From IMG/VR virus record IMGVR_UViG_3300045977_000216, positions 1-64,000 of that record: a stretch of 64,000 nt of DNA. One strand, given 5' to 3'. The notes below the pieces were generated by a model that was not told the DNA's origin, ran no database searches, and saw only the letters and a list, made by a program, of their open reading frames with translations. Numbering within the stretch: position 1 is the first letter of the stretch; the number at the start of each line of letters is the position of its first letter. The position numbers and the translations under genes were made by a program. Of the stretch, positions 1-64,000 are shown piece after piece. The stretch is from a virus.

Positions 1-44
1 CAGCAGGGGCACGGCTTCACGCTCGCGTCAAGAACTACTGCCAT
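1..44 (-). CDS. start of an unidentified gene cut by the window edge
   Basis: An ATG at 44-42 lies 6 bases after an AAAGGTGA ribosome-binding site and opens a frame (MAVVLDASVK...) that runs off the left edge. It overlaps the end of the upstream gene by 17 bases, like many neighbours here. Only 14 codons are visible, so no function can be given. Confidence 0.4.
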   Translation of the reverse strand, partial: MAVVLDASVKPCPC

Positions 45-1056
45 GGTATGTCACCTTTGTGTTTTTCACGTTGCCCAAGAACAAGTCCGCGTTGACGAAC
101 ACCGGCGGTATCCTCCGCCTCCTCCGCTCGGTGCGACCGACGCCGCACGGCACCATCCTGTAGTGCCCCCGCCTGTGGTGCGGGCAGTTCCTCCTGCCGG
201 TTGATTGCGGGAGCTGGCTGACGTCACCCACCGTCCGATAGAGCTCCACCCTCTGATCCAGCTCGTACCTCACCGGTAGCTGCCTGAGCTCCCGCTCGTT
301 CTCCTCCTTCCTCACTCCACGCCTCGCCCTCTCCCTGAGCCTGTTGGCGTGCGACTCGTTGTCGTACCCGAGCCTCCTCGCCCCGACCTCGTCGACCAGG
401 AGGCAGTAGTTCAGGCAGGCCCTCGTCATGTCCTCCAGGAGCTTCGTCTCCTCCTTGCTGGTCTCCATCGAGTCCTTGAATGGTCTGCCGTAGGGTTGAC
501 CGAGCACGTCCTCGATGGTGGTCTCCGGACGCACGGTGAAGCCGGTCTTGATCGAGATCCCTGTGTCGAAGAACAAGGCGAACACGATCGTCCCGATCTC
601 CCGCTCGTGGTGAATGATGCAGAAGCTGGGCTTCGTGGTGTCGGGCAGCCGCTCTCCGCCCAACACCTCGCCTGCTTGCAGGAGTTTGATGACCTTGCCC
701 TTGCTGAACTTCTCCGGCAGCTGCACGATCACCGTGTCGAACGGCTGGGCGTAGTCCCGCATCTCCACGTTGACGTCGGTCTCGATGAGCATCTCCATCG
801 CGACTTGGTCCACCTCGAAGACCTTCGGTCCCTCGGTGACGATCTTCCCGAGCAGGTACATCTCGAGCATGTTGGACACCTGGTTCCTGGCGAGGGAGAC
901 GAGGGCGCTCGACGGCTCGCTCAGGTTGCTGGTGTCCCACTGGTAGGAGAGCGAGTTCTCCTTCAGGATCAGGCGTATGGCCCCTGCTCTTGCGATCTCC
1001 TCAAGGGCTCGCGATCCCTTCTTAAGCCAGCGGTTGAGGTAGTTGTTGAAGCTCAT
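28..1056 (-). CDS. hypothetical protein, 342 aa
   Basis: I do not recognise a catalytic family. The start at 1056 is preceded by GGAG and overlaps the stop of the upstream 63-aa gene by 4 bases (ATGA). The middle is rich in charged residues and has an RERARR tract. The last 60 residues contain a PHHRRGHYR segment followed by five arginines and a hydrophobic VFVNADLFLG strand, a basic C-terminal pattern seen in other tailed-phage proteins of unknown role. It closes the left-end metabolism block as visible here. Confidence 0.75.
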   Translation of the reverse strand: MSFNNYLNRWLKKGSRALEEIARAGAIRLILKENSLSYQWDTSNLSEPSSALVSLARNQVSNMLEMYLLGKIVTEGPKVFEVDQVAMEMLIETDVNVEMRDYAQPFDTVIVQLPEKFSKGKVIKLLQAGEVLGGERLPDTTKPSFCIIHHEREIGTIVFALFFDTGISIKTGFTVRPETTIEDVLGQPYGRPFKDSMETSKEETKLLEDMTRACLNYCLLVDEVGARRLGYDNESHANRLRERARRGVRKEENERELRQLPVRYELDQRVELYRTVGDVSQLPQSTGRRNCPHHRRGHYRMVPCGVGRTERRRRRIPPVFVNADLFLGNVKNTKVTYHGSSS

Positions 1057-1244
1057 ACTGTTCTCCAGTCTGCCGTCGACCTGTCGGCCTGGAACCTGAG
1101 CAGCTCCTGTCCGATCCTCACGTCCGCACAGACTACCCCGTTCTCGTCGCAGCTGACCTGGACGCCGGTGATGTGCGGCCACCGCCAGGACGGGATCAGC
1201 TTGAAGTCGAACCTCACCGCGTGGAGTAAGTCCTGCGGTCTCAT
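1053..1244 (-). CDS. hypothetical protein, 63 aa
   Basis: Small single-domain protein with alternating hydrophobic strands and no recognisable motif. It is coupled by 4-base overlaps to the DHH phosphoesterase gene upstream and the 342-aa gene downstream, which is the main support for it being real. Confidence 0.6.
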   Translation of the reverse strand: MRPQDLLHAVRFDFKLIPSWRWPHITGVQVSCDENGVVCADVRIGQELLRFQADRSTADWRTV

Positions 1245-2038
1245 GGACTCCTCCTGTCCGGCAGCACGCCCACCGTGAAGCCGGCGGCGTTCTTGTGTCC
1301 GCCGCCTCCGTACGCCTTGGCCACTGCCGACACGTCGAAGTCTCCCCTCGACCTGAGGGAGAACTTATACTTTCCGTCCTCCGTCGCGTACCACGTAGCC
1401 CCGAACGCGTTGGTCTCAGCGAGTTTGCCGGCGACCTCCGAGAAGAACACGGTCGTATGAACGACTTCTACCTCGTGGCCGGCGATCACCATCTTGCACC
1501 GGTGCTCCAGGGCCTGGTCCACGAGCTGGTCGCGGAAGCGGAGGATGCTCGTCCCACCGGCGACCATCTCATTGGTGACCGATTCCGGAAATCCGTCCCA
1601 GACCTCGAACGTCCTCGGCCAGCTCGAGATCCAGGCGTTTACCTCGTGGGATTGCGGAAGCTCGTGCCTCCAGAGGTCCCTGTCCTCGCAGTACTCCACG
1701 AGCCAGGGTACGGTCGCCCACCCGAAGAAGTGCTCCCAGGCCAACCTGCACCCCGACTTGTCCATGTCGAAGATGCAGAACGGAAGGTCGCGGAGCTCGG
1801 CCTCGGCCGTCTTGTGGTGGTCGAGGACGACGATGCCGCTGCAGGACCTCGCGAGCGGGATGAGGACTTCCCTCGGGTACGAGAAATCAAGCACGTAGAC
1901 GTCGCATCCAGACAGGTTCTCCGGCACCTTCTCGCCGTAGTTCACCGGAATGAACTCGGCGTTCGGGTGACGCTTCCTCGCGACCCAGGCCGCACAGAAG
2001 CCGTCGTTGCAGTTAGCGTGGTAGAGTACCTTGGTCAT
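1241..2038 (-). CDS. DHH-family phosphoesterase
   Basis: Predicted metal-dependent phosphohydrolase of the DHH superfamily (RecJ/NrnA-like), whose members act on short oligonucleotides or cyclic dinucleotides. Visible motifs: an N-terminal HANCNDG, an aspartate at about residue 51 (LDFSY), DHHKT at 73-77, and near the C-terminus a glycine-rich GGGGHKNAAGF typical of the DHHA1 substrate-binding domain. At 265 aa it is a minimal, one-domain-pair version. Start at 2038 is chosen for the GAGGAG site just upstream. The substrate cannot be read from sequence; nanoRNA or signalling-nucleotide turnover are both possible. Confidence 0.88.
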   Translation of the reverse strand: MTKVLYHANCNDGFCAAWVARKRHPNAEFIPVNYGEKVPENLSGCDVYVLDFSYPREVLIPLARSCSGIVVLDHHKTAEAELRDLPFCIFDMDKSGCRLAWEHFFGWATVPWLVEYCEDRDLWRHELPQSHEVNAWISSWPRTFEVWDGFPESVTNEMVAGGTSILRFRDQLVDQALEHRCKMVIAGHEVEVVHTTVFFSEVAGKLAETNAFGATWYATEDGKYKFSLRSRGDFDVSAVAKAYGGGGHKNAAGFTVGVLPDRRSP

Positions 2039-2219
2039 GCAAGCTCCTCTCAATGATGTCTAGTAGGACCTCTAGGTCCTGGATGGCAGAGGGCATAGAC
2101 GTGGACCGGAGTTGCGGGTCCTTGCACTTGCCCTCCAGCACGTTGAGCCTTTGCTTCGCCAGTCGCACTTGGCATCTGGCCCTTATCTTCCCGATTGTGA
2201 GCAAGTCGTTTGTCGTCAT
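2013..2219 (-). CDS. hypothetical protein, 68 aa
   Basis: Small, mostly helical, basic in the N-terminal half. ATG at 2219 follows the upstream stop by one base, suggesting translational coupling; the ribosome-binding site is weak. Its 3' end overlaps the DHH gene by 26 bases. No family recognised. Confidence 0.55.
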   Translation of the reverse strand: MTTNDLLTIGKIRARCQVRLAKQRLNVLEGKCKDPQLRSTSMPSAIQDLEVLLDIIERSLHDQGTLPR

Positions 2220-2220
2220 G

Positions 2221-2661
2221 TCAGCACCAGTAGAGGCAGACCCTTCGATCGTTCCTGAGGTTGCCGAGGTACTCCAGTGCCGCCGTCTGGAACTCGGAGA
2301 GCTCGAAGTCCCCCGGAAGTTCGTCGTACGCTTTCACGATCCTGCCGACCTCCAGGTACGTCAACCGCTTCGCGTAGCAGTCCTCCGTCATCAGCCCGTA
2401 GTGCAGGTCGCCCTTGTCACCAGGACTGAAGTACGAGGTAAGCGTGAACTCCGGCCGCTCGAAGGGCTTGAGCTCCCTGAGGATTTCAAAGAACTTGCGG
2501 TTGCACCCGAAGTCCAGCACCGTGTGACTGTGGCCACTGTTGCCTGAGTCGCCGTCTAAGACGAGGATCTTGAGATCAACGCTCATTGCTTTCTCCATTG
2601 CCTTCAACCTGAGCCATCCGTCAATCAACTTCATGTTGGGTGTGACAGTAATTGGTTTCAT
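2221..2661 (-). CDS. hypothetical protein, 146 aa
   Basis: Acidic soluble protein with an LDGDSGNSGHS loop and repeated YL/EL helices; no family recognised. It overlaps the upstream 81-aa gene by 4 bases (ATGA at 2658-2661) and is followed after one base by the next start, so it sits inside the same operon. Confidence 0.75.
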   Translation of the reverse strand: MKPITVTPNMKLIDGWLRLKAMEKAMSVDLKILVLDGDSGNSGHSHTVLDFGCNRKFFEILRELKPFERPEFTLTSYFSPGDKGDLHYGLMTEDCYAKRLTYLEVGRIVKAYDELPGDFELSEFQTAALEYLGNLRNDRRVCLYWC

Positions 2662-2903
2662 TTGTTCCTCGGATCGTCGTGCATCCCGTCAGAGAACCCT
2701 CGATCGTACGCCCTCGACACGAGCTCGTCGATCCAGCTGCTCTTGCTCCTCGCCCTGTTCCACCAGTGCCAGAGTCGCCAGACTGCTCGCAGGAGCAAGG
2801 CGATCGGCATCGTGGCGTAGACGTCGGTGTCTGACGCAAGGTCCCTCCTCACGAGCCAGTAGTGCCAGGGTGGCGGCGGGTCGTTCGACTTCCGGTAGAT
2901 CAC
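2658..2903 (-). CDS. hypothetical protein with a tryptophan-rich segment, 81 aa
   Basis: Begins with GTG at 2903, overlapping the TGA of the upstream oxygenase gene (GTGA) and preceded by GGGAGGT. The first ATG comes late, so the gene is easy to miss. Sequence has a PPPPWHYW motif and a hydrophobic MPIALLLRAVWRLWHWW stretch that could be one membrane segment or an amphipathic helix. Function unknown. Confidence 0.65.
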   Translation of the reverse strand: MIYRKSNDPPPPWHYWLVRRDLASDTDVYATMPIALLLRAVWRLWHWWNRARSKSSWIDELVSRAYDRGFSDGMHDDPRNK

Positions 2904-3385
2904 GTCACGTACCTCCCAGCGGGTACCTTGGTGTCCAGGTCCACCACGAGGTGGACTCGGTCCGGTCGCCCAGAGTTCTTTATCCAGTGCTCCAGCCAGT
3001 AGGGCACCGGTCCCCACCAGAATCCCCTCGCCATGTGCAGCTCGTTGCCGAGCTCGTCGCCGTAGGTGGCGTTCTCGCTCGTCGTGAGCGGCAGGTGCCA
3101 CCTCTCAAGGCAGGGGTGACGACCGAGGGCCTCCGTTGGCTCCAGGAAGTCCCTGTGCCTGGGGACCGAGATGCCGCTCGGCAGTCGGTTGACCATGACG
3201 TGGAGTACGTCCTGCCTCCTGGCCGAGGCGATCTCAGCGGCCGCTTCCGCGAGCACCGCGTTCGGTATGGGACCCCCGCTCTGGCGGTTGGCCATCTGCA
3301 CGCCAGTGCCGTCGACCGTGTACCTGAGGTCCACGGTCGCGGCGAGAACCTTAATGAGGTTCAGGCCTGTGGGTATTTTCAACAT
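2900..3385 (-). CDS. aspartyl/asparaginyl beta-hydroxylase-like oxygenase
   Basis: Predicted Fe(II)/2-oxoglutarate-dependent dioxygenase of the Asp/Asn beta-hydroxylase type. The C-terminal half carries the family layout: HRDF (iron ligands His and Asp), WHLPLTT, a gap, then WLEHW and RVHLVVDLD with the second His and the arginine that binds 2-oxoglutarate. At 161 aa it is just the catalytic jelly-roll. Start follows AAGGTGAGCT. In phages such enzymes could hydroxylate a protein side chain; the target is unknown. Alternative: an inactive relative. Confidence 0.72.
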   Translation of the reverse strand: MLKIPTGLNLIKVLAATVDLRYTVDGTGVQMANRQSGGPIPNAVLAEAAAEIASARRQDVLHVMVNRLPSGISVPRHRDFLEPTEALGRHPCLERWHLPLTTSENATYGDELGNELHMARGFWWGPVPYWLEHWIKNSGRPDRVHLVVDLDTKVPAGRYVT

Positions 3386-3557
3386 AGCTCACCTTCTGCG
3401 GTTCGCTGATGTCGATGGCGGCCCCTGGCACCATCGCGAGACCCTGAATCCTCAGGATCGTGACGGTGCCGTACCGCTCCGCCACCGACTCGTCGTAGGT
3501 GTGGAAGTAAATCACGCCCCTCTCACCGTCGATCTCGAGCTCGCCTCGTATCCTCAT
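3351..3557 (-). CDS. hypothetical protein, 68 aa
   Basis: Beta-rich small protein (residues 1-50 look like one compact sheet). Strong AAGGAGAT site before ATG at 3557. Its last 35 bases overlap the oxygenase gene in another frame. No family recognised. Confidence 0.65.
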   Translation of the reverse strand: MRIRGELEIDGERGVIYFHTYDESVAERYGTVTILRIQGLAMVPGAAIDISEPQKVSYVENTHRPEPH

Positions 3558-3699
3558 CGCAGATCTCCTTGTACTCTTCGTTGGTCAGAGGCTCCATGCC
3601 ACTGGCTCTTCGAAGCGAGTTCATCAATAGCAGCTGCCACTCCGGAGCGACTGGTTTTGGTTCACACAGAGGTATCTCTCCGCATGGATTTTGACTCAT
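3523..3699 (-). CDS. 58-aa protein opening with a ribonucleotide-reductase-like NPCGEI motif
   Basis: The protein reads MSQNPCGEIPLCEP... then a helical tail rich in E, R and D. NPCGEI is the loop around the thiyl-radical cysteine of class II ribonucleotide reductases, and the phage's own reductase (11478-13670) carries NPCGEI too. Here the loop is alone at the N-terminus with nothing of the barrel. The start at 3699 has a strong GAGGTGAT site and a 4-base ATGA overlap with the upstream gene, so it is probably translated. It may be a mimic, a decoy, a relic or chance. Confidence 0.6.
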   Translation of the reverse strand: MSQNPCGEIPLCEPKPVAPEWQLLLMNSLRRASGMEPLTNEEYKEICDEDTRRARDRR

Positions 3700-3908
3700 C
3701 GGCACATCACCTCGTACAGGGTCTCCCCGACGGCAACGCAGACCGTCTGCACCGCCTTGTCGGGGTCCAGGTCTCCGGAGACGCAGCGATTGACCGCGTC
3801 CTCCAGTTCGTCGTGCAGTCCGAGCGGCGTCACGAACCAGACCTCGAACTTCTTGATGGTCTCCGTGCGGCCGCGGATGCTGATCGTGCGATCAATGAGA
3901 CTGATCAC
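3696..3908 (-). CDS. hypothetical protein, 70 aa
   Basis: Starts at GTG 3908, six bases after AAAGGAGAA. It has an N-terminal beta segment, then an acidic helical half. No family recognised. Overlaps the upstream gene by 17 bases and the NPCGEI gene by 4. Confidence 0.6.
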   Translation of the reverse strand: MISLIDRTISIRGRTETIKKFEVWFVTPLGLHDELEDAVNRCVSGDLDPDKAVQTVCVAVGETLYEVMCR

Positions 3909-4185
3909 CAAGCTTCTCCTTTATCGTCTTGAGTGTTGCTTTCCACTGCTTCGTGCCGATGATTGGTCCGAGCTCTGCGGCGAGCACCTCGTAGACGCTC
4001 TTGGCCTGGTGCCGCATCGCCGACCTGACGTTGGACTGGTGGTCCCTCCTCAGCGTCCTCATGGCCTCGGCGACGGGCTCGGGGTACCACTCGATCAGCC
4101 CGTCGGGTCCGAAGTCAAGGGTATCTCCTGAAAACATGATGACCGTCCTGTCTCTCAGGACTATCTTGATCGAGTTCCTAGGCAT
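3892..4185 (-). CDS. hypothetical protein, 97 aa
   Basis: Small soluble protein: beta-rich first third, then charged helices ending in lysine-rich residues. ATG at 4185 follows GGAGGT. Overlaps both neighbours by a few bases. Family not recognised. Confidence 0.65.
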   Translation of the reverse strand: MPRNSIKIVLRDRTVIMFSGDTLDFGPDGLIEWYPEPVAEAMRTLRRDHQSNVRSAMRHQAKSVYEVLAAELGPIIGTKQWKATLKTIKEKLGDQSH

Positions 4186-4399
4186 AAATTACCTCCAGTG
4201 GGCGATCTGAGTGCCACCCCTTCTTGCTTCCAACGACGTCCGTGCCACCGTCGTAGTGAAAATACGCACGCCCGCAAGTAGGGCACTGTATCCTCTTGTC
4301 GCCGCTCTTGTCATAGAATTTGCTCTGGCGACCTTCCTTCGGGTACGGCTCCACGACGGCGTCGAATACGGTATTGTCCCTGGTGCACTTTACTTTCAC
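4178..4399 (-). CDS. small CxxC protein, 73 aa
   Basis: Begins at GTG 4399 overlapping the helicase TGA (GTGA), with GGGGAG upstream. It contains one CPTCGRAYFHYDG knuckle and an additional cysteine near the N-terminus, suggesting a partial zinc ribbon or a disulphide-linked fold. Translationally coupled to the helicase, so it may act with it; this is inference only. Confidence 0.65.
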   Translation of the reverse strand: MKVKCTRDNTVFDAVVEPYPKEGRQSKFYDKSGDKRIQCPTCGRAYFHYDGGTDVVGSKKGWHSDRPLEVIYA

Positions 4400-5847
4400 T
4401 TGGTCTTCTCCCCGTGGACCCAATAGAGCTCTTCCTTCGCACGCGTGATGATGACGTATTTGAGGTTCATCTCCTGGACCCGCTGCCACTCCTTCCTGGC
4501 CCTCTTGTGCGGCAGGAGGTCTGGCCTGAGCACGAAGACCCGCTTTGCCTCGAGCCCCTTCGACCTGTGACCGGTGGCGTGCCTCACGCCCTTGCCGTCG
4601 TCGCGGAAGATTCGCATGATGCTCCTCTTCAGGTCCCCGACCGTCCGCAGCTCGCTGTCCTCCAGGACCACGCTGATCGTGTCGAGCCGGTCCTCGACTG
4701 CCGCCGCCCTGTTCTCTAGTCCTAGCTGGAGGAGTCGCTCGATCTCCCTGGTCCTGAAGTCCTCCATCCTGGCGATGAACTCTGGTATGGGGCCATCATC
4801 GGCCCAAATCTTTCGGACAGTCCAGATAACCTGCTCGCCAATGTCCCGTCCCTGTACTGACGCAGGACGACCTTCGCGAAAGAGCTGAAGGCACGACTCA
4901 ACCAGCGGAGCGGTGGTCCTGCAGAGCACATAGTCGCCCTCCTTGACGTTCCTCGTGAAGTTCTTCCTCTGCATCTCACCGACCACGCCGTCCTTCGCCT
5001 CTTCCCAAGCCTCGATCTCCGGCACGATCTTCTGAGCTTCCGCGACCACCAGCTTGGGGCACCTGTAGCAGATCGAGAGCGGCAGGCGGCTCATCCCGAT
5101 CTTGTCGACCAGGGTCTGGATCGCCTGGGGATTGGCACCCTTGAATCCGTAGATCGCCTGCCGCTCGTCGCCGACGGCGAACATCCTGCCGGCGTGAGCT
5201 CGCGAGACCAGCTCGATCTGTGCCGGCGTCAGGTCCTGGGTCTCGTCAATGAACACGTTGTCGAACTTCGGGATCGTGAAGTTGAAGCACAGCGGCACGT
5301 AGACCTGGTCGTCGAAGTCCATCACGTTCAGTACGGCGACGGACTGCCGCATGACCTCCCTCACGACGTCGTAGAAGCTCTCACCGGGCGGCTCCACGTC
5401 GTAGGTGTCGCAGACGGCGTCGAGGTCGCAGGTCTCCGCGTCAAGGTTGAGGTTCTTCAGGAGCGACACCGTCCTCACGACTGGAACCTTGTACTGGTCG
5501 TACTCACCATCGCTCTTGACGACCCTCCCCAGGATGTTCGCCGTCTTGTGCACGTCGAGCTTAACCCGCATCATGCTCAGGTGCTGGAGGCACGACCTCC
5601 ACCCAAGGGCGTTGAGCGTGGCGAGGTAGGTCCCGAGCGGGACCCTGTGGTCCAGCTCCTCCACGATGTGCTTGTTGTAGGCGAAGAAGGCACTCCTGTG
5701 GTGCCGCGGAACGTGATCCAGGCTCTTGACGAGCACCGTCGTCTTGCTGGACCCCGCCACAGCACTGACGAACGCGGAGCCAGTGCCCCGCTCCACGAAG
5801 TCGAAGATCCCGATCTGGTACCTGCTCCACTTAATGTTCATGCTCAT
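4396..5847 (-). CDS. UvrD/Rep-like superfamily 1 DNA helicase
   Basis: ATP-dependent DNA helicase predicted from the full SF1 motif set: Walker A AGSSKTT (residues 31-37, with the usual second glycine of GSGKT replaced by serine), Walker B FIDETQD (~200), motif III GDERQAIYGFKG, motif IV CYRCP, motif V GHRSKGLEA and motif VI VIITRAKEELYWV. At 483 aa it is shorter than UvrD (about 720), lacking large 1B/2B insertions. Start at 5847 is preceded by CTGGAGAA and overlaps the tiny gene upstream. Likely role in phage replication or recombination. Confidence 0.9.
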   Translation of the reverse strand: MSMNIKWSRYQIGIFDFVERGTGSAFVSAVAGSSKTTVLVKSLDHVPRHHRSAFFAYNKHIVEELDHRVPLGTYLATLNALGWRSCLQHLSMMRVKLDVHKTANILGRVVKSDGEYDQYKVPVVRTVSLLKNLNLDAETCDLDAVCDTYDVEPPGESFYDVVREVMRQSVAVLNVMDFDDQVYVPLCFNFTIPKFDNVFIDETQDLTPAQIELVSRAHAGRMFAVGDERQAIYGFKGANPQAIQTLVDKIGMSRLPLSICYRCPKLVVAEAQKIVPEIEAWEEAKDGVVGEMQRKNFTRNVKEGDYVLCRTTAPLVESCLQLFREGRPASVQGRDIGEQVIWTVRKIWADDGPIPEFIARMEDFRTREIERLLQLGLENRAAAVEDRLDTISVVLEDSELRTVGDLKRSIMRIFRDDGKGVRHATGHRSKGLEAKRVFVLRPDLLPHKRARKEWQRVQEMNLKYVIITRAKEELYWVHGEKTK

Positions 5848-5939
5848 GTTCTCCAGATTGATTTCGCGACCTCTACTAACAACCACGCGAACCACCGAAC
5901 GAAGCAGAGGGCGGCGATCAGGAGGAAGAGGACGATCAC
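5844..5939 (-). CDS. tiny single-span membrane peptide, 31 aa
   Basis: GTG at 5939 overlaps the upstream TGA (GTGA) and the stop overlaps the helicase ATG (ATGA), so this 96-base frame exactly fills the gap between two genes. The product is MIVLFLLIAALCFV... with a continuous hydrophobic span of about 20 residues and a short basic tail. The tight double overlap argues that it is translated. Function unknown. Confidence 0.5.
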   Translation of the reverse strand: MIVLFLLIAALCFVRWFAWLLVEVAKSIWRT

Positions 5940-6139
5940 TTGATCTTCCCAGCCTTCCTCAGGTGGTGGTAGGCGGCCTCGATGCAGGCGTCTGACTGCC
6001 CGTCCGTCATGTAGATGACCTGACCCTTCCTGTCCCAGACCTTCAGGTACGTGAACGGTCCCGTGCCAATGGGCACCAGCTCCACGCGGAAGCCGGCCTC
6101 CTCGATGATGCTCTTGCGAGCCTTGGCCCTAAGCTCCAT
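5936..6139 (-). CDS. hypothetical protein, 67 aa
   Basis: Small basic protein with a beta-hairpin-like centre (PIGTGPFTYLKVWDRKG) and helical ends; no family recognised. Overlaps the HAD phosphatase gene by 11 bases. Confidence 0.6.
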   Translation of the reverse strand: MELRAKARKSIIEEAGFRVELVPIGTGPFTYLKVWDRKGQVIYMTDGQSDACIEAAYHHLRKAGKIK

Positions 6140-6683
6140 TGCTCTCCCTCCTCATCTGCCTCCAGCTCTCGCGGAGGTGGTCCATGACCCTGTGCCTGTT
6201 CGCGTGCTCCGAGTTCCACACCCTCGGGACGAGCAGTGCGGCCCCTCCGGCGATGCGGAAGGGCCTCACGTTGCTGTCGGCGTCGTCGATCAGTAGGTGG
6301 CCCCTGCTCGCGAAGAAGTCCTTTCGTTGCGTGGTCACGGACGCCGGTAGATTGGGGTAGTGCTCCCGCAACCAGCGGACCTTGCCCACGACGCAGGACG
6401 GCAGGTCCTTGTAGCCGGCGTCGCTCGGTGCATGCGTCAGGACCGTCACGTCCATGCTGATTCCGCAGGCGAACGCGAAGATCTCGTCGGCGTCCGGCAT
6501 CTTGGGGAGTCTAGCCCACCAGTCCGGGCCATCCGCCCCGTGCCAGAAGTCCTTGCCGAGCGAGAAGGCCGTGGCTATGTTGTACTGCCCAGGAGGCCAG
6601 TTCCGCTCGTCAAATCCATGAATGACCCTCAGACCAGCGACGAGGTCGCAGAGGACCCCGTCCATGTCAAGGAATACTCGCAT
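6129..6683 (-). CDS. HAD-superfamily phosphatase, 5'-nucleotidase-like
   Basis: Motif I FLDMDGVLCDL (nucleophile Asp at residue 6, acid Asp at 8) begins the protein, motif II/III regions follow as TVLTHAPS and a central lysine (TTQRKDFF), and motif IV is LLIDDADSN. Layout and the 184-aa length fit the deoxyribonucleotidase-like HAD group often found in phages, where they may trim nucleotide pools. Substrate is inferred, not shown. Confidence 0.82.
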   Translation of the reverse strand: MRVFLDMDGVLCDLVAGLRVIHGFDERNWPPGQYNIATAFSLGKDFWHGADGPDWWARLPKMPDADEIFAFACGISMDVTVLTHAPSDAGYKDLPSCVVGKVRWLREHYPNLPASVTTQRKDFFASRGHLLIDDADSNVRPFRIAGGAALLVPRVWNSEHANRHRVMDHLRESWRQMRRESNGA

Positions 6684-6840
6684 GGCACTTGTCCTCCCTG
6701 AGTGACTTCGCGAGCTCCCTGGCCTCGGCCACGTCAGCGGTCAGGGCCTGCATGGTCGACTGAAGTATCCTGAACCGCCTCTCAATCAACTCCAGCTTCT
6801 CCTCCAGTGCTCTCGCCACCTGCTGCTCTCGTTGGTTCAT
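6667..6840 (-). CDS. short coiled-coil protein, 57 aa
   Basis: ATG at 6840 after GGAGGAG. The sequence is almost wholly heptad-like (LEEKLELIERRF..., LTADVAEARELAKSL) and predicts one long helix, probably dimeric. It overlaps the HAD gene by 17 bases and the DUF1653 gene upstream by 59 bases in another frame. Function unknown. Confidence 0.55.
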   Translation of the reverse strand: MNQREQQVARALEEKLELIERRFRILQSTMQALTADVAEARELAKSLREDKCHASIP

Positions 6841-7042
6841 TCTGCTCCTCCAGCTTCTGGAACCTGGGAACCAGTATCCCGTTGGACATGATCCCCTCGT
6901 TCCACATGTTGATCGGGCGAGCCCAGAGGACCTCGCTGCCGACCAAACGGTAGATGATGAGGTCGTTCAGGGTCTCGCTGTGCTTGGCAACTCCAACGAC
7001 CTCGTACACGCTGCCCTTGTAGTGCTTGTACAGTCCTTTCAC
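6782..7042 (-). CDS. DUF1653-type protein, 86 aa
   Basis: Residues 1-60 match the small DUF1653 fold I know from bacteria: K(G)-LYKHYKGSVYEVVGVAKHSET, then LIIYRLVGSE and WARPINMWNEG. That family has no settled function. Starts at GTG 7042 overlapping the upstream stop. The last 25 residues look like unstructured read-on into the next gene. Confidence 0.75.
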   Translation of the reverse strand: MKGLYKHYKGSVYEVVGVAKHSETLNDLIIYRLVGSEVLWARPINMWNEGIMSNGILVPRFQKLEEQNEPTRAAGGESTGGEAGVD

Positions 7043-7257
7043 TTGGTCTTTCCCTTGAGGAATAGGTTACGAAGAAACAGGTACTCTGGGTGCCCCCTCT
7101 TGGTCACGCACCCTGTCCTGCGGTACTCGTAGTACCTATACTGGCCATCTTCTCCCCTCACGTCAAAGATGGTCGTGTCGAAGAGCCTCACAAGCTTCCG
7201 AACGTCCCCATCAAGAGGTCCTCCAACGAGGGCGACGGTGTGCTTCTTCGTCGGCAT
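7039..7257 (-). CDS. small GGPLDG-motif phage protein, 72 aa
   Basis: Begins MPTKKHTVALVGGPLDG followed by a beta-rich body with a YRYYEYRRTG strand. Short proteins with a GGPxDG loop and YxY strand recur in phage genomes, with no function known to me. Start at 7257 lies inside the upstream gene (70-base overlap). Confidence 0.6.
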   Translation of the reverse strand: MPTKKHTVALVGGPLDGDVRKLVRLFDTTIFDVRGEDGQYRYYEYRRTGCVTKRGHPEYLFLRNLFLKGKTK

Positions 7258-7460
7258 TTTTCGTAGTCCTCTATCTTGATCGCGAGAGCCCTCATGGCCA
7301 GTGACTCCTCGCCGAGCCACGGACCGCAGGCCTTCAGGACCTCTGCGTCGAAGTCCTGGTCGCCGGTGCTCTCCATGCTGAACTTGCGGAGCTTGACCCA
7401 GGTCTCCCTGAGGAAGGCGTCTCGGTCGATAGCCCCGATCTGCTTCGGCGTGAGCTTCAT
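7188..7460 (-). CDS. hypothetical protein, 90 aa
   Basis: Helical acidic protein; ATG at 7460 follows AGGTGAAG and overlaps the upstream stop (ATGA). The C-terminal 25 residues (from about KCRRRS) lie over the next gene in another frame and are low-complexity, as if an earlier stop had been lost. No family recognised. Confidence 0.55.
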   Translation of the reverse strand: MKLTPKQIGAIDRDAFLRETWVKLRKFSMESTGDQDFDAEVLKACGPWLGEESLAMRALAIKIEDYEKCRRRSTPSPSLEDLLMGTFGSL

Positions 7461-7624
7461 TTCTTCACCTCGAAACCACAAGTCCCGTAAACGGAGAATT
7501 GTTCAAGTGTTACGACTTGTGCTAATTTCTTGTCTGCACAAACTGTGCAAATGAAATTCAACCCAAGTCAAACATGGGATACGACGTTGCTTTTGCAGAG
7601 CTCACACAGCAATGGCGGGGTCAT
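7457..7624 (-). pseudogene. zinc-ribbon protein interrupted by an in-frame TGA
   Basis: ATG at 7624 follows AAGGTGGAAGA. The frame reads MTPPLLCELCKSNVVSHV, meets TGA at 7570-7568, and continues without shift as LGLNFICTVCADKK... to a TGA at 7459-7457 that overlaps the next ATG. The two CxxC knuckles (residues 7-10 and 26-29) fall on either side of the TGA and only make a zinc site together. So this is one 55-codon gene with a nonsense codon (TGG to TGA would do it), a read-through site or a sequence error. Confidence 0.5.
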
Positions 7625-7710
7625 TCTTCCACCTTTCTCACTGTGCAGAGTAAGTGGAGATTCTTTGGTTGACTTCACATGTCTCGGTATCATGTTCATG
7701 CTCTTGAAAT

Positions 7711-7879
7711 CTAGAGAGACCTTGGTGGGAGCCGGACTCTCCGGCTTGCCAGCCGCCCGTTTCCTAAGCCCCTTTTTACAGTTAGGGGATTCGCACTGTT
7801 GGTCGGACCTTGCTGCCCGACCTCCCCTGGGTAAACACGCGGCGACCAGCACCGTGCGATCCCACCAGGGTCCCTCTAG
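7711..7879 (-). ncRNA. possible structured RNA element bounded by a 20-bp inverted repeat
   Basis: Arms 7711-7730 and 7860-7879 are complementary at 18 of 20 positions. Inside are further stems: TCGCAC/GTGCGA, GGTCGG/CCGACC (7801-7823) and AGCCGGA/TCCGGCT with a 3-base loop (about 7729-7745). The element fills the space between the nuclease stop (7878-7876, inside one arm) and the zinc-ribbon gene. One frame is open across it, but with no convincing start. I could not match it to a known RNA family; strand is assumed from its neighbours. Confidence 0.4.
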
Positions 7880-8880
7880 TATCTGTTCCTCTGACCCCGC
7901 ACCAGATCCTGCAACCACTTGTCTTGATCGCTGCCGGACCCCTGGAGGGCCGTCGCATACTTGTCCAGGACCTCGCACCTGTTCTGACTCTCCTCCTTCG
8001 GCAGATCGCGGAAGAAGTGGTCGCTGCACACGACTTCCCACGCGTGCCTCACCATCTCGAACCACTCCCGCTGGTACTTGCAGCTGATCCGGAGCCGGTG
8101 CTCGGCCACCCTGACGGTGGGCGGTCCACCCACGTTCTCGGAGCAGGCGAGTTGGTCGATGGCCGTCACGAACTCGCTGCCCACCTCCTCGCCGGAGAGC
8201 CAGCCGTAGATCGACAGCTGGTTGGCCCACTCCTTGCTGGACTGCTCCAGCATCATGGCCCCGTTGATCTGCATCCCGTTGTACAGCATAGGGAAGCAGT
8301 CTCGGTGCATCTCGTGCGTGTTGCGGCCGCGGAGCCTGAGGTAGCCACGCATCGGGCTCTTGTTGCCCCTGCTGCAGTACCCGTTGACCTTGAAGTCGAA
8401 GATCACGTGGGCACCGGACCTGGAGATGAAGAAGATGTCGAGCTTCCCCAGGAGTGGGACTCCTCCCACCGTCGCCTCCACGCTCTCCCGCTGACCGTCG
8501 ACGATTCCGCCGATCTCGATCTCGAACCTCGGCTTCATCACGGCTCCCTGGAGCTCCGTGAGGAGGTCGACCAGGGCACCGCACGCTTGGTACTCGCCGA
8601 AGGCGTGTTTTCCCGCGACCATGGCGAAGTCGCGGTTCTGCTTCTCGACCTGAGCTTCGAAGATCGCCCTGAACTCGAACTTCGGGTCACTCCCCTTGCC
8701 AAACAGGGCCTCGTGCAGCCAGCTCTTGACGTAGGCGTCGAACGACGACCCGATGGCCATGGCTGCCGTTTGCGGAAATCTCTGCGGTCTCGTGTCTGCC
8801 ATGTACGACAGGTAGTACTCCTCCCTGTCCTTGTAGAAGGTCGCCAGGGAGGAGGGGCTCATATACTTCGGTCGCCTCAT
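7876..8880 (-). CDS. PD-(D/E)XK nuclease, RecB/Cas4-like
   Basis: Core motif is visible: GKLDIFF supplies the first aspartate and VIFDFKVNG the D-x-K pair, followed by QLSIY, the QxxxY signature of the RecB/Cas4/lambda-exonuclease branch. An N-terminal SPSSLATFYKDREEYYL helix resembles the family's entry helix. At 334 aa there is room for cysteines of a possible iron-sulphur cluster (C near 190, 220 and 250), but spacing is not decisive. Likely DNA end-processing exonuclease for recombination or replication. Confidence 0.82.
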   Translation of the reverse strand: MRRPKYMSPSSLATFYKDREEYYLSYMADTRPQRFPQTAAMAIGSSFDAYVKSWLHEALFGKGSDPKFEFRAIFEAQVEKQNRDFAMVAGKHAFGEYQACGALVDLLTELQGAVMKPRFEIEIGGIVDGQRESVEATVGGVPLLGKLDIFFISRSGAHVIFDFKVNGYCSRGNKSPMRGYLRLRGRNTHEMHRDCFPMLYNGMQINGAMMLEQSSKEWANQLSIYGWLSGEEVGSEFVTAIDQLACSENVGGPPTVRVAEHRLRISCKYQREWFEMVRHAWEVVCSDHFFRDLPKEESQNRCEVLDKYATALQGSGSDQDKWLQDLVRGQRNRY

Positions 8881-9077
8881 TGCAGGTACTCCTGGTGTGC
8901 TTTCTTGACCATCTTGTGTGCCGTCAGCCTCGGGCAGTCGCAGAATATCACCCCTATCGAAACCACTCCTGGGTGTGCTCTCACGAGCACCTCGGCCTCT
9001 CTCCTGGTGTAGGCGAAGTCCACTTGCAGCCAGTGGACTATCGGGACCTCGCAGTCGAGTAAGTATTCGGCAGGCAT
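8877..9077 (-). CDS. hypothetical protein, 66 aa
   Basis: Compact alpha/beta protein with an IFCDCP segment; its stop overlaps the nuclease ATG (ATGA), so the two are probably co-translated. No family recognised. Confidence 0.6.
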   Translation of the reverse strand: MPAEYLLDCEVPIVHWLQVDFAYTRREAEVLVRAHPGVVSIGVIFCDCPRLTAHKMVKKAHQEYLQ

Positions 9078-9250
9078 GGTACCTCCGCTATCGTTATCAT
9101 GGATGGCTTGTACCTCGACACCGTCAGCATGGCCCTGTGGTTCTTCCAGTTGACAGTGCCCAGGTACATCTCGCGACCCAAGATCAGCCTGTAGGGACTG
9201 TTCGGGTACGAGCCGTTGTGCTCGTGGTCCACGGTGGCGAACCTCAGCAT
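9038..9250 (-). CDS. hypothetical protein, 70 aa
   Basis: Start ATG at 9250 overlaps the sigma-like gene stop (TGATG); a GTG one codon earlier is equally possible. Beta-rich with repeated tyrosines. Overlaps the next gene by 40 bases. Unknown function. Confidence 0.55.
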   Translation of the reverse strand: MLRFATVDHEHNGSYPNSPYRLILGREMYLGTVNWKNHRAMLTVSRYKPSMITIAEVPCLPNTYSTARSR

Positions 9251-9930
9251 CACTGAGACCACTTGTCTTTGAACCGCTTTCGGAATCTGTCGAAGATTTC
9301 CTGGGAGCGGAACCACCCCGCCGCCTCCTGGACCTTCCTGCCCAGCCTCTCGTCGATCTCCCTGAAGGTGTAACCCTCGAAGCGGAGCTCGACCACCGTC
9401 CTCTCCTCCTCGTCTCTTATGCATAGGTCCATGATCTCCTTGAACTCGGGGCTCAGGCCGGCTGGCTTGGCCACGCCGGTGAACCTCCCACTGGTCTTGG
9501 GATTCTTCTTATTCTTGGCAGTCTCGTTGACCCTCTCCGTGTCGAACTGAACGACCTTGTCCAGCTTGATCTTCTCGCCGTTCTTGATCTTGCGACGCAT
9601 CGTCACCACGGGCATCTGGATGAAGTGCGTCCTGAGCATGAAGAGTTTGAGGGCGAACCGGACCCTGGTGCAGATGTACGGTGTGATGTTGTCGTCCCAC
9701 ATCTGGAACTTTCCGGTGCGGACGCGGTCGACGGCTTCCGAGACCGCGAGTGCGGCCTCCCCCTCCAGGTCGAGGCGGTAGTGTGGGTGCTGCCTCGCAA
9801 CCGAAGCCACGATGAACATTGAGATGCGGAGGTGGCTCTCGATGATCTTCCTGCTCGTGTCCTTGCCGGTCTTGAGCTCGGCGACGAGTTGCTCGACGTT
9901 TGGGGCGACCTCTGGCAATACGACTTCCAT
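9250..9930 (-). CDS. sigma-70-like transcription factor
   Basis: Region 2-like helices (IIESHLRISMFIVASVARQH, then LEGEAALAVSEAVDRV and ITPYICTRVRFALKLFML) match the sigma-70 region 2 layout. A C-terminal EERTVVELRFEGYTFREIDERLG is a region 4 helix-turn-helix. A lysine-rich linker (about 135-165) joins them. At 226 aa it is a compact, group 4-like sigma. Start at 9930 has GGGAGCTG upstream. It is a natural candidate to read the repeated GTAAC-N9-ATGGA promoter motif in this window, but that link is inference. Confidence 0.72.
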   Translation of the reverse strand: MEVVLPEVAPNVEQLVAELKTGKDTSRKIIESHLRISMFIVASVARQHPHYRLDLEGEAALAVSEAVDRVRTGKFQMWDDNITPYICTRVRFALKLFMLRTHFIQMPVVTMRRKIKNGEKIKLDKVVQFDTERVNETAKNKKNPKTSGRFTGVAKPAGLSPEFKEIMDLCIRDEEERTVVELRFEGYTFREIDERLGRKVQEAAGWFRSQEIFDRFRKRFKDKWSQ

Positions 9931-9974
9931 CTTCAGCTCCCTTGTGCTGGTTGCCCCTGTTGGGGCTCCGGTGT

Positions 9975-10203
9975 TTAGACTTCTACTCCTGCGATAGCCT
10001 CTAAGTTCCGATGACACTCTTTGTCATCTGCCTTCGCCGCCTCGCTCGTGGCCCTTGCGAGGGCTACCGTTCCGTCGGTGTGGCAGATCGTGAAATCGTC
10101 TTGCGTCTGCTCGACGTTGAGGACAGTTTGTTATTGTCCTCCAGACGCGGACGCGGTAGCGGTGGTTGCTGAGGGCGGTCATGCTTTCGTAGATGCGGCT
10201 CAT
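9975..10203 (-). pseudogene. small gene with an apparent +1 frameshift
   Basis: ATG at 10203 overlaps the upstream stop (ATGA) and encodes MSRIYESMTALSNHRYRVRVW up to about 10130. Coding character then moves to the +1 frame, which has no start codon of its own but reads TVLNVEQTQDDFTICHTDG... to TAA at 9977-9975. The switch point lies in a GAGGACA/TGTCCTC hairpin with loop ATAACAAAC, next to a GGAGG. Programmed shift, mutation or sequence error are all possible. Confidence 0.4.
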
Positions 10204-10448
10204 ATCTGGTAGTCTCCGTTGGGCTGATGCAGGCGCTCGTAGTCATCGTAGTAGTAGATGGGCCGCAGGTCATTCCGCAGCCAGTCGGCGTGGATCCTGG
10301 CCTGGGTCAGTGGTCGGCCCTCGAAGTACAACTCCCAGGGGTGGCGGTTCTGCTCGCGGGCTCGGCAGAGGCTGCAGCGGCACATTCCGTCGGGCAGGAC
10401 CAGGTCGAAGCTGTCTCCTGGTCTTACGATCAGAGTCTTGTGCGTCAT
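10200..10448 (-). CDS. small CxCxxC protein, 82 aa
   Basis: Contains MCRCSLCRAREQNRH, a possible partial zinc site, followed by aromatic-rich sequence (IYYYDDYERL). First gene downstream of the consensus promoter at 10517-10545. No family recognised. Confidence 0.65.
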   Translation of the reverse strand: MTHKTLIVRPGDSFDLVLPDGMCRCSLCRAREQNRHPWELYFEGRPLTQARIHADWLRNDLRPIYYYDDYERLHQPNGDYQI

Positions 10449-10516
10449 GGTCTCGTCTCCCTGTTTTGCGAAATCAAATCCAGCCGCGTTTGGGTCGTCG
10501 ATAGAGTCCCCTAGTC

Positions 10517-10545
10517 ATTATCGGAAAATGCCTCCCGTATGTCAA
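10517..10545 (-). promoter_or_regulatory. consensus sigma-70 promoter
   Basis: On the minus strand TTGACA and GATAAT are separated by exactly 17 bases, with the start expected near 10510. It lies just after the cysteine-peptidase gene and would drive 10448 leftward. The spacer and upstream flank are covered by the inverted repeat at 10523-10556. Confidence 0.75.
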
Positions 10546-10556
10546 TGGCATTTTCC
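10523..10556. promoter_or_regulatory. inverted repeat overlapping the promoter, possible operator
   Basis: GGAAAATGCC and GGCATTTTCC form a perfect 10-bp inverted repeat with a 14-base centre. One arm lies in the promoter spacer and the other just upstream of the -35 box, a typical position for a repressor site. It could also act as a hairpin ending the transcript from the cysteine-peptidase gene, since an A/T-rich flank follows. Confidence 0.5.
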
Positions 10557-11033
10557 AAAATACTTTACGGCTTGAATTGATCGTGCAATTTCTACGAGCC
10601 GGAAGAAGTGCTCCGGCTCGAAGTAGTTGATCGCGTACCTGTGGCCCATCGGGTCCAGGCACATGTGCCTGTCCCAGGCGACGGCGTGGTCCTTGCCCTC
10701 CATCGTCTTGCCGACCAAGATGCCGTCGTAGGTCATCACGACCTCTTCGAACCTCGCACTGTAGTCGAGCTTGTGCGGCGGCATGTCCATTTGCACGTAG
10801 GACGTAGGATGCTTGTCGTACCTCACGAGCGACATTCCGCAGGCCTCGGCGGCCAGGAGGATCTCTTGGTCGTGGAAGCCCTGCCTGCAGGCCGGGTCCT
10901 CCAGCTCCGGCCATATGACGGCGGAGCCGTCGTGGCCTATGGCCAGGATCACGTCGTCGACCTTGACGCCGAGGCAGATCGCCAGAGCGGTCGGGAAGCA
11001 CGACCACTTGTTAGGTTGCACTTGGAGCTTCAA
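10542..11033 (-). CDS. C39-like papain-fold cysteine peptidase
   Basis: Starts at TTG 11033, seven bases after AGGGAGGA; no ATG fits. QPNKWSCFPTALAICLG places the nucleophile Cys at residue 12 on the classic N-terminal helix, and GKDHAVAWD supplies the histidine, followed by an aspartate. Layout matches small phage or bacteriocin-export-type cysteine peptidases. Target unknown; could equally be an amidase or transglutaminase relative. Confidence 0.68.
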   Translation of the reverse strand: MKLQVQPNKWSCFPTALAICLGVKVDDVILAIGHDGSAVIWPELEDPACRQGFHDQEILLAAEACGMSLVRYDKHPTSYVQMDMPPHKLDYSARFEEVVMTYDGILVGKTMEGKDHAVAWDRHMCLDPMGHRYAINYFEPEHFFRLVEIARSIQAVKYFGKCH

Positions 11034-11481
11034 GCATGTCCTCCCTTATGTCTAGGTGCTGGTTGCAGACTTCCCTAAGCTCCTTCTGTGCGCCGTGTGC
11101 GAATGCCACGCACCATATCCTCTGCTCTCGCACGTAGCTCGCGAGCTCGCTCATGGAGCCGTCGCTCGTACCCAGGACCACGACGTCGAGTTTCTGGAGT
11201 AGGCGGACCACGTCCAGCGTCATGCCGACGTTCCACGACGACCTCTTCACGTCGTTCGTGTGCAACCTCTTGAACCGGACGTCATAACCCTTGCTCCTGA
11301 GAGCCATCTTGAAGCCAGCGGCCTCACCGTTCACCTCCAGACCGTAGGCCACGGCCCTGTACAACTTGCCGTACTGCTTACAGACCTCCAGGTACCGACC
11401 GTAGTCGAGCTTTCTTCCGGGAAACTTCTTGAACAGATTCACGTACAAGTTCGACACGTCCACGAACACTCCTACGTTCAT
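11011..11481 (-). CDS. NYN/PIN-fold nuclease-like protein
   Basis: VFVDVSNLY at the N-terminus, WNVGMTLDVVRLL in the centre and VVLGTSDGSMSELASYVRE are the three acidic clusters of the LabA-like NYN domain, a PIN-type RNase fold. 156 aa equals one bare domain. Probable metal-dependent RNase or RNA-binding protein; it may cut host or phage RNA. Overlaps the reductase gene by 4 bases. Confidence 0.78.
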   Translation of the reverse strand: MNVGVFVDVSNLYVNLFKKFPGRKLDYGRYLEVCKQYGKLYRAVAYGLEVNGEAAGFKMALRSKGYDVRFKRLHTNDVKRSSWNVGMTLDVVRLLQKLDVVVLGTSDGSMSELASYVREQRIWCVAFAHGAQKELREVCNQHLDIREDMLEAPSAT

Positions 11482-13670
11482 GTTGCGGCCTCGCAGGATG
11501 AGGAATCGCAGTACTTCTCGTCCACTCCGTCGCTTCCGGAGAGCTTGTGCCAGGGAATCGGCCTCAGGGCAGATAGGCGTCGCTCGTACTCTTCCTTGCT
11601 CAGTCCCTCTTCAGGCATCTGGTTGTAGACTCCTTTGGCTGAGTGTGGCAAAAACGAGGCCGACTTCACGAGCGGTGCGATACACGAGAGCACGGCCTCG
11701 ATGTCGTCCTCCTCATGATCCTTGTTGTAGACGTATACGTTGTACTTGCCACTTGTTGCAGCGACGACCTTCCTCTCTGCAAAGATTCCCATCACCTCCT
11801 TGGAGGAAACGTAGTCCTCGAACTCGACTTCATCAAGGAGCTCCTCTAGGTCGTGGACGCTGGCCTCGGAAGCAACGAGCTCCCACTTCGGTTTGAAGTA
11901 GAGCGTGTTCGACACACTGTTGTCAGCCCACTCCCTTTGCATCCACACCAAGTTCATCGCCTGCTCCCACAAGCTCACTTTGTCGGCAGGTTTGGCGGGG
12001 AGCTGGATGATGGGGTACTCGTAGATCCTCGTGTTCTGAGACACGAGGTCCATCTCCCAGGGAAGACCTGACTCCGCCATGAGGAACCGATCGACCGGAG
12101 ACCCAACGCCTATCCGAATCCTGCGGAGCGTCTCTACATAGGTCGGATGACCGATGCCAGGGGTCCTACCGGCGAGCTTCGGCGTGGTTCCTCCTGGCTT
12201 GATCGTCGTGACCTTGATCGCCGGAGGGACGCCGGCCTCCTGGTTGAGCTTCTTGTTGGTCTCGCGGACGATTTTGTAACCCTCCCTCAGCCACCTCGTG
12301 ACCTTGTGCACACCGTGTACGTGCTTCCATCCAGAGACGTCAATGATGGAGCAGCCGATCCTCCTGTTCCTGGCGATCACAGCGTTCGTGCTCTGCTGGT
12401 GCGTCGGGAGCAGGGACACAGTGCTCATGTACATCGTGGCCTGCTCGCACGAGCGGTACCAATTCTCCGGACCGCTGCACATGGTTGGGAGCGTCTCGGC
12501 CACGTTGCAGAGCTCCTTGTTCTCCAGCGTGATCTCGCCGCACGGGTTGAGGCCCGTCGCCCTGTCGTTCGACTTGTTCTTCTTCTTCCCGATTCTGCCG
12601 TACGGAAAGTTCCTCAGGTTCGCGATCCCAGGCTCCCCGCGAATAGGCACCCTGTAGGCGACCTCCCCGAGTCTGTCGAAGTCCTCGTCGTCCACGAGCT
12701 TCGCAGAGTTATTGCTCATCCAGCCATGTGCCGCACGGTCGGGAAACTTCTCATAGTCCTTGAGGTCCAGGAACGTCCGGTCCTTGATCGGAGCCATCAG
12801 GAGTTCGGCACTCCTCCTCACATTTCCGGCCACCACGCAGCACCCCACGCAGTTGGCTATGTCGGCCTTCAGGTGGACGCTGTCGTAGTACTTTCGCTCC
12901 TTGAACCGCTCGCAGAAGCTGCGTACTTGCTCGTGCAGCTCCATGAGCGGACCAGGACCGCTCGACACGCCGCCGAATCCCCTGATCGGGAGACCGGCCG
13001 GCCTGACTTCGTCGTACACGAGCTTCACGCGACGCTGGTTGGGCCTGACGTACGAGTTGATCAAGCGAGCGGTGGCCTCGACCCAGCCCTCCCTGCTGTC
13101 CGGTATGACGTACACGCATTGGCCGGTTGGGTGGTGGAGCTCCATCGAGTCGTTTCTGATTGGGTAGAACCCTATCCCCACCCCGAGCATCAGGGAGTCC
13201 ATGAGCCACCCAACGTCCGACGCCACGTCGTCGCCGATCTCCGTGTAGCCGCAGTTGTAGAGGCTCATGGAACCACGCTCGTATATGAACGGCGTCCCCA
13301 TCGCCCAGAGCCCGCGTCCAGGAGGGAGCCACTCCATCTTGTACATGGCAACGGCCATGCTCTTGGCGACCTCCGTCCACCGATCCTCGCTCCAGTGAAC
13401 GTTCGTCCTCCTGTACCAGTCCTTCCTGATGGACATGGCCCCGTTGATCACGCGGACGACGCAGTCTGCCCAATTCTCCTGGTGGCTGTCCTTGCCGGCC
13501 GGCAGGTGGTCCTGCCAATACTGCTCGGCGAGGTCATCCTTGGACCAGAACCTGGAGTACCGAGTGTAGAACACGAGCTCGCCGAAGCCGTTGTACCCAA
13601 ACGGTGGCGTCATGTCGTTGAGCAGGTGTCTGAACCCTGCGGGGAGCCGGAAGCGCTCTTTGACGAACAT
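11478..13670 (-). CDS. class II (adenosylcobalamin-dependent) ribonucleotide reductase
   Basis: Converts ribonucleoside triphosphates to deoxy forms using coenzyme B12, oxygen-independently. The 730-aa length fits the single-chain type. Seen: LYNCGYTE (first redox Cys), NPCGEITLENKELCN (thiyl Cys and second redox Cys, about 374-385) and a terminal YCDSSSCEAAT dithiol that re-reduces the site. GVGIGFYP and NCVGCCVVAGNVRRS match the barrel and cofactor-facing regions. Start after AGGAGATCAG. It feeds the adjacent DNA polymerase; no reductase partner is needed. Confidence 0.93.
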   Translation of the reverse strand: MFVKERFRLPAGFRHLLNDMTPPFGYNGFGELVFYTRYSRFWSKDDLAEQYWQDHLPAGKDSHQENWADCVVRVINGAMSIRKDWYRRTNVHWSEDRWTEVAKSMAVAMYKMEWLPPGRGLWAMGTPFIYERGSMSLYNCGYTEIGDDVASDVGWLMDSLMLGVGIGFYPIRNDSMELHHPTGQCVYVIPDSREGWVEATARLINSYVRPNQRRVKLVYDEVRPAGLPIRGFGGVSSGPGPLMELHEQVRSFCERFKERKYYDSVHLKADIANCVGCCVVAGNVRRSAELLMAPIKDRTFLDLKDYEKFPDRAAHGWMSNNSAKLVDDEDFDRLGEVAYRVPIRGEPGIANLRNFPYGRIGKKKNKSNDRATGLNPCGEITLENKELCNVAETLPTMCSGPENWYRSCEQATMYMSTVSLLPTHQQSTNAVIARNRRIGCSIIDVSGWKHVHGVHKVTRWLREGYKIVRETNKKLNQEAGVPPAIKVTTIKPGGTTPKLAGRTPGIGHPTYVETLRRIRIGVGSPVDRFLMAESGLPWEMDLVSQNTRIYEYPIIQLPAKPADKVSLWEQAMNLVWMQREWADNSVSNTLYFKPKWELVASEASVHDLEELLDEVEFEDYVSSKEVMGIFAERKVVAATSGKYNVYVYNKDHEEDDIEAVLSCIAPLVKSASFLPHSAKGVYNQMPEEGLSKEEYERRLSALRPIPWHKLSGSDGVDEKYCDSSSCEAAT

Positions 13671-13678
13671 CTGATCTC

Positions 13679-13897
13679 CTACAGTAGGGACAGGAGCTTG
13701 TCGCAGGCTCGCGAGAGCTTACGCTCCGCGTCCTGCATGTTGACGACCAGCGTGTTCCACTGATCCCTGTTCTCCGGCAGGAGCCTGCCGCCGCTGGCGT
13801 TGGCCTCGATCTCAGCAGCTTCCTCAACCTCTCGGACCAGGGCCTGGAACTTGAGGACCTTGTCCTCGGACTCTCCGATAAATTCCTTCCTCGCCAT
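13679..13897 (-). CDS. hypothetical helical protein, 72 aa
   Basis: Charged helical hairpin (VLKFQALVREVEEAAEIEA and MQDAERKLSRACDKLLSLL). Sits between the VRR-NUC gene and the reductase. Unknown function. Confidence 0.6.
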   Translation of the reverse strand: MARKEFIGESEDKVLKFQALVREVEEAAEIEANASGGRLLPENRDQWNTLVVNMQDAERKLSRACDKLLSLL

Positions 13898-13898
13898 G

Positions 13899-14246
13899 TT
13901 AGTGAAACCTAAATCCTGACAAGTAGTGATGCCAGTTAGCCGGCCCGAATAGCTTGTCGATCTCGGAATCGTCGTCTGAGGTCAGGACCCACACGCCGAC
14001 TCCGTGGGCCGTCATCGTCTTGAACTCCTTGAGCTGGGCGGCGGTAAAATGGAAGCCCTCCCTGTTCTTTACCTCTATCCACCGCGTGCCGTACCTCGGG
14101 TGCATGGCGTACAGGTCCGGAAAACCGGACTGGTACATGTTGCCGTGAGTCTCCATTACGTGCCAGCCGAGCAGGAACAGCTTACGCTTTATCGCGTCCT
14201 GTATCTTTCTTTCTGGCCTGTTCCCCTTGGCTTTGAATGGCTCCAC
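13899..14246 (-). CDS. VRR-NUC-type nuclease
   Basis: GFPDLYAMHP...TRWIEVKNREG shows the PD-(D/E)XK core with the D at FPD and the E-x-K at IEVKN; FTAAQLKEF and the C-terminal helix complete a stand-alone VRR-NUC domain of 115 aa. These phage enzymes cut branched or flapped DNA. Start at GTG 14246 follows GAGGTACT and lies 65 bases inside the upstream gene. Confidence 0.8.
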   Translation of the reverse strand: MEPFKAKGNRPERKIQDAIKRKLFLLGWHVMETHGNMYQSGFPDLYAMHPRYGTRWIEVKNREGFHFTAAQLKEFKTMTAHGVGVWVLTSDDDSEIDKLFGPANWHHYLSGFRFH

Positions 14247-14484
14247 GGTAGTACCTCGCCAGTGCAAGTAGTGAGATCGCGTGGACCAGGCACCTGTCGT
14301 ACTCAGGATTCTGCTGTCCCTTGTGGAAGGTCTGGGCCTCAGTCACGAGCTCGATGGCCCTCCTGGTGTAGTACTCGGTGTCAGGGTTGTCTAGCAGGGC
14401 CCTCCAGAGTGGGTTGGTCGGCTCTCCCCGAAGGTTCGACTGGCTGAGGACCTTTTGGAGTTCTCTTCGGTTTGGTCTTTTCAT
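14182..14484 (-). CDS. hypothetical protein, 100 aa
   Basis: Helical, with paired helices around EYYTRRAIELVTEAQTF and YDRCLVHAISLLALARYYRG. ATG at 14484 follows GAGGT. It begins 104 bases inside the upstream gene and ends 65 bases inside the next, so nearly half of it is read in two frames. Confidence 0.55.
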   Translation of the reverse strand: MKRPNRRELQKVLSQSNLRGEPTNPLWRALLDNPDTEYYTRRAIELVTEAQTFHKGQQNPEYDRCLVHAISLLALARYYRGAIQSQGEQARKKDTGRDKA

Positions 14485-14761
14485 AGAGTGACCTCGCGGC
14501 CTTCCTGAAGGCCGTCACGGCCTTCGCCAAGTTGTCCTGCTCCCACAAGCCGGTGACCTCCATGAGCCTGTACTGCTCCCAGACCTCCGGCGACACAGCT
14601 CTCCTCGCCCTCAGGAGCTCCTGGTACTCTCCCCCGTAGATGGCTGCAACATCGACCCTGAGGGCACCGGCGTGCCCAAAGAGCCTGTCGTAGCTCTCCA
14701 TGTGCAGGTTACAGGCGAGGGCCTCGTCACGCATCTGCTGGACCATCTCGATCGCCGTCAT
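14381..14761 (-). CDS. hypothetical helical protein, 126 aa
   Basis: ATG at 14761 after GAGGAGGAAG. Mostly helical to about residue 90; the last 35 residues are proline-, lysine- and arginine-rich read-on over the next gene and are probably disordered. No family recognised. Confidence 0.55.
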   Translation of the reverse strand: MTAIEMVQQMRDEALACNLHMESYDRLFGHAGALRVDVAAIYGGEYQELLRARRAVSPEVWEQYRLMEVTGLWEQDNLAKAVTAFRKAARSLYEKTKPKRTPKGPQPVEPSGRADQPTLEGPARQP

Positions 14762-15071
14762 TCTTCCTCCTCTTGCTGATCTCTGACAGTAGTAACTGCT
14801 TTGTGAGATATCCATACTTCGGGACGCCGAGGTCCCTCGCCATCCTCCTGAGCTTGGTGACCGGCAGACTCTCGAAGCTGTCCTGGAGCTGAGAGTCGAT
14901 CCACCGGATCAACCTGTCCCTGTCGACCGAGAAGAGTATACGCTCTAGAATCTGGAGTTCCTTTTCCGAGGCTGAGAAAAAAGCATCCTCAAACCTGCTC
15001 GTCTCGAGCAGGTTCTCTATCTTCCTCGCTTCCAGTAGCAGGATGTGGAACTCACGTCGAAGGTGGCTCAC
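14727..15071 (-). CDS. SAP/Rho-N-like helical protein, 114 aa
   Basis: GTG at 15071 overlaps the polymerase stop (GTGA), so it is coupled to the polymerase. The N-terminal 70 residues form helices. The C-terminal part LPVTKLRRMARDLGVPKYG then LLLSEISKRR matches the helix-extended-helix of SAP/Rho N-terminal domains, which bind nucleic acid. It may be a polymerase accessory protein. Confidence 0.65.
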   Translation of the reverse strand: MSHLRREFHILLLEARKIENLLETSRFEDAFFSASEKELQILERILFSVDRDRLIRWIDSQLQDSFESLPVTKLRRMARDLGVPKYGYLTKQLLLSEISKRRKNDGDRDGPADA

Positions 15072-17479
15072 TTGTCGGCCCACGTGACCATTTCGCTGCT
15101 CCAGTCGATCTCCAGCAGCGGCACCGTCGGCCTGAAGCTTGCTACCGTCTCCTTCACTGTGTTCTCGATCGTTTTTATCAGGTCCGGCCGAGTCGGACAC
15201 ATGATCTCGTCGTGTATGTTCATCGGCTGTACTGACCAAGGGTGTACTCCAGGTGGTTGGAGGTCCCAGATTCTACGCTGGCATCGCTTGGTGATCTGGG
15301 CACCGGTTGACTGAATCACGTGATTGGCAGCGGCCCTCATGTTAGACTGCTGCATCGCGAAGGCGGCGGCGTATAGTGCCGACTGAACGGCCCCCGAAGC
15401 AGTCTGCTCGCGATCTCGCCTAACGACCTTGATCTTAATAGCCTGCCACTCCCGCGGTGGCTTATTGGCGAGATCGAAGAGAGCTTTGCAAATCATGTTC
15501 TCTAAGGTAAAGTACCTCGGGAATCCGAGCATGCTCTCGATCTTCTCGGCAGGTTCGTGCCACTCTACGCGAGTGCCGATGCCTCCGGGCTGCCTCATCG
15601 AGCAGAACTTTTCGTAGACCAGCATCCGTGCCCGCCTGACGCCAGGGAACCTGGCCTCGAACCTCCTCGAAGCCTCCTCTGCGACCTCCATCGGTACGCC
15701 GAGCTTCGTGTGGAGCGTGTAAGCTTCCCCACCGTATATTTTCGCAAACACGCCCGACTTAGAGAGTGTATACAAGTCCCTGGAGGTCCCCTTGGACCTC
15801 ATGATGTCCTCATAGGTGTTGCCAGGAAACAAGTCAACTCCAAAAATTCCGTGAATTGACTTTCCGCTAAGCAGCTCCTTTCTCAGCTCCTGATCGTTGT
15901 AATTCGCGTCCGCGAGAACTACCTCGAATGATATGAAGTCTCCGCCAACAAGCTGATATCCATCGTCGGAGAGCGGGAAACTGCTCCTGACGACCTTGGT
16001 TTTCTTTATCCCCTGTGCGTTCAGCTTGTCGGAGCCGGCCATCCGGCTGCTGAGCGTCCCGATCACTACGAACGACGCGTGGAACCTACCGGCGGTGAGG
16101 AGCTTGTCGTAGAGCTCCACCTCCTTGCTCGCCTTCCTGGCCTCCAGGACCTCCTCGGCCCTCAGTGCTGCTGGGTGCCTCGTCGCACCGGTGCCTCGAC
16201 ACGTTGGACACTTAAGCTTCCACTCACATGAGCCGTCGCTCGTGAGGAGCATCTCCTCACCGCTCACGTATGCTATCGGTTTGTTGAACTCTACGTTGTG
16301 GGCGTCCGTCGCACGACCTCTGTCCAGCTCGCCTGAGCCACCACACCGTTCGCAATCACTCTCGATCCTGCTGATCTCCTCGAGCACGACCTTGGCGGTA
16401 CTGTTCTCCATGCCGAGCTTGAGCGTCTCGTCCATGACAGCCTGGATATACTCCCTCGCCTTCTTCGGAGCCGTCGGCGTCCTCGCCCGCTTCCTGATCG
16501 CAGTCTCCCTAAGCGACCTGATCTTGTCCTCGTTTATCCTGTACCCACGCCATCTGTTCGCACCGACCTCACAGGCCAACACGCTGTCATCGTCGCCTGG
16601 CTCTGGAGAGCCGAAGTGTCTGTACAGGTCCCTGGTGTACACGACGTCCTTGGTCGCGTACTCCCTGGCCATGTCGTTGTACGTCCAGTGCGAGACGTGG
16701 ACCTTGATGACCTCTGGCCAGGGACCCCTCCTCTGCTTGGCCAACACCCGCATGTCGTGAGCGATCCTAGCTCTCCGGAGCTCGGCGATGGCGGCCTTGG
16801 CAAACGGTGCGTAGCCGAGTTCGAATGGCCAGAACCTCCGCTCTACCTCGACGTCCGAGAACAGGAGCACCACGTCCTGCGGGAGGTTGAGTGCGTCTAC
16901 AGCGAGGGCTTTGAGAGCGGAGGAGGCCCTGAACTTGAGCACTATGTTCTTGAAGTCGGTGCAGTCCTCGATGTCCTGCACCTGCCACTTTGGGAGGTTC
17001 TTCTGCTTCCGGCGAGCGAAGTAGATGTCCTTAAGCTGCACCCTCCTCTCGAGCTCCGCCGCGAGCTTGTAGGCGAGCGGGGTCGGGATACGCTTGATCC
17101 TGATGTCGGACCTGTCCATCGTGGACTGGTACGGCCCCTTCCTCGCGTGCAGCATGATGTCGCAGGCCGACCTCGGCTTCAGGCAGGGGCCGAACCTCGC
17201 CAGCGGCTCTGCCTCCACGTACTCCTCAACCTGGTCCTCGGCGGGGAGGTTGGGGTCCAGGTGCAGGAAGGTCGTGTAGAGCTGACAGACGTGAAACCAG
17301 TCGAAGGCTAGGTTGAAACCAACGACCTCGCTCTCGACGAGTTTCTCCAGAAGCACGAGCACGTCCTGGACGTCCTCTTTCCATACGGAGCAGAGGCGTA
17401 CAGGACCGTCGTCCTCAGCATACTGTAAGAGAACTATCGGTCCATGCAGACCGCAGGTCTCTGTGTCGAAGAAGATCAT
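15068..17479 (-). CDS. family A DNA polymerase with 3'-5' exonuclease domain
   Basis: Replicative polymerase. Exonuclease motifs: FFDTET (residue ~5), NLAFDW, and YATKDVVYTRDLY. Polymerase motif A GGDFISFEVV (~511), motif B with K...F at +4 then YGG (~573), motif C IHDEIM (~755). The motif B residue equivalent to E. coli Pol I 762 is phenylalanine. Between about 372 and 430, in the thumb/palm entry, lie CERCGGSGE and CPTCRGTGA, a DnaJ-type pair of zinc knuckles not found in E. coli Pol I. Start at 17479 follows GGAGAGAGG. Confidence 0.93.
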   Translation of the reverse strand: MIFFDTETCGLHGPIVLLQYAEDDGPVRLCSVWKEDVQDVLVLLEKLVESEVVGFNLAFDWFHVCQLYTTFLHLDPNLPAEDQVEEYVEAEPLARFGPCLKPRSACDIMLHARKGPYQSTMDRSDIRIKRIPTPLAYKLAAELERRVQLKDIYFARRKQKNLPKWQVQDIEDCTDFKNIVLKFRASSALKALAVDALNLPQDVVLLFSDVEVERRFWPFELGYAPFAKAAIAELRRARIAHDMRVLAKQRRGPWPEVIKVHVSHWTYNDMAREYATKDVVYTRDLYRHFGSPEPGDDDSVLACEVGANRWRGYRINEDKIRSLRETAIRKRARTPTAPKKAREYIQAVMDETLKLGMENSTAKVVLEEISRIESDCERCGGSGELDRGRATDAHNVEFNKPIAYVSGEEMLLTSDGSCEWKLKCPTCRGTGATRHPAALRAEEVLEARKASKEVELYDKLLTAGRFHASFVVIGTLSSRMAGSDKLNAQGIKKTKVVRSSFPLSDDGYQLVGGDFISFEVVLADANYNDQELRKELLSGKSIHGIFGVDLFPGNTYEDIMRSKGTSRDLYTLSKSGVFAKIYGGEAYTLHTKLGVPMEVAEEASRRFEARFPGVRRARMLVYEKFCSMRQPGGIGTRVEWHEPAEKIESMLGFPRYFTLENMICKALFDLANKPPREWQAIKIKVVRRDREQTASGAVQSALYAAAFAMQQSNMRAAANHVIQSTGAQITKRCQRRIWDLQPPGVHPWSVQPMNIHDEIMCPTRPDLIKTIENTVKETVASFRPTVPLLEIDWSSEMVTWADK

Positions 17480-17517
17480 CCTCTCTCCGAGGGTAGCCTT
17501 AAGAAGGCTGCGAGGAG

Positions 17518-17667
17518 CTACCTCGCGAGCACCAGAGCCGCCGGCTGCGGCTTCCGATTGAGCGTCCTATAGCAAATCTGGCAGCGTAGGTAATACCCAC
17601 GCTTGCCCTTCTGGGCGACCATGATTCCACTACGACAAAATGGACAACGCGTCTTGTGGAATTTCAT
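17518..17667 (-). CDS. 49-aa zinc ribbon protein
   Basis: CPFC (8-11) and CQIC, 18 residues later, make a minimal zinc ribbon with basic flanks. ATG at 17667 follows GAGGTAT and overlaps the ParB-like gene by 38 bases. Likely nucleic-acid-binding. Confidence 0.65.
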   Translation of the reverse strand: MKFHKTRCPFCRSGIMVAQKGKRGYYLRCQICYRTLNRKPQPAALVLAR

Positions 17668-18472
17668 ACTGGATACCTCTCTCCTCCGCTTCCGACTCAA
17701 TGTCCCTGTAGAGATCGAGGTCGTTGATCTCTCCGGCACACCACGCCATCGCCCGAGTGTAGAGGCCGTTCCCGATGGTGTTCTGCATGTGCTCCATCAT
17801 CTCGAAGATCTCGGCTGGATTCCGCTTCTTCTTCTGAAGCACGTTCTTCTTCGGTCGCACGAGCTTGATCGTGTCACCCCTGATCTTACTGTCCTTGATC
17901 TTGCGGACGGCTTCGTACTGCATGGCCGTGGTCTTCATCGACCCAATAGCACGTATCTGCTCCTGGGAGAGGAGTCCGGTCTCCACGACGCTCTGAATCT
18001 CATCGGGGAGCTTCAGGGCGATCTTCCTCACCTGTATCCACCCTCGGCTCATCCCAAGCTCCGCGATGAGGGCATCCTCGTTGTACCCGCGACGCATGAG
18101 CCTGTCGACCGCCCTCGCCTCCTGCATGATGTTGAGGCTCTTACGCTTCAGGTTCTCCGTCAGGTTGAGGATGAGGGCGTCGTCGTCCGAGAGCTCGTGC
18201 ATCACGATCGCGGGAATCGTGGGCAGCTTAATGAAGTACTTGTAGGCGGCGTACCGCCTGTGTCCGGCGACGATCCTGTACTTGGCTGGCGGGTGCTTGT
18301 CGTATGGCTGGAGGCAGATCGGCTGGATCAGACCACCGACCTTCTCGATGCTCCTCGCCAAGTCCAGTACGTCGGTCGATGGAATTATCCCGCGGCAGTT
18401 AAAGTCGTCGTCGGAGAATATGTCCTCCATCGGAACGGCCTGGACCTGCTTCTGCTCAATGGTCACCGGCAT
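17630..18472 (-). CDS. ParB-like protein 1, 280 aa
   Basis: N-terminal ParB/Spo0J domain: an SIEKVGGLIQPI helix, RIVAGHRRYAAYK (the conserved GxRR box that binds nucleotide in CTPase-type ParB) and LTENLKRKSLN, followed by a helix-turn-helix-like SRGWIQVRKIAL. The C-terminal third is basic then acidic. Such phage proteins may act in DNA partition, replication or as nucleases. Overlaps the SNF2-like helicase by 17 bases. Confidence 0.8.
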   Translation of the reverse strand: MPVTIEQKQVQAVPMEDIFSDDDFNCRGIIPSTDVLDLARSIEKVGGLIQPICLQPYDKHPPAKYRIVAGHRRYAAYKYFIKLPTIPAIVMHELSDDDALILNLTENLKRKSLNIMQEARAVDRLMRRGYNEDALIAELGMSRGWIQVRKIALKLPDEIQSVVETGLLSQEQIRAIGSMKTTAMQYEAVRKIKDSKIRGDTIKLVRPKKNVLQKKKRNPAEIFEMMEHMQNTIGNGLYTRAMAWCAGEINDLDLYRDIESEAEERGIQYEIPQDALSILS

Positions 18473-20399
18473 AGAATGCTCCCGTAAGTTCGCCCATGGT
18501 CATGTCCTGGAGCTTACGCTTCAGCTTCACGTTGTCGAGGATGAGCTGGTCCGTGTCCAGGTGAATGAGGTCTATGATCGTGGCACCTCTGTTCTTGTCC
18601 ATCCCGATCCTGTGGATGCGATCCTCGCTCTGGATGCGTGACTCCCCGTTGAAGTCGTTGCTGTAGTAGCAGATGGTCGGGGAGGCCGTGAGCGTGAGGC
18701 CCATACCAGCCGAGCTCGGCTGACCTACGAACACGAGCCTCGGGTGATCCTCGTGACCTCCCTGGAAGGTCCTGAGCATGTCGCTCGCACGAGCGAGACC
18801 GGGCACGCTGCTGTGCCACCCCCTGCCGTCGACCCTGACGACTTCCCACTGCTGTCGTCTGGCTATGCTGCAGCACCGGTCCACGCTGCCGGTGAAGCCA
18901 GCGTACACAACGAGCCTCCCGTGCTCCTCGTGGTCCTCCAGAATGCTCTTGAGAGCGTCCTCCTTGGGGCAGGGGACTTCCTCCACGCCCCTCGCGACCT
19001 TAGCCTGCTGTCCAGTGCCGGAGCACCAGTAGCAGTCGATCTTCCTCTTGCCCACTCGGAAGGGTTCGCTGCCGATGGGAATCCCATTCTCATCGTACGT
19101 GAACCTGAGGCCAGCGACGAGCTCCTCCTGCGTTGGGTACTCGTCCGGCCTGTCCTCGAAGAAGCATTCGTCTACGACGCCGGCCCCCTTGCAGTTGCTG
19201 CAAGTCTCGACCCCGACCTCCTCGTCTCTATACTGGAAACCGTCCGACAGCTCCCTGAGCAGGGTGAGGGCCGTGATCGCTCGCGGCGACCTGGCCACGA
19301 TCAGCTTCGCCGCACTGAGCGTGGAGGGACTCGGCTTCAGGCGGATTATCTTGTACCGCTTCTCCGGCAGGTCCAGGCAGTCCTTCTTGAGCTTCACCAT
19401 GACGAGCCCGCTCATCCGCTTGTACAGGTTGGCGACCTCATTCTTTCCCTGAACCCACATGTGGAAGCCAGGCACGCTGATGTCGTGCCTTGGGTCGTCT
19501 CGCATCAGCCCGCACTGCCCGCAGCGGTCCTCGCTGTCCTTCCAGGCCACGAGCCTCGGATACGTGCCACCGGTCACCGAGTCCACATTCTCCACGTGGG
19601 CGAGCCGCCGCTTGAACTTGAAGAGGTCGCCCTCCCTCAGGAACCCCGGGCAAGCGATCTCGCAGATGTTCCACCAGTCGGCCGGGCTCTTGGGAGCTGG
19701 CGTACCCGACATCAGTAGAACGAAGGCATCCCTCCCGTACTCCCTACGCATGGCGTCCGTCAGGTGCCTGACGGCCTGCGACCGCTTCGCCGTCGGGTTC
19801 TTCGCTCGCGAAATCTCGTCGCCCACGAATCCCCTCGGTGGCTTCTTACCAGTCGGCCACTCTTCGAGCAGCTTCCGCAAGCTCTCATAAGTGTGGAACT
19901 CTGGCCACACCTTCGCACGCCACGTTAAGAACTCGAGCCTGACAGCCTCCAGTGCCGATCTCGGTCCCACCCAGAGCCAGTCCTCCGTACCGAGGGTCGC
20001 AGCGACCCACTCCATCACCTCGATCGCGGCGAGCGTCTTGCCGGTTCCCATCTCTCCGCCCACCACGCACTGCCTTCGGGTCACCATGTGCGACTTCATG
20101 TCGAACTGGTGGTCGTAGAGTGGCCGCTCGCTGGTCACCTGAATCAAGGCAGTCTCGTACGGGGCGTACGGGTTCTCTCCGGCCAAGTACGAGAGCTGGA
20201 ACTTGTTTCGCTCCGAGTCGAGGATGCTCCAGACCTTCTTTGGTACGGGGTCGAACCCATGCCACTTCGCACCCTCCATGTTCCTGATCTCGTCGAGCAG
20301 GGTGACGTTGTACCTGAAGGCTACGAATATCCTGTTGCCGTCCCTGCTAAGCTCAACCGGAATTTTGTACTTTCCCGCCCTCAGTTTCAATGTAGCCAT
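18456..20399 (-). CDS. SNF2-like superfamily 2 helicase with zinc-knuckle insertion
   Basis: ATPase of the SWI2/SNF2 or DEAD-like type: Walker A GGEMGTGKT (~119), GDEISRAK as the DEAH equivalent, LLMSGTPAPKS (motif III), and a C-terminal QSEDRIHRIGM (motif VI). N-terminal WHGFDPVPKKVWSI resembles a HARP-like segment. Between the lobes lie CGQCG, then CSNCKGAG (~398) and CYWCSGTG (~455), the same CxxCxGxG knuckles as the polymerase insertion. Probably remodels forks or displaces proteins during replication. Confidence 0.85.
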   Translation of the reverse strand: MATLKLRAGKYKIPVELSRDGNRIFVAFRYNVTLLDEIRNMEGAKWHGFDPVPKKVWSILDSERNKFQLSYLAGENPYAPYETALIQVTSERPLYDHQFDMKSHMVTRRQCVVGGEMGTGKTLAAIEVMEWVAATLGTEDWLWVGPRSALEAVRLEFLTWRAKVWPEFHTYESLRKLLEEWPTGKKPPRGFVGDEISRAKNPTAKRSQAVRHLTDAMRREYGRDAFVLLMSGTPAPKSPADWWNICEIACPGFLREGDLFKFKRRLAHVENVDSVTGGTYPRLVAWKDSEDRCGQCGLMRDDPRHDISVPGFHMWVQGKNEVANLYKRMSGLVMVKLKKDCLDLPEKRYKIIRLKPSPSTLSAAKLIVARSPRAITALTLLRELSDGFQYRDEEVGVETCSNCKGAGVVDECFFEDRPDEYPTQEELVAGLRFTYDENGIPIGSEPFRVGKRKIDCYWCSGTGQQAKVARGVEEVPCPKEDALKSILEDHEEHGRLVVYAGFTGSVDRCCSIARRQQWEVVRVDGRGWHSSVPGLARASDMLRTFQGGHEDHPRLVFVGQPSSAGMGLTLTASPTICYYSNDFNGESRIQSEDRIHRIGMDKNRGATIIDLIHLDTDQLILDNVKLKRKLQDMTMGELTGAFYAGDH

Positions 20400-20419
20400 T
20401 TTATTATGCTCATGTTAGT

Positions 20420-20448
20420 AAAAGCCGGCGGCGGCTCCACCGCCGCCG
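20420..20448 (-). terminator. GC-rich hairpin with short T tract
   Basis: A 9-bp CGGCGGCGG/CCGCCGCCG stem with a 5-base loop, read leftward as hairpin then GGCTTTTAC. It lies between the 174-aa gene and the SNF2-like helicase, so it may end or attenuate transcription between replication sub-operons. Confidence 0.5.
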
Positions 20449-20469
20449 ACCAACACCAGAGAGACCTAC

Positions 20470-20994
20470 TCACTTGGGCAGGAGCGTCACCGTCAAGTCG
20501 CCCGCGTCCCGCCTCCTGTACTCGGACCACAGCTCCCCGAGCCCCAGCTTCTCGAAGATCTCGTGGCACCTGTTCATGAACTCTCGGAGCCCCTGGCTCT
20601 CGTCTCCTGTCGAACAGTTAATAACGGAGGACCTCCACTGCTGGAGGTCCCCCGTCACGACGGTCAGGTAGTACTCGTCACGCCGCGTTCCGCTGCTCTT
20701 GCAAGCCAATCCAGTCTCCTGACCGACCTCAAGGGCCAGCTCCCTGCTCCCGACCAGGAGCACGGAGACGCAGTAATGTTGCAAAAGGTTCCCAGCCGCC
20801 CTTATTGCACTCTTTGTTGAGAGGCCTGGGTGCCAGATCTCCGACAGTGCGGAGATGTAGCTCGCGGCGTCCCACGAGTTGCAGTTCTCGTTGTCGAGCT
20901 GGTTTGCAACGCTGCGTCCGAGAGCATCCCTTGAGACGGACAGGAAGCCGTCCCAATTCACCGAGGTTGCAGAGAGCAACGTGACGTGCACCAT
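20470..20994 (-). CDS. hypothetical protein, 174 aa
   Basis: Start ATG at 20994 overlaps the upstream stop (TGATG), so it is coupled to the 215-aa gene. Helical core (DALGRSVANQL, SAIRAAGNLLQHYCVSVLL), then YYLTVVTGDLQQWRSS and a helical C-terminus. I do not recognise the family. Its place between a possible DNA-binding protein and a helicase suggests a replication role, by context only. Confidence 0.75.
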   Translation of the reverse strand: MVHVTLLSATSVNWDGFLSVSRDALGRSVANQLDNENCNSWDAASYISALSEIWHPGLSTKSAIRAAGNLLQHYCVSVLLVGSRELALEVGQETGLACKSSGTRRDEYYLTVVTGDLQQWRSSVINCSTGDESQGLREFMNRCHEIFEKLGLGELWSEYRRRDAGDLTVTLLPK

Positions 20995-21641
20995 CAGCGG
21001 TCTCGCTCGGGTTCCTCGGCGAGCTCCTGCTCGCTGTCCTTGGGATTCACGAAGGCCGTCGCCTGGCTCCGCATCTCCTCCGGATCTGGCATCGCCAGGG
21101 TCTCGCTGCAGGTCGTAACGAGCGGTGCGTAGTACGTCCCGTACTTCTTCGTCGGGATCGCCTGCACCTTCAGCGAGGCCGGGCGACCGATGAGGGCCAC
21201 GAGGTTCGGGGCCTCGCCCTGTGCCGTCTCGCTGTTCATGAAGAATGTGGCGAAGCACTTCGCCGACGGGATCCAGATCAGAAACTCCGGACCGGCCATG
21301 CAGCCGTTGCCGAAGGACTTGGAACCCTCCTGAATCTTCTTGAACTCGGGAGTGTTCGGGTTGTAGTAGTTGACGCTGTTGTTGATGTCGGCGGCCTTCG
21401 GACGCCACGCGAGGGCCATCACGTCAACCTGCTGCGTCATGTCGTCGATCAAGTTCCTGCTCTTCACGAGCCCATAGCGATTGACCTGGAACTTGCCCTC
21501 CTTGCACGCCGTGCTGCTCGCGATGAACAGCTGCAGCCGAGGGAGCCACCCACGTCCGGACGCCACGAGGGAGAGGTTCTCCTTCGTCGCGAATTGGGAG
21601 GTCGGGAGGGACGCCAGGACGTTCGCAACTTCACTTGCCAT
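20994..21641 (-). CDS. possible single-stranded DNA-binding protein, 215 aa
   Basis: No certain family. Beta-rich core with several aromatics, then an acidic, disordered tail (SEQELAEEPERDR) as in phage and bacterial SSBs. Lies downstream of a ParB-like gene and upstream of the replication genes, started from a GGAGAACA site. SSB is a guess from tail, size and context. Confidence 0.45.
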   Translation of the reverse strand: MASEVANVLASLPTSQFATKENLSLVASGRGWLPRLQLFIASSTACKEGKFQVNRYGLVKSRNLIDDMTQQVDVMALAWRPKAADINNSVNYYNPNTPEFKKIQEGSKSFGNGCMAGPEFLIWIPSAKCFATFFMNSETAQGEAPNLVALIGRPASLKVQAIPTKKYGTYYAPLVTTCSETLAMPDPEEMRSQATAFVNPKDSEQELAEEPERDR

Positions 21642-21676
21642 GCTGATGTTCTCCGTTTGATGTTCGTGGAACCATC

Positions 21677-21705
21677 GGCACGGCCCTCACCGTGAGGGCC
21701 GTGCC
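21677..21705. terminator. perfect 13-bp hairpin without T tract
   Basis: GGCACGGCCCTCA pairs with TGAGGGCCGTGCC around a CCG loop, between the ParB-like gene 2 and the 215-aa gene. No U run follows on either strand, so it is more likely an RNA-stability or processing stem, or a factor-dependent terminator. Confidence 0.45.
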
Positions 21706-21787
21706 CCAGTCAGTCTCGGCTCTACATTCACTCACCTCCCGTCGGGCCGTGCCCAGCTCGTGAAATCAAGCTGCCTCGACGCCGTGC

Positions 21788-22771
21788 CTACTTCGGCGCA
21801 GCCCCGACCGAGTGCATGAGGTCGCCCTCGGCCGCTGCCTTCTGGACTCGCTCGGCCGCGTCCTTGGCCTTCTTCTCCTCCCGCTCCTTCTTCCGAGCGG
21901 CCTTCTGCTCCTCCTCCTCCTTCTTGCGGGCCTCATACTTGGACTTGCCGGCCGCGATGCTCCGGTGGTCCATGTGCCCGACGAACTTGATCGCGAGAGC
22001 GAAGCCCTCCTCGGGGGTCTTCGCACCAGACTCCTTGCAGAGCACCGGACCCATCTGTGGGTGCTCCATCTCCTCCTTGAGGACCGCGAGCTTCTGCAGG
22101 TGGTACACCGGCACAAAGCCCTCGGGTGCCGCATCGCGACCCTTGCGGGCGGCGTCGCGGAGCTCCTTCGCACGGGCACCGACGGTGGGGAGGAACTCGC
22201 CTGGCTGCTGCGTCATCGCACGGTCCAGGAAGTTCATCTGCTCCTCGACCGGCAGCTTCGCCAGAGCGTAGGCGTTGGTGAGGTTGATCTTGTTCTCATC
22301 GACCAGCTCCTGGATCTTCGGCTGGAGCTTGATGAGGTTGAGCCTCTCGTTGAGCCAGGCCGGGCTCTTGGCGAGCTGGCCAGCGAGTTCGGCGAGCGTC
22401 AGGAGTGGGTCGCCGGCGAGGATGCGGAGAAGCTGCTTCGTGTACTCAACTGGCCGCGTCTCGATCTTGTGGACGTTGGCGATGATCTGAGCCCTCAAGA
22501 TCTCGGCGTCTGCCATGTCGCGGACGTACGCCGGCATCTCCAGCAGTCCGGCGTCCTTCGCTCCCGAGAAGCGGTGGAGGCCGTCGATCAATCGGTACTT
22601 GTTCTCGCCGGCCGGTCGGACGGAGATGGGGTTGATGATCCCCTCCGTACGGATCGAGTCCACGAACGCGATGTACTTCTCCGTCTGCTTGTTCACGCTC
22701 CTGAGAGCGACCTTGTTCTCCTCGATCTGGTCGAGGGGAATCATCTTCAGGACTCCGTTGGTCTCGGACAT
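21788..22771 (-). CDS. ParB-like protein 2, 327 aa
   Basis: ParB/Spo0J N-terminal domain: MIPLDQIEEN, FVDSIRTEGIINPI, KYRLIDGLHRFSGAK (the GxHR box), then an LAELAGQLAKSPAWLNERLNL helix-turn-helix. The last 70 residues are a lysine/glutamate-rich helix. First gene leftward of the divergent control region, with a GGAGGGAAG site, so it is probably expressed first in the block. Confidence 0.82.
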   Translation of the reverse strand: MSETNGVLKMIPLDQIEENKVALRSVNKQTEKYIAFVDSIRTEGIINPISVRPAGENKYRLIDGLHRFSGAKDAGLLEMPAYVRDMADAEILRAQIIANVHKIETRPVEYTKQLLRILAGDPLLTLAELAGQLAKSPAWLNERLNLIKLQPKIQELVDENKINLTNAYALAKLPVEEQMNFLDRAMTQQPGEFLPTVGARAKELRDAARKGRDAAPEGFVPVYHLQKLAVLKEEMEHPQMGPVLCKESGAKTPEEGFALAIKFVGHMDHRSIAAGKSKYEARKKEEEEQKAARKKEREEKKAKDAAERVQKAAAEGDLMHSVGAAPK

Positions 22772-22839
22772 CTTCCCTCCAGTATCAGTAAGACTCAATG
22801 GTACAGTGAATCACAGGACAACCGCAACGTGGTGCCTGA

Positions 22840-22914
22840 TCAGCTCTCGCGAGCAACGTACTCTCCTTTCTTATCGGTCGCGAAATCAAGGATTGCGAAA
22901 TCAAATCCGTTCAC
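22840..22914 (-). CDS. possible 24-aa leader peptide
   Basis: GTG at 22914 follows GAGGAG by 9 bases and lies about 20 bases after the minus promoter motif, so it would be the first open frame of that transcript. Product MNGFDFAILDFATDKK... then RES. No sign of regulatory codon runs. Could be a leader peptide or chance. Confidence 0.3.
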   Translation of the reverse strand: MNGFDFAILDFATDKKGEYVARES

Positions 22915-22934
22915 GTTTGCAGTCTCCTCACTCA

Positions 22935-22962
22935 ATCCTACTTTCCATTCTGGGAAAGTTAC
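22935..22962 (-). promoter_or_regulatory. shared phage promoter motif, copy 1
   Basis: Reads GTAAC, 9 bases, ATGGAAAGTAGGAT on the minus strand. The last six bases act as a -10-like box 17 bases from GTAAC. It points at the ParB-like gene 2 and the replication block. One base differs from the other copies (TAGGAT for TATGAT). Confidence 0.65.
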
Positions 22963-23106
22963 GGTCAATTTTTTCTTACTGACCTACCAATTTTTTCCTT
23001 TCTCCTATACGTTTCCCTGCCCCTTATCCTTCTATTGAGCAAGTTGAACCAGAGTAGTATGGAAAAGACGGAAGTGTATGGTACGATTAGACTTGCGAAA
23101 ATTGCC

Positions 23107-23134
23107 GTAACATTCAGTAAATGGAAAGTATGAT
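23107..23134 (+). promoter_or_regulatory. shared phage promoter motif, copy 2
   Basis: GTAAC, 9 bases, ATGGAAAGTATGAT on the plus strand, 71 bases before the primase-helicase start. Back-to-back with copy 1. Confidence 0.68.
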
Positions 23135-23205
23135 AAGGATCGGAGTATCGCTTGTGGCTCGATTTGATCGTGAAATCTTTATTCAGCTCGCGGGAGCAAC
23201 GTCCT

Positions 23206-25953
23206 ATGGTTTTCAAGAGCGAGGCCGTCAAGAACTTTCTATCTGCGAGGACCCACGCGGACCTGGCTAGCTCTTACGATCTATGTATGGAGGTCCAGGT
23301 CAACGTCTCCAGAGACGGGGGACAGCGAGTTGACAACGAGTTCAAGGGTCGTCAGTGGAACGCCTGGACGGACGGGTTCCAAACTTGGTACCCGTTCCGG
23401 ATACCGCGGAACGCCAACTCGGAGCCGGAGAACAACGATTCTGAGATCAAGTTCGACCTGGACCAGCACGCCGAGGGGATCGGCATGACCGGCTGGGACT
23501 GGCTTCGCAGGAGCAGCAAGTGGGTCGCCTTCGACTTCGACGGGATGACGGGCCACAGCACCAAGCACGAGCGAAAGCTCACCGAGGCAGAGCTCCAGGA
23601 CGTTCAGAAGGCGGTCGCCGACATCCCGTGGGTCACGCTCCGGAGGTCAACTTCCGGCAAGGGACTGCACGTGTACGTTTACCTCGATCCAGTCGAGACG
23701 AGGAACCACACGGAGCATGCAGCCCTCGCTCGTGCGATCCTAGGCACCATGTGTGCAGTGACCGGCTTCGACTTCGGGGGCAAGGTCGACATCTGCGGCG
23801 GTAACATGTGGGTGTGGCACAGGAAGATGGTCGGCACGAACGGTCTGGAGCTCCTGAAATCAGGAACTGTGCTCACTGAGATCCCAGCCAACTGGAGAGA
23901 CCACACCAAGGTCGTGTCCGGACGCAGGAAGAAGAACCTCCCAGCCTTCATCGACGAGACCAAGATGACGGAGGCCGAGAAGCTCTTCATGGAGCTGACC
24001 AGCCAGCGTCCGGCCACGCCCCTCGATGAAGGACACAAGAGGCTGATTGCGTGGCTCACTGAAAATAACTGCCAGTGGTGGTGGGACCAGGACCACCACA
24101 TGCTCGTGACGCACACATTCCACCTGAAGGAGGCCCATGACGCCCTCTCGCTCAGGGGCATCTTCAAGACCCTGGCGACTGGAACTGAGGCCGGCGTGGA
24201 CCACAACTGCTTCGCGTTTCCGCTCAGGGGCGGAGCGTGGACCGTACGCAGGTATACGCCTGGCGTGGCCGAGGACTCATCGTGGGACCAGGACGGCTCC
24301 GGCTGGACGCGGTGCTACTACAACAGGGAGCCGGACCTGACCTCCGCTTCCAGAAGCAACGATGGCATCGAGCTGACGACCGGAGGCTTCTCCTTCAGGC
24401 ACGCGGAGCTCGCCGTCAAGACGACCGAGGCCTTGGGAGTCACCGTAAAATTACCGACCTGGGCGATGGGTCAAAGCGCCACACTGAAGCAGCATAAGGA
24501 CGGTCGCCTAATCATGGAGGTCGAGGCAGACAAACGTGGCTTCTCGGACGGCATGGAGGGCTGGCTGCCGGACAAGGGGAAGTGGAAGCGGATACTCAAC
24601 GCCCGCGTCACCGCTCCGGCGGAGGCCGAGGCGACCAACTACGACGACCTCATACGTCACCTGGTCACGGAGACCGGCGGAGACTACGGGTGGGTGCTTA
24701 AGTCCGAACAGGACTGGCGAATCGAGCCGCTGGAGCACGTGAAGATTGCTCTCAGGAGCATGGGGCACAAGCCGAGGGAGGTCGACGCGATCCTCGGTAC
24801 GTCAGTATTCAGGTGCTGGACAGTGGTCAACAAGCCATTTCAGCCAGAGTATGGACTGGATCGCAGGTGGAACAGGGGAGCGGCACAGCTCCGGTTCTTC
24901 CCGACGGAGAACAGAGACAATCTGAAGTACCCAACCTGGCTGTCCATCCTGGAGCACTGCGGTATGGGCCTGGACGAGGCTGTCCTCAATCACGAGTGGT
25001 GCAAAGCCAACGGCATCCTCAAGGGGGCAGATTACCTGAAGGTCTGGATCGCCTCCCTGCTCAAGGAGCCACTGGAGCCACTGCCCTATCTATTTTTCTA
25101 TGGGCCGCAGGGCACCGGCAAGTCCATCTTCCACGAGTCTCTGGAGCTCCTCCTGACGCACGGGTGCGTGAGGGCGGACAACGCACTGATTTCACAATCA
25201 GGATTCAACGGGGAGCTGGAGCACGCCGTACTCTGCGTCATCGAGGAGACGGACCTGAGGAAGAACAAGACGGCCTACAACAGGATCAAGGATTGGGTCA
25301 CGTCCCCGCTCCTGCCGATCCACAGGAAGCAGAGGACGCCGTATACCGTCCGTAATTGCACTCACTGGATCCAGTGTGCCAACGACTACTTATACTGTCC
25401 GGTGTTCAGCGGAGACACCAGGATTACCATGCTGTACGTCGCCCCGCTCTCGAAGGCCGTTCCCAAGAAGCAGTTGTTTCCAATCCTGGAGAAGGAGGCA
25501 CCAGATTTCCTCGCCGAGTTACTGAACCTCGAGCTTCCGCCGACCACAGACAGGCTCAACATTCCTATAGTCGTGACGAGCGAGAAGCTGCACGCCGAGA
25601 AGAGCAACCAGACGCTCCTCGAATTATTCCTGGAGGAGCGGTGCCACTGCGTGACGGGGCACGTTATTAGGTTCGCAGAGTTTTATGAAGCGTTCAGGGA
25701 GTGGGTCGACCCTTCAGAGGCTGCCTACTGGACCAAGGTCCGCGTCGGCAGGGAGCTGCCACCTCAGTACGTCAGGGGCAGGCTCCCACAAACCGGCAGT
25801 CACTTCATCGCCAACATATCGTGGGCGGCGTTCCGCCCGGGCGACGAAGTACTCCCCAAGATCACGGTCAAGGGAGAGTTCCTGCACGGAGTCGACTACG
25901 AGAGGTTCAGGGACTACGTTTTAGGAAAGGATGGAAACTCTTGCTTACCTTAG
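23206..25953 (+). CDS. primase-helicase: AEP-type primase fused to SF3 helicase
   Basis: Two-domain replication protein of 915 aa. The N-terminal AEP primase shows WVAFDFDG (metal-binding D-x-D) and LRRSTSGKGLHVYVYLD (sGxGxHxxV box). The C-terminal SF3/D5-like ATPase has YGPQGTGKS (Walker A), VLCVIEETD (Walker B) and an IQCANDY motif C with the sensor asparagine, followed by a DTRITML arginine-finger region. Likely loads at the origin, unwinds and primes. Start ATG at 23206 with GGGAG nine bases upstream; an in-frame TTG at 23152 is less likely. Confidence 0.9.
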   Translation: MVFKSEAVKNFLSARTHADLASSYDLCMEVQVNVSRDGGQRVDNEFKGRQWNAWTDGFQTWYPFRIPRNANSEPENNDSEIKFDLDQHAEGIGMTGWDWLRRSSKWVAFDFDGMTGHSTKHERKLTEAELQDVQKAVADIPWVTLRRSTSGKGLHVYVYLDPVETRNHTEHAALARAILGTMCAVTGFDFGGKVDICGGNMWVWHRKMVGTNGLELLKSGTVLTEIPANWRDHTKVVSGRRKKNLPAFIDETKMTEAEKLFMELTSQRPATPLDEGHKRLIAWLTENNCQWWWDQDHHMLVTHTFHLKEAHDALSLRGIFKTLATGTEAGVDHNCFAFPLRGGAWTVRRYTPGVAEDSSWDQDGSGWTRCYYNREPDLTSASRSNDGIELTTGGFSFRHAELAVKTTEALGVTVKLPTWAMGQSATLKQHKDGRLIMEVEADKRGFSDGMEGWLPDKGKWKRILNARVTAPAEAEATNYDDLIRHLVTETGGDYGWVLKSEQDWRIEPLEHVKIALRSMGHKPREVDAILGTSVFRCWTVVNKPFQPEYGLDRRWNRGAAQLRFFPTENRDNLKYPTWLSILEHCGMGLDEAVLNHEWCKANGILKGADYLKVWIASLLKEPLEPLPYLFFYGPQGTGKSIFHESLELLLTHGCVRADNALISQSGFNGELEHAVLCVIEETDLRKNKTAYNRIKDWVTSPLLPIHRKQRTPYTVRNCTHWIQCANDYLYCPVFSGDTRITMLYVAPLSKAVPKKQLFPILEKEAPDFLAELLNLELPPTTDRLNIPIVVTSEKLHAEKSNQTLLELFLEERCHCVTGHVIRFAEFYEAFREWVDPSEAAYWTKVRVGRELPPQYVRGRLPQTGSHFIANISWAAFRPGDEVLPKITVKGEFLHGVDYERFRDYVLGKDGNSCLP

Positions 25954-26528
25954 CTTTTGGCCACCGGAGAAGGATGGGAAAGGACACCTGTGCCAAGTTT
26001 GCCGAGACGGAGCTCAGGATCGTGGAGCGGAACGTGAAGGTCCTGAGGCAAGGTTTCGCGAGCAAGCTCTACGACGTCTGCACGCAGCTCTACGGCTGGG
26101 CGGGGTTCAAGACCTACAACCACTACGACCAGTTTCCGGAGGAGAAGGAGGTCAAGCTCAAGGCCATAGGGAAGTCGCCGAGGGATGTACTGATCGAGGT
26201 CGGCAACAAAATCAGGGAGGTCCACTCCGAGACGTGGATCAACCTCCTGCTCTCGCGAGCGAGGGACCTCGACGTCCTGCTCATCGGTGACCTCAGGTAC
26301 CCCGACGAGATCACGAGCGTCAGGATGATCGGAGGGCTCTGCGTCAAGGTCGACCGCCCCAACGTGGAGCGGTTCAACGACGTCGCTGACCACAACCTTG
26401 ACCAATACACCGAGTGGGACTTCATCATCCGAAACGACGGCAACCTCCAGGACTTGTACATCAAGGTCCAGAGGCTCCTTCAAGTCGCCAGAGACAATCC
26501 CCCCAGAAGTACCAACATGGAGATCTGA
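25941..26528 (+). CDS. deoxynucleoside monophosphate kinase-like protein
   Basis: P-loop GHRRRMGKDT at residues 7-16, with the GKDT ending typical of phage dNMP kinases, then a helical lid region and LLIGDLRYPDEI as the Walker B-like strand. Starts at TTG 25941 (after a GGATGG-like site), overlapping the primase by 13 bases; no in-frame ATG lies upstream of the P-loop. Probably feeds dNTP synthesis. Confidence 0.7.
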   Translation: MLTLAFGHRRRMGKDTCAKFAETELRIVERNVKVLRQGFASKLYDVCTQLYGWAGFKTYNHYDQFPEEKEVKLKAIGKSPRDVLIEVGNKIREVHSETWINLLLSRARDLDVLLIGDLRYPDEITSVRMIGGLCVKVDRPNVERFNDVADHNLDQYTEWDFIIRNDGNLQDLYIKVQRLLQVARDNPPRSTNMEI

Positions 26529-26530
26529 CC

Positions 26531-27415
26531 GTGAGCGAAGACCTGCTCGCCATGCTCTACAGCCTAGACGACACTCCCCAGAGCAGGGAGACGTACGTCA
26601 GGATGCCGTTCGGCTACCCCGGAAACAAAGCTGAGTCAGCAAAGTACATCCTGCCAAGGCTCCCGTACAGGAAGAAGTATGTGGAGCCGTTCGGCGGGAC
26701 CGGTGCCATCCTCGCCCTCAGGAACCCATCGCCAATGGAGGTCTTCAACGACCGCCACGCGGGCGTAGTCGCCTTCTACCGCTGCTTACGAGAGCAGGCG
26801 AAGTGCGACGCCCTCGCAGACAGGCTCCGCCTGTTCCTCCACTCGCGGGAGGAGTTCATCTGGTGCAAGGAGACGTGGAAGAACTGCGAGGACGACGTGG
26901 AGCGTGCGGCCCGCTGGTACTACATGCACCAGATGAGCTTCGCGAACCAGGGAAGACACTACGGGAGGTCCCTCAAGAATCCGGAGCGTAGGATCAGAAG
27001 GGTCCTCGAGAACATTCCGAACTTCCAGTGGTTCCACGACCGATTCCTGTACGTCAGCATCGAGAACCAGGACTGGAGGCAGTGCCTGGAGGACTTCGAC
27101 AGTCAGGACACGGTGTACTACATGGACCCGACGTACCTGAACACGAACGCCTCGATCTACGAGCACGAGCTCTCGCGAGCTGACCACAAGGAGATGCTCG
27201 ACAGAGTGTTCAAGCTGCACGGCTTCGTGGCCATGTCGCACTACGACCACGAGCTCTACAGGTCATACCCGTGGGACGCCAGGTACACGTGGAAGGTCAA
27301 CGTGACGATGCTCGCACTGACATTTCAGGAAGAGAACAAACTCAAGGGGCACGAGCACCTGCAGAGGACCGAGGCCCTGGAGGTCCTGTGGATCAAGGAG
27401 GCCAAATATGGGTAG
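26531..27415 (+). CDS. DNA adenine N6-methyltransferase, Dam/D12 type
   Basis: MPFGYPGNKAESAKYILP and YVEPFGGTGAILAL form the AdoMet-binding N-terminus (FxGxG), and YYMDPTYLNTNASIY is the catalytic D-P-P-Y box with threonine in place of the second proline. Residues between about 90 and 170 are the target-recognition part. GTG at 26531 after GGAGATCT. It likely protects phage DNA from host restriction; target sequence unknown. Confidence 0.85.
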   Translation: MSEDLLAMLYSLDDTPQSRETYVRMPFGYPGNKAESAKYILPRLPYRKKYVEPFGGTGAILALRNPSPMEVFNDRHAGVVAFYRCLREQAKCDALADRLRLFLHSREEFIWCKETWKNCEDDVERAARWYYMHQMSFANQGRHYGRSLKNPERRIRRVLENIPNFQWFHDRFLYVSIENQDWRQCLEDFDSQDTVYYMDPTYLNTNASIYEHELSRADHKEMLDRVFKLHGFVAMSHYDHELYRSYPWDARYTWKVNVTMLALTFQEENKLKGHEHLQRTEALEVLWIKEAKYG

Positions 27416-28013
27416 GTCGATGATCCACCTCAACGGAAACATGCTCTGTGCCGTGGACGTCGAGACCACTGGCGAGATTCCAGGCCACCACGACATGTGG
27501 CAAGTGTGCTTCCTGCCACTGAACGAGAAGCTCGAGCCGAGCAAGGAGGTGCTCCCGTTTTACATGGACCTCCTCATTAAGAGGCCGGAGAACGTCAACC
27601 TGGAGGCGATCAAGAACCAGCACAGGTTCATAGAGTCGCAGAAGGGTGGAGTCGACCCGTGGTTCGCAGCTGACCTCTTCGACGAGTGGTTTCAGAAGCT
27701 GAACCTCGGCTTCAGGAAGATGATCTCGCCCCTGGCCCAGAATTGGGTCTTTGACAGGGGCTTCGTCGCCGACTGGATGGGGAACGAGTCCTTCAACCAG
27801 TACGTGGACGCCCGCTACAGGGACACGATGGTCGCCGCCCTCTACCTGAACGACGCGGCCGACTTCGCGGTGGAGCAGACACCCTTCCCGAAGGTGAATC
27901 TCGCGTACCTGTGCTCCCAGCTGAAGATCGAGCACGACAAGGCCCACGACGCCCTGGCGGACTGCGTAGTGACGGCGGAGATATACAGGAAGATGGTCAT
28001 GAGGAGGTATTGA
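27408..28013 (+). CDS. DnaQ-like 3'-5' exonuclease
   Basis: DEDDh layout: AVDVETTG (Exo I), NWVFDRGFV (Exo II) and HDKAHDALADCVVTAEIY (Exo III with the HxAxxD signature). 201 aa is a stand-alone proofreading-type domain. ATG at 27408 follows AAGGAGGCC and overlaps the methylase stop. May assist the polymerase or degrade host DNA. Confidence 0.85.
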   Translation: MGRSMIHLNGNMLCAVDVETTGEIPGHHDMWQVCFLPLNEKLEPSKEVLPFYMDLLIKRPENVNLEAIKNQHRFIESQKGGVDPWFAADLFDEWFQKLNLGFRKMISPLAQNWVFDRGFVADWMGNESFNQYVDARYRDTMVAALYLNDAADFAVEQTPFPKVNLAYLCSQLKIEHDKAHDALADCVVTAEIYRKMVMRRY

Positions 28014-28018
28014 CAATG

Positions 28019-29206
28019 CTACGGCCACTGCTCCCCGCCGAAGTAGTCCAGGGCCTTCTGGATGAGGGCGTCAGCGATGGCTGACGGGCTCGTGTCGCCC
28101 GTGAACGGCTGAGTGACGCCGAGCTCCCACGTATAGCCGGCGTTGGGGAGGGCTCCGGACACGCCGGCATTCGCCGCCGCCATGTCCTGGGCGGCCTCCC
28201 CATCATTCCACCTCGCCCAATTCACGCAGATTCTTGTGAGTCCGGCGGGGTCGTTGAAACCGCACACGTTGATGACGGGGAAGAAGAACGGTCCGCAGTA
28301 CTCCGAAAAGCTCCAGTTCACAGCCGTGAAGTCCATGATCGCGAGCTCCAGCTTGTAGCTGAAGGACTCGATCATGTGGTCTTCAAGCAGGTCCTGGTCC
28401 TGGGCCCTACTTCCAGGAGGATCAAAGCCAGCCGCCACGTTGTCAAGCGGACCATACGGAACCCAATAGTCGCCGTTCTCAGGATCAGGAAGCTGCGAAT
28501 GGATGATTATGACAATCAGCGGACAGCCAGTGAAGTTTCGTCCAGACCCTCCCTGGTTGAACATATGCTGGTCCACGTCAGCGTGAGCCCAGCTCTCGAA
28601 CTCCTGGAGCTTGGTCTGCGAGAGCGTGAGGTACAGCGTGTAGATCTCACCGCCCACGTACTCGTCGACTTCGGCCTTTGGCGTATAGATTTGAGCCGGC
28701 GTGTGCAGCTGACCTCCCAGGAAACTGGTCGGAGCCTTCATGAGTACCGGAGTCACCCTGTACTGAGCGAGGGCACTGTCCAGGAGGTTGAGGATATGCT
28801 GCGTGAACAGGTATCCGTAATCTGACGGGCTGGGTATGGAGGCCTTCCACCCGTGCAGGAAGATGTCGCCGGCCAAAATGAACGGGTGGTCCGGGCCGAA
28901 CTCGGTTGGGTCCGGAGCCGTGAACTCTCCGTCCAGGCGAGGGAAGGAAGCTCCGCAGATCACCCTGAACACCCTTGGTCGCCGAATCAGGAAGTTCTTC
29001 CTGGCGAACCAGTTGGTGCCGACCTTTGACTCCACTGTATTGAAGGCCTCGCTCAGGAGCCCGTGCTCATCCGCGACGTCCTTGTAGTAGATGTGCCACT
29101 TGCTCCTGCCCTCCGATCGCAGGAGCAGGCCGACGTCTGCCGGAACCGTCCTGCAGATCGTCTTTGGCTTGCACGGCCTGATGTTCAGCTGCGTGTAGAC
29201 GCTCAC
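28019..29206 (-). CDS. predicted virion/tail-tip protein, 395 aa
   Basis: Last gene of the virion operon, ending five bases from the convergent exonuclease gene. Beta-rich, many aromatics and glycines, no known domain. Position after the tail hub suggests a tail-tip or fibre component. GTG start at 29206 overlaps the upstream stop. Confidence 0.6.
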   Translation of the reverse strand: MSVYTQLNIRPCKPKTICRTVPADVGLLLRSEGRSKWHIYYKDVADEHGLLSEAFNTVESKVGTNWFARKNFLIRRPRVFRVICGASFPRLDGEFTAPDPTEFGPDHPFILAGDIFLHGWKASIPSPSDYGYLFTQHILNLLDSALAQYRVTPVLMKAPTSFLGGQLHTPAQIYTPKAEVDEYVGGEIYTLYLTLSQTKLQEFESWAHADVDQHMFNQGGSGRNFTGCPLIVIIIHSQLPDPENGDYWVPYGPLDNVAAGFDPPGSRAQDQDLLEDHMIESFSYKLELAIMDFTAVNWSFSEYCGPFFFPVINVCGFNDPAGLTRICVNWARWNDGEAAQDMAAANAGVSGALPNAGYTWELGVTQPFTGDTSPSAIADALIQKALDYFGGEQWP

Positions 29207-29340
29207 CGCTTCTTCCTCTTGAAGTACTCGACCTGCCTCAGTCGCTTTCTTGCTTGCCGCTTGCTCTTGTACGGGCCTCCGAGGTTCTTGCCCCTCTTCG
29301 ACCTGACTGAGTAGCCACCCTTGACCTTTCTGATGACCAT
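29203..29340 (-). CDS. very basic small protein, 45 aa
   Basis: ATG at 29340 after GGAGGGAAG. The product MVIRKVKGGYSVRSKRG... has about 18 K/R residues and a KGGYxVRS...KxxGGPYKSKRQARKRL pattern typical of small phage proteins that may bind nucleic acid. GTGA overlap with the downstream gene. Confidence 0.65.
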   Translation of the reverse strand: MVIRKVKGGYSVRSKRGKNLGGPYKSKRQARKRLRQVEYFKRKKR

Positions 29341-29341
29341 G

Positions 29342-29596
29342 TCACTTCCCTCCTACGGTACATTCTTGACACACCAGCAGTGTGACCTCCTTCTGGAAGT
29401 AGGCGCATGCCCAGGTCGCCCTGACCTTACCGCACGGGAGCTCGCAGAAAGTCGCCGCCCTGTACTTGCACGGACCTGGAGCGGGGTGAAAGACGTTCGG
29501 CTCAGCCGCATCCCTCACGTAGCCAGCCACCTCAGTCGGGACGCCTCCCCTAGAGGGAAAGACCACGTCCCCGTTTGGCATTAGCCTGTACCGCAC
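29342..29596 (-). CDS. small cysteine-rich tail-region protein, 84 aa
   Basis: Five cysteines including CELPC and CQEC, possibly a zinc or disulphide fold. GTG at 29596 is preceded by GGTGGAG; an ATG at 29581 is an alternative. Overlaps the upstream gene by 47 bases. Confidence 0.55.
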   Translation of the reverse strand: MRYRLMPNGDVVFPSRGGVPTEVAGYVRDAAEPNVFHPAPGPCKYRAATFCELPCGKVRATWACAYFQKEVTLLVCQECTVGGK

Positions 29597-29756
29597 GGTC
29601 GTGCTTCTCCACCTGCTTGATCGCGAAAGCAGCGACCAGTATGAAGTACTGCCTCGTCCCAGCCGCCTCCTGGAGGAGGTGCGAGAAGTTACCGAGGTCG
29701 TCCTTCTCCTGGAGCTGTCCGTAGGCCTCCTTGATCTGCTCGATAATTACATCCAT
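29550..29756 (-). CDS. hypothetical helical protein, 68 aa
   Basis: Starts 10 bases inside the hub gene end with AGGTGCC upstream. One amphipathic helix (MDVIIEQIKEAYGQLQ) and one hydrophobic helix (YFILVAAFAIKQV) that might insert in a membrane; a holin-like role is conceivable but not supported further. Confidence 0.55.
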   Translation of the reverse strand: MDVIIEQIKEAYGQLQEKDDLGNFSHLLQEAAGTRQYFILVAAFAIKQVEKHDRAVQANAKRGRGLSL

Positions 29757-32434
29757 ACTGGCACCTGTATGTAGTACTCGACCTCTCCGGTGAAGGTGTC
29801 CTCGCCGGAGTTCATCGACGCTCCCCTGACCACTCTTGAGATCAGGCACCACGTTCCAACCGGTATCTGCTCCGACCCGTCGATCTGAAGCTGCTTCACG
29901 TTCTCGATCTGGATCTTCGCCGCGTTTAGTCCGTCTGGGTAGAAGTCTGCCGTATACGTCTTGCCGGAGCCTCCGGTGATCATGCCCGGGGCGGTCACGG
30001 ACCGCAGGTAGCCGGTAAACGGAGACCTCTGGTCTGGGTCGTAGTCCTTATACTCGTACTGGAAGTTAGGGGGAGCTCCTGAGTCCGGGCCTGCCTGCTG
30101 GTCACTCGGAATACCCGCACCCTCATCCAGGGCCTGCTCGTCTGCCACGGGGTCTGGATCGGCCCTATCGTTGGTGTTCTTGAAGTCAGGACCGCTCCCA
30201 CCAACGTCGCTCGTGGAGAGCCCCGTCGGAGCCGGCATCTCCTCGCCAGGGAGCGGCGTCAGGTCGGTCACGGCCCCGTCGTTCGGGGTGCTGATCCCAG
30301 GGTCCGGGATGTTGGAGTCGATCACCTGGATGGTGATGTTGGCTGGCCACGCGAACACGAACGGGGCCATGGTCCCGAGCAGGATCGGCGTCCAGAGCTC
30401 CAAGAACACAGTGTTGTCCGACGGGTCGTAGGTGCAGGTCTCCACGAGGGCCTTGAACGAGGCGTCCGCCGCCTGCTTCCCGACGAGGTCCACGAGCACC
30501 GTGTCGAAGGACTCGAGCTTGATGTTCTCCATGAACGTCTTGCAGCGAATCTTCTTCCACGTGTTCGCGTACCTGATGATCCAGAAAGTCGCCGCCTTGA
30601 GCACGTACTTCTTGTCGTTGTAGATGTAGAAGTCGTACTCCTGCTCCTGCGATCCATACTTCTTCGTATTGTACCTGAGGATCAGCTTGTTCGGGTCCGG
30701 CCTGTAGTAGTTGGGCCTCCAGGTCGCTACGAGCTTCGTCACGAGCTCCTCTGTCTCGGTCGTGGTGAGCTCGAAGGACCCCTCCTCGATGCTCCCCTCG
30801 TCGAGCGTGGCGACGGAGGCGACCTCCTCAGGGAGGTACTTGATGTAGACAGTCTCACCGACCACCCACAAAGCACACCTCGCTTGCCACGCCATGTCCT
30901 TGACAGCGTCGAGGACCTGCGGCCTGTCTAGGAAGGCGAAGTTACTCGGGTACTTCAGGAGCTTCGTCCTGACGTACGAGAAGGTCGCTGGGTCGCAGGT
31001 GAGGTCGGTGTACGTCTCGATGAGGTACTGTATTTGGTCGGCCGTGTTATTACCAACCTCGTCCTCGATGAAGGTCACGTAGACGTCGCCCTCCCACCCC
31101 TCGTCTGTGTTCGGAAGTGCGACCACCTTCCCGTCCGGCATCCTCTTGCCTACGGTTATCACCTTTGCCTTGATTGCACCGAAGTCCTTGTAGCTCTTGT
31201 CGATGATGTAGTCCTTCGGTATCCTCCTGAGCTTGCCGTTTCTGACTGCGTAGCATGCCCTGATTTCGCAATCGAGTAAATTGATGACGTACTGTATCTT
31301 GCTCGTCGACCTCCACACGAACTCAGTACCAGCCTCAATATGGTGGAAGCCGAGCTTAGTGATCCTCTCACGCTGTACGCTATTCACGTCGATCGCGACA
31401 GACGGGATCGGCTGCTCCACGAGCATGTTGACACCAGGAGCACCAGGATGCTCGACGTAAGTGAAGTAGAACGTGCTGCCGTTGAAGAATCCCTGGGCAT
31501 TGGTCCCCCTGAGTTGGACGGGGACGCTGACTCCCTGAGGGAAGTCACCCCTGGTCTGGATGTTGATCGACGGGTTCATCTTGGCCCGCTGTTGCCCACG
31601 CATGGAGGACAGGGCGGATGCCGTGAGGCCGACATTAGCCGCCTGCTGAAAGTACTGATTGGCCTGGTTAGTGAATTGCTCGTACAAGCTGTTCCACTGA
31701 CTCTCCTCCTCATCACTGACGGAGTGGAAGTCTCTGATGAAGGCGGCGTACCCAGCCGCGATCACCCAATACATAGCGAGCTCCTCCGTGGCTCCCTGGT
31801 TCCCCAGCGTGAGGCCGATCTGTGGAGCCAGGCTGGGGTCCTCGACCCCGTACTCTGCGTCAATGGCCGCGGTCACATTGCTCGGGATGTTATTGAGGGC
31901 AAGGGCTGGAACCTTGACGCACTTCCCGAACCCAAGTGGCCACGGTTTCCCGATCAGGCTGTCGGGAATGTTCTTGTACTGGCCCTCCTCAACCGAGAAC
32001 CCGATCTCCTGATCCTCGACCTTCGTCACGACGTCGAACGAAAGCGTACGCTCACGCTCGCTCCACACGAGCGGGCTCGAGATGTAGCCGATGAAGAGCA
32101 GTATCTTCTCGGAGAGCGGGAGTCCGCCAAACCACTGATAGACCTTCACCCTACGCTTGTGTATGTCGCACTGGTTGAAGATCTCCTTGATCGTTCCGTC
32201 AGTGTCCGTGAGGGTGACGCTAAGCGTAGCGGAGGTGCTGTTCTTCTGAATGTCGAGGACGCTCTCGAGCTCCCCAAGCGACAGGATGCGTCCCTCGATA
32301 CCCTCCACGCTCTTGTCGCAGTACATCGTCGAGTTAGGGGAGTCGACGTGCCAGAAGATCTCCAGGAGCACGAGGGGCTCCAAGCCCTTTTTGTTCTGGA
32401 GGAGAGACAAGGTCGCCGGAGAGATCGGATGCAT
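29747..32434 (-). CDS. tail hub/baseplate protein, 895 aa
   Basis: Large protein downstream of the tape measure and of a distal-tail-like protein, the usual site of the central tail hub (Tal/gp27-like). The first 150 residues (SLGELESVLD, SVTLTDTDG, VYQWFGG) match phage hub N-terminal beta domains. A disordered acidic stretch, about 745-790, precedes a C-terminal beta domain ending in YYIQVPVWM. Likely forms the tail-tip channel that contacts the host. Confidence 0.7.
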   Translation of the reverse strand: MHPISPATLSLLQNKKGLEPLVLLEIFWHVDSPNSTMYCDKSVEGIEGRILSLGELESVLDIQKNSTSATLSVTLTDTDGTIKEIFNQCDIHKRRVKVYQWFGGLPLSEKILLFIGYISSPLVWSERERTLSFDVVTKVEDQEIGFSVEEGQYKNIPDSLIGKPWPLGFGKCVKVPALALNNIPSNVTAAIDAEYGVEDPSLAPQIGLTLGNQGATEELAMYWVIAAGYAAFIRDFHSVSDEEESQWNSLYEQFTNQANQYFQQAANVGLTASALSSMRGQQRAKMNPSINIQTRGDFPQGVSVPVQLRGTNAQGFFNGSTFYFTYVEHPGAPGVNMLVEQPIPSVAIDVNSVQRERITKLGFHHIEAGTEFVWRSTSKIQYVINLLDCEIRACYAVRNGKLRRIPKDYIIDKSYKDFGAIKAKVITVGKRMPDGKVVALPNTDEGWEGDVYVTFIEDEVGNNTADQIQYLIETYTDLTCDPATFSYVRTKLLKYPSNFAFLDRPQVLDAVKDMAWQARCALWVVGETVYIKYLPEEVASVATLDEGSIEEGSFELTTTETEELVTKLVATWRPNYYRPDPNKLILRYNTKKYGSQEQEYDFYIYNDKKYVLKAATFWIIRYANTWKKIRCKTFMENIKLESFDTVLVDLVGKQAADASFKALVETCTYDPSDNTVFLELWTPILLGTMAPFVFAWPANITIQVIDSNIPDPGISTPNDGAVTDLTPLPGEEMPAPTGLSTSDVGGSGPDFKNTNDRADPDPVADEQALDEGAGIPSDQQAGPDSGAPPNFQYEYKDYDPDQRSPFTGYLRSVTAPGMITGGSGKTYTADFYPDGLNAAKIQIENVKQLQIDGSEQIPVGTWCLISRVVRGASMNSGEDTFTGEVEYYIQVPVWM

Positions 32435-33315
32435 TAGGTCATGACTCCTTCGAACTCGAACGACAGATTGAACCCGCTCCTAGTTCCCTGGATGATCTCA
32501 GACTCCGGAGTGGTCACGAAACCGACCCACCCGATCCCCTGGTGATCGACGATGGATATGTCCTTGCCGACGGAGTGCGAGAAGAAGTAGGCTGCATCCT
32601 TGACCTGCTTCTCCGTCAGGTGCTCGAAGTCAAATGCAAGTCTCTGGAATTTTGGCCAGATCGGGTCCCTGTAAACGTCGAGTTCATTGCCGGAGGTCCT
32701 CCTGCTGATCCTGGAGTAGTGCATCCTCTCGGCATTCTGGAACACCGGTCGCCTAAGGCTGATCTCAAAACCCTGGTAGGTCAGCGTCATCTCGCCTGGA
32801 TTGCTGGTGAGCGGTATCGGCTGAAGGATGAGGTCGTCATCGTACTTGTAACCTACGGCACTCGACTTAAGAACAAGCTGAAGATTCCTCGTCCTGCTGA
32901 ACCTGACAACCAGTTGCACGGTGCTCGACAAAGCCAGCTGCGACTTGGTGCCCTTCGTCCTGTGGGCGACCACCGTCTGGTTAAGAGTCAGTCCCTGCTG
33001 CAGGAGAAACGTGTTCTTAGTCAGCGTCTGCCAGCAGAAGAACGCCTGCACGACCGACCTATCGAAGACTCTGTTACCACGTTGGCCGAGGTACAGACCG
33101 TCGAGGACGGATCGCGAGAGCGTTTTCTTGGCAGACGCTGACTGAGAGAACACGACCTGCGAGGGCGGCAGGAACCGTCTGATTCCAGAAGCAGCGTGAA
33201 ACGGCTGAAAGAGCGTGACGGGATTTCCGTGGTGGACGATCCCTCCCGTGCCAGTGACCCGCTTGAGGTCCTGGTGGAAGATGATCGCTTCAGAAACCCA
33301 GATCTCGAAGATCAT
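32434..33315 (-). CDS. distal tail-like protein with beta repeats, 293 aa
   Basis: N-terminal half holds short repeats of the form (S/T)-x-L-x-L-x-Q seen also in the 45548-46789 protein. The C-terminal half (RLAFDFEHLTEKQ, FFSHSVGKDISIVDHQG, FNLSFEFEGV) resembles a distal-tail or minor-tail domain. ATG at 33315 overlaps the upstream stop (TGATG). Confidence 0.6.
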   Translation of the reverse strand: MIFEIWVSEAIIFHQDLKRVTGTGGIVHHGNPVTLFQPFHAASGIRRFLPPSQVVFSQSASAKKTLSRSVLDGLYLGQRGNRVFDRSVVQAFFCWQTLTKNTFLLQQGLTLNQTVVAHRTKGTKSQLALSSTVQLVVRFSRTRNLQLVLKSSAVGYKYDDDLILQPIPLTSNPGEMTLTYQGFEISLRRPVFQNAERMHYSRISRRTSGNELDVYRDPIWPKFQRLAFDFEHLTEKQVKDAAYFFSHSVGKDISIVDHQGIGWVGFVTTPESEIIQGTRSGFNLSFEFEGVMT

Positions 33316-33887
33316 CACGCACTCACAGTGTAGGTCACCTTCAGCTGGTCGCCGTTGGTAACGGCCACGTCGGCCGAGAACAGAGCAGTCGCCCAGAGCG
33401 TACCAGTCGTACCACCCTTGCCATTGGCGTTACCAGCCGTCGGGTCGCCAACGACGAACACACCCTTGACGGTGCCGGTGGCGTTGATGTCGAAGGTCGC
33501 CGGCGAGGCGTTGGTAGTCGACTGGCTGCTCGCGGCACCAGGTCCCCAGGCCACTCGGTTAGCCTGCGTGTAGCTGGTGAACTCCTGCCAGCCGGAGTGG
33601 CTGGACATCGTGTCGCCAGCAGCCAGGGCCGTGAAGCCGGTCAGGTCGATCAGGCCGATGAACCAGTTCGCAGCCGGTATCTGCGTGGCTCCGAAAAACA
33701 TCTCGTCGAGGATCTTGTTCTTCCCGACGTTGACGATGCCGTTCGGCATGTCGTACAGGCCGATCAGTCTGGCACCTCGCCAATGCTCGATCTTCGGAAA
33801 GTGACCCTTGACCTGCATCAGGTCGGTGATGAGTCGCCTCCTCACGATCTGTAGACCGGTCGACTGACTGAGCTCGATCTCGTTCAT
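33315..33887 (-). CDS. predicted tail structural protein, 190 aa
   Basis: ATG at 33887 after GAGGAGG. Residues 60-190 form a beta-rich domain (NWFIGLIDLTGFTAL, GWQEFTSYTQANR, GVFVVGDPT, QLKVTYTVSA). I know similar sequences only as unassigned phage structural proteins. Lies between tape measure and distal tail genes. Confidence 0.65.
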   Translation of the reverse strand: MNEIELSQSTGLQIVRRRLITDLMQVKGHFPKIEHWRGARLIGLYDMPNGIVNVGKNKILDEMFFGATQIPAANWFIGLIDLTGFTALAAGDTMSSHSGWQEFTSYTQANRVAWGPGAASSQSTTNASPATFDINATGTVKGVFVVGDPTAGNANGKGGTTGTLWATALFSADVAVTNGDQLKVTYTVSA

Positions 33888-33897
33888 TTGAGCCTCC

Positions 33898-36800
33898 TCA
33901 AGAGCTGAACTTGAAAACACCTCTTCGTATCTGCCTGTTGAGTCCCTTGCCGATGGACCTGATGGTCTGCTCGGAGGTGCTCCCTCCCTGCACATGGATG
34001 GTGATCCCACCGACATTCGTCACCTCGCCACCCTTGGCAAAGTGCTGCACCCTACCGGAGTTAAGAGCCAGGAGCTGGGACTTGAACTTTTGAGAGACTT
34101 CCCTGTTCATAACGATTTCTCCAACGCGGAGCATGGCCGGTACCGTATCCATTCCCTTCGGCCTGAACATGTTGACCATGCCGCCATGAGCGAACGTCTG
34201 AACCGTTCCCCCACCCCCACCACCGCCGACGGCGACCTGCGGACTAATGACGATGTTGTTGAGCGACAGTAGACTCTCCCTCAGGGATGCGACCTGTGCC
34301 TGGGCGCTCGAGAAGAAAGAGTCCATCGTTTGGATGGATGCCCCGACGGCCGAACCGACAGTCTGAACGCCCTGCGTCGCCTGATTGTTGAGACCCTGCT
34401 GTCCCTGCTGCAGCTGCTCTTGCTGACGCTGCCTGAGCTCGTCCATGATCTGGAAGTGCTGCAGCTGAGCCTGCCTGAACACCTCGAACTGTTCCCTCGT
34501 GAGGATGCCAGTGAGGGGCGTGTTGGTCTTCTGAACGACTTCGCCAAACTGTCTGTTGATCCCAGCTATGGCCTCCTGAATCTGGCGGAGCCTGGCCACG
34601 TCGTCCGGCTTCGTGAAGTCGACCTTCTTCGACTGGAGAGCTAGCTGAGTCATCTGGTTCTGGAGCTCCTTGATCTGAGCTCCAACGTCGATCTGCCCAA
34701 ACTGTCTGCCTCCTTGTTCAAGTCGCTCGCCTTGTTGTACAGGACGCAGTAACCGGTCCCTCTCAATTCTGAGGTTCTTGATCTCCGTGGTAATAGCCTC
34801 GAGCTGCGTCTTGACGCTCTGCGTCGTGCCAGGAGGTATGACGCTCGCAGGATCAATGCCAGTGAGCTTGAAAGCGCTCTCCAGCTCCGCCTTAGCTTTC
34901 TCGAAGGCTGTGTTAATTTCTGAAATCTTGATGTCGAAGGCTGCAATATCGCTCGTCTTGATCGTGCCAGCAGAAATAGCAGACTGTAATCTCTGGAGCT
35001 CTGAGGTGCTCTGCTTGATCGATGCGGCTAACTGCTGGAAGCTGACTCTGGCATTCCTTGCCTGGACACCTGGACCCTGAGCACCTATTGCAAGCTCGTT
35101 GAACTCCGTCGCAGCTTTGAAGAGAACATCCGGGGCGAAGTTCTTTGAAAAGTCCTGTGAGCCTAGATTAGCTTTCTTGGCGATGGTTTCAAGAGCCCCC
35201 ATCCTGTCCACGATGGACACTAAGCTAGCGTCCATTTCCTGCAGTTGCCTGTTGACCTCCGCCACGTTCTGCTGGACCTGCTTAGTGAAGCTGGCCGCAC
35301 CCTCGACCAGGGCAGACGAGTCGAGCTGACCCTTGGCCACGAGCTCGGAGAGCTGGTCCCTGACCAATTGGATCTGGCGAGCGAAGTCCTGCTCCAGCTT
35401 GAACCTGAGGTCCACCGACAGACCCTCTGGCAGACTCTGCCTAATCCTGTCCTGAAGGGTCCTCAGTTGACTGATGGCCTCCTGCGGTGCGTTCTTGAAC
35501 TCGTCCTTTAGTTTGCCGGCGGGGTCCAGGAGGCTGAACTTCTCCAACCTGCTGGTGTCCTGAGCCGTTCTCCTCAGGTTAGCCTCCTGCTCCGCAAGCT
35601 CGGCCCTGAGTTGGGCAGCACGCTCCTCCGAGGCCGCGATGATCGCTTGGTCAGAAGCCAGACGCTCTCTGTTGAGGGTCACGATCCTAGTGATTGCAGA
35701 AGCTTCCAGACCGCTGTTGCTGACGGTAGCCCTCGCAAGTTCATCGGAAGCTTGCTTGACGCTGCCGAGTAGATTAGCCTGTTCCTGCTGCTTCTTAAGC
35801 AGCTCTTGCGGTGCGAACTGCCTGCCTACATTCCTCTGCTGGAACTGAGCGAAGTCAGCCTGAGCTTTGGCGAAGGCGTCGAATTTCTTCCTGAGGTCAT
35901 CGCTGGTCGCACCGAGGCCCTTGTCCTTCTGCGAGAGCTTGACCTGCTCGACGATGAGCTTGTTGACGTCCTCGAACATCTTCCTGACGAGGGCGAGATC
36001 GTCCTTGATGAAGCCAAGACCCTCAGTGTCGGCCGTGCCGAGGTCGCTAAGCGACCTTTGAATGATCTCCCTGGCCCTAGTGGTGAGGGCCTGTATCTGA
36101 CGTTCCATCTCAGCAATCTGACGCTGCGGACTAGCTCCTGCGAGCGACTCCGAAAAGAGACTCTCTCCGAGATTTCGAAAGTTCTCCTCGAAGTCACCCC
36201 TCGCAGACCTGGTGATGGACCTGAGCGTCGTCAAAGAGCTCCTGATGTCGGCAATCTTCTGCCTGATCGTGTCGAGGAACTCACCGAGGTTGACCTTCAA
36301 GTTGTCGATCGTCTCAGCATAGGCCGCGTTCGTGTCCTCAGCTGCCTGGAGCGTGGCCCTCCTGCCCTCGGCAACGGCCTGGAGCTGAATCTGCTTCTGC
36401 CTGTTGAATGCGTTTATCGCCGCCTGAGCTCTGAGATTGAGGTTGGCGACTGTCTCCTTCGTCTGATCGGCGAGCTGCTTCCTCAGATTCTCAACCTCAG
36501 TAGCCCTCCGCCTCTGCTGGTTCTGCTCGATAGTGTTGTTAATCCTCTCGAATAACTGCTCGATCGCAAAACCAGCGGTGAATGCATTGGCCAAATTCGA
36601 GCCGAGGTTCGGGTCCGAGAGGGCCTGCTTCCAGGTCTCAGTCTCGATCCTAATGTTCTTAAAATTGGTGAAGAGACTCGTGGTGATCGGGACTATGGCC
36701 TGGAGGCCCCTCGTAGCGGGCTCTATGGTGAGGAGCGAGAGCCTCCATACCAGGAAGGTCTCCGTACCTCCCTTGACGATTTCAAACAGGGCTGTGAGCG

Positions 36801-38166
36801 GCTCCCTTACGTCGCCGACAGACTTGGACATCGCCAGAATGCCGCGGACGACCTGTCCCCCGATCTCGTTAGTAAAGAAGTTAGCGATTTGCTGCTTCAA
36901 CTGATTGAACTGAAATGCGTCAGTCTGCTCCACGATCCTGCGAGCATTCTCAAACTCAACCGTGGCCCTGCTCCCTAGAGCAGCGAGGTCCCTGTCGAAG
37001 TTCTGGAGCTCCCTGGTGAGGGCCGTGATGCCCTTGAGACCGCGGATGTTCTCGAAGAGTTGGGCAATGTGCGTGTGGCCCTTCTCCGCCTCCACCGCGA
37101 GCTTCTGGAGAACGCCGGCGAGGCCGAATGTCTGGACCGCCGTCTCGCCACTCGACACCCCTATGCCATCGAGGAATTTCTTCATAGCCTCTGTCGGCTT
37201 GAGCAAGGCTGTGAAGATATTATTGAGGAAGGTAATGCTCTCGGAGGCCGGAACGCCAGTCCTCGTGATAGTGGAGAGTGCGGCAGCTGTTTCTTCCAAG
37301 CTCACGCCAAGCTGAGCCGCGAGCGGACCGACCCTACCAAAGGTATTTGCGAGCTCGGACGCCTTGATGCGACCGAGGTCGATGGTCTTGAAGAAGATGG
37401 CCGAGATCCTGTCTGAGGACGAGACGTCTAACCCGTACGAGTTGATGGCAGAGCTCAGTAGGTTGACAGAGTCGGTCGCCGAGCTGTTCGTCGTGATCGC
37501 GAGAGCGAGGGACGACCTCAGGAAGTCCGCGGACTGAGCTCCCTTGGCGATCTGGTTCGACAGGGTCTCGTAGGCGGCCTGTGCCACGTCGGCCTGTGGC
37601 TTACCGAACTCCTCCGACAGACCGGCGAGTTGCTTCGTCCACGCCTCGGTGGTCTGCTGAGCCGACTGAGAGATCGTCCTGATCTCAGCGACCTTGGTTT
37701 GGAAATCAACCGAGGCAATTACAGACTGCTGTATTTCATTGGACAGAGCACCGAAGACCTGGTGCAGAATCTGGACCTGGAAGAGCCTGAGTAGACCAGA
37801 CCAGGTGAGCGTCACTCCGTTGAACCCCTGGATCATCTGCTGAGCGGTACTCTGCGTCTGCTGAGCGAGCTGCTGCTGTGAGGCACGCAGCGACTTCGTC
37901 GCCTCGTTGACTTGCTGAATCTTCTTGATCTGGATGTTCTGTATGTTCTGCTGTTGCCTGAGGGCGTTGGTAACAGCCTGAACAGCCGCCGGCTGACCCT
38001 TGATCGTGGCCTGGTACCCGTTGCTCGTGGTCGTCAACCTGCCGATGGTCGCACCGAGGCCGTTGGCGGTAGCCTCGAGCTGCCGCATCACGGCGTCCAT
38101 CTGCTGTAGTGGACCAGTCACCCCCGCGGTGCTCGCGGTGAACGACATGGTCTGCTGTAAGGCCAT
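33898..38166 (-). CDS. tail tape measure protein, 1422 aa
   Basis: Longest gene. N-terminal LQQMDAVMRQLEATANGLG helix and a core (YETLSNQIAKGAQSADFL, GRVGPLAAQLGVSLEETAA, TGVPASESITFLNN) that matches the TP901-type tape measure domain. The centre is nearly all coiled coil; glycine/histidine-rich end region HGGMVNMFRPKGMDTV near the C-terminus is the common tape-measure tail. At about 0.15 nm per residue the tail would be near 210 nm, by the usual rule of thumb. Confidence 0.92.
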   Translation of the reverse strand: MALQQTMSFTASTAGVTGPLQQMDAVMRQLEATANGLGATIGRLTTTSNGYQATIKGQPAAVQAVTNALRQQQNIQNIQIKKIQQVNEATKSLRASQQQLAQQTQSTAQQMIQGFNGVTLTWSGLLRLFQVQILHQVFGALSNEIQQSVIASVDFQTKVAEIRTISQSAQQTTEAWTKQLAGLSEEFGKPQADVAQAAYETLSNQIAKGAQSADFLRSSLALAITTNSSATDSVNLLSSAINSYGLDVSSSDRISAIFFKTIDLGRIKASELANTFGRVGPLAAQLGVSLEETAAALSTITRTGVPASESITFLNNIFTALLKPTEAMKKFLDGIGVSSGETAVQTFGLAGVLQKLAVEAEKGHTHIAQLFENIRGLKGITALTRELQNFDRDLAALGSRATVEFENARRIVEQTDAFQFNQLKQQIANFFTNEIGGQVVRGILAMSKSVGDVREPLTALFEIVKGGTETFLVWRLSLLTIEPATRGLQAIVPITTSLFTNFKNIRIETETWKQALSDPNLGSNLANAFTAGFAIEQLFERINNTIEQNQQRRRATEVENLRKQLADQTKETVANLNLRAQAAINAFNRQKQIQLQAVAEGRRATLQAAEDTNAAYAETIDNLKVNLGEFLDTIRQKIADIRSSLTTLRSITRSARGDFEENFRNLGESLFSESLAGASPQRQIAEMERQIQALTTRAREIIQRSLSDLGTADTEGLGFIKDDLALVRKMFEDVNKLIVEQVKLSQKDKGLGATSDDLRKKFDAFAKAQADFAQFQQRNVGRQFAPQELLKKQQEQANLLGSVKQASDELARATVSNSGLEASAITRIVTLNRERLASDQAIIAASEERAAQLRAELAEQEANLRRTAQDTSRLEKFSLLDPAGKLKDEFKNAPQEAISQLRTLQDRIRQSLPEGLSVDLRFKLEQDFARQIQLVRDQLSELVAKGQLDSSALVEGAASFTKQVQQNVAEVNRQLQEMDASLVSIVDRMGALETIAKKANLGSQDFSKNFAPDVLFKAATEFNELAIGAQGPGVQARNARVSFQQLAASIKQSTSELQRLQSAISAGTIKTSDIAAFDIKISEINTAFEKAKAELESAFKLTGIDPASVIPPGTTQSVKTQLEAITTEIKNLRIERDRLLRPVQQGERLEQGGRQFGQIDVGAQIKELQNQMTQLALQSKKVDFTKPDDVARLRQIQEAIAGINRQFGEVVQKTNTPLTGILTREQFEVFRQAQLQHFQIMDELRQRQQEQLQQGQQGLNNQATQGVQTVGSAVGASIQTMDSFFSSAQAQVASLRESLLSLNNIVISPQVAVGGGGGGGTVQTFAHGGMVNMFRPKGMDTVPAMLRVGEIVMNREVSQKFKSQLLALNSGRVQHFAKGGEVTNVGGITIHVQGGSTSEQTIRSIGKGLNRQIRRGVFKFSS

Positions 38167-38167
38167 G

Positions 38168-38848
38168 CTACTTCACCAGTACCTTCTTTGACGAACTCTT
38201 GTTACCTTTGGCGTCGACAGTGATCGTCGTGACCTCCAGGAACCCCTCGATGGTCGGGTAGCTGTTGATGTCACTCGCCAGCTTGTCCATCGTCCTCATG
38301 AACGCCAGGGTTCCCTTCCTGAAGCTTTCCCATGGAGACGTAGGAGACCTATGTGCCCTGACGTCCTGCAGCGTGTAGTACGAGATGTCTACATTGTACT
38401 GAAAGGTGATAGTCCTTCCCTCACGCCGGATGACCTCGTTGATCGGAGTAGCAAACCTTACACCAGAGGCCGGAGTCTTGAGAACACGCCTGCCCCTCGA
38501 CGGATAGTAGTACTCTTTCCTCGCAAAACCGGACGGGTCTATACCATGAAGCAATAAATCCTGACCGTGTGCTTGTGCGACCAACTCCTGTAGCCTGTTA
38601 ATGGCACTGAACGGTCCGAGGTCTTTCAACTTCGCCGTTTCACCGGGCCTCTTGCCTGCAGCCGTCAGCAAGTTGCCTAAGCTGCCGGCCGCGAAACCAG
38701 TCCGCTTCGGCACGGCCTTATTCGCCTCAGTCGCGAAGGCCAACACGGCCCTCCGGACCATGATCATAACCGTACCGTCGATGGCCTGCTCCAGGTCCTC
38801 TTCGTCAGTGAAGGTCGGCACCTCGATCTTGCACTGGATGAACGGCAT
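38168..38848 (-). CDS. tail completion/minor tail protein, HK97 gp10-like
   Basis: RRAVLAFATEANKAVPKRTGFAAGSL is the conserved helix and loop of the HK97 gp10-like family, followed by beta strands. Starts at ATG 38848, overlapping the frameshifted chaperone stop (TGATG). Its place between chaperone and tape measure is unusual for gp10-like proteins, which are often upstream of the tail tube, so the assignment is tentative. Confidence 0.55.
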   Translation of the reverse strand: MPFIQCKIEVPTFTDEEDLEQAIDGTVMIMVRRAVLAFATEANKAVPKRTGFAAGSLGNLLTAAGKRPGETAKLKDLGPFSAINRLQELVAQAHGQDLLLHGIDPSGFARKEYYYPSRGRRVLKTPASGVRFATPINEVIRREGRTITFQYNVDISYYTLQDVRAHRSPTSPWESFRKGTLAFMRTMDKLASDINSYPTIEGFLEVTTITVDAKGNKSSSKKVLVK

Positions 38849-39497
38849 CAGAACCACCCCTCGGCTTCTTCGATCTGGCGTATCTGGTCGTAGGCGATCA
38901 TCTGTGCTTGCGTCCACGCCGAGCACTCGTCCCACTCCGCTCTCACGAACGGAGGCCTCACGCCGAAGCGCTCGCAGGCCCTGAAGATGGCGTACTCTTC
39001 TGTCCGTCCTTTTGGGACGATGATTCGAGTTTGGCCTGCGATGCTTCGAGTAAAAAACGCTCCCTCGCCTCCTCGATCTTCTTGTCATCGAGAGCGTTCG
39101 CCTGCATGACCCCGATCACGATCCTCTTGACCTCGTAGTCGCTGAAGCCAGAGTCCCTGAGCTCCCTCTCGTAGTTCGTCCAGGTGTTCGGATCGGAGAG
39201 GCTGACGGTGTCCCACTCGAGCCCGTCGGTCGCCGCGAGCGACGCCACGACCATGTACGCCGACCTCCTGTCGGCGTACTCGTCGATGCTCCTCTTGTAG
39301 TTCTTGTCGTCCACGTCGAGCTTGATAGTGCCGCCTTTGCCCATGACTTTCGGAGGCTCTGGGATCGGACAGAGCCTGTGGAACTCCGACAGGTCCAGGA
39401 CGGCCCTGGCCCTGAAGATGATGTCTCCTCCTTCTCCCCTCGGGATGGGGATGATCTCGACGTTCGGACCCTTGATCTCGCGACCGTGAATCTTCAT
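38848..39497 (-). CDS. tail assembly chaperone, -1 frameshift fusion product
   Basis: Fusion made by a -1 shift at T-TTT-TTA (39057-39051). After about residue 149 it continues as TRSIAGQTRIIVPKGRTEEYAIF... to the stop at 38850-38848, giving about 216 aa. This matches the lambda G/GT scheme, in which the longer form helps load the tail tube on the tape measure. The tail frame has no good start of its own, which supports the shift. Confidence 0.75.
38958..39497 (-). CDS. tail assembly chaperone, short form, 179 aa
   Basis: Zero-frame product of the chaperone gene, between tail tube and tape measure genes as in most siphoviruses. N-terminal beta part, helical centre (DDKNYKRSIDEYADRRSAYM), then the acidic KKIEEARERFLLEASQ helix that covers the slippery site and a serine-rich tail. 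Start after AAGGAAAG. Confidence 0.8.
   Translation of the reverse strand: MKIHGREIKGPNVEIIPIPRGEGGDIIFRARAVLDLSEFHRLCPIPEPPKVMGKGGTIKLDVDDKNYKRSIDEYADRRSAYMVVASLAATDGLEWDTVSLSDPNTWTNYERELRDSGFSDYEVKRIVIGVMQANALDDKKIEEARERFLLEASQAKLESSSQKDGQKSTPSSGPASASA
39051..39057 (-). promoter_or_regulatory. programmed -1 frameshift slippery heptamer
   Basis: On the minus strand the phase is CGT TTT TTA, i.e. T TTT TTA, a canonical X-XXY-YYZ site identical to that of HIV-1 gag-pol. Phase was checked against the start at 39497 (146 codons). Confidence 0.75.
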
Positions 39498-39506
39498 AGA
39501 CTTTCC

Positions 39507-40460
39507 TTACGGGGCACGGGTGATAGATGCTTCCTTCACGTTGCACTTGCCGGTCACCGAGACAGTCGCCTGCCTCAGGTCGTGGTCGAGTTGCTCGTGC
39601 CGGAAGTCTTGGAGGAGGATGATCTCCTTCTCCTCACCGCCACACGGCGGGTCGTACTCGATCTCGATGTCCACTGCGTACGGCTCGCACTCATCGGCGG
39701 AGGACGACGTCCAATCGGACGCCTCGCCTCGTTGCTTGAGCACGTCCTCGATGGTCGGGAACTGACCAGTCGAAGCTCGCAAAAACTCCCAGGTGAAGTC
39801 GAGCTTCACCTCGACGGGCTCGTCATCGCCCTCCTTGACGGTGTCGAGGACCCCTCTGTCCAGGACGTACTCTATGTTCCGCTTCTCGGAGTAGGTCGCG
39901 TTCCCCTCCCCGATCTTGACGTCGATCCTCCTCGCACCGACCGTGATAGTGTGGTTGTCGCCAACCACTCCATCGAGGGCCGGAGTGAAGGTGATCTCGG
40001 TCGTGGGACCCCCGGACGGCGGGACGGTGGCCGTGACGGTGTGCGTGAGTGTGCTCCCCGTCACTGTGAAGGTCTGGTTCTTGAGGATCTTGCCGTCACC
40101 ATTCACCGTGTCGATCTCCATCGACACGTCGCCGGCGATGTAGTACTTGATCGTGATCAGGGCATTGTCGGCCACCGACCCGTCGAGAGCCGGTGTGAAG
40201 GTGATCTCGGTCGTGGGACCACCAGACGTCGGAACTTTCGCCGTGACGGTGTGCGTCAGGGAGCTCCCCGTCACCGTGAAGGTCTGCCCGACCCTGACGA
40301 TCCCGTCGCCGCTCACCGTGTCGATGGTCATGGTGGTGGTACCCATCGGGTAGCCAGCACCGTTGTTGACGAGTGCGGTCTTCGGCTTGTTGACGAGGGC
40401 CGTGTGAGTGGAGCCGTCGATCAGCCGGACCGTTGCGTTCCTCAGGTCGATGGCAGCCAT
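39507..40460 (-). CDS. major tail (tube) protein A with two inserted beta modules, 317 aa
   Basis: Shares its first 10 residues (MAAIDLRNAT) and C-terminal 150 residues almost exactly with the next gene, so the pair is a recent tandem duplication. Between them A carries two copies of a module with VNNGAGYPMG..., TFTVTGSSLTHTVTA and TTEITFTPALDG. The C-terminal core (ILLQDFRHEQLDHDLRQATVSVTG) is typical of tail-tube proteins. Next to the chaperone, as expected. Confidence 0.72.
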   Translation of the reverse strand: MAAIDLRNATVRLIDGSTHTALVNKPKTALVNNGAGYPMGTTTMTIDTVSGDGIVRVGQTFTVTGSSLTHTVTAKVPTSGGPTTEITFTPALDGSVADNALITIKYYIAGDVSMEIDTVNGDGKILKNQTFTVTGSTLTHTVTATVPPSGGPTTEITFTPALDGVVGDNHTITVGARRIDVKIGEGNATYSEKRNIEYVLDRGVLDTVKEGDDEPVEVKLDFTWEFLRASTGQFPTIEDVLKQRGEASDWTSSSADECEPYAVDIEIEYDPPCGGEEKEIILLQDFRHEQLDHDLRQATVSVTGKCNVKEASITRAP

Positions 40461-40463
40461 TCG

Positions 40464-41174
40464 CTAACCCCTTGTTACGGTGGCTTCCTTCACGTTGCAC
40501 TTGCCGGTCACCGAGACAGTCGCCTGCCTCAGGTCGTGGTCGAGTTGCTCGTGTCGGAAGTCCTGAAGAAGAATCGTCTCAGTCTGCTCCCCGCCGCACG
40601 GCGGAATGTACTCAATCTCGATGTCCACTGCGTACGGCTCGCAGAGGTCATCCGACGAGGAGACCCAATGCGAGGCCTCGCCACGCTTCTTGAGAGCGTC
40701 CGAGATCGTGGGAATCTGCCCAGAGCTCGCCCGCAAGAACTCCCAGGTGAAGTCGAGCTTCACCTCGACGGGCTCGTCATCGCCCTCCTTGACGGTGTCG
40801 AGGACCCCTCTGTCCAGGACGTACTCTATGTTCCGCTTCTCGGAGTAGGTCATGTTCCCCTCCCCGATCTTGACGTCGAGCTCGTGCGGGAGGACGGTGA
40901 TGATCGCGTTGTCGAGCACGGCTCCGGTCAGACCCGGCGTGAACGTGATGCTCACGCTCGGGAGAGCGGGAGTATTCGTGATGGTGTGCACGGCCGAACT
41001 CCCGACGACCGTGAACTGGTCCCACTTCTTCAGCTGCTGAGTGGTGTTGCCGTCGATGGCCATTGTTGTGGCACCCATCGCGTAACCACCACCGTTGTTG
41101 ACCAAGAAGTTGGGACTGATTACGTAACCGTCCTTGATGCGAACGGTCGCGTTCCGCAAGTCAATGGCAGCCAT
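40464..41174 (-). CDS. major tail (tube) protein B with one inserted beta module, 236 aa
   Basis: Near-identical core to protein A but with one inserted module (VNNGGGYAMG..., VSITFTPGLTG). The shorter copy may be the main tube subunit and A a decorated variant, or the reverse. The very high DNA identity in the shared part points to recent duplication or gene conversion. Confidence 0.75.
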   Translation of the reverse strand: MAAIDLRNATVRIKDGYVISPNFLVNNGGGYAMGATTMAIDGNTTQQLKKWDQFTVVGSSAVHTITNTPALPSVSITFTPGLTGAVLDNAIITVLPHELDVKIGEGNMTYSEKRNIEYVLDRGVLDTVKEGDDEPVEVKLDFTWEFLRASSGQIPTISDALKKRGEASHWVSSSDDLCEPYAVDIEIEYIPPCGGEQTETILLQDFRHEQLDHDLRQATVSVTGKCNVKEATVTRG

Positions 41175-41189
41175 CTTGGGCTCCTCTCG

Positions 41190-41654
41190 TTACACCGTAA
41201 TCTCCATCTTATAGTGTGCCTCAACAGTTGCCTGAATGAGGTTGACCTTCGGGTCAATCTTCCCGAAGTGGGAGATGAATATAGTCTGGTTTTGAGACTG
41301 CTTAATAATGAGACACCCGAGGAGGGTGCTGTCGTCACCTGGGTTGTCGCCGTACCTGAACACCTCTATAAACCGCTCGAAGGCCGCGGCCACCTTGCCA
41401 ACGTTCTTGTAGATTCGGTGAGCGTCCTTCTCGTCCGGTATCGAGCTCACGAGGACATTGATCTCAAGATCAAGTACCCAGAAGCTCCTGCTTTCCTCGT
41501 GGGCATACGGGCCGTCGAACCTGACCTCGGCGTAGTCCTTCTCCTCGTTCGTCTCCCTGAACTGACCCTCTATAAAGAGCGGAAGGTCAGTCACCTTCGT
41601 GACGAAGTGCTTGTGCACACTGGCGGCAATCCAACGCGGCCAACTAGGGTTCAC
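41190..41654 (-). CDS. tail terminator-like protein, 154 aa
   Basis: Beta-rich centre (FWVLDLEINVLVSS) and helix (VGKVAAAFERFIEVF) in the size and position of tail terminator/completion proteins, just upstream of the tube genes. GTG at 41654 overlaps the connector stop (GTGA). Family not certain. Confidence 0.6.
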   Translation of the reverse strand: MNPSWPRWIAASVHKHFVTKVTDLPLFIEGQFRETNEEKDYAEVRFDGPYAHEESRSFWVLDLEINVLVSSIPDEKDAHRIYKNVGKVAAAFERFIEVFRYGDNPGDDSTLLGCLIIKQSQNQTIFISHFGKIDPKVNLIQATVEAHYKMEITV

Positions 41655-42136
41655 TTCACTCCCCCTGCGACGCTCGCAAAATCAAGAATCGAAGTGCAGC
41701 GGTTTTGGTAGATGGCGTTCAGGGGTGCACCCTTTATCTCGACCGCCGCCACCATGAACGTCGCGAGCTCCTCCAAGAACTCCACCTGCTTTATATCGTA
41801 CCTCTTGCCCCTGATGCCGAAGTAGTCATCGAGGGTGAGCTCGATGTCAAGGTCGGCCTTGTCTATAAGTATGACCCTGTTGCTCAGGTCATAGAATCCG
41901 CCCACGGTAAAGTTCTTGTTGGCAGAAATAAACGCCAGGTCGTAGGTGAACGTCCTGACTAAGTTGGTGGGCAGCAAGATGGCTGTGTTGATCCTCCTGA
42001 CGGTCCTCACCGTCGTCTGCTTTCCAGTCTCGACGTTGGTCGCAGCGGACTCGATCCTATACACGTCCAGCTTCAGAGGGTACTCCCTCTTCAGTTGGTA
42101 GATCGTGTCCTTGACGAACTCAAGTGCCGTGGTCAT
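41651..42136 (-). CDS. head-tail connector/neck-like protein, 161 aa
   Basis: N-terminal helix, then beta strands (VYRIESAATNVETG, FISANKNFTVGGFYD, VILIDKADLDIEL), the fold pattern of phage neck adaptors. Function assigned from position between head and tail genes. Confidence 0.5.
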   Translation of the reverse strand: MTTALEFVKDTIYQLKREYPLKLDVYRIESAATNVETGKQTTVRTVRRINTAILLPTNLVRTFTYDLAFISANKNFTVGGFYDLSNRVILIDKADLDIELTLDDYFGIRGKRYDIKQVEFLEELATFMVAAVEIKGAPLNAIYQNRCTSILDFASVAGGVK

Positions 42137-42401
42137 GGATGAAGTCCCTGATGAGCTTGTCGAGGTCCTCGAACTTCTTGTCGACCTTTATCATGAACTT
42201 CTCCATGTCGACCTTGAGGTCGGTGAGCCTCAGGATTATGTTCTTGTTCTCAGCCTCCAGCAGGGCCAGCTTCACCTGGATGATCGGAGAATCAGGACTC
42301 TTGTCCCTTCTCTCACGCCCTGGTATGATCTTCCAGACCACCGCCAGGATCGAAGCTATCACTCCGAGGAGGACCGCTGCAGTTTGCCAATCAAGCATCA
42401 T
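42120..42401 (-). CDS. membrane-anchored coiled-coil protein, 93 aa
   Basis: One transmembrane span (AAVLLGVIASILAVVWKII, residues 8-26), then a coiled coil. This topology resembles XhlA-type holin-associated proteins and some spanins, so it is the best visible lysis candidate, although its place in the head-neck genes is odd. AAGGAGG precedes ATGATG. Confidence 0.6.
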   Translation of the reverse strand: MMLDWQTAAVLLGVIASILAVVWKIIPGRERRDKSPDSPIIQVKLALLEAENKNIILRLTDLKVDMEKFMIKVDKKFEDLDKLIRDFIHDHGT

Positions 42402-42856
42402 CCCTCCTTCTTGATCTCGTCGAGCTTCTTGATGAAGGAGTCGATCTTGTTGATCTTCCGCTTCTGCTCGTCCTTCTTTGCCTGTACTCTACCCAGGGCA
42501 CAGAACAAATTAGACAAGATTGACTCAGATGACTCGATCATTCCCTTCGCAAGAAACCCGTCAGCCGAGAGCTTGCCTGCCTCGAAGGCGTTCTGGTACC
42601 CGATCCATTCTCCAGTCAGAATGATGACGGGTGTGTCTCGGTCCAGGTCCCTGAACTTCTTGAGCGTTTCGAGACCACGAGAAGTAGTCAGGTTGAGGTC
42701 CAGGACGACGAGGTCGACGTCCTGTTCTCGGAACGCCTCCTCCAGAGAGGACGCTGTCCTGATCTCAAGATCAGCGATCCTCTCGGAGGTGAGCAGTTCC
42801 TTGAGGAGCCTGGTGAACCCCTCGTGGTCCTCAACGATCAAAAGCTTCGTCACCAT
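42398..42856 (-). CDS. response-regulator receiver (REC) domain protein, 152 aa
   Basis: Complete CheY-like receiver: LLIVEDHEG (acidic pair), LVVLDLNLT (phospho-acceptor Asp), VIILTGE (Thr switch) and FLAKGM (Lys). A C-terminal helix rich in lysine follows, with no DNA-binding output domain. It sits between capsid and connector genes. It could hijack a host phosphorelay or be a structural adaptation; sequence cannot say. Confidence 0.88.
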   Translation of the reverse strand: MVTKLLIVEDHEGFTRLLKELLTSERIADLEIRTASSLEEAFREQDVDLVVLDLNLTTSRGLETLKKFRDLDRDTPVIILTGEWIGYQNAFEAGKLSADGFLAKGMIESSESILSNLFCALGRVQAKKDEQKRKINKIDSFIKKLDEIKKEG

Positions 42857-42870
42857 CGAAGCACCTCCGG

Positions 42871-44262
42871 CTATCCGAGCATCACGGCCCCGAGGGCCTC
42901 GTCGAGCAGTGCGATGCCGAAGAGCATGTCGAGCACCACGAGGTGTCCCTGGTCCTTGCCCTGGTAGGTGATCGTGGCACGCATGGACAGGTCGTTGAAG
43001 TTCACGACTCCGCTGATCGCACCGCTGCCCTCCTTCGGCCTCGCGAGCGGGCGAACGACGAGGGCCAGGGCATTCCGGTGAAACGCGAAGTTGTAATCGC
43101 CCGGAGGTCCGATGCCGACGATGTCGTTGTCGGCGATGGCGAGGTCCAGCGGTCTGTCGAGGATGACGCTCGTGGTCGTTCCGGACATGACCGAATAGAC
43201 CGGTGCCGCCGTACCGAAGGACAGCAGCTGGCCAACCTTCGGAGCCACCGTGAAGCCGTCCACGGTGATCACCTTGTAGTGACCGGCGGGGTAGCCGGCA
43301 CCGTTGTTCACGGCCCCAGGCGTATAGGCATTGATGACGGCGTTGTCCGCAACGGGGCGGAAGAGGCCCGGACTGATGGTGATCGACGTCGTGTTGCCGA
43401 GGGTCTCGGCGTGGGCCGTGATCCTCTGCGGGGCGTCGTCACCGTCGATCTCGAGCCAACCGCCCGTCACGACCGCTCCGGTGAACGAGTCCGTCGTGAG
43501 TACGGTCGCACCGACCCCGTAGCCGCCAGTGTTGTTGATTGCTCCCGAGAGCTTCGTGTTGCCCTCAGCGACGCTGCTCATGTTCTGGCACATGAACATG
43601 TCGAAGCCCATTTTTCGCCCGAGACTCGCCTCCCTGAGGGCCGTACCGTCGTCGCCGACCTCCCCCGCCGAGATGAACAGATTGAGCTTCAGGAGCTCCG
43701 TCTCACTGTTCGGAGTTAAGATGAGCCGCCGTCCGGCGGGGTACACCTTCTTGATGTTCATCACCTCGCGGGTGTCCAGGAGGTAGTTCTTGGCCGTAGC
43801 GTCCGTGAGGCCGAGGAGCTGACCGCCGTTGTTGTTGCGGAACCGATAGACTTGGCCGAGGACGACCTTGTCGAGGAACTGTGCTTGTGCGAGCATCGCC
43901 GGCTTCATGTAGACCTCAACGAGGTCCTTGAAGGCCATCGACTCCTCGCCGTCTGGGATCATGAAAGCCGTGTGGAGCCACTGGTTGAGCGGCACCAGCA
44001 CGTCCGTGGCCGTAGCGTCGAGGACCGTAACCGGGTCCGCGTTTCCCTTTCGGGAGGCGACGAATTCGCCAGGCTTTCGAGTGTGGACGATGTCGCCGAA
44101 CTTGGCGATGATGTTCTCGAAATCACGGTGGATCAGTGCGGACGCCACCATGTTCTCTTCGAGAATCGCCAAAGACTCGTTCGCCCAATGCTCGGGGATG
44201 AACGCGTCAACGCTGTTGGCCTTGAACAGATTGCAAGCCTTCTGCGTCCTGAGCAGACTCAT
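42871..44262 (-). CDS. major capsid protein, P22 coat-like, with inserted beta modules
   Basis: HTRKPGEF, NQWLHTAFMIPDGEESM and the C-terminal ITYQGKDQGHLVVLDMLFG match the P22-type (HK97-fold) coat family. Residues about 230-380 hold two inserted beta modules (INNTGGYGVG... ISPGLFRPVADNAV and VNNGAGYPAG... LAIADNDIV) related to those of the tail-tube proteins. Start at 44262 after GGGAGAAAG. 463 aa. Confidence 0.85.
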   Translation of the reverse strand: MSLLRTQKACNLFKANSVDAFIPEHWANESLAILEENMVASALIHRDFENIIAKFGDIVHTRKPGEFVASRKGNADPVTVLDATATDVLVPLNQWLHTAFMIPDGEESMAFKDLVEVYMKPAMLAQAQFLDKVVLGQVYRFRNNNGGQLLGLTDATAKNYLLDTREVMNIKKVYPAGRRLILTPNSETELLKLNLFISAGEVGDDGTALREASLGRKMGFDMFMCQNMSSVAEGNTKLSGAINNTGGYGVGATVLTTDSFTGAVVTGGWLEIDGDDAPQRITAHAETLGNTTSITISPGLFRPVADNAVINAYTPGAVNNGAGYPAGHYKVITVDGFTVAPKVGQLLSFGTAAPVYSVMSGTTTSVILDRPLDLAIADNDIVGIGPPGDYNFAFHRNALALVVRPLARPKEGSGAISGVVNFNDLSMRATITYQGKDQGHLVVLDMLFGIALLDEALGAVMLG

Positions 44263-45023
44263 GTTGTCTTTCTCCCTAGTTTCTTGCTCCGCCACTCCCT
44301 GAACTTGGCAGGGTCGGTGGGCGGCGTGTTTGGATCAGTGCTTCCTCCAGCCGAGCCGGAGCCGGACGACAGGCCCAAGCCTCCGGATGAGGTGCCCTCA
44401 AAGAGGTGAAGGTACTCGGAGTTCTCCTTCATCTTCTTGACGGCGTCCAAAACCGTGAGCTCGAGCTGAATCGTCTTACCATCCTTGACCTCAGCGTACT
44501 TGACCTTGGGAACGAGGTCCCCCGTTGGCTTCCCGTCGTCTCCGATGACCTGAACAAGGTGAGTCAGGGGCTGCAGGAGGGCGATGATCGGCTTCACGCT
44601 CCTGGCCTTCTCTCCAACGGAGGCGTCCGTGATCGCACGACGGATTTCCGCAGTCGTATACCGGTTCTTCCAGTCGTCGCGGTCCCTCACGGCCTCCTCG
44701 TTGTCCTTCTTCGCCTTCTTCATGTCCTTGTCGTACTGAGACTTGAGTTGTTCCTCCTTCGTCAAGTTCTCAGTCCGGAGCTGGTCCACCTGGGCAGCGA
44801 GGTCGTCCTTCTCCTGCTGCGTCAGGCCAGACTTCTTCTGAAGGTCCTCGAGCTGAGTCGCGAGTTGGTCGCTCCTCTGCTTCATCTTCCGCCTCTCGTC
44901 CCCAAGAATCTTGTCCAGGTCGGCCTGGGAAAAAGTCTTGGGAGCTGGGGGCGGTGCCGGCGGCGGGTTGCCGACGGTGTCATCGCCATCGCGAACGACC
45001 TTCCACCAACGAAAGCTAACCAT
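44259..45023 (-). CDS. scaffolding protein, 254 aa
   Basis: Directly upstream of the capsid gene. Proline-rich N-terminus, a long charged coiled coil (about 40-130), then a C-terminal segment with GSGSAGGSTDPN and basic KFREWRSKKLGRK, the type of tail with which scaffolds bind coat protein. No sequence-family claim is needed; the pattern and place are typical. Confidence 0.75.
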   Translation of the reverse strand: MVSFRWWKVVRDGDDTVGNPPPAPPPAPKTFSQADLDKILGDERRKMKQRSDQLATQLEDLQKKSGLTQQEKDDLAAQVDQLRTENLTKEEQLKSQYDKDMKKAKKDNEEAVRDRDDWKNRYTTAEIRRAITDASVGEKARSVKPIIALLQPLTHLVQVIGDDGKPTGDLVPKVKYAEVKDGKTIQLELTVLDAVKKMKENSEYLHLFEGTSSGGLGLSSGSGSAGGSTDPNTPPTDPAKFREWRSKKLGRKTT

Positions 45024-45105
45024 AGCATCCCCAACTTGCCGTCTGACGCCGTGCGGCTCGGCGACTGTTCGCCGCAACTGATCCTCCCGAGGCAAGGAAG
45101 AAAGA

Positions 45106-45555
45106 TCAGTTCGTCCTGCTCAGAACAACGCCGTTCGGATCGGCGAGGTACGGCTTCAGGTACTCCCAGGCAACGAAGCTCGGGATACCGGCAGCCAAGT
45201 GCTCCGAAACCACGGTCGGGTCGTAGGACGTACTGACTGGACCGTAGCGTCTAGCGGTAACCTTCTGCTGCTCGTGCATCTTCTCGACGCTCGCTCCGGC
45301 GAGCAGCACTATGGTGATTTCAGAAGCTGCGTTCTTGACGTCCTGGGGCACGACTAAGTCCTCGCCCCTGGGAAACTGGAGCTCCTGCCCCTCGTCGGCC
45401 TTCTGACCGGCGAAGTTGAGCCTGTCTATGGCCCTGGTGGCCATGATCCTGGCCTTCAGTCTCTCGCTGGGGACGGCGTCGAACCAGGCCTCGGAGCCAA
45501 GTCGCTCGGAGGCGTATGCGTCTACCTCAGCGTCGGACACGTAGGTACTAGCCAT
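45106..45555 (-). CDS. head-tail adaptor-like protein (DnaT_2-like), 149 aa
   Basis: YVSDAEVDAYASERLGSEAWF, ARIMATRAIDRLNFAGQK and LQFPRGEDLVVPQDVKNAASEI form the helical pattern I associate with the phage neck family annotated as DnaT-like. Despite that label the context is structural. Confidence 0.65.
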   Translation of the reverse strand: MASTYVSDAEVDAYASERLGSEAWFDAVPSERLKARIMATRAIDRLNFAGQKADEGQELQFPRGEDLVVPQDVKNAASEITIVLLAGASVEKMHEQQKVTARRYGPVSTSYDPTVVSEHLAAGIPSFVAWEYLKPYLADPNGVVLSRTN

Positions 45556-46789
45556 ACAACTTCGTCCCCTCGAGCTCCAGCGTGATGACCACGGCCTCCT
45601 TGCAGGGCTTCCACGACCTGTCGTATACCAGTTCAAACGGGTCGTTCATCAGCCTTACCTGCCAAATCTCGCCCTTGAAGTTCTCCATCCTCATCAGGTC
45701 GGCAGGGTGCTTGTCGATAAAGGCCTTGAGCTCCAGAGCCTTGTCGGTCCGCATCTGGAACGTGTACGTCAACCTCTTGGTCTCAGACGTCCTGACGTAG
45801 GTCCTGACCACCCCGCTGATCGACCTCTTCACGTCAACCAAGTTGGTGGACGACTCCTTGTCTCCGAGCAGAGGCCTCGGAAGGACTATCGCGTCCTCAG
45901 GAGCCTGCAGGATCACCAGACGCTTGACCTTCGTACCGACCACAACCTGACTCAACCCCAACTGACTGACCACGAGCTTGTTGAGAGTCTGATCTATGCT
46001 CACGACGCTCGCGAGAGCCAGCGAACTAACGAGGTTCGGCTGCACGACCTTGCTCTTGGCGACCGAGCTTACCAGCACCAGGCTGCTCGACGGCCTCACT
46101 ATCTTACTGATGTCTACCACGTGGTTCAGATTCATGCCGCTCGACGCACTGAAGAGTCTGACCCTCTTATGGACGACCGAATGCTGCGGGAACCAGTCGC
46201 TCCTCGGTCCAGGATTCATCTTCTGCGTCAAGCTCGTCCAGAACGTAGTCACCAACCTGTTGAAGATCGTACCGTGGTGACTGGCCGCACTCGCCAAGAC
46301 CAGCGTGCTGAACGCCTCTCGCCTCACCCTGATCACTGAGACGTCCTGAACGAGCTCAAGTAAGCTCGGTGCGTGCCTTGACCCAACGCCCGTCACCGCG
46401 TGATCCAGCACCAGCGTGCTGGAAGCAGCCCTAACCTTAACAACGCCAACGGCATGGTCCAAGACGAGCGTACTCGATGCTGATCTCGTGAGCACCCTGG
46501 TCAGGACCTGGACCAGAGCGAGGCTGCTCGTCACGCTCTTGTTGTATGTGCTCCCTGCCAAACTGACGGTTTGAGAAAGAACTAACTTGCTCAGCAGCGG
46601 ATTCGACAGACTCTGAGTCAGCACCAGCATGGAGCTGACCTGCTTGGCTGGCACCTTTACGCACTGTGCCGCCTGGAGGAGGACCAGGGTAGAGCTCGCC
46701 GACCTAGAAAGGGAAGGTCCAAACTGAAAGACCTTCTGCTTCTTCTTCCTGTAGTCGTGCGGTCTCCTGAAGACCCAGCGGTTAGCCAT
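45548..46789 (-). CDS. repeat-rich structural protein, 413 aa
   Basis: Residues 30-280 are built of about ten 20-30-aa repeats around S-S-x-L-V-L-x-x-x-V, suggesting a stack of beta strands. The C-terminal 130 residues (TYTFQMRTDKALELKAF, GEIWQVRLMNDPFEL) form a separate domain resembling minor tail or fibre-attachment domains. Lies between capsid and portal genes. Confidence 0.65.
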   Translation of the reverse strand: MANRWVFRRPHDYRKKKQKVFQFGPSLSRSASSTLVLLQAAQCVKVPAKQVSSMLVLTQSLSNPLLSKLVLSQTVSLAGSTYNKSVTSSLALVQVLTRVLTRSASSTLVLDHAVGVVKVRAASSTLVLDHAVTGVGSRHAPSLLELVQDVSVIRVRREAFSTLVLASAASHHGTIFNRLVTTFWTSLTQKMNPGPRSDWFPQHSVVHKRVRLFSASSGMNLNHVVDISKIVRPSSSLVLVSSVAKSKVVQPNLVSSLALASVVSIDQTLNKLVVSQLGLSQVVVGTKVKRLVILQAPEDAIVLPRPLLGDKESSTNLVDVKRSISGVVRTYVRTSETKRLTYTFQMRTDKALELKAFIDKHPADLMRMENFKGEIWQVRLMNDPFELVYDRSWKPCKEAVVITLELEGTKLYG

Positions 46790-47270
46790 GCGTTATTTCC
46801 AGCTTCATGATCGCACGAAGCGTCATCGCGTCAGCCGGAGCCTCTTCCAGGGACAACAGAACAGCCTCGCTCGGTCCGAACGGATACCTGAGCTCCGGAG
46901 TGTAGGTCTTCTCCCACTCTCCGGCAAGTACTGCAAAGGCACCCGCGTCAACCTCCTCCAGGGTCCCAGAACCAGCCACTGCCTGCGTCGTATTGTTCCT
47001 CTCGTTGGTCGCAAGACCGTGCGACGCGTCGCCAGACTGGCCCTTGCGAACGTCAGCGGTACCCCCACCGGAGCCGGACGTGAAGGAGCCCGTAGCCCTC
47101 TTTAGGGCGATCTTGAGCTGCTCCGCCTCGGAAGAAGCTTCCTCGGACGACTGCATGATGTAGACACCGTGAAGGAACCCCGCCTGTGCCGATCCGAGCT
47201 TGACCTCCAGCAGGTCCTGCACCACGGAAACAGACTGCCAGCCAGTGTCGATGATGACTATTCTACCCAT
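46782..47270 (-). CDS. predicted head structural protein, 162 aa
   Basis: ATG at 47270 after GAGGTCGG. Beta-rich ends with a glycine/serine loop (TGSFTSGSGGGTAD). No family recognised; context suggests head decoration or head-fibre. Confidence 0.6.
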   Translation of the reverse strand: MGRIVIIDTGWQSVSVVQDLLEVKLGSAQAGFLHGVYIMQSSEEASSEAEQLKIALKRATGSFTSGSGGGTADVRKGQSGDASHGLATNERNNTTQAVAGSGTLEEVDAGAFAVLAGEWEKTYTPELRYPFGPSEAVLLSLEEAPADAMTLRAIMKLEITHG

Positions 47271-47280
47271 CGCCGACCTC

Positions 47281-48345
47281 CTACATCTTGCACAGGACTC
47301 CACCACGCCTCGGTATCACTATGTTGCCCACTCCGTCATCAAAGGCATCCAGAATGACGCCCATGTATGGCCTCTGCGTCGTCGTCTCGCTCCAGGAACC
47401 AGCATCCGTCCTCGTCGTCAGGTGAAAATTTGGCCCGCTCTTGAGAGCGTCCATCAGGGCCAAGCTGTTGACCGTCACGCCACCGAGCTCCATGGTCGTG
47501 GCACTCTCCGGAACCACAGATAGCCTGTAGTAGTTGTCCCTCTGCAGCTCCACGATGCTCGTGAACGTGAAGGCGAAGAACGCCTCCGCATTACTCCCGA
47601 GAGCATCCTTGTCGATCAGGATGTTGATCAGCGTAGATGACCCATCTGTGTCGTACAGCTTGATCCTGAAATCATTATCTGGGTCAATATATGCCCAACA
47701 ACCCCTGACCCTCACCGGAAACGGAAACTTGAACCTCAGCCCCCTCTCATCTGGGGACGACGTACTCCCGAATGAGGTGTGCGTCAGAGCCACGTATGGG
47801 AATACACCCTCGATCGGGAAGTAGGACCCGTCGTCATACTCAAGGGCTAGGATCGGAGCCTGGCTCGCCTGCTTCGTCCAAGCACTTGAGGTGAACCTCA
47901 AGTTGTACACGCCTCTGGCGTCTGCCCAATCTGCAGACGCCGCCAAGTTCCAGTTCCCGCTGCCGGCGTTGTTGATCGAGAGGGCGATCAAATCACCCAT
48001 GCTCACCGCCGCGTCCGCCGTCAGAGTGGTCGTCAACCACACGTTGTCGTCGCTGCTGTTGATGACCTGCGAACCATTTGTGTTAGTTCCCCACAAGGTG
48101 CCGGACGGAGTACCGGTAGCCAAGTCCACCGTCTCGAGCCTGACGTCGACCGTGGCACCGGTCGTCACCGTCCTCGTGGCGAAGCCGATCTTCCTCACGT
48201 TCCCAGCTTTTGGAATCCGGAACACGGAGCCAGCCCTGTCGCTGGAAGTATTCAGAAGGATGGAGCTGAACGACGGTCCGACAGTAAAGTAACTGTCGGG
48301 CGGCTCTGGAAACAAAATGCCTCCTGGCAACTGTGCCCAACTCAC
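47281..48345 (-). CDS. predicted beta-rich virion protein, 354 aa
   Basis: Repeated beta-sandwich-like segments (IGFATRTVTTGATVDVRLETVD, GDLIALSINNAG, YYRLSVVPES) typical of carbohydrate-binding or head-fibre proteins. GTG at 48345 overlaps the portal stop (GTGA). Role unknown. Confidence 0.6.
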   Translation of the reverse strand: MSWAQLPGGILFPEPPDSYFTVGPSFSSILLNTSSDRAGSVFRIPKAGNVRKIGFATRTVTTGATVDVRLETVDLATGTPSGTLWGTNTNGSQVINSSDDNVWLTTTLTADAAVSMGDLIALSINNAGSGNWNLAASADWADARGVYNLRFTSSAWTKQASQAPILALEYDDGSYFPIEGVFPYVALTHTSFGSTSSPDERGLRFKFPFPVRVRGCWAYIDPDNDFRIKLYDTDGSSTLINILIDKDALGSNAEAFFAFTFTSIVELQRDNYYRLSVVPESATTMELGGVTVNSLALMDALKSGPNFHLTTRTDAGSWSETTTQRPYMGVILDAFDDGVGNIVIPRRGGVLCKM

Positions 48346-50060
48346 TTACCTTCTCCCCTCGTCTTGTCAGAGACCTTGCCGTCCTCAGTCGTGTCCCTCG
48401 ACTTTTCCTTCTCGGCCTTGCCGCCCGCCGCTGGATTCGAAGAAGCGTCAGGTACTCCCCTCGCTGCCCCAGCCGCCTCGGCCTGGGCCAAGGCGATCCG
48501 TGTGATCCGGTCCTCATGGTCCTTCTTCGCCTTCTCGACCTCGCCCTCCGGGTACCCGCGGAGCTTGCTCGCGAGACCAAGGCTAAGTATGCCGACCTCA
48601 ATGTCACTCTTGATCGTGTCGGGGTCCGAGGTCATATTCGGTGCACCATCGATCTCGCTCTCAATCTTGTCCATGTCCTCGGTCGAAATCTTTGGTCCGA
48701 CCGTTATCTTGGCAATGTTCTTAGCAACCGCCTTCTGGTACGTGGCAGACGGAATCTTGAGCATCAGGTCCTGGAGCTTCTCTCCCCTAGATATTCGGAC
48801 CTCGGTCGACTCTAGCGAGTAATTCTCTGGGTAGTTGACCGTGGCCGGCTTGTTGCCCTCGTACATGGCCCAGAACTTGGCGATCTTCCTCTCACCGTTC
48901 TCGAGCTCAAGGCCAATGTAGCTGAGGCCGCTCTCGAGCGAGTGCTCGTCAAACTCCTTACTCTCGGCAGAAGCCGGAGTCGTCGGCTCCAAATTCGTGA
49001 CTGCCAGGTTGATGAGCTGCCGGATCTCACGCTTCATTTGCTCCTGCTTGTCCATAGAGGCTCGGAGCGGCTCAGGTGACGGATTCACGAAATCAGGACG
49101 TTCCAGACCCACCGGATATCGCCTACCTTCTGCAACGCCTACCCTAACTTCCTTAACCGACCCCTTGCCATTCGCCTCACCTGGATTGTCGAGGCCGACT
49201 GGCATGAGGTGTGGTGACTCGCTCCTCGGATCATACTGCTCCGTGTAGAAGGCGAAGTTGGCCTTGACGGAGAAGTTAATGTCGGAAGAGTTCATGTTAA
49301 GGAGGGCGACCTGGTAGTCCCCAGCATCCTCCAACAGACTCCCGCTGATCTCCCAGAGCACGAACGGGATCATGGGAACATCTAGCTCTATGGTCTCGGA
49401 CGCAAGCTCGCCCTTCTCGTCGTAAAACTCAACGTACACCTTTCCGTTTTCCTTCCAGAGGTACCTGTACCGAGTCTTGCACTCGGTCGGCAGCCCGAAT
49501 ACGGGATCGTACTCGTAGTAGTGGTCCCTGAGTAAAAGCGTACTGAACTCGTCCGAATTTGGACCGTCGTCGTAGCTCCACGACCTTATGTCCTCGGCGT
49601 GGTACTCGCAGATGTACGGTCTCTTGCCGACCTGGTCCGCGAGCGTGTCGCCATAGAGCGGGGGCATGTCTACGTAGGCACCGACCCTTGAGATCGTCAG
49701 GAGCTCTGGAAGAATCTTCCTTCCAACAAACGAGTTCATGGAGGACCCGAGTAAGTCGACCCCGAGGTCCACGCCCTTCATGGCCTCCATGTAGCTATTG
49801 GACCCACCCTCCCTGGAGATGTCGACCAACCTCTGGAAGATTGCGTTCTTGATGTCGTTCACGGCAGCCTTAGCAAACGACGGGCAGCAGGTAAGCTTCT
49901 TCCTGCTCTTAAAATCTTCCACGTCCTCACGCTTGCTGTACTGCTCCAGATACTGGTCGACGAAAGCACGCCCGCCTCTGTAAACGAGACGCCACTTCTC
50001 CCAATCGGCCGCACAATCCGTGTAGTACGGGTGCGTATGAGTACAGACCTCGAAGCTCAT
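48342..50060 (-). CDS. portal protein, 572 aa
   Basis: Directly downstream of the large terminase with an ATGA overlap. The YLEQYSKREDVEDFKSRKK start, central beta wing and long C-terminal helix with REIRQLINLAVTNL resemble DUF4055-type portals. The last 60 residues are charged and disordered. Confidence 0.78.
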   Translation of the reverse strand: MSFEVCTHTHPYYTDCAADWEKWRLVYRGGRAFVDQYLEQYSKREDVEDFKSRKKLTCCPSFAKAAVNDIKNAIFQRLVDISREGGSNSYMEAMKGVDLGVDLLGSSMNSFVGRKILPELLTISRVGAYVDMPPLYGDTLADQVGKRPYICEYHAEDIRSWSYDDGPNSDEFSTLLLRDHYYEYDPVFGLPTECKTRYRYLWKENGKVYVEFYDEKGELASETIELDVPMIPFVLWEISGSLLEDAGDYQVALLNMNSSDINFSVKANFAFYTEQYDPRSESPHLMPVGLDNPGEANGKGSVKEVRVGVAEGRRYPVGLERPDFVNPSPEPLRASMDKQEQMKREIRQLINLAVTNLEPTTPASAESKEFDEHSLESGLSYIGLELENGERKIAKFWAMYEGNKPATVNYPENYSLESTEVRISRGEKLQDLMLKIPSATYQKAVAKNIAKITVGPKISTEDMDKIESEIDGAPNMTSDPDTIKSDIEVGILSLGLASKLRGYPEGEVEKAKKDHEDRITRIALAQAEAAGAARGVPDASSNPAAGGKAEKEKSRDTTEDGKVSDKTRGEGK

Positions 50061-51736
50061 GTCACGCCCCTGATGTCCTGACTTCTGTTGAAGGAGGCTG
50101 CGAACGGCAACGCGATCTCGGAATAATTGCGAGCGTGGGCATAGTGGTCCGGACGCTGCTCGCCCTTCTCGTATCTACCCACGGGATTCCCGTCAACATC
50201 CTTCGAGTACACTCTGACCAGTGCCTTCAGGTGCTCCCTGTACTCGGTGGGGACGTCCACTGGAAGGATCAGCATGCCCTTGTTTCTGAATCTCCCCAGC
50301 GACAGGTCCAGCCAGCTCGTGCGATCAACCGTGACGAGGTGCTCATCCACGATCTGCCCGTGGTCGTCACGACCAACCACGATCTGCTTCCCGTTGATCC
50401 CCCTGCCATACACGCAGAGCTTGACGTTTCCCCAAAACCTGCTCGCGAACTCGTACGACTTCCGGTGCTCCGGCTGACTGTCGATGACGCAGACCAGGAC
50501 CCTGTACTGCCTCATGAGCGGGTCAAGGTCCTCGAAGTCCTTGACCTTGAGCATGTTGATGACCTTGCACCTCGCCTGCACGTTGAGGTCCACAGAGCCA
50601 GCGTAGGACGGAGGCAAAAACCACTGGTCGATCTCCACGTGGAGCATCTTTCCGACGTCCACCCCCATCGTTATGATGCCGGTCGGTGCTGGGTCCCCCT
50701 TGCAGTAGGTCGAGTTCTCCCTGCACCTGTCGATGTCTGCGTCCGTTATCCTGGAGCCTTCTACGGCGTGCGGGAGGCCCATCTTACCGTTCCAGAACTC
50801 CTGCTCCGCGGCAGGGTCCCTCAGTGACTCCAGGTACTTCGTGGCAACATCTACTGGCGACACCGTACAAGAGTAAAGCTGGTTGATATAGAAGCCCCTG
50901 TCGTCCTTGTCGGTGTAGCTCGGAACCCACACCCCCGTCGCCAGCCACTCACTCTTGCTCTCGTGATCAAGCCTCTTCTTGCACTCCTTGCAGATCAGGT
51001 GGCTGTCCTTTAGCCTCTGGTCCTCCAGGCTCTCAGCGGCGATCACGAGGCAGTCTGGGAAGATCAGCTCAGTCCGCCTGCTGCAATGCGGGCAGATAAA
51101 GAAGAAGTGTTCCTGCGTCGTGAGGACGAAGTATTTGTTGATGCCGACTTCCTCGATGGTCGGCGTCGAAAGCAACACCTTCTTCTTCTCTATCTGCCCG
51201 CTCAACCGCTCCATCGCGAGCGGAATGTTTTCTTGATCAAACTCATCTACCTCATCCAAGATCACCAAACCAACGGGGATCGACTTCAGTCCAGACCGAC
51301 TCTTTGAGCCGCGTACATACAAGTTGGTGGACCCTGCCCTCTTGTGCCCGACGTTCTTCACGTCTGAAAACATGTCCTCTAGGTGCGGACTCAGGTCCAA
51401 CGCACCATCGAAGCGAGAGGCCGAGAAGTCGGAGGCGTCCGGGGTCTTTGACGGCAGCACGTACAAAACATCCGCGTTGCGTATGTCAATATAGTAGAAC
51501 GCGAGGTTGAGTGCCGTCTCCGTGTACCCCATCTGAGCAGACTTCTGCCCGACCATCATCTCGCTTTCAAAATCATGCATGTCCCTCAACCACGGATGGT
51601 GCCTGAATGTCCAGGGGCCCGGGTAGGGGGTCCCCATCACCCTGTAGGTCTCGGCCCAGACGGAGCAGGAGGACACCGCCCTCCTCTTCAAGCCGGACTG
51701 GATCTTCTGCTTCATCGACTCAAGCAGGGCGTGCAT
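50057..51736 (-). CDS. terminase large subunit, lambda GpA type
   Basis: DNA-packaging ATPase-nuclease. GQKSAQMGYTE is the deviant Walker A of GpA-like terminases, LVILDEVDEFD the Walker B, and LLSTPTIEE the coupling motif. Two zinc-type pairs (CPHC and CKEC) lie mid-protein as in GpA. The nuclease region follows with MGVDVG and CVIDSQ. 559 aa, start after GGAGGTGG. Confidence 0.9.
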   Translation of the reverse strand: MHALLESMKQKIQSGLKRRAVSSCSVWAETYRVMGTPYPGPWTFRHHPWLRDMHDFESEMMVGQKSAQMGYTETALNLAFYYIDIRNADVLYVLPSKTPDASDFSASRFDGALDLSPHLEDMFSDVKNVGHKRAGSTNLYVRGSKSRSGLKSIPVGLVILDEVDEFDQENIPLAMERLSGQIEKKKVLLSTPTIEEVGINKYFVLTTQEHFFFICPHCSRRTELIFPDCLVIAAESLEDQRLKDSHLICKECKKRLDHESKSEWLATGVWVPSYTDKDDRGFYINQLYSCTVSPVDVATKYLESLRDPAAEQEFWNGKMGLPHAVEGSRITDADIDRCRENSTYCKGDPAPTGIITMGVDVGKMLHVEIDQWFLPPSYAGSVDLNVQARCKVINMLKVKDFEDLDPLMRQYRVLVCVIDSQPEHRKSYEFASRFWGNVKLCVYGRGINGKQIVVGRDDHGQIVDEHLVTVDRTSWLDLSLGRFRNKGMLILPVDVPTEYREHLKALVRVYSKDVDGNPVGRYEKGEQRPDHYAHARNYSEIALPFAASFNRSQDIRGVT

Positions 51737-52280
51737 CAGCCACCTCCAGCTTCCTGCCGGTCGCCTCGATCCTGAGCCCGATCTCGTCGGCAATCTTGCT
51801 GACCACCGTCGGGTCCTTGACGTAGTCCCCGATGATCGCCACCATCTCGTTGGCGAGCTGCATTGCCGCCATCTTGTCGATCATGACGCCGAGGGACGAC
51901 TCGAGCCTGTGGCAGGTCGACACGAGCTTCTCGATCTTCATGACGAGGTCCGAGATCTTCGAGGCGTACATGATGAGGTCCGCCGGCGTCGCACACTTGA
52001 TCACGACGCTCTCGAGCGTGAGCCTCAGGATGCCGATCTCCTCCCTGAGGCTCTTGACCTGGGGGTTGGTCGCAAAGTCCTCAACCCTGGCCTGCCACTG
52101 TGCGATCCTGTAGTTGCGGATGTTCTCTCGCTCCTGCTTGTTCAGCGTCGGTCCGCCAGCGTGCATCTTGCAGCGATCGATGCCTTCCTCCGAGACGTAG
52201 GGACACTGTCCCCCAGCAAAGACGGCCTGGCACCGCCTGGGATCGTCGGGCTCGCACCTCTTGAGCTTATGCTCGATCAT
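51720..52280 (-). CDS. probable terminase small subunit, 186 aa
   Basis: Directly upstream of the large terminase (17-base overlap). N-terminal zinc-like motif RCQAVFAGGQCPY...RCKMHAGG (C-C-C-H), then a long helical region that could oligomerise. Small subunit is inferred from place and layout. Confidence 0.6.
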   Translation of the reverse strand: MIEHKLKRCEPDDPRRCQAVFAGGQCPYVSEEGIDRCKMHAGGPTLNKQERENIRNYRIAQWQARVEDFATNPQVKSLREEIGILRLTLESVVIKCATPADLIMYASKISDLVMKIEKLVSTCHRLESSLGVMIDKMAAMQLANEMVAIIGDYVKDPTVVSKIADEIGLRIEATGRKLEVADARPA

Positions 52281-52573
52281 TCTCTGACGACCTCCCAGCC
52301 GAAAACGTTCCCCGTGCTGCTCGTCAAGATGCCCGTGATTCTGTTCTGCACGCCGTCCCCATGCTTGCTCTCGAAGACCTCGAGTGGAAACGATGTCGGT
52401 GGCCTGATGCCGGTATCAACGGCGGCATCTGCCTCAGAGCTAATCCACAGCGTTACGCCGGCAGTGAAGTTGATTACGAAACCAACTCGCTTCGGATTCT
52501 TCTCGAGGATGGTCTTGGCAGACACCGCGTCGACTGGTACGGTGAACGGTACGATCTTCGTCTTGACGGCCAT
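52277..52573 (-). CDS. small beta-rich virion protein A, 98 aa
   Basis: Paralog of the next gene: both share KxVPF(T/A)V, KNP(K/N)RVG and end in GWE(V/I)VR. Likely a small head- or tail-surface beta barrel. ATGA overlap with the terminase small-subunit gene. Confidence 0.65.
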   Translation of the reverse strand: MAVKTKIVPFTVPVDAVSAKTILEKNPKRVGFVINFTAGVTLWISSEADAAVDTGIRPPTSFPLEVFESKHGDGVQNRITGILTSSTGNVFGWEVVRE

Positions 52574-52576
52574 CGG

Positions 52577-52876
52577 TCACCTCCTCACTATTTCCCAGCC
52601 GTGGACGGTCGCCGACCCACCCTGGGTTATGGCCTGGAACTCCCCCTGGATCGCCGTACCGTAGTCATCCTCGCTCATCTCTAATACTGGCTGAGATGCC
52701 GATCCCGCCAGTCGCACGCCGGCATTCACGGCAGCAGGAGCATTCTGGTTAACCCACCCTCCGACCGTGACAACAGACCACAGGATGCCGACCCTGTTCG
52801 GATTGCGGTCGAGCACCTTAACGGACGCTCCAGTGGTGACCTGGACGGCAAATGGTACGAGCTTCGTGTTGGTCAT
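52577..52876 (-). CDS. small beta-rich virion protein B, 99 aa
   Basis: Tandem paralog of protein A, diverged at sequence level but with the same start, NPNRVG loop and GWEIVRR end. Overlaps the upstream gene by 4 bases. Confidence 0.65.
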   Translation of the reverse strand: MTNTKLVPFAVQVTTGASVKVLDRNPNRVGILWSVVTVGGWVNQNAPAAVNAGVRLAGSASQPVLEMSEDDYGTAIQGEFQAITQGGSATVHGWEIVRR

Positions 52877-53112
52877 ATTACGTTCATGTCCCCTGGCACG
52901 GGAGGAGGAAACGTCCCGTTGGCCGTGAAGGTCTTGATCCATCGACCGCCGCTCCCGACGAGCTCCAAGGTCACGCCAGCTCCGTCGCACACTGTGAGCG
53001 AGACGGACGAGGCGTCGGGTCCAACCACCTCTGTCCGATCCGGCTTGCCGGACTCCCTCACGTGTAGCTGTCGGACCTCGGAGCTCTTCGGGAACGCCAC
53101 GATGAGGTTCAT
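52873..53112 (-). CDS. hypothetical protein, 79 aa
   Basis: Beta-rich, with GSGGRWIKTFTANGTF resembling a repeated virion beta hairpin. Its start overlaps the metalloprotease stop (ATGA) and its stop the next ATG. Probably structural. Confidence 0.6.
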   Translation of the reverse strand: MNLIVAFPKSSEVRQLHVRESGKPDRTEVVGPDASSVSLTVCDGAGVTLELVGSGGRWIKTFTANGTFPPPVPGDMNVI

Positions 53113-54302
53113 AGCAGCTTCAGAATGAGCGGGAGAATCTGACCCAGGATCTCGACGAGCTTCGACCAGTCGATGGTCGCCGAGGCCTGCTGGAAGCTGA
53201 TGCTCTCGCCGCCTTCTCCGATGAGGACGTTGAGGAGGTCCCTGACCCCGATCATGATCGTGCGAGCGTCCCCGCCGCGGAGTGACGCGACGAGCTTCGT
53301 CACGGCACCGATGATTCCTCCGATCCCAGGAGCCGCCGAGGCGTCCTGGGAAGGCATCAGGGCCTCAAGCTGATCTGCGTACGCTGCGAACTGGTTCATG
53401 TTTTCCTCTCCTAGCTTGATTGCTGTCCAGCCCTCTGGAAGTCGGACGCGAAGCATCTTTTCCTTCAGGCTGAGTTTTAGAACGACGTCCTTCGGTGGTG
53501 GATCTGGCGGTGGGGGAGGTGGTGGTGGGGGCGGGGGAACCACCTGTCTTGGATAGAGCTCCCCCGCCGCCTTCCGGTCCATCTGCGAGAAGTCCTTGCC
53601 ACCCAGGATAGGCTCACCGTCCTTGGTGATGCTGCCAGGGAGGCTGTAGGTCATAATCGAGATCTCGTCGGCGTGCTCGGAGCCCCTGAGGGCTGATTCT
53701 GAGAGCGGCGTGAGCACCTGCTGCTCGACCGTCATCGCCGACCACCCCTGCGTCTGCCTGAAGTAGGCGATGGCCTTGTCCCTGTCGATCTGTGCCACGA
53801 TCTCCGGCCGCATGTGCTCGTGCGGAAATCCCAAGGTGTGCCCTGCCTCGTGGCGGATGACCCTGCGGCATTCAGACTCGGGGGTCTTCATCGTGAACCC
53901 CTGGAGGCACATGGTCGCTCGCGACCGCTGTATGTGCAGGATGTCGGTTCCGAGGTACGACCAGTATCCGTCGCCGGACCGAGTGATGCGAACCTGCGGG
54001 TCCACGTTGGACAGGCGAAACTCAACGTTGCAGAACTCCCCCCAGGAGTTCATGTGCGAGAGAATCATACGCTGCAGGTCCGCCGGAGTCTCCTCCATGA
54101 AGCCCACCGTGAGCTTCACGCCCTTGTTCGGCCAGTACTTGGTCACCAAGACCGCCAAGTGGCCGGGATCGAGGACGATTCCAGCAGCCGGAAGACCCTC
54201 GACGTTGGGGCGGTTGGAGGGATTGATGTCGATGGCCGTCTGTGCGGCCACCACCATCTCCTCTTTGCTCAGGGAGACCGGCCTGCAGGCTATGAAGCTC
54301 AT
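53109..54302 (-). CDS. astacin-like zinc metalloprotease with poly-proline linker, 397 aa
   Basis: HEAGHTLGFPHEH is a full HExxHxxGxxHE metzincin zinc site and SIMTYS the Met-turn, with a catalytic domain of about residues 40-240. A run of eleven prolines near residue 262 links it to a C-terminal domain that ends in a hydrophobic helix (LGQILPLILKLL). No signal peptide is seen, so it may act in the virion or after lysis. Similar M12A-type proteins occur in some bacteria; a phage copy in the virion operon is unusual. Confidence 0.85.
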   Translation of the reverse strand: MSFIACRPVSLSKEEMVVAAQTAIDINPSNRPNVEGLPAAGIVLDPGHLAVLVTKYWPNKGVKLTVGFMEETPADLQRMILSHMNSWGEFCNVEFRLSNVDPQVRITRSGDGYWSYLGTDILHIQRSRATMCLQGFTMKTPESECRRVIRHEAGHTLGFPHEHMRPEIVAQIDRDKAIAYFRQTQGWSAMTVEQQVLTPLSESALRGSEHADEISIMTYSLPGSITKDGEPILGGKDFSQMDRKAAGELYPRQVVPPPPPPPPPPPDPPPKDVVLKLSLKEKMLRVRLPEGWTAIKLGEENMNQFAAYADQLEALMPSQDASAAPGIGGIIGAVTKLVASLRGGDARTIMIGVRDLLNVLIGEGGESISFQQASATIDWSKLVEILGQILPLILKLL

Positions 54303-54318
54303 GTTCGCCTCCTGAAAT

Positions 54319-54345
54319 GGGAGCGGGTGACCAGCACCCGCTCCC
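54319..54345. terminator. perfect 11-bp hairpin without T tract
   Basis: GGGAGCGGGTG/CACCCGCTCCC with a 5-base loop, between the exported 81-aa gene and the metalloprotease gene. Without a U run it may be a processing or stability stem rather than a terminator. Confidence 0.4.
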
Positions 54346-54376
54346 TACCCAGAGTGCCGCCACGTGCAAGCGGCAA

Positions 54377-54622
54377 TCAGTGTACGAACCGAATCACCCG
54401 AGGACGACGATCAACCTCGATCCTGAGGAACGGATCGAAGAACGGGTCCCGAATGAACACCCGCTCGACCCTGCGGGGCGGCAAGTAGTCGTAGGTGCTG
54501 TAGTAGTATCCCAGGCTCTGGCTGGGGCACCCATTGACAAACTGCACGCGACCACGGCCGTGGGCCTCGGCGTCACTCGCGAGAGCGAGGACCAGGAACA
54601 TTGCAATCAGCAAGACACGCAT
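54377..54622 (-). CDS. small exported protein, 81 aa
   Basis: Clear signal peptide MRVLLIAMFLVLALASDAEA, then a short mature part with SYYYSTYDYLPP-like tyrosines and basic strands. Mature protein about 61 aa. Function unknown; co-expressed with the haem proteins. Confidence 0.65.
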   Translation of the reverse strand: MRVLLIAMFLVLALASDAEAHGRGRVQFVNGCPSQSLGYYYSTYDYLPPRRVERVFIRDPFFDPFLRIEVDRRPRVIRFVH

Positions 54623-54635
54623 TGTGCACCTCCCT

Positions 54636-54944
54636 TCAAGGTTTCTTCTGCCTGGTCTTGACGAGCAGCAGCTCCTCTGTTCCGACCCCTACTACGATCC
54701 CGACCAAGCTGACCCTCTGACCGATCTTCTTCCTCACCTCCGCCTCCAGCTTCTTCGCCTCTGCCGCGTCTTGGAACACGAGCCTCGTATTCCCAACGTA
54801 CAGCTGAATAGACTTCAGGCCAGCGGCATCGTGGTGCGTCCTCTCAGACACGAGGCCAACGACCTCGTCAGTCTTTGAGAACACCAGACTCTTCGGCTCC
54901 TCCGCCACCAGCAGAATCAATCCGATCCAGCAAGCGCTGCCCAC
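54636..54944 (-). CDS. possible exported protein, 102 aa
   Basis: GTG at 54944 follows AGGAG by nine bases. Short hydrophobic N-terminus (WIGLILLVA) then two beta/alpha segments. Starts 28 bases inside the cytochrome-like gene. Unknown function. Confidence 0.55.
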   Translation of the reverse strand: MGSACWIGLILLVAEEPKSLVFSKTDEVVGLVSERTHHDAAGLKSIQLYVGNTRLVFQDAAEAKKLEAEVRKKIGQRVSLVGIVVGVGTEELLLVKTRQKKP

Positions 54945-55984
54945 AGGTTGTACTCCTTCGGAGTGATCTTGCGACCGGGCCCACCCTCTGGGTTCCTCGG
55001 CATACGCTTGTCGAGGTCGTGGGTGATGAGTCGCTCCAAGACAATCTCCTTCGTGATTCCGACCTTGTCCCTGTCACCCGTCGCCGGAAGGGCGGGGTAG
55101 GTCGTCCACTCGAAGTTACCCTTCGGCTCTTCGCCGGAGTGGCACGACGAGCACTCCTTCTTGGCGTGGGCCTCCCAGAGCTTCCCGACGTTCGGTACGT
55201 CGACCCTCTCCACCTTCATTCTCCCGTCCGCTCCAGTCGAGGCCCTGTAGCTGTACTCACGCTGCTCAATGCGAGCACGATCTGGCTCCCTGAGCATTTC
55301 CCGTAGAATGTCGCCCTTCGCCCTGATCTCAGCGATCTTGGCCGCACCGTCGTTAAGAGCACGGACGTTATCTTGATAGTTTTGATTCGCGTTCCCCTCC
55401 AAACGCTGCACGCCCTCGACCAAGCGACCAGCCTGTTGGAGGGCTACGTTGAGGTCTACGCTGGAGTACAGGTCCGCGATGGTCGACCGCTCGTAGCCGT
55501 ACACGGTGTTCCCCTGAACGCCGGCTGCGGAGAGGCGGAACCTCAGCGGAGAGGCGTAGGGAACGTGCGACCCGTAGCCCTCCCAACGGAAGTTGTCCTG
55601 GAGCCCCAGGACCTGGATGGTCTCTACAAACTCAGCCTGCTGGAGGGCCTCGAGCTGCTTCTGGGCCTCCACACGGTCGCGATAAGCAACGAGGTCGAGG
55701 ACCTTCTCACGCCACAGCGGGTCTCGGTAGCTCGGGAGAGCGGGCTTGACCTCAGCAACCGGCACATACGCATACCGATACCTCTCCCTAGTGTAGCACC
55801 GGCCGCAGTAGTAGTACGGCTCGGTGTAGTAGGTCTTGGTCGCGGTGTAGAACTGGCCGTCCTTGTACCACCGACCCTTCGTCCACACGTAACTATCCAC
55901 GTTGACGAAGCCCTCGGGGTACGAGTCGCTCGCGAGAGCCGCCACCGGAGCTGCCATGAGAACCAGGAGAATCACAAACCTCAC
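54917..55984 (-). CDS. exported c-type cytochrome-like protein, 355 aa
   Basis: Signal peptide MRFVILLVLMAAPVAALA. Near residue 283 KKECSSCHSGEEPKG gives a CxxCH haem-c motif, with a methionine about 44 residues later (DKRMPRN) as possible sixth ligand. The middle is helical, the front aromatic-rich. Expected in the periplasm of the host with covalently attached haem. Resembles the short cytochrome domain common in Planctomycetota. Very unusual for a phage. Confidence 0.75.
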   Translation of the reverse strand: MRFVILLVLMAAPVAALASDSYPEGFVNVDSYVWTKGRWYKDGQFYTATKTYYTEPYYYCGRCYTRERYRYAYVPVAEVKPALPSYRDPLWREKVLDLVAYRDRVEAQKQLEALQQAEFVETIQVLGLQDNFRWEGYGSHVPYASPLRFRLSAAGVQGNTVYGYERSTIADLYSSVDLNVALQQAGRLVEGVQRLEGNANQNYQDNVRALNDGAAKIAEIRAKGDILREMLREPDRARIEQREYSYRASTGADGRMKVERVDVPNVGKLWEAHAKKECSSCHSGEEPKGNFEWTTYPALPATGDRDKVGITKEIVLERLITHDLDKRMPRNPEGGPGRKITPKEYNLWAALAGSD

Positions 55985-57756
55985 TTGACACCTCCTATCA
56001 GCGTCGCCTGCGAGCGACGAGCCGCGAAGGCCGTCACCAGCGACCAGTCCACCCTGTTGATCTCAAGACCACTTTTCAGAGCCGCGATCCTAACGTCCTC
56101 CGGCACGATGACCCCGTTGACCGGAACTGGCGGCAGCAAAATCCTCAGGTGCTCGACGGCCTGCTCCCGCTGCTTCCTCCTGGCCTCGTCACCGTCCTTG
56201 ATCGCGGAATCAAGAGGGACGTCGAAGCCGAGCTCCCTGAGGGCTTCGACGGGCCCGACCGTGCGGTAGAAGTAGGAGTCCCAATCGGACGCCACCCTCT
56301 GAGACGCTAGGACGACTACATCGGTCTGATCCGGCGAGACCTTCCAGGTGCCGGTCGCCCTCAGGACGGCAGCCGCGTAGGAGTTCCGGAGTGGCTCTAG
56401 GGCCTCCTCCGGCTCGCCGCCGTACCAGCCACGTATCCTGTCCCTGGCGTCCTTCTTAACCAGGTCCCCGAAAACCCCGACGTCCCTCGCGAGCAGAATC
56501 TTGACGTCGTTGACTAGTGGCTTCCAGCCATCCCTGTCCGGCCCGTGGCACCTAATGCACGCCACGGCTCCCTGGAGCGTGTTCGTGTACGGCTCGGGAA
56601 TCCGGTGGTCGACGGCCACGTTCTGCGGGACGAACTCCTGCAGGGTCCCGCGACCATTGAACAGTGCGTACCCGAGCATTCCATTCGCCCGAGTGAAGAT
56701 GACCTCCCTGGCGAAGTCTACGAACTCCACCAGGTTCATGATCGCGTGCTGCCCGACGTCTATGTCCTCGTCGGACACGTCGTGCGTCACGAAGCACCAG
56801 CCGAGCAGCGTCCTGAAGTAGTCGACCCGCCTCGGCTTTCCCGTGACCAGACTACGGAAGATCCCGACCCTGCCGTCGCCCCTGATCCTGTCGAAGATGT
56901 CGGCGGCGGTGACGCCGGCTGCAATATTCCCGACCCCGAGGCTCTCGAAGAGCAGGTCCTCGTCCGATCCCTTCTGACCCGCCCTCCGGATGCCGGCGAA
57001 CTCATAGTAGAGCCCGCCGAAGATCGTCCTGAATGCTCCCTTCCCCTTGATCGTGGAGAGCATCCTGGCGAAGAGGTACTGGTGGGAGACTATCGGGGCC
57101 AGGGACTTCGTGGCTTCCCTCAACTTCGGGAAGTGCGGAACGTGCTCCGCGTCGAACCTCACCACATCCTTCCCGAGCTCGGAGACCGGTACCTCCACCT
57201 CCCTGACGGTCTCCTCGGAGTACGTCTCCTCGACGTCCCGCACCGCGAACTGGTTCCCTCCCAGGGCCACCCTCTGCTTAACCGTCCGCTTCTTCTGCGT
57301 GGTCTCGACGACCTTCTTCTTGACCTTCGGCAGGTCAAGATCGAGGAGAGGAATGAGGTCCTTGGTCACGAGCAGCGAGAAGTCAGGATCAAATTGCAGC
57401 TCGTCCCAGAGCTCGAGCCACTCCTTAAGGTCGGCTAGGACGGGAGCGAAGTCCTTCAGGTTGACCCTGACCAGGACCGCATCTCCCCTACCCACGGCCC
57501 TCGGTTGCACGATCACGGAGGACCGGCTCGTGGTGTTCAGCACGAAGGCCACGGCCTGGTACGACGCCTGGCTCCCGTTCTTCACCCACACGTACCGAGT
57601 GAACGCTCGCTCCTCAGGAGCTACGCTCTCAAGGTCCTCCGCCGCGAGCTCCGCCGCCACGGCCGGAACGGTCACGGGCTTCGGCTTGACCGGTGCCTGC
57701 GGCGTGCCGGTGGTCGCGAGAGCTAAGATCAAAAACAGCGGTGCCAGGTGCTTCAT
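55981..57756 (-). CDS. exported protein with a CxxCH haem motif, 591 aa
   Basis: N-terminal signal peptide (MKHLAPLFLILALATTGTPQ), a long beta/alpha body, and GAVACIRCHGPDRDGW (CxxCH, about residue 402). First gene of the virion-direction operon. ATG at 57756 is placed right after the T6 of a hairpin; an in-frame GTG at 57768 lies in the hairpin. No clear ribosome-binding site. Probably a monohaem periplasmic protein; role unknown. Confidence 0.75.
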   Translation of the reverse strand: MKHLAPLFLILALATTGTPQAPVKPKPVTVPAVAAELAAEDLESVAPEERAFTRYVWVKNGSQASYQAVAFVLNTTSRSSVIVQPRAVGRGDAVLVRVNLKDFAPVLADLKEWLELWDELQFDPDFSLLVTKDLIPLLDLDLPKVKKKVVETTQKKRTVKQRVALGGNQFAVRDVEETYSEETVREVEVPVSELGKDVVRFDAEHVPHFPKLREATKSLAPIVSHQYLFARMLSTIKGKGAFRTIFGGLYYEFAGIRRAGQKGSDEDLLFESLGVGNIAAGVTAADIFDRIRGDGRVGIFRSLVTGKPRRVDYFRTLLGWCFVTHDVSDEDIDVGQHAIMNLVEFVDFAREVIFTRANGMLGYALFNGRGTLQEFVPQNVAVDHRIPEPYTNTLQGAVACIRCHGPDRDGWKPLVNDVKILLARDVGVFGDLVKKDARDRIRGWYGGEPEEALEPLRNSYAAAVLRATGTWKVSPDQTDVVVLASQRVASDWDSYFYRTVGPVEALRELGFDVPLDSAIKDGDEARRKQREQAVEHLRILLPPVPVNGVIVPEDVRIAALKSGLEINRVDWSLVTAFAARRSQATLIGGVK

Positions 57757-57792
57757 AAAAAACCGCACGCAATATGGTCGTAAATCGTGCGG
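57757..57792 (-). terminator. intrinsic terminator at the start codon of the haem-protein operon
   Basis: On the minus strand CCGCACG pairs with CGTGCGG (16-base loop) followed at once by TTTTTT and then ATG. Transcripts from the promoter at 57820-57847 would meet it after about 50 bases. See the competing hairpin at 57791-57816. Confidence 0.6.
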
Positions 57793-57816
57793 CGGGTGGC
57801 CCTTCAGAATCCCGCC
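57791..57816 (-). promoter_or_regulatory. competing 5'-leader hairpin, possible antiterminator
   Basis: GGCGGG/CCCGCC with a 14-base loop at the very 5' end of the same leader. Its 3' arm shares two bases (57791-57792) with the terminator stem, so the two are unlikely to form fully together, as in attenuators. Confidence 0.45.
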
Positions 57817-57819
57817 ACT

Positions 57820-57847
57820 ATCATACTTTCCATTCTTGAAAAGTTAC
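57820..57847 (-). promoter_or_regulatory. shared phage promoter motif, copy 3
   Basis: GTAAC, 9 bases, ATGGAAAGTATGAT on the minus strand, pointing into the haem-protein and virion operon. Confidence 0.68.
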
Positions 57848-57884
57848 TGCCGGAATATTTTGGACCAAATTGCGTGCCACGACC

Positions 57885-57912
57885 GTAACCGCCAGGAAAT
57901 GGATAGTATGAT
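57885..57912 (+). promoter_or_regulatory. shared phage promoter motif, copy 4
   Basis: GTAAC, 9 bases, ATGGATAGTATGAT on the plus strand, back-to-back with copy 3 and pointing at the right-hand array. Confidence 0.65.
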
Positions 57913-57922
57913 TCTGCGAGCT

Positions 57923-57964
57923 GCATCCTGCTCCAAGCATCTTGCTCCAAGCATCCTGCTCCAG
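57923..57964. repeat. tandem repeat, 3 x 14 bp
   Basis: Unit GCATCYTGCTCCAR three times without spacer; the last base differs in unit 3. It begins 11 bases after promoter copy 4, so it would be in the 5' leader of that transcript. A further GCATCTTGC follows at about 57971. Confidence 0.7.
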
Positions 57965-58021
57965 AGACCAGCATCTTGCGTCTGATTTCAAAATCCGGAA
58001 ATTTTCTCACAGCATGGGGTG

Positions 58022-58034
58022 TGCCATTGTGGCA
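58022..58034. promoter_or_regulatory. palindromic operator-like site 1
   Basis: TGCCATTGTGGCA, a near-perfect palindrome around TTG. The same 13-mer recurs at 58157-58169, and a partial GCCGATTGTGG lies inside the promoter spacer at 58204-58232. Confidence 0.5.
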
Positions 58035-58082
58035 GTCGTGAGTTGAGGCTCCGCATGAATTCAGACCCTCCCTCACTTTTGC

Positions 58083-58152
58083 GGCCCCACCTCAATTATT
58101 TTGAGGCCACGCCCGAATTTTTGAGGCCACGCCCGAATTTTGAGGTGTGGCC
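58083..58152. repeat. direct and inverted repeat cluster
   Basis: TTGAGGCCACGCCCGAATTT occurs twice head-to-tail (58101-58120, 58121-58140), framed by GGCCCCACCTCA and its near-inverse TGAGGTGTGGCC (58083-58094, 58141-58152). Iteron-like layout upstream of the early promoter; may bind a regulator or initiator. Confidence 0.65.
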
Positions 58153-58156
58153 TGAC

Positions 58157-58169
58157 TGCCATTGTGGCA
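58157..58169. promoter_or_regulatory. palindromic operator-like site 2
   Basis: Second copy of TGCCATTGTGGCA, 35 bases upstream of the -35 box, extended here to a 15-base palindrome by a flanking C and G. Confidence 0.5.
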
Positions 58170-58203
58170 GGGGTAGTGTACGGCCGTACAGGTAAAATCT
58201 CTC

Positions 58204-58232
58204 TTGACATGGGGTGCCGATTGTGGTACAAT
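58204..58232 (+). promoter_or_regulatory. consensus sigma-70 promoter of the right-hand array
   Basis: TTGACA and TACAAT spaced by exactly 17 bases. The start is expected near 58239. The spacer includes GCCGATTGTGG, like half of the nearby palindromes, so repression at this promoter is plausible. Confidence 0.78.
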
Positions 58233-58238
58233 GGGGCC

Positions 58239-58370
58239 ATGAGGGAAAGATGCCAGACAGGCAGTCTGGCTCCCGCGACCTACTGCGGTGAACGACCGAG
58301 GCACTGTACGTGCGTGCACCTACTTGCACCCGTCAGGTCTCCAGGACCACCGGCAGGTCGCGGGCTGTGA
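58239..58370 (+). CDS. doubtful 43-aa frame at the transcript start
   Basis: The ATG coincides with the predicted transcription start, so translation would have to be leaderless. The product is cysteine- and proline-rich with no motif. The DNA here forms a GCCAGAC/GTCTGGC hairpin, so this may be untranslated leader instead. Confidence 0.25.
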   Translation: MRERCQTGSLAPATYCGERPRHCTCVHLLAPVRSPGPPAGRGL

Positions 58371-58380
58371 CGAGGCGTCG

Positions 58381-58587
58381 ATGGTCCCGAAACTTGAGGA
58401 CAGATTGGAGAATCCCGTGTCCAGAATCCGCACCCTAGAGCTGCAAACAGCAGCTCGTCTTAGGGAACTGGCTGAATCCCTGTCGAAGGATGATGGTCCC
58501 GCTGACCTAGAGAGCGTGATCGCCGGAATGAAATGTCTCGCCTTTGAGATTTCGTCTCTGGCACTAGATTTAGAGATCAATAGGTAG
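58381..58587 (+). CDS. hypothetical protein, 68 aa
   Basis: ATG after GAGGCGTCG. One basic amphipathic N-terminal part, then helices with SLSKDDGPADLESVIAGM; may be a small helical regulator. A fragment of its start is repeated at 58626. Confidence 0.5.
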   Translation: MVPKLEDRLENPVSRIRTLELQTAARLRELAESLSKDDGPADLESVIAGMKCLAFEISSLALDLEINR

Positions 58588-58625
58588 ACTTGCGTACTGC
58601 GGGTCTCGCACCCCGCCTACCTACT

Positions 58626-58713
58626 GGCGTCGATGGTCCCGAAACTGGAGGGAGATTGTCTGAAATCCGAGCGTCTGGGGTCCGCGTGGGGAATCCCGCG
58701 TCCGGTAATATAA
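58626..58713 (+). pseudogene. partial repeat of the 68-aa gene start
   Basis: 21 bases spanning the start of the 68-aa gene (58374-58394) recur exactly at 58626-58646, then diverge; the open frame from ATG 58633 ends after 26 codons. Looks like a decayed partial duplication. Confidence 0.45.
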
Positions 58714-59003
58714 TGGCCTAGCGGCCACGCTATCTCAGGCTCGCGAGAGCTTGAGACCTCCTGCGGGTAGAAACCGCTAACGCTTGCAATCCGTGTGTGC
58801 CGTGAGGCACGTTCGGTGAGCGGGAGGAAATGTACCAGGGAGGTTTCGCGTACCTGGTCGGATGTCACCTGACGAGGTGTATGCCAACGGCGGGGTCACT
58901 CCCGCGTCAGTCCTGCACCGCGGTCACGGTACCAGCGGGTGACATGCCGAATCAAAGAGTGAAGTGTGCGGGACGAGCGGCCCTCGGGAAAGAGAGGTCC
59001 GCC
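58714..59003 (+). other. structured, probably untranslated region
   Basis: About 290 bases with several hairpins: CTCAGGCTC/GAGCTTGAG with a GCGA loop (58734-58755), GTGCC/GGCAC with a GTGA loop, ACCAGG...CCTGGT (58834-58857) and TGTCACC...GGTGACA. An ATG frame from 58830 is open into the next gene, but its GGAGG is too close to the ATG. Two GNRA-type loops in one leader suggest folded RNA. Confidence 0.4.
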
Positions 59004-59262
59004 ATGAGTCATCGCACAGTGAGGATTAAGGCTTCTGGAATCTGCGGCCACGTCCTCGGCACCTACATGCGGGACGTCCGCCTGGTCACAGGACCGGACG
59101 GACACGCCACGCACGTTGAGGTCCGAAAAGCACTGGTGGTCCAAGTCTACGACGTGGACTCCAGGGGAAACGTCTACGGCTCCGAGAGGGTCGTCGTCCT
59201 TGAGACTGAGGTTGAATTCCTGTCCTGAGCACCCCGCATCGAGGGTCCCTCGTCCCGCACAC
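58964..59262. repeat. inverted repeat bracketing the 74-aa gene
   Basis: GTGTGCGGGACGAG at 58964-58977 is exactly complementary to CTCGTCCCGCACAC at 59249-59262. A second match, CCCTCG (~58982) and CGAGGG (~59240), extends the stem inward. The gene 59004-59228 lies between. Confidence 0.75.
59004..59228 (+). CDS. hypothetical protein, 74 aa
   Basis: ATG after GAGAGGTCC. Beta-rich small protein (VRIKASGICGHVLGTY, VEVRKALVVQVYDVDSRG). No family recognised. Enclosed by a gene-specific inverted repeat. Confidence 0.65.
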   Translation: MSHRTVRIKASGICGHVLGTYMRDVRLVTGPDGHATHVEVRKALVVQVYDVDSRGNVYGSERVVVLETEVEFLS

Positions 59263-59348
59263 TTCCTAGGCTGATAAACTACGTTGCGAACTTTTGGTGG
59301 CACGCGGACGCGAAAGCGGCCAATGGTCGCCACGAGCAAGCCGCGTAG

Positions 59349-60648
59349 TGGACGGCTACCTTGAATGGGCTCATGGGCCTCAACCACTGATTGCGAAATC
59401 AGAAGGGAGACCTACACATGAGTTCACTCAAGTTCTCTGACAAGCACATCGACCCCATCAAGTTGGTCGTCAACCGTGACATCAACTGGCGGGAAAAGAC
59501 CGGTTACGACGTCCCGAGCATGGTGCAAGACATCACTCGCGACGGTCGCATCACCGAGAGCGTGCACGTGTTGGACCCCAAGGATTGTGAGCGGCTGCAG
59601 CTCGCCGAGAACACGGTTCTCCGTGGAAACAGGCGGACCGACGCTGCCCACGCCATCCTCGCGGACAAGAACTCGCCGGCTGGCCTCGTGGAGGCTCTGA
59701 GGAAGACCCCCGTGAAGTTCGTCAGCGGGTTCGAAGACCTGAAGGCCGTGGAAGACTACATGCTCGACCACGGCTCGGCGAAACCGCTGAGCCGAACCGA
59801 GGTGGTCCACGCGGTCTGGCGGTTGGCCGCCAACATGCACTCCGAGTCCGAGATCGGCGAGCGGTTGTACCACTTGCTCGCACGGTACACCGGAAACGTC
59901 AAGAAGGCTCAGGAGATGAGCTCGATGACGGACCGGCAGGCTCGGCGGGCAGCCATTGGAAAGTGGCTGCACGGCACGCTCGGCAACTTCTTGCTGGCCG
60001 TCAACGGAATGGGCGAAGCTCTCCGGAGCCAGCTCACCCTGACGAGCCACAAGGAGGACGGCGTCCTGACCCAGGACGAAGCTGGGCTCTTCGTCCTGCA
60101 GGTCACCCGTGGTCGCGTGACGGAACTCTCCGCCGCGAAGACCAAGGACAAGGACGCCAAGGGATGGAACCCGCTGGAGAAGGTCGACGTCGTCAAGGAC
60201 GGCGACGGCAAGATCGTCACGATCAAGTGCAAGGGCGGCGGCGAGGAGTTCAACGCCAAGGTGGAAACCTTCATCCGCGAGGATGCTGGCGAGTCCAACG
60301 GCAACAAACCCCGACCCACGTCCAAGACCTTGGAGGCACTCGCGGACGCGAGCAAGTCCAAGGTGGCACGCGGCGTGTTCCTGGCCAGTGCTGGTAAGAA
60401 GGCCGACAACCTCCTGGACCTGGACGCCGAGGCGTACAGGTGCGAGCGGGTGTGCGAGCTGCTCAAGGAAGCAGCTGACAGGCTCACCGCGAGCGGGGAA
60501 CACAAGATCGAGGTCACCAGCTCGCAGCTGGCCGACCTGTTCAACAAGCTGAGCGTCTCGTCCGCCACCGTGGTCGAGGCCGCTCTCAAGACCGTCAGCT
60601 AGTCACCAACCGCAACTGGCCCACGAGCCCATCCAAGGTAGCCGTCCA
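59349..60648. repeat. 31-bp inverted repeat bracketing the ParB-like gene 3
   Basis: 59349-59379 and 60618-60648 are complementary at 29 of 31 positions. The left arm lies in the 5' leader and the right arm 15 bases after the stop of the gene 59418-60602. The sequence is specific to this gene and unlike the arms of neighbouring genes. Confidence 0.8.
59418..60602 (+). CDS. ParB-like protein 3, 394 aa
   Basis: N-terminal ParB-type domain: YDVPSMVQDITRDGRI, VLDPKDCERLQLAENTVLRGNRRTDAA (GxRR-like RGNRR box). The middle is helical with GNFLLAVNGMGEALRS; the C-terminal 200 residues are beta then helical with no match. Third ParB-like protein of the window and the only one in the early array. ATG after GAAGGGAGAC. 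Confidence 0.72.
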   Translation: MSSLKFSDKHIDPIKLVVNRDINWREKTGYDVPSMVQDITRDGRITESVHVLDPKDCERLQLAENTVLRGNRRTDAAHAILADKNSPAGLVEALRKTPVKFVSGFEDLKAVEDYMLDHGSAKPLSRTEVVHAVWRLAANMHSESEIGERLYHLLARYTGNVKKAQEMSSMTDRQARRAAIGKWLHGTLGNFLLAVNGMGEALRSQLTLTSHKEDGVLTQDEAGLFVLQVTRGRVTELSAAKTKDKDAKGWNPLEKVDVVKDGDGKIVTIKCKGGGEEFNAKVETFIREDAGESNGNKPRPTSKTLEALADASKSKVARGVFLASAGKKADNLLDLDAEAYRCERVCELLKEAADRLTASGEHKIEVTSSQLADLFNKLSVSSATVVEAALKTVS

Positions 60649-60703
60649 GCAAGCCTAGCCCAGACGACACCCGCCGAGGTGCCCTCGGGAAAGCGAGGGT
60701 AAT

Positions 60704-60892
60704 ATGCCAAAGTACATCGAGCTGGTGATCACGAAGTGCAGGGGCGGCAAGCGTTCGCTGTGGAACGCACGCCACCCAGCAGTACCTCACGTGGTCGGTG
60801 CCGGCAACACGGCCGACAACGCGATCCGCGACTGGTACAAACAAAACAAAGCACACCAGGAGAAGTACAATGGTCATTCTCAGGATGTCTAA
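60704..60892 (+). CDS. small basic protein, 62 aa
   Basis: MPKYIELVITKCRGGKRSLWNARH... one beta hairpin and a basic helix. Preceded by a CCCTC/GAGGG mini-hairpin containing the ribosome-binding site. First cassette of the array. Unknown function. Confidence 0.6.
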   Translation: MPKYIELVITKCRGGKRSLWNARHPAVPHVVGAGNTADNAIRDWYKQNKAHQEKYNGHSQDV

Positions 60893-60965
60893 CTTCACCA
60901 AGGTTTGGTCCGCGTCCGGAACGTGGCTTATCTATGGCAACTGGCCGGCGGCAATCCGCATCTGA
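60870..60965 (+). CDS. 31-aa peptide
   Basis: ATG inside the end of the 62-aa gene, after a strong AGGAGAAG. Product MVILRMSNFTKVWSAS..., rich in W, ends before the next arm. Small but well supported by its site; could be a short toxin- or inhibitor-like peptide, which is a guess. Confidence 0.45.
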   Translation: MVILRMSNFTKVWSASGTWLIYGNWPAAIRI

Positions 60966-61055
60966 AATCAACAGCGAGGGCACCTCGGCGGGTGCCGTCG
61001 GGACTCTAACCTGACGGGGTCCGCCGAGGTGCTCTCAGAAAGCGAGGACACCAAC

Positions 61056-61361
61056 ATGCGAGACCCAAAGAACATCAGGATTCACCACTTCGACGACACC
61101 AGCGAGGCCTACGACTGCTCGCAGTATCGCGACGACATCGAGATGGGCGACGTCCTGGTCGTCGAGAGCGAGAAGGTCGTCGGATTCCTCCTGGCCGCAT
61201 GGCCAGTGGCCGTCACCGTGGAGTACGGCAGCCTGCACCGCTTCACAAACAGAAAGCCGCAGCTTGCTACCCACCCCGAGGACGTAAGGGACTGGCGACC
61301 GTACTACGAGCGGGCGAAGGAGGTCGCGAAAGCACTCGGCTACGAGCTGGGAGTTGACTAA
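61056..61361 (+). CDS. hypothetical protein, 101 aa
   Basis: Acidic start with EMGDVLVVESEKVVGFLLAAWPVAVTV, a beta-rich core, then a helix with YERAKEVAKALGYEL. Second cassette of the array. No family recognised. Confidence 0.65.
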   Translation: MRDPKNIRIHHFDDTSEAYDCSQYRDDIEMGDVLVVESEKVVGFLLAAWPVAVTVEYGSLHRFTNRKPQLATHPEDVRDWRPYYERAKEVAKALGYELGVD

Positions 61362-61447
61362 CCACCTTAACACGAGAGCACCTCGGCGGACCCCGTCAGC
61401 AACGCAGTGGGCTCGCCGAGGTGCCCTTTCCAGAAGGGAGACCTGAC

Positions 61448-61720
61448 ATGAAGATGCACAAGGAGCTCAGCAACATTCACACGACTTGCGTTCACGTGAA
61501 CGCAACAAACGTCGTCAAGGTAGCTGAGAACGTCTATAGGATCGAGTTCCCCGCTCGCGAGATCAGCGACGCTGAGCGTGAGGTACTCCGCAACCTGTTC
61601 CCGAATCTGACCGACAGGGCGTACCAGCTCCTCGATCAGGAAGCCATGCTGAACATCGTCTGCGAGCCGCCCGCGAAGCCAGAATCCAGCCTCACGGCAC
61701 ACGCGGATTGCAAGCGTTAG
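61448..61720 (+). CDS. hypothetical protein, 90 aa
   Basis: Small alpha/beta protein (VYRIEFPAREISDAEREVLRNLF). Third cassette. ATG after AGAAGGGAGAC. Confidence 0.65.
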   Translation: MKMHKELSNIHTTCVHVNATNVVKVAENVYRIEFPAREISDAEREVLRNLFPNLTDRAYQLLDQEAMLNIVCEPPAKPESSLTAHADCKR

Positions 61721-61812
61721 CACCTAACTAACCGGAAGGGCACCTCGGCGAGCCCACTGCACAACCGACGGTGGGACCGCCGAGGTGCCCTTCCGGAAAG
61801 GACGGGTGACCC

Positions 61813-62046
61813 ATGAAGCTGCACCTGACCATTGAGATCACCGACCGTGAGGCCGAGTTGATCTCAGAAGCGAGCATCGAGAGGGTCGTCAACACGACGA
61901 TCGGCATTCTCGACCGCTCGCGACACCCAGAAGCCGATGCGTGCGGCACAGACTGGCGAGACCACAAGCGTACAGTGATCGCACTCTGGCACAGGCTGCA
62001 AGGTGCGATCTTCCGCGTGCAGAACAAACTTCCTCCTCAGGACTAG
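61813..62046 (+). CDS. hypothetical protein, 77 aa
   Basis: Beta strand (LHLTIEITDREAELIS) then a helix and a WHRLQGAIFRVQNK segment. Fourth cassette. No family recognised. Confidence 0.65.
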   Translation: MKLHLTIEITDREAELISEASIERVVNTTIGILDRSRHPEADACGTDWRDHKRTVIALWHRLQGAIFRVQNKLPPQD

Positions 62047-62102
62047 CGTGAGGAAGGGCACCTCGGCGGACCCACCGTCACAACACCCAAGGGAGAACTG
62101 AG

Positions 62103-62462
62103 ATGCTGACAGCAGCGTTTCGACCTGGCACGACGGCATGCTCCTGCGAGCTGTGCGAGCAGCCCGTCGGCGAGCACGCGGTTCGCGGACGCACCAAGTA
62201 CGGTCCGTGGGCACTGATGTGCGTGGGCTGTTGGTCGCACGTCGGCACTGGAATTGGTCCGGCTCACGGTCGCCACTTCCTGGTCCGGCAGGGCGTCCTC
62301 ACAGAGCAGAAGGAATCCCACGCCATCCGCAGGAACGGAATCCTCGTGATCGTCGGAGCCACTCACAGGGCACGCGAGCCAATGGCCTACGAGCCGCACC
62401 ACGAGTCGTGCTGTCGCTCCGAGGGCAATCCAGTGTGCCAGTGCAGGTGTCACACGCCATGA
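62103..62462 (+). CDS. cysteine-rich protein, probably zinc-binding, 119 aa
   Basis: CSCELCEQPVGEH and CVGCWSH, then CCRSEG and CQCRCHTP at the C-terminus give at least two possible zinc sites. May bind nucleic acid or protein. Its stop overlaps the next tiny gene (ATGA). Confidence 0.65.
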   Translation: MLTAAFRPGTTACSCELCEQPVGEHAVRGRTKYGPWALMCVGCWSHVGTGIGPAHGRHFLVRQGVLTEQKESHAIRRNGILVIVGATHRAREPMAYEPHHESCCRSEGNPVCQCRCHTP

Positions 62463-62524
62463 TCTGGGCCATTGTGGTAATCGTCCTGATCACCTGCGTG
62501 TTCTACACGAGGAGGAAGCTATGA
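62459..62524 (+). CDS. tiny single-span membrane peptide, 21 aa
   Basis: MIWAIVVIVLITCVFYTRRKL: one membrane span and a basic tail. ATGA overlaps on both sides make it fill the gap between two genes exactly, like the 31-aa peptide at 5844-5939. Confidence 0.5.
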   Translation: MIWAIVVIVLITCVFYTRRKL

Positions 62525-62715
62525 GGGTGTTCTTCGTCTGGCTCAGGGGACCTGATGAACCAGGTCCGCTCGCAGACTGGATCGTGCGAGCCGACGATCC
62601 CTTCCAGGCCATCGACAAGGTTCGGGCGACCTTCAAGTCACCCCTTCCCGATGACATGGGGATCGACGCTCGCGAGATCACTGAAGAAGTCTGGGAGATT
62701 CCATCACTCATCTAG
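62521..62715 (+). CDS. hypothetical protein, 64 aa
   Basis: FFVWLRGPDEPGPLADWIVRADDPFQAIDKVRA..., a small alpha/beta protein; GAGGAGGAAG precedes it. No family recognised. Confidence 0.6.
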   Translation: MRVFFVWLRGPDEPGPLADWIVRADDPFQAIDKVRATFKSPLPDDMGIDAREITEEVWEIPSLI

Positions 62716-62729
62716 AAGGGAGGGTCGAG

Positions 62730-62909
62730 GTGTTCCGAGTTGGGGAAGCCGTCTGGTCGTGCACGCACAAAGCCTACGGTCGCGTGGTGCGTGTACTCGG
62801 CGGCGAGTTGCTGATCTCAGTGCATGGTCGCGTGGTGAACGACGAGCTCGTGGAGGTCGCTACCGAGCTCGTGTACGATTACGTCCCCACGACGATGCAC
62901 CACTACTAA
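62730..62909 (+). CDS. hypothetical protein, 59 aa
   Basis: GTG after AGGGAGGGT. MFRVGEAVWSCTHKAYGRVV... resembles small SH3-like beta barrels of phages (hydrophobic strands with a GRVVRVLGGELL core). Last gene before the terminator. Confidence 0.6.
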   Translation: MFRVGEAVWSCTHKAYGRVVRVLGGELLISVHGRVVNDELVEVATELVYDYVPTTMHHY

Positions 62910-62913
62910 CGCA

Positions 62914-62958
62914 GCGGAGGGAGGTGCCGAAAGGCACCTCCCTCCGCATTTTTTTTTT
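62914..62958 (+). terminator. strong intrinsic terminator
   Basis: 15-bp perfect stem GCGGAGGGAGGTGCC with a GAAA loop, followed by a run of ten Ts after one A. Ends the right-hand plus operon. Its arms contain GGCACCTC, similar to the cassette arms. Confidence 0.95.
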
Positions 62959-62962
62959 GCTT

Positions 62963-63103
62963 TCACGAGCGGAGCTCCCTGACCAAGCGAGCCCTATCGT
63001 GCATAAAAAGGCCAAGGTAGATGCCCCGCGTCGCGACGTTGAGGTCAGTGAGGGCATTCTCTGGATACACGTTCTCATGACCGTGCCGGCAGACCGCCAG
63101 CAA
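62963..63103 (-). CDS. 46-aa frame continuing the next gene past its TGA
   Basis: From TTG 63103: MLAVCRHGHENVYPENALTDL..., in the same frame as and 3 codons after the stop of the 51-aa gene at 63113-63268. No ribosome-binding site of its own. Either a coupled small gene or the C-terminal half of a gene read through a TGA. Confidence 0.4.
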   Translation of the reverse strand: MLAVCRHGHENVYPENALTDLNVATRGIYLGLFMHDRARLVRELRS

Positions 63104-63112
63104 GGCCGACGG

Positions 63113-63268
63113 TCAGAGCAAGTCCTCGCTGATGCTCCCGTCCCTGATCCCAGAAGCGATCTCCTCCGTCCTGCGGTGCCTCCCGCCCTCGTGCCAGAGC
63201 AACTCTGCTCCCTTGGCGTAGCTGAGGACCCTGTCGCAGACCTTCTTCAAGTGCTCTGTCTCAATCAT
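63113..63268 (-). CDS. hypothetical protein, 51 aa
   Basis: ATG after GGAGGAATC. Helical with basic centre (MIETEHLKKVCDRVLSYAKG..., HEGGRHRRTEEIAS). Ends at TGA 63115-63113 but the frame stays open for 49 more codons. Confidence 0.55.
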   Translation of the reverse strand: MIETEHLKKVCDRVLSYAKGAELLWHEGGRHRRTEEIASGIRDGSISEDLL

Positions 63269-63273
63269 GACAT

Positions 63274-63475
63274 GATTCCTCCAGTTTCCCGTGGCACGGT
63301 TTCCGGACCACTTACGTGCCCACTGAATAGGGGGGGGTTCCTATTCCCCTATATACTCCCCTATGGTTGTTGTTGTTGTATAGTACAAATAGAATATAAG
63401 ACGGGGTGACGATCCGGAAGTCGTTGCCCCGCAAGGACTTACGTCAATTCAGGCGTGGCATGAACGTGGTCCGGA
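63274..63475. promoter_or_regulatory. A/T-rich intergenic region upstream of small minus genes
   Basis: No gene seen. It holds a G8 tract inside a GAATAG/CTATTC hairpin, two TCCCCTAT repeats, a (GTT)4 run, and an A/T-rich stretch with GTATAGTAC. Two copies of a GGCACGTAA box lie at the edges, with inverted TCCGGACCAC/GTGGTCCGGA beside them (about 63311 and 63465). Probably a promoter or regulatory site for the minus genes. Confidence 0.45.
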
Positions 63476-63928
63476 TTACGTGCCGCTGCTCCCGAGTCGA
63501 TTCTCGCCCCTCTTGGTCTCCGAGAGCTCTTCAACCACTCTCACCAGCGGTGCCGACACCTTCTGGATGAGGACCTGGGCGACTTTGTCACCCGCCTTGA
63601 AGTGAACGACCTCGCCAGACGTGTTCAGGAGCCACACGATCCACTCACCCCTGTAGTCCGCGTCGATGACGCCGGCCAGCGACCTTATCCCCTTCGCACC
63701 GGTGCTCCCGCGATCCCACACCAGTGCCACGTGTCCGGCGGGCACCTCGCAGGCGATCCCCGTGTGAACGGCGATCCTGAAGCCCGGCGGAAGGTCGATG
63801 GGGTCCGTACACCTTATGTCGTACCCAGCCGAGTTGTACGCCCTCTCCGGCGGCCTCGCACCAGGTCGCAGGAGCTTGACCCTCAGCTCCAGCTCAGTCA
63901 CGAGCGTGTGTTGACACGGGGGCATCAT
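63476..63928 (-). CDS. dut: dUTPase
   Basis: dUTP pyrophosphatase, which keeps uracil out of DNA and supplies dUMP. All five motifs are present: AYNSAGYDI (1), DRGSTGAKG (2), GVIDADYRGE (3), GDKVAQVLIQ (4) and a degenerate RGENRLGSSG (5). 150 aa, the trimeric type. Start ATG at 63928 after AAAGGTGAT. Confidence 0.92.
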   Translation of the reverse strand: MMPPCQHTLVTELELRVKLLRPGARPPERAYNSAGYDIRCTDPIDLPPGFRIAVHTGIACEVPAGHVALVWDRGSTGAKGIRSLAGVIDADYRGEWIVWLLNTSGEVVHFKAGDKVAQVLIQKVSAPLVRVVEELSETKRGENRLGSSGT

Positions 63929-64000
63929 ATCACCTTTCTCTTTCTGACGACCATCACAGTCGCCGTGTTGCTGACCTTCTGTCGTATCGCCGCCGCCCAA
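63925..64000 (-). CDS. C-terminal end of an upstream gene cut by the window edge
   Basis: Open frame ending ...VMVVRKRKVI at TGA 63927-63925, overlapping the dUTPase ATG. Basic C-terminus; nothing more can be said. Confidence 0.4.
   Translation of the reverse strand, partial: WAAAIRQKVSNTATVMVVRKRKVI

Follow-up and report, generated by a model that had tools for sequence, protein, structure and literature searches.

Phage-borne, split members of an unnamed bacterial family of c-type haem proteins

Introduction

Among the relatives of the proteins reported here are bacterial cytochrome c domains such as PSCyt1 (PF07635), and the literature assigns no function to the PSCyt domains (PMC5615132). 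One bacterial protein in which such a domain precedes a second, unnamed haem domain is listed in RefSeq simply as "c-type cytochrome". A literature search returned no report of phage-encoded relatives, which does not prove that there is none, and exported c-type haem proteins are to our knowledge almost unknown among phages. Here we compare with these bacterial proteins two adjacent phage genes, P0002 and P0001, that are best described as split, phage-borne representatives of a bacterial family of haem proteins that has no name yet.

Results

The phage and its gene pair

The window, that is the whole stretch of DNA analysed, comprises the first 64 kb of IMG/VR record IMGVR_UViG_3300045977_000216 (69,637 b). 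A direct terminal repeat of 126 bp (positions 7-132 and 69512-69637 of the record) indicates that the record is circular, probably complete, and free of host (bacterial) flanks. Downstream of the pair on the minus strand are genes for TerL (GpA_ATPase, 6e-32), portal (phrog_145, 1e-37), major head protein (phrog_283, 1e-49) and tape measure (phrog_991, 8e-30), and the record also encodes a family A DNA polymerase, helicases, a primase and a B12-type ribonucleotide reductase. The window phage is present in more than one record, as its major head protein is matched at 100% identity by the one encoded on a 7.5-kb IMG/VR contig of a different dataset (L147).

The original prediction described two exported-looking phage proteins with one CxxCH each, and we confirmed both open reading frames on the minus strand. 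P0002 (55981-57768; 595 aa) is exported-looking and comprises an unnamed haem-c core domain, with its haem-attachment motif, CIRCH, at residues 404-408 (56545-56559, minus strand, by direct translation); the gene end at 57756 given earlier corresponds to an internal ATG, which would yield 591 aa. P0001 (54917-55984, minus strand; 355 aa), likewise exported-looking, has a C-terminal class I-type cytochrome c domain with a CSSCH haem-attachment motif at residues 278-282 (55139-55153, minus strand, by direct translation) and, by alignment, a candidate distal haem ligand in Met328 of an RMP motif (55001-55003, minus strand). The two frames are intact and overlap by 4 bp, and their N-termini resemble Sec signals by eye (MRFVILLVLMAAPVAALA followed by SD, and MKHLAPLFLILALATTGTPQA). 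These are the only two CxxCH-containing products among open reading frames of at least 60 aa in the 64 kb, and shuffling of residues gave a chance probability for the motif of 0.0006 in P0001 and 0/5000 shuffles in P0002.

Rightward genes start at 58288, and P0002 and P0001 lie on the minus strand ahead of the virion genes. This layout fits the earlier claim that the pair comes first in its transcript, for which no leftward promoter was identified. Short near-repeats of TTGGAGCA(A/G)GATGC occur upstream of P0002 (57804-57985 of the window), between the divergent gene blocks, and are a possible regulatory site. Two possible operon members follow the pair on the minus strand, a 102-aa open reading frame overlapping the end of P0001 (54636-54944; without notable Pfam match) and an 81-aa small protein with an N-terminus that is signal-like by eye (54377-54622). 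Beyond them is a possible functional partner, an astacin-type metallopeptidase of 397 aa (53109-54302, minus strand; PF01400, E = 5.5e-6, above cut-off) in which the zinc-binding HEAGHTLGFPH (HExxHxxGxxH) and Met-turn SIMTY motifs are intact. The same peptidase has a run of prolines as well as a hydrophobic ILGQILPLILKLL tail, the latter reminiscent in appearance of a Leu/Ile-rich protein found beside a papain-like protease in huge phages.

The cytochrome c domain of P0001

Searches of PHROGs and NCBIfam gave nothing usable for P0001 or P0002. P0001 matches PSCyt1 at 16.7 bits (E = 0.012), short of the Pfam cut-off of 22 bits, and is ranked best of 477 open reading frames by a bacterial cytochrome c profile (E = 0.006). 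In alignments its CSSCH coincides with the CxxCH of the cytochrome c domains of huge phages and bacteria, and its RMP with an MP that is invariant among the bacterial fusion proteins. In the comparison with cytochrome c families and Planctomycetota proteins proposed with the original prediction, PSCyt1 stayed below its cut-off and a planctomycete homologue was found (E = 7e-13). The latter, an exported protein of 267 aa, shares the middle domain of P0001 and has CVRCH..SMP at its end; it is present in one genome among 392 Planctomycetota, and a core gene was not found beside it. In a Planctomycetota genome (L161, 5864-9866), a P0001-like cytochrome gene lies two genes from an ATPase resembling LmuB/PtuA-type defence ATPases (PADLOC, E = 3e-22).

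The core domain of P0002

A profile built solely from huge-phage proteins matches P0002 over the core domain (E = 2.8e-18), and C404, C407 and H408 fall in columns that are invariant in a 60-row alignment. P0002 keeps 25 of the columns conserved at 90% or more in bacteria (n = 57), the CxxCH among them, as compared with 32-39 in the huge-phage copies. At the likely active site several polar residues have been lost and, judging by this alignment, the function of P0002 may have changed relative to the bacterial core. A cytochrome c domain is absent from the P0002 chain, and the next gene, P0001, supplies this partner.

The core domain, although widespread in bacteria, has no sequence match in Pfam, NCBIfam or PDB. 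AF2 modelled a bacterial fusion protein confidently (pLDDT 91, pTM 0.86) and P0002 less so (pLDDT 78, pTM 0.78), and Foldseek found no relative of either model in PDB or BFVD. As Foldseek missed even the small cytochrome c domain, this null result is weak evidence for a new fold. A single-sequence search with P0002 of 294 Planctomycetota genomes yielded one match, which reflects divergence rather than absence.

Relatives in huge phages

Phage haem-c proteins had been described as rare, and a tblastn search of 50,697 deposited phage genomes bears this out, with a match to P0002 in one genome, LR756511.1 (595 kb), and to P0001 in none. LR756511.1 encodes a CIVCH protein of 611 aa and, in the gene directly after it, a CAQCH..RMPP protein of 243 aa. 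IMG/VR scans for close relatives of P0001 and P0002, and a first genome scan, found nothing. Further IMG/VR scans used peptide patterns lying outside the CxxCH, so that conservation of the motif was not built in, and brought the tally to seven distinct huge-phage contigs, the 595-kb LR756511 included (L003, L004/L005, L016, L017, L020, L021 and L022), in each of which the two genes keep their order and their CxxCH motifs. Four of these contigs encode, ahead of the pair, a papain-like protease and a leucine-rich protein. A further core gene, standing alone, occurs in LR756511 and in one IMG/VR phage beside a gene whose LR756511 product weakly resembles a C39 peptidase. The paired core genes of huge phages are under purifying selection (dN/dS 0.10 and 0.08). 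One huge phage encodes the planctomycete domain TIGR03000, above cut-off, which suggests, from sequence, Planctomycetota as hosts.

We did not find the core in relatives of the window phage identified by TerL or major head protein, most of which are fragments and two of which measure 64-69 kb; the pair is thus accessory within that group. Phylogenetic inference separates the phage cores by one branch from all bacterial cores (support 91), with P0002 on a very long branch (3.7) of unsure placement.

A bacterial family of fused two-haem proteins

Bacterial members were collected by a DNA pattern scan that required the core CxxCH and returned 115 stretches, 109 of which are matched by the huge-phage-only profile. 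Of 114 distinct sequences, 94 have a second CxxCH in the same chain, placed 330-420 residues upstream of the first; the total takes in the phage sequences, which do not have it. The upstream domain is recognised as PSCyt1 or Cytochrome_CBB3 and is related by profile to FoxE, c6 and CcoP. Conservation of the CxxCH was left uncounted within the pattern-scan set and checked instead on bacterial copies found by profile or tblastn, of which ten of ten keep both kinds of haem site, seven of the ten being independent of the motif scan. The nine phage homologues, made up of seven paired cores and two second-locus cores, all keep the motif. The original prediction had staked itself on the cysteines being conserved, and across these 9 phage and 10 bacterial homologues they are.

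Alphaproteobacterial versions have two further haem motifs ahead of the core, and an operon in Neorhizobium encodes a caspase, an OmpA protein, a ferredoxin-reductase-family protein and a multihaem core protein. A protein of Singulisphaera acidiphila (L083, 2281-5418) has a Ser/Thr kinase domain in front of the two-haem module, a fusion that hints at redox signalling.

Caspases and other proteases

Genes for exported-type caspases, counted with a profile of Pfam-confirmed caspases, occur near the core at 17 of 109 bacterial loci (fetched flanks of 8 kb or less), related loci each being counted separately. By phylum these are 11 of 30 Pseudomonadota loci, 5 of 24 Planctomycetota loci and 1 of 5 Verrucomicrobiota loci, with none among 42 Poribacteria loci. 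The background density of about 1.2 caspases per Mb (72 in ~58 Mb) predicts roughly one across all 109 loci and, having been measured in genomes chosen for showing the linkage, is if anything too high. OmpA proteins are often encoded nearby as well. The largest neighbour cluster obtained by single linkage was dropped from the counting because it mixed several families.

A caspase gene was not found near the phage haem genes, where papain-like, C39-like or astacin proteases are encoded. PADLOC models did not match P0001, P0002 or P0003 from the huge-phage pair, and among the loci they matched only the neighbouring bacterial caspases. A planctomycete contig (C51 of G009, 46662-145720) has at least three core genes and nine caspase-domain genes in ~100 kb and looks like an island of the caspase/two-haem system.

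Discussion

A fusion in one lineage that corresponds to adjacent genes in another is standard evidence for joint function, and on this basis we infer from the bacterial fusion and the adjacent phage genes that the two parts work together. That the core exchanges electrons is suggested by its class I cytochrome c partner, by the extra haem motifs of the Alphaproteobacterial versions and by the ferredoxin-reductase-family gene in Neorhizobium. We see roughly an even chance that P0001 and P0002 make up a two-part, envelope-exported c-type haem redox system, a split form of the bacterial fusion. In favour are also the constant gene order in the seven huge-phage contigs, the retention of CxxCH in copies not selected by that motif and the low dN/dS of the huge-phage cores. 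Against it stand the marginal cytochrome c score of P0001, the strong divergence of P0002, the null result of the structure search and the planctomycete P0001 homologue that has no neighbouring core gene. P0001 would be a class I-type cytochrome c with one haem, probably His/Met ligated, and P0002 would carry a second haem in its large unnamed domain, the host cytochrome c maturation machinery attaching both haems after Sec export. P0001 would then shuttle electrons between the haem of P0002 and a carrier in the host periplasm, and P0002 may perform the chemistry (reductase- or peroxidase-like) or sense redox state. That the pair lies ahead of the virion genes suggests that it is expressed late in infection. 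The most likely role of P0001 is electron exchange with the P0002 haem at the host envelope in late infection, with haem loading, electron flow, substrate and reaction, timing and the benefit to the phage all predicted rather than observed. The effect on host respiration raised in the original prediction becomes just one among several redox possibilities.

The motifs might instead bind no haem and represent a metal site or a relic in otherwise ordinary exported phage proteins. The weak match of P0001 to cytochrome c profiles is compatible with this, but neither the two cysteines nor the histidine vary among the phage and bacterial relatives, the domains fused in bacteria match class I cytochromes of solved structure and P0001 keeps the methionine of its RMP, which makes such a reading quite improbable. 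We hold it to be distinctly unlikely, too, that the pair is structural, packaged in the virion or anchored in the envelope with haems serving stability or host contact only. The genes lie directly ahead of the virion genes, and apart from this position nothing points to the virion association that had been proposed; the proteins lack a PHROG match, relatives that share its head protein with the window phage do not have the pair, and Sec-type signals are unusual among tailed-phage virion proteins. The absence of the pair from those relatives would also be expected of recently captured host genes with no role in the phage. Set against such passive carriage, which we consider highly improbable, are the deeply diverged phage-specific branch, the split organisation common to the huge phages, purifying selection in those phages and the intact, overlapping frames in the window.

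The caspase linkage leads to an explanation of another kind, namely that the split phage copy acts as a decoy or antagonist disrupting a bacterial envelope surveillance or cell-death system, in which the fused two-haem protein would work alongside exported caspases, OmpA-family proteins and FGE-sulfatase/WD40 proteins. The excess of caspase genes at bacterial loci is in keeping with this, as is the occurrence of other proteases near the haem genes of phages that have no caspase there. The Poribacteria loci have no caspase, however, the haem proteins have no PADLOC match and an anti-phage role of the bacterial system is conjecture; moreover, the haem sites are under selection in the phage copies, whereas a simple decoy need not keep them. 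We therefore regard antagonism as unlikely. Similarly doubtful is the broader proposal that phages, probably of Planctomycetota, carry a split version of an unrecognised bacterial two-haem and protease envelope system, its protease being an exported caspase in bacteria and of papain-like, C39-like or astacin type in phages, and that they use it to block redox-triggered proteolysis or cell death or to bring it under their control. Redox activity of the pair remains our main reading, with interference in a caspase-linked envelope system as its rival.

Phages unrelated to one another, with genomes from about 70 kb up to 595 kb, share this two-gene unit, which is under selection where this is measurable and suggests that redox chemistry at the envelope of the host is, in some phages, run by proteins of their own. 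The unit also brings to light a large bacterial family of haem proteins, so far unnamed, that has neither a database model nor a solved relative and that adjoins caspase genes far more often than caspase density predicts. Recognition of the two proteins as halves of one bacterial architecture, their recurrence in huge phages and the link to exported caspases extend the original prediction.

Like PSCyt1 and other class I cytochromes c, P0001 has a CxxCH, a later MP with a candidate methionine ligand and a C-terminal helix, but it differs from them in its long N-terminal and middle regions and its sub-cut-off score. The window pair shares with that of LR756511 and its IMG/VR relatives the order of a large CxxCH protein followed by a smaller CxxCH..RMP protein, both exported-looking, with about 26-30% identity between P0002 and P0003. 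In the huge phages, unlike the window, the pair sits within a conserved run of exported proteins; a short exported protein likewise follows it, comparable in position to the 81-aa protein of the window. With the bacterial fusion family the phage pair has in common a homologous core, an invariant CxxCH and two kinds of haem domain. The bacterial proteins unite these domains in one chain, often with added kinase, WD40, LRR or DUF4384 domains and often with caspases as neighbours, whereas the phages encode them as two genes.
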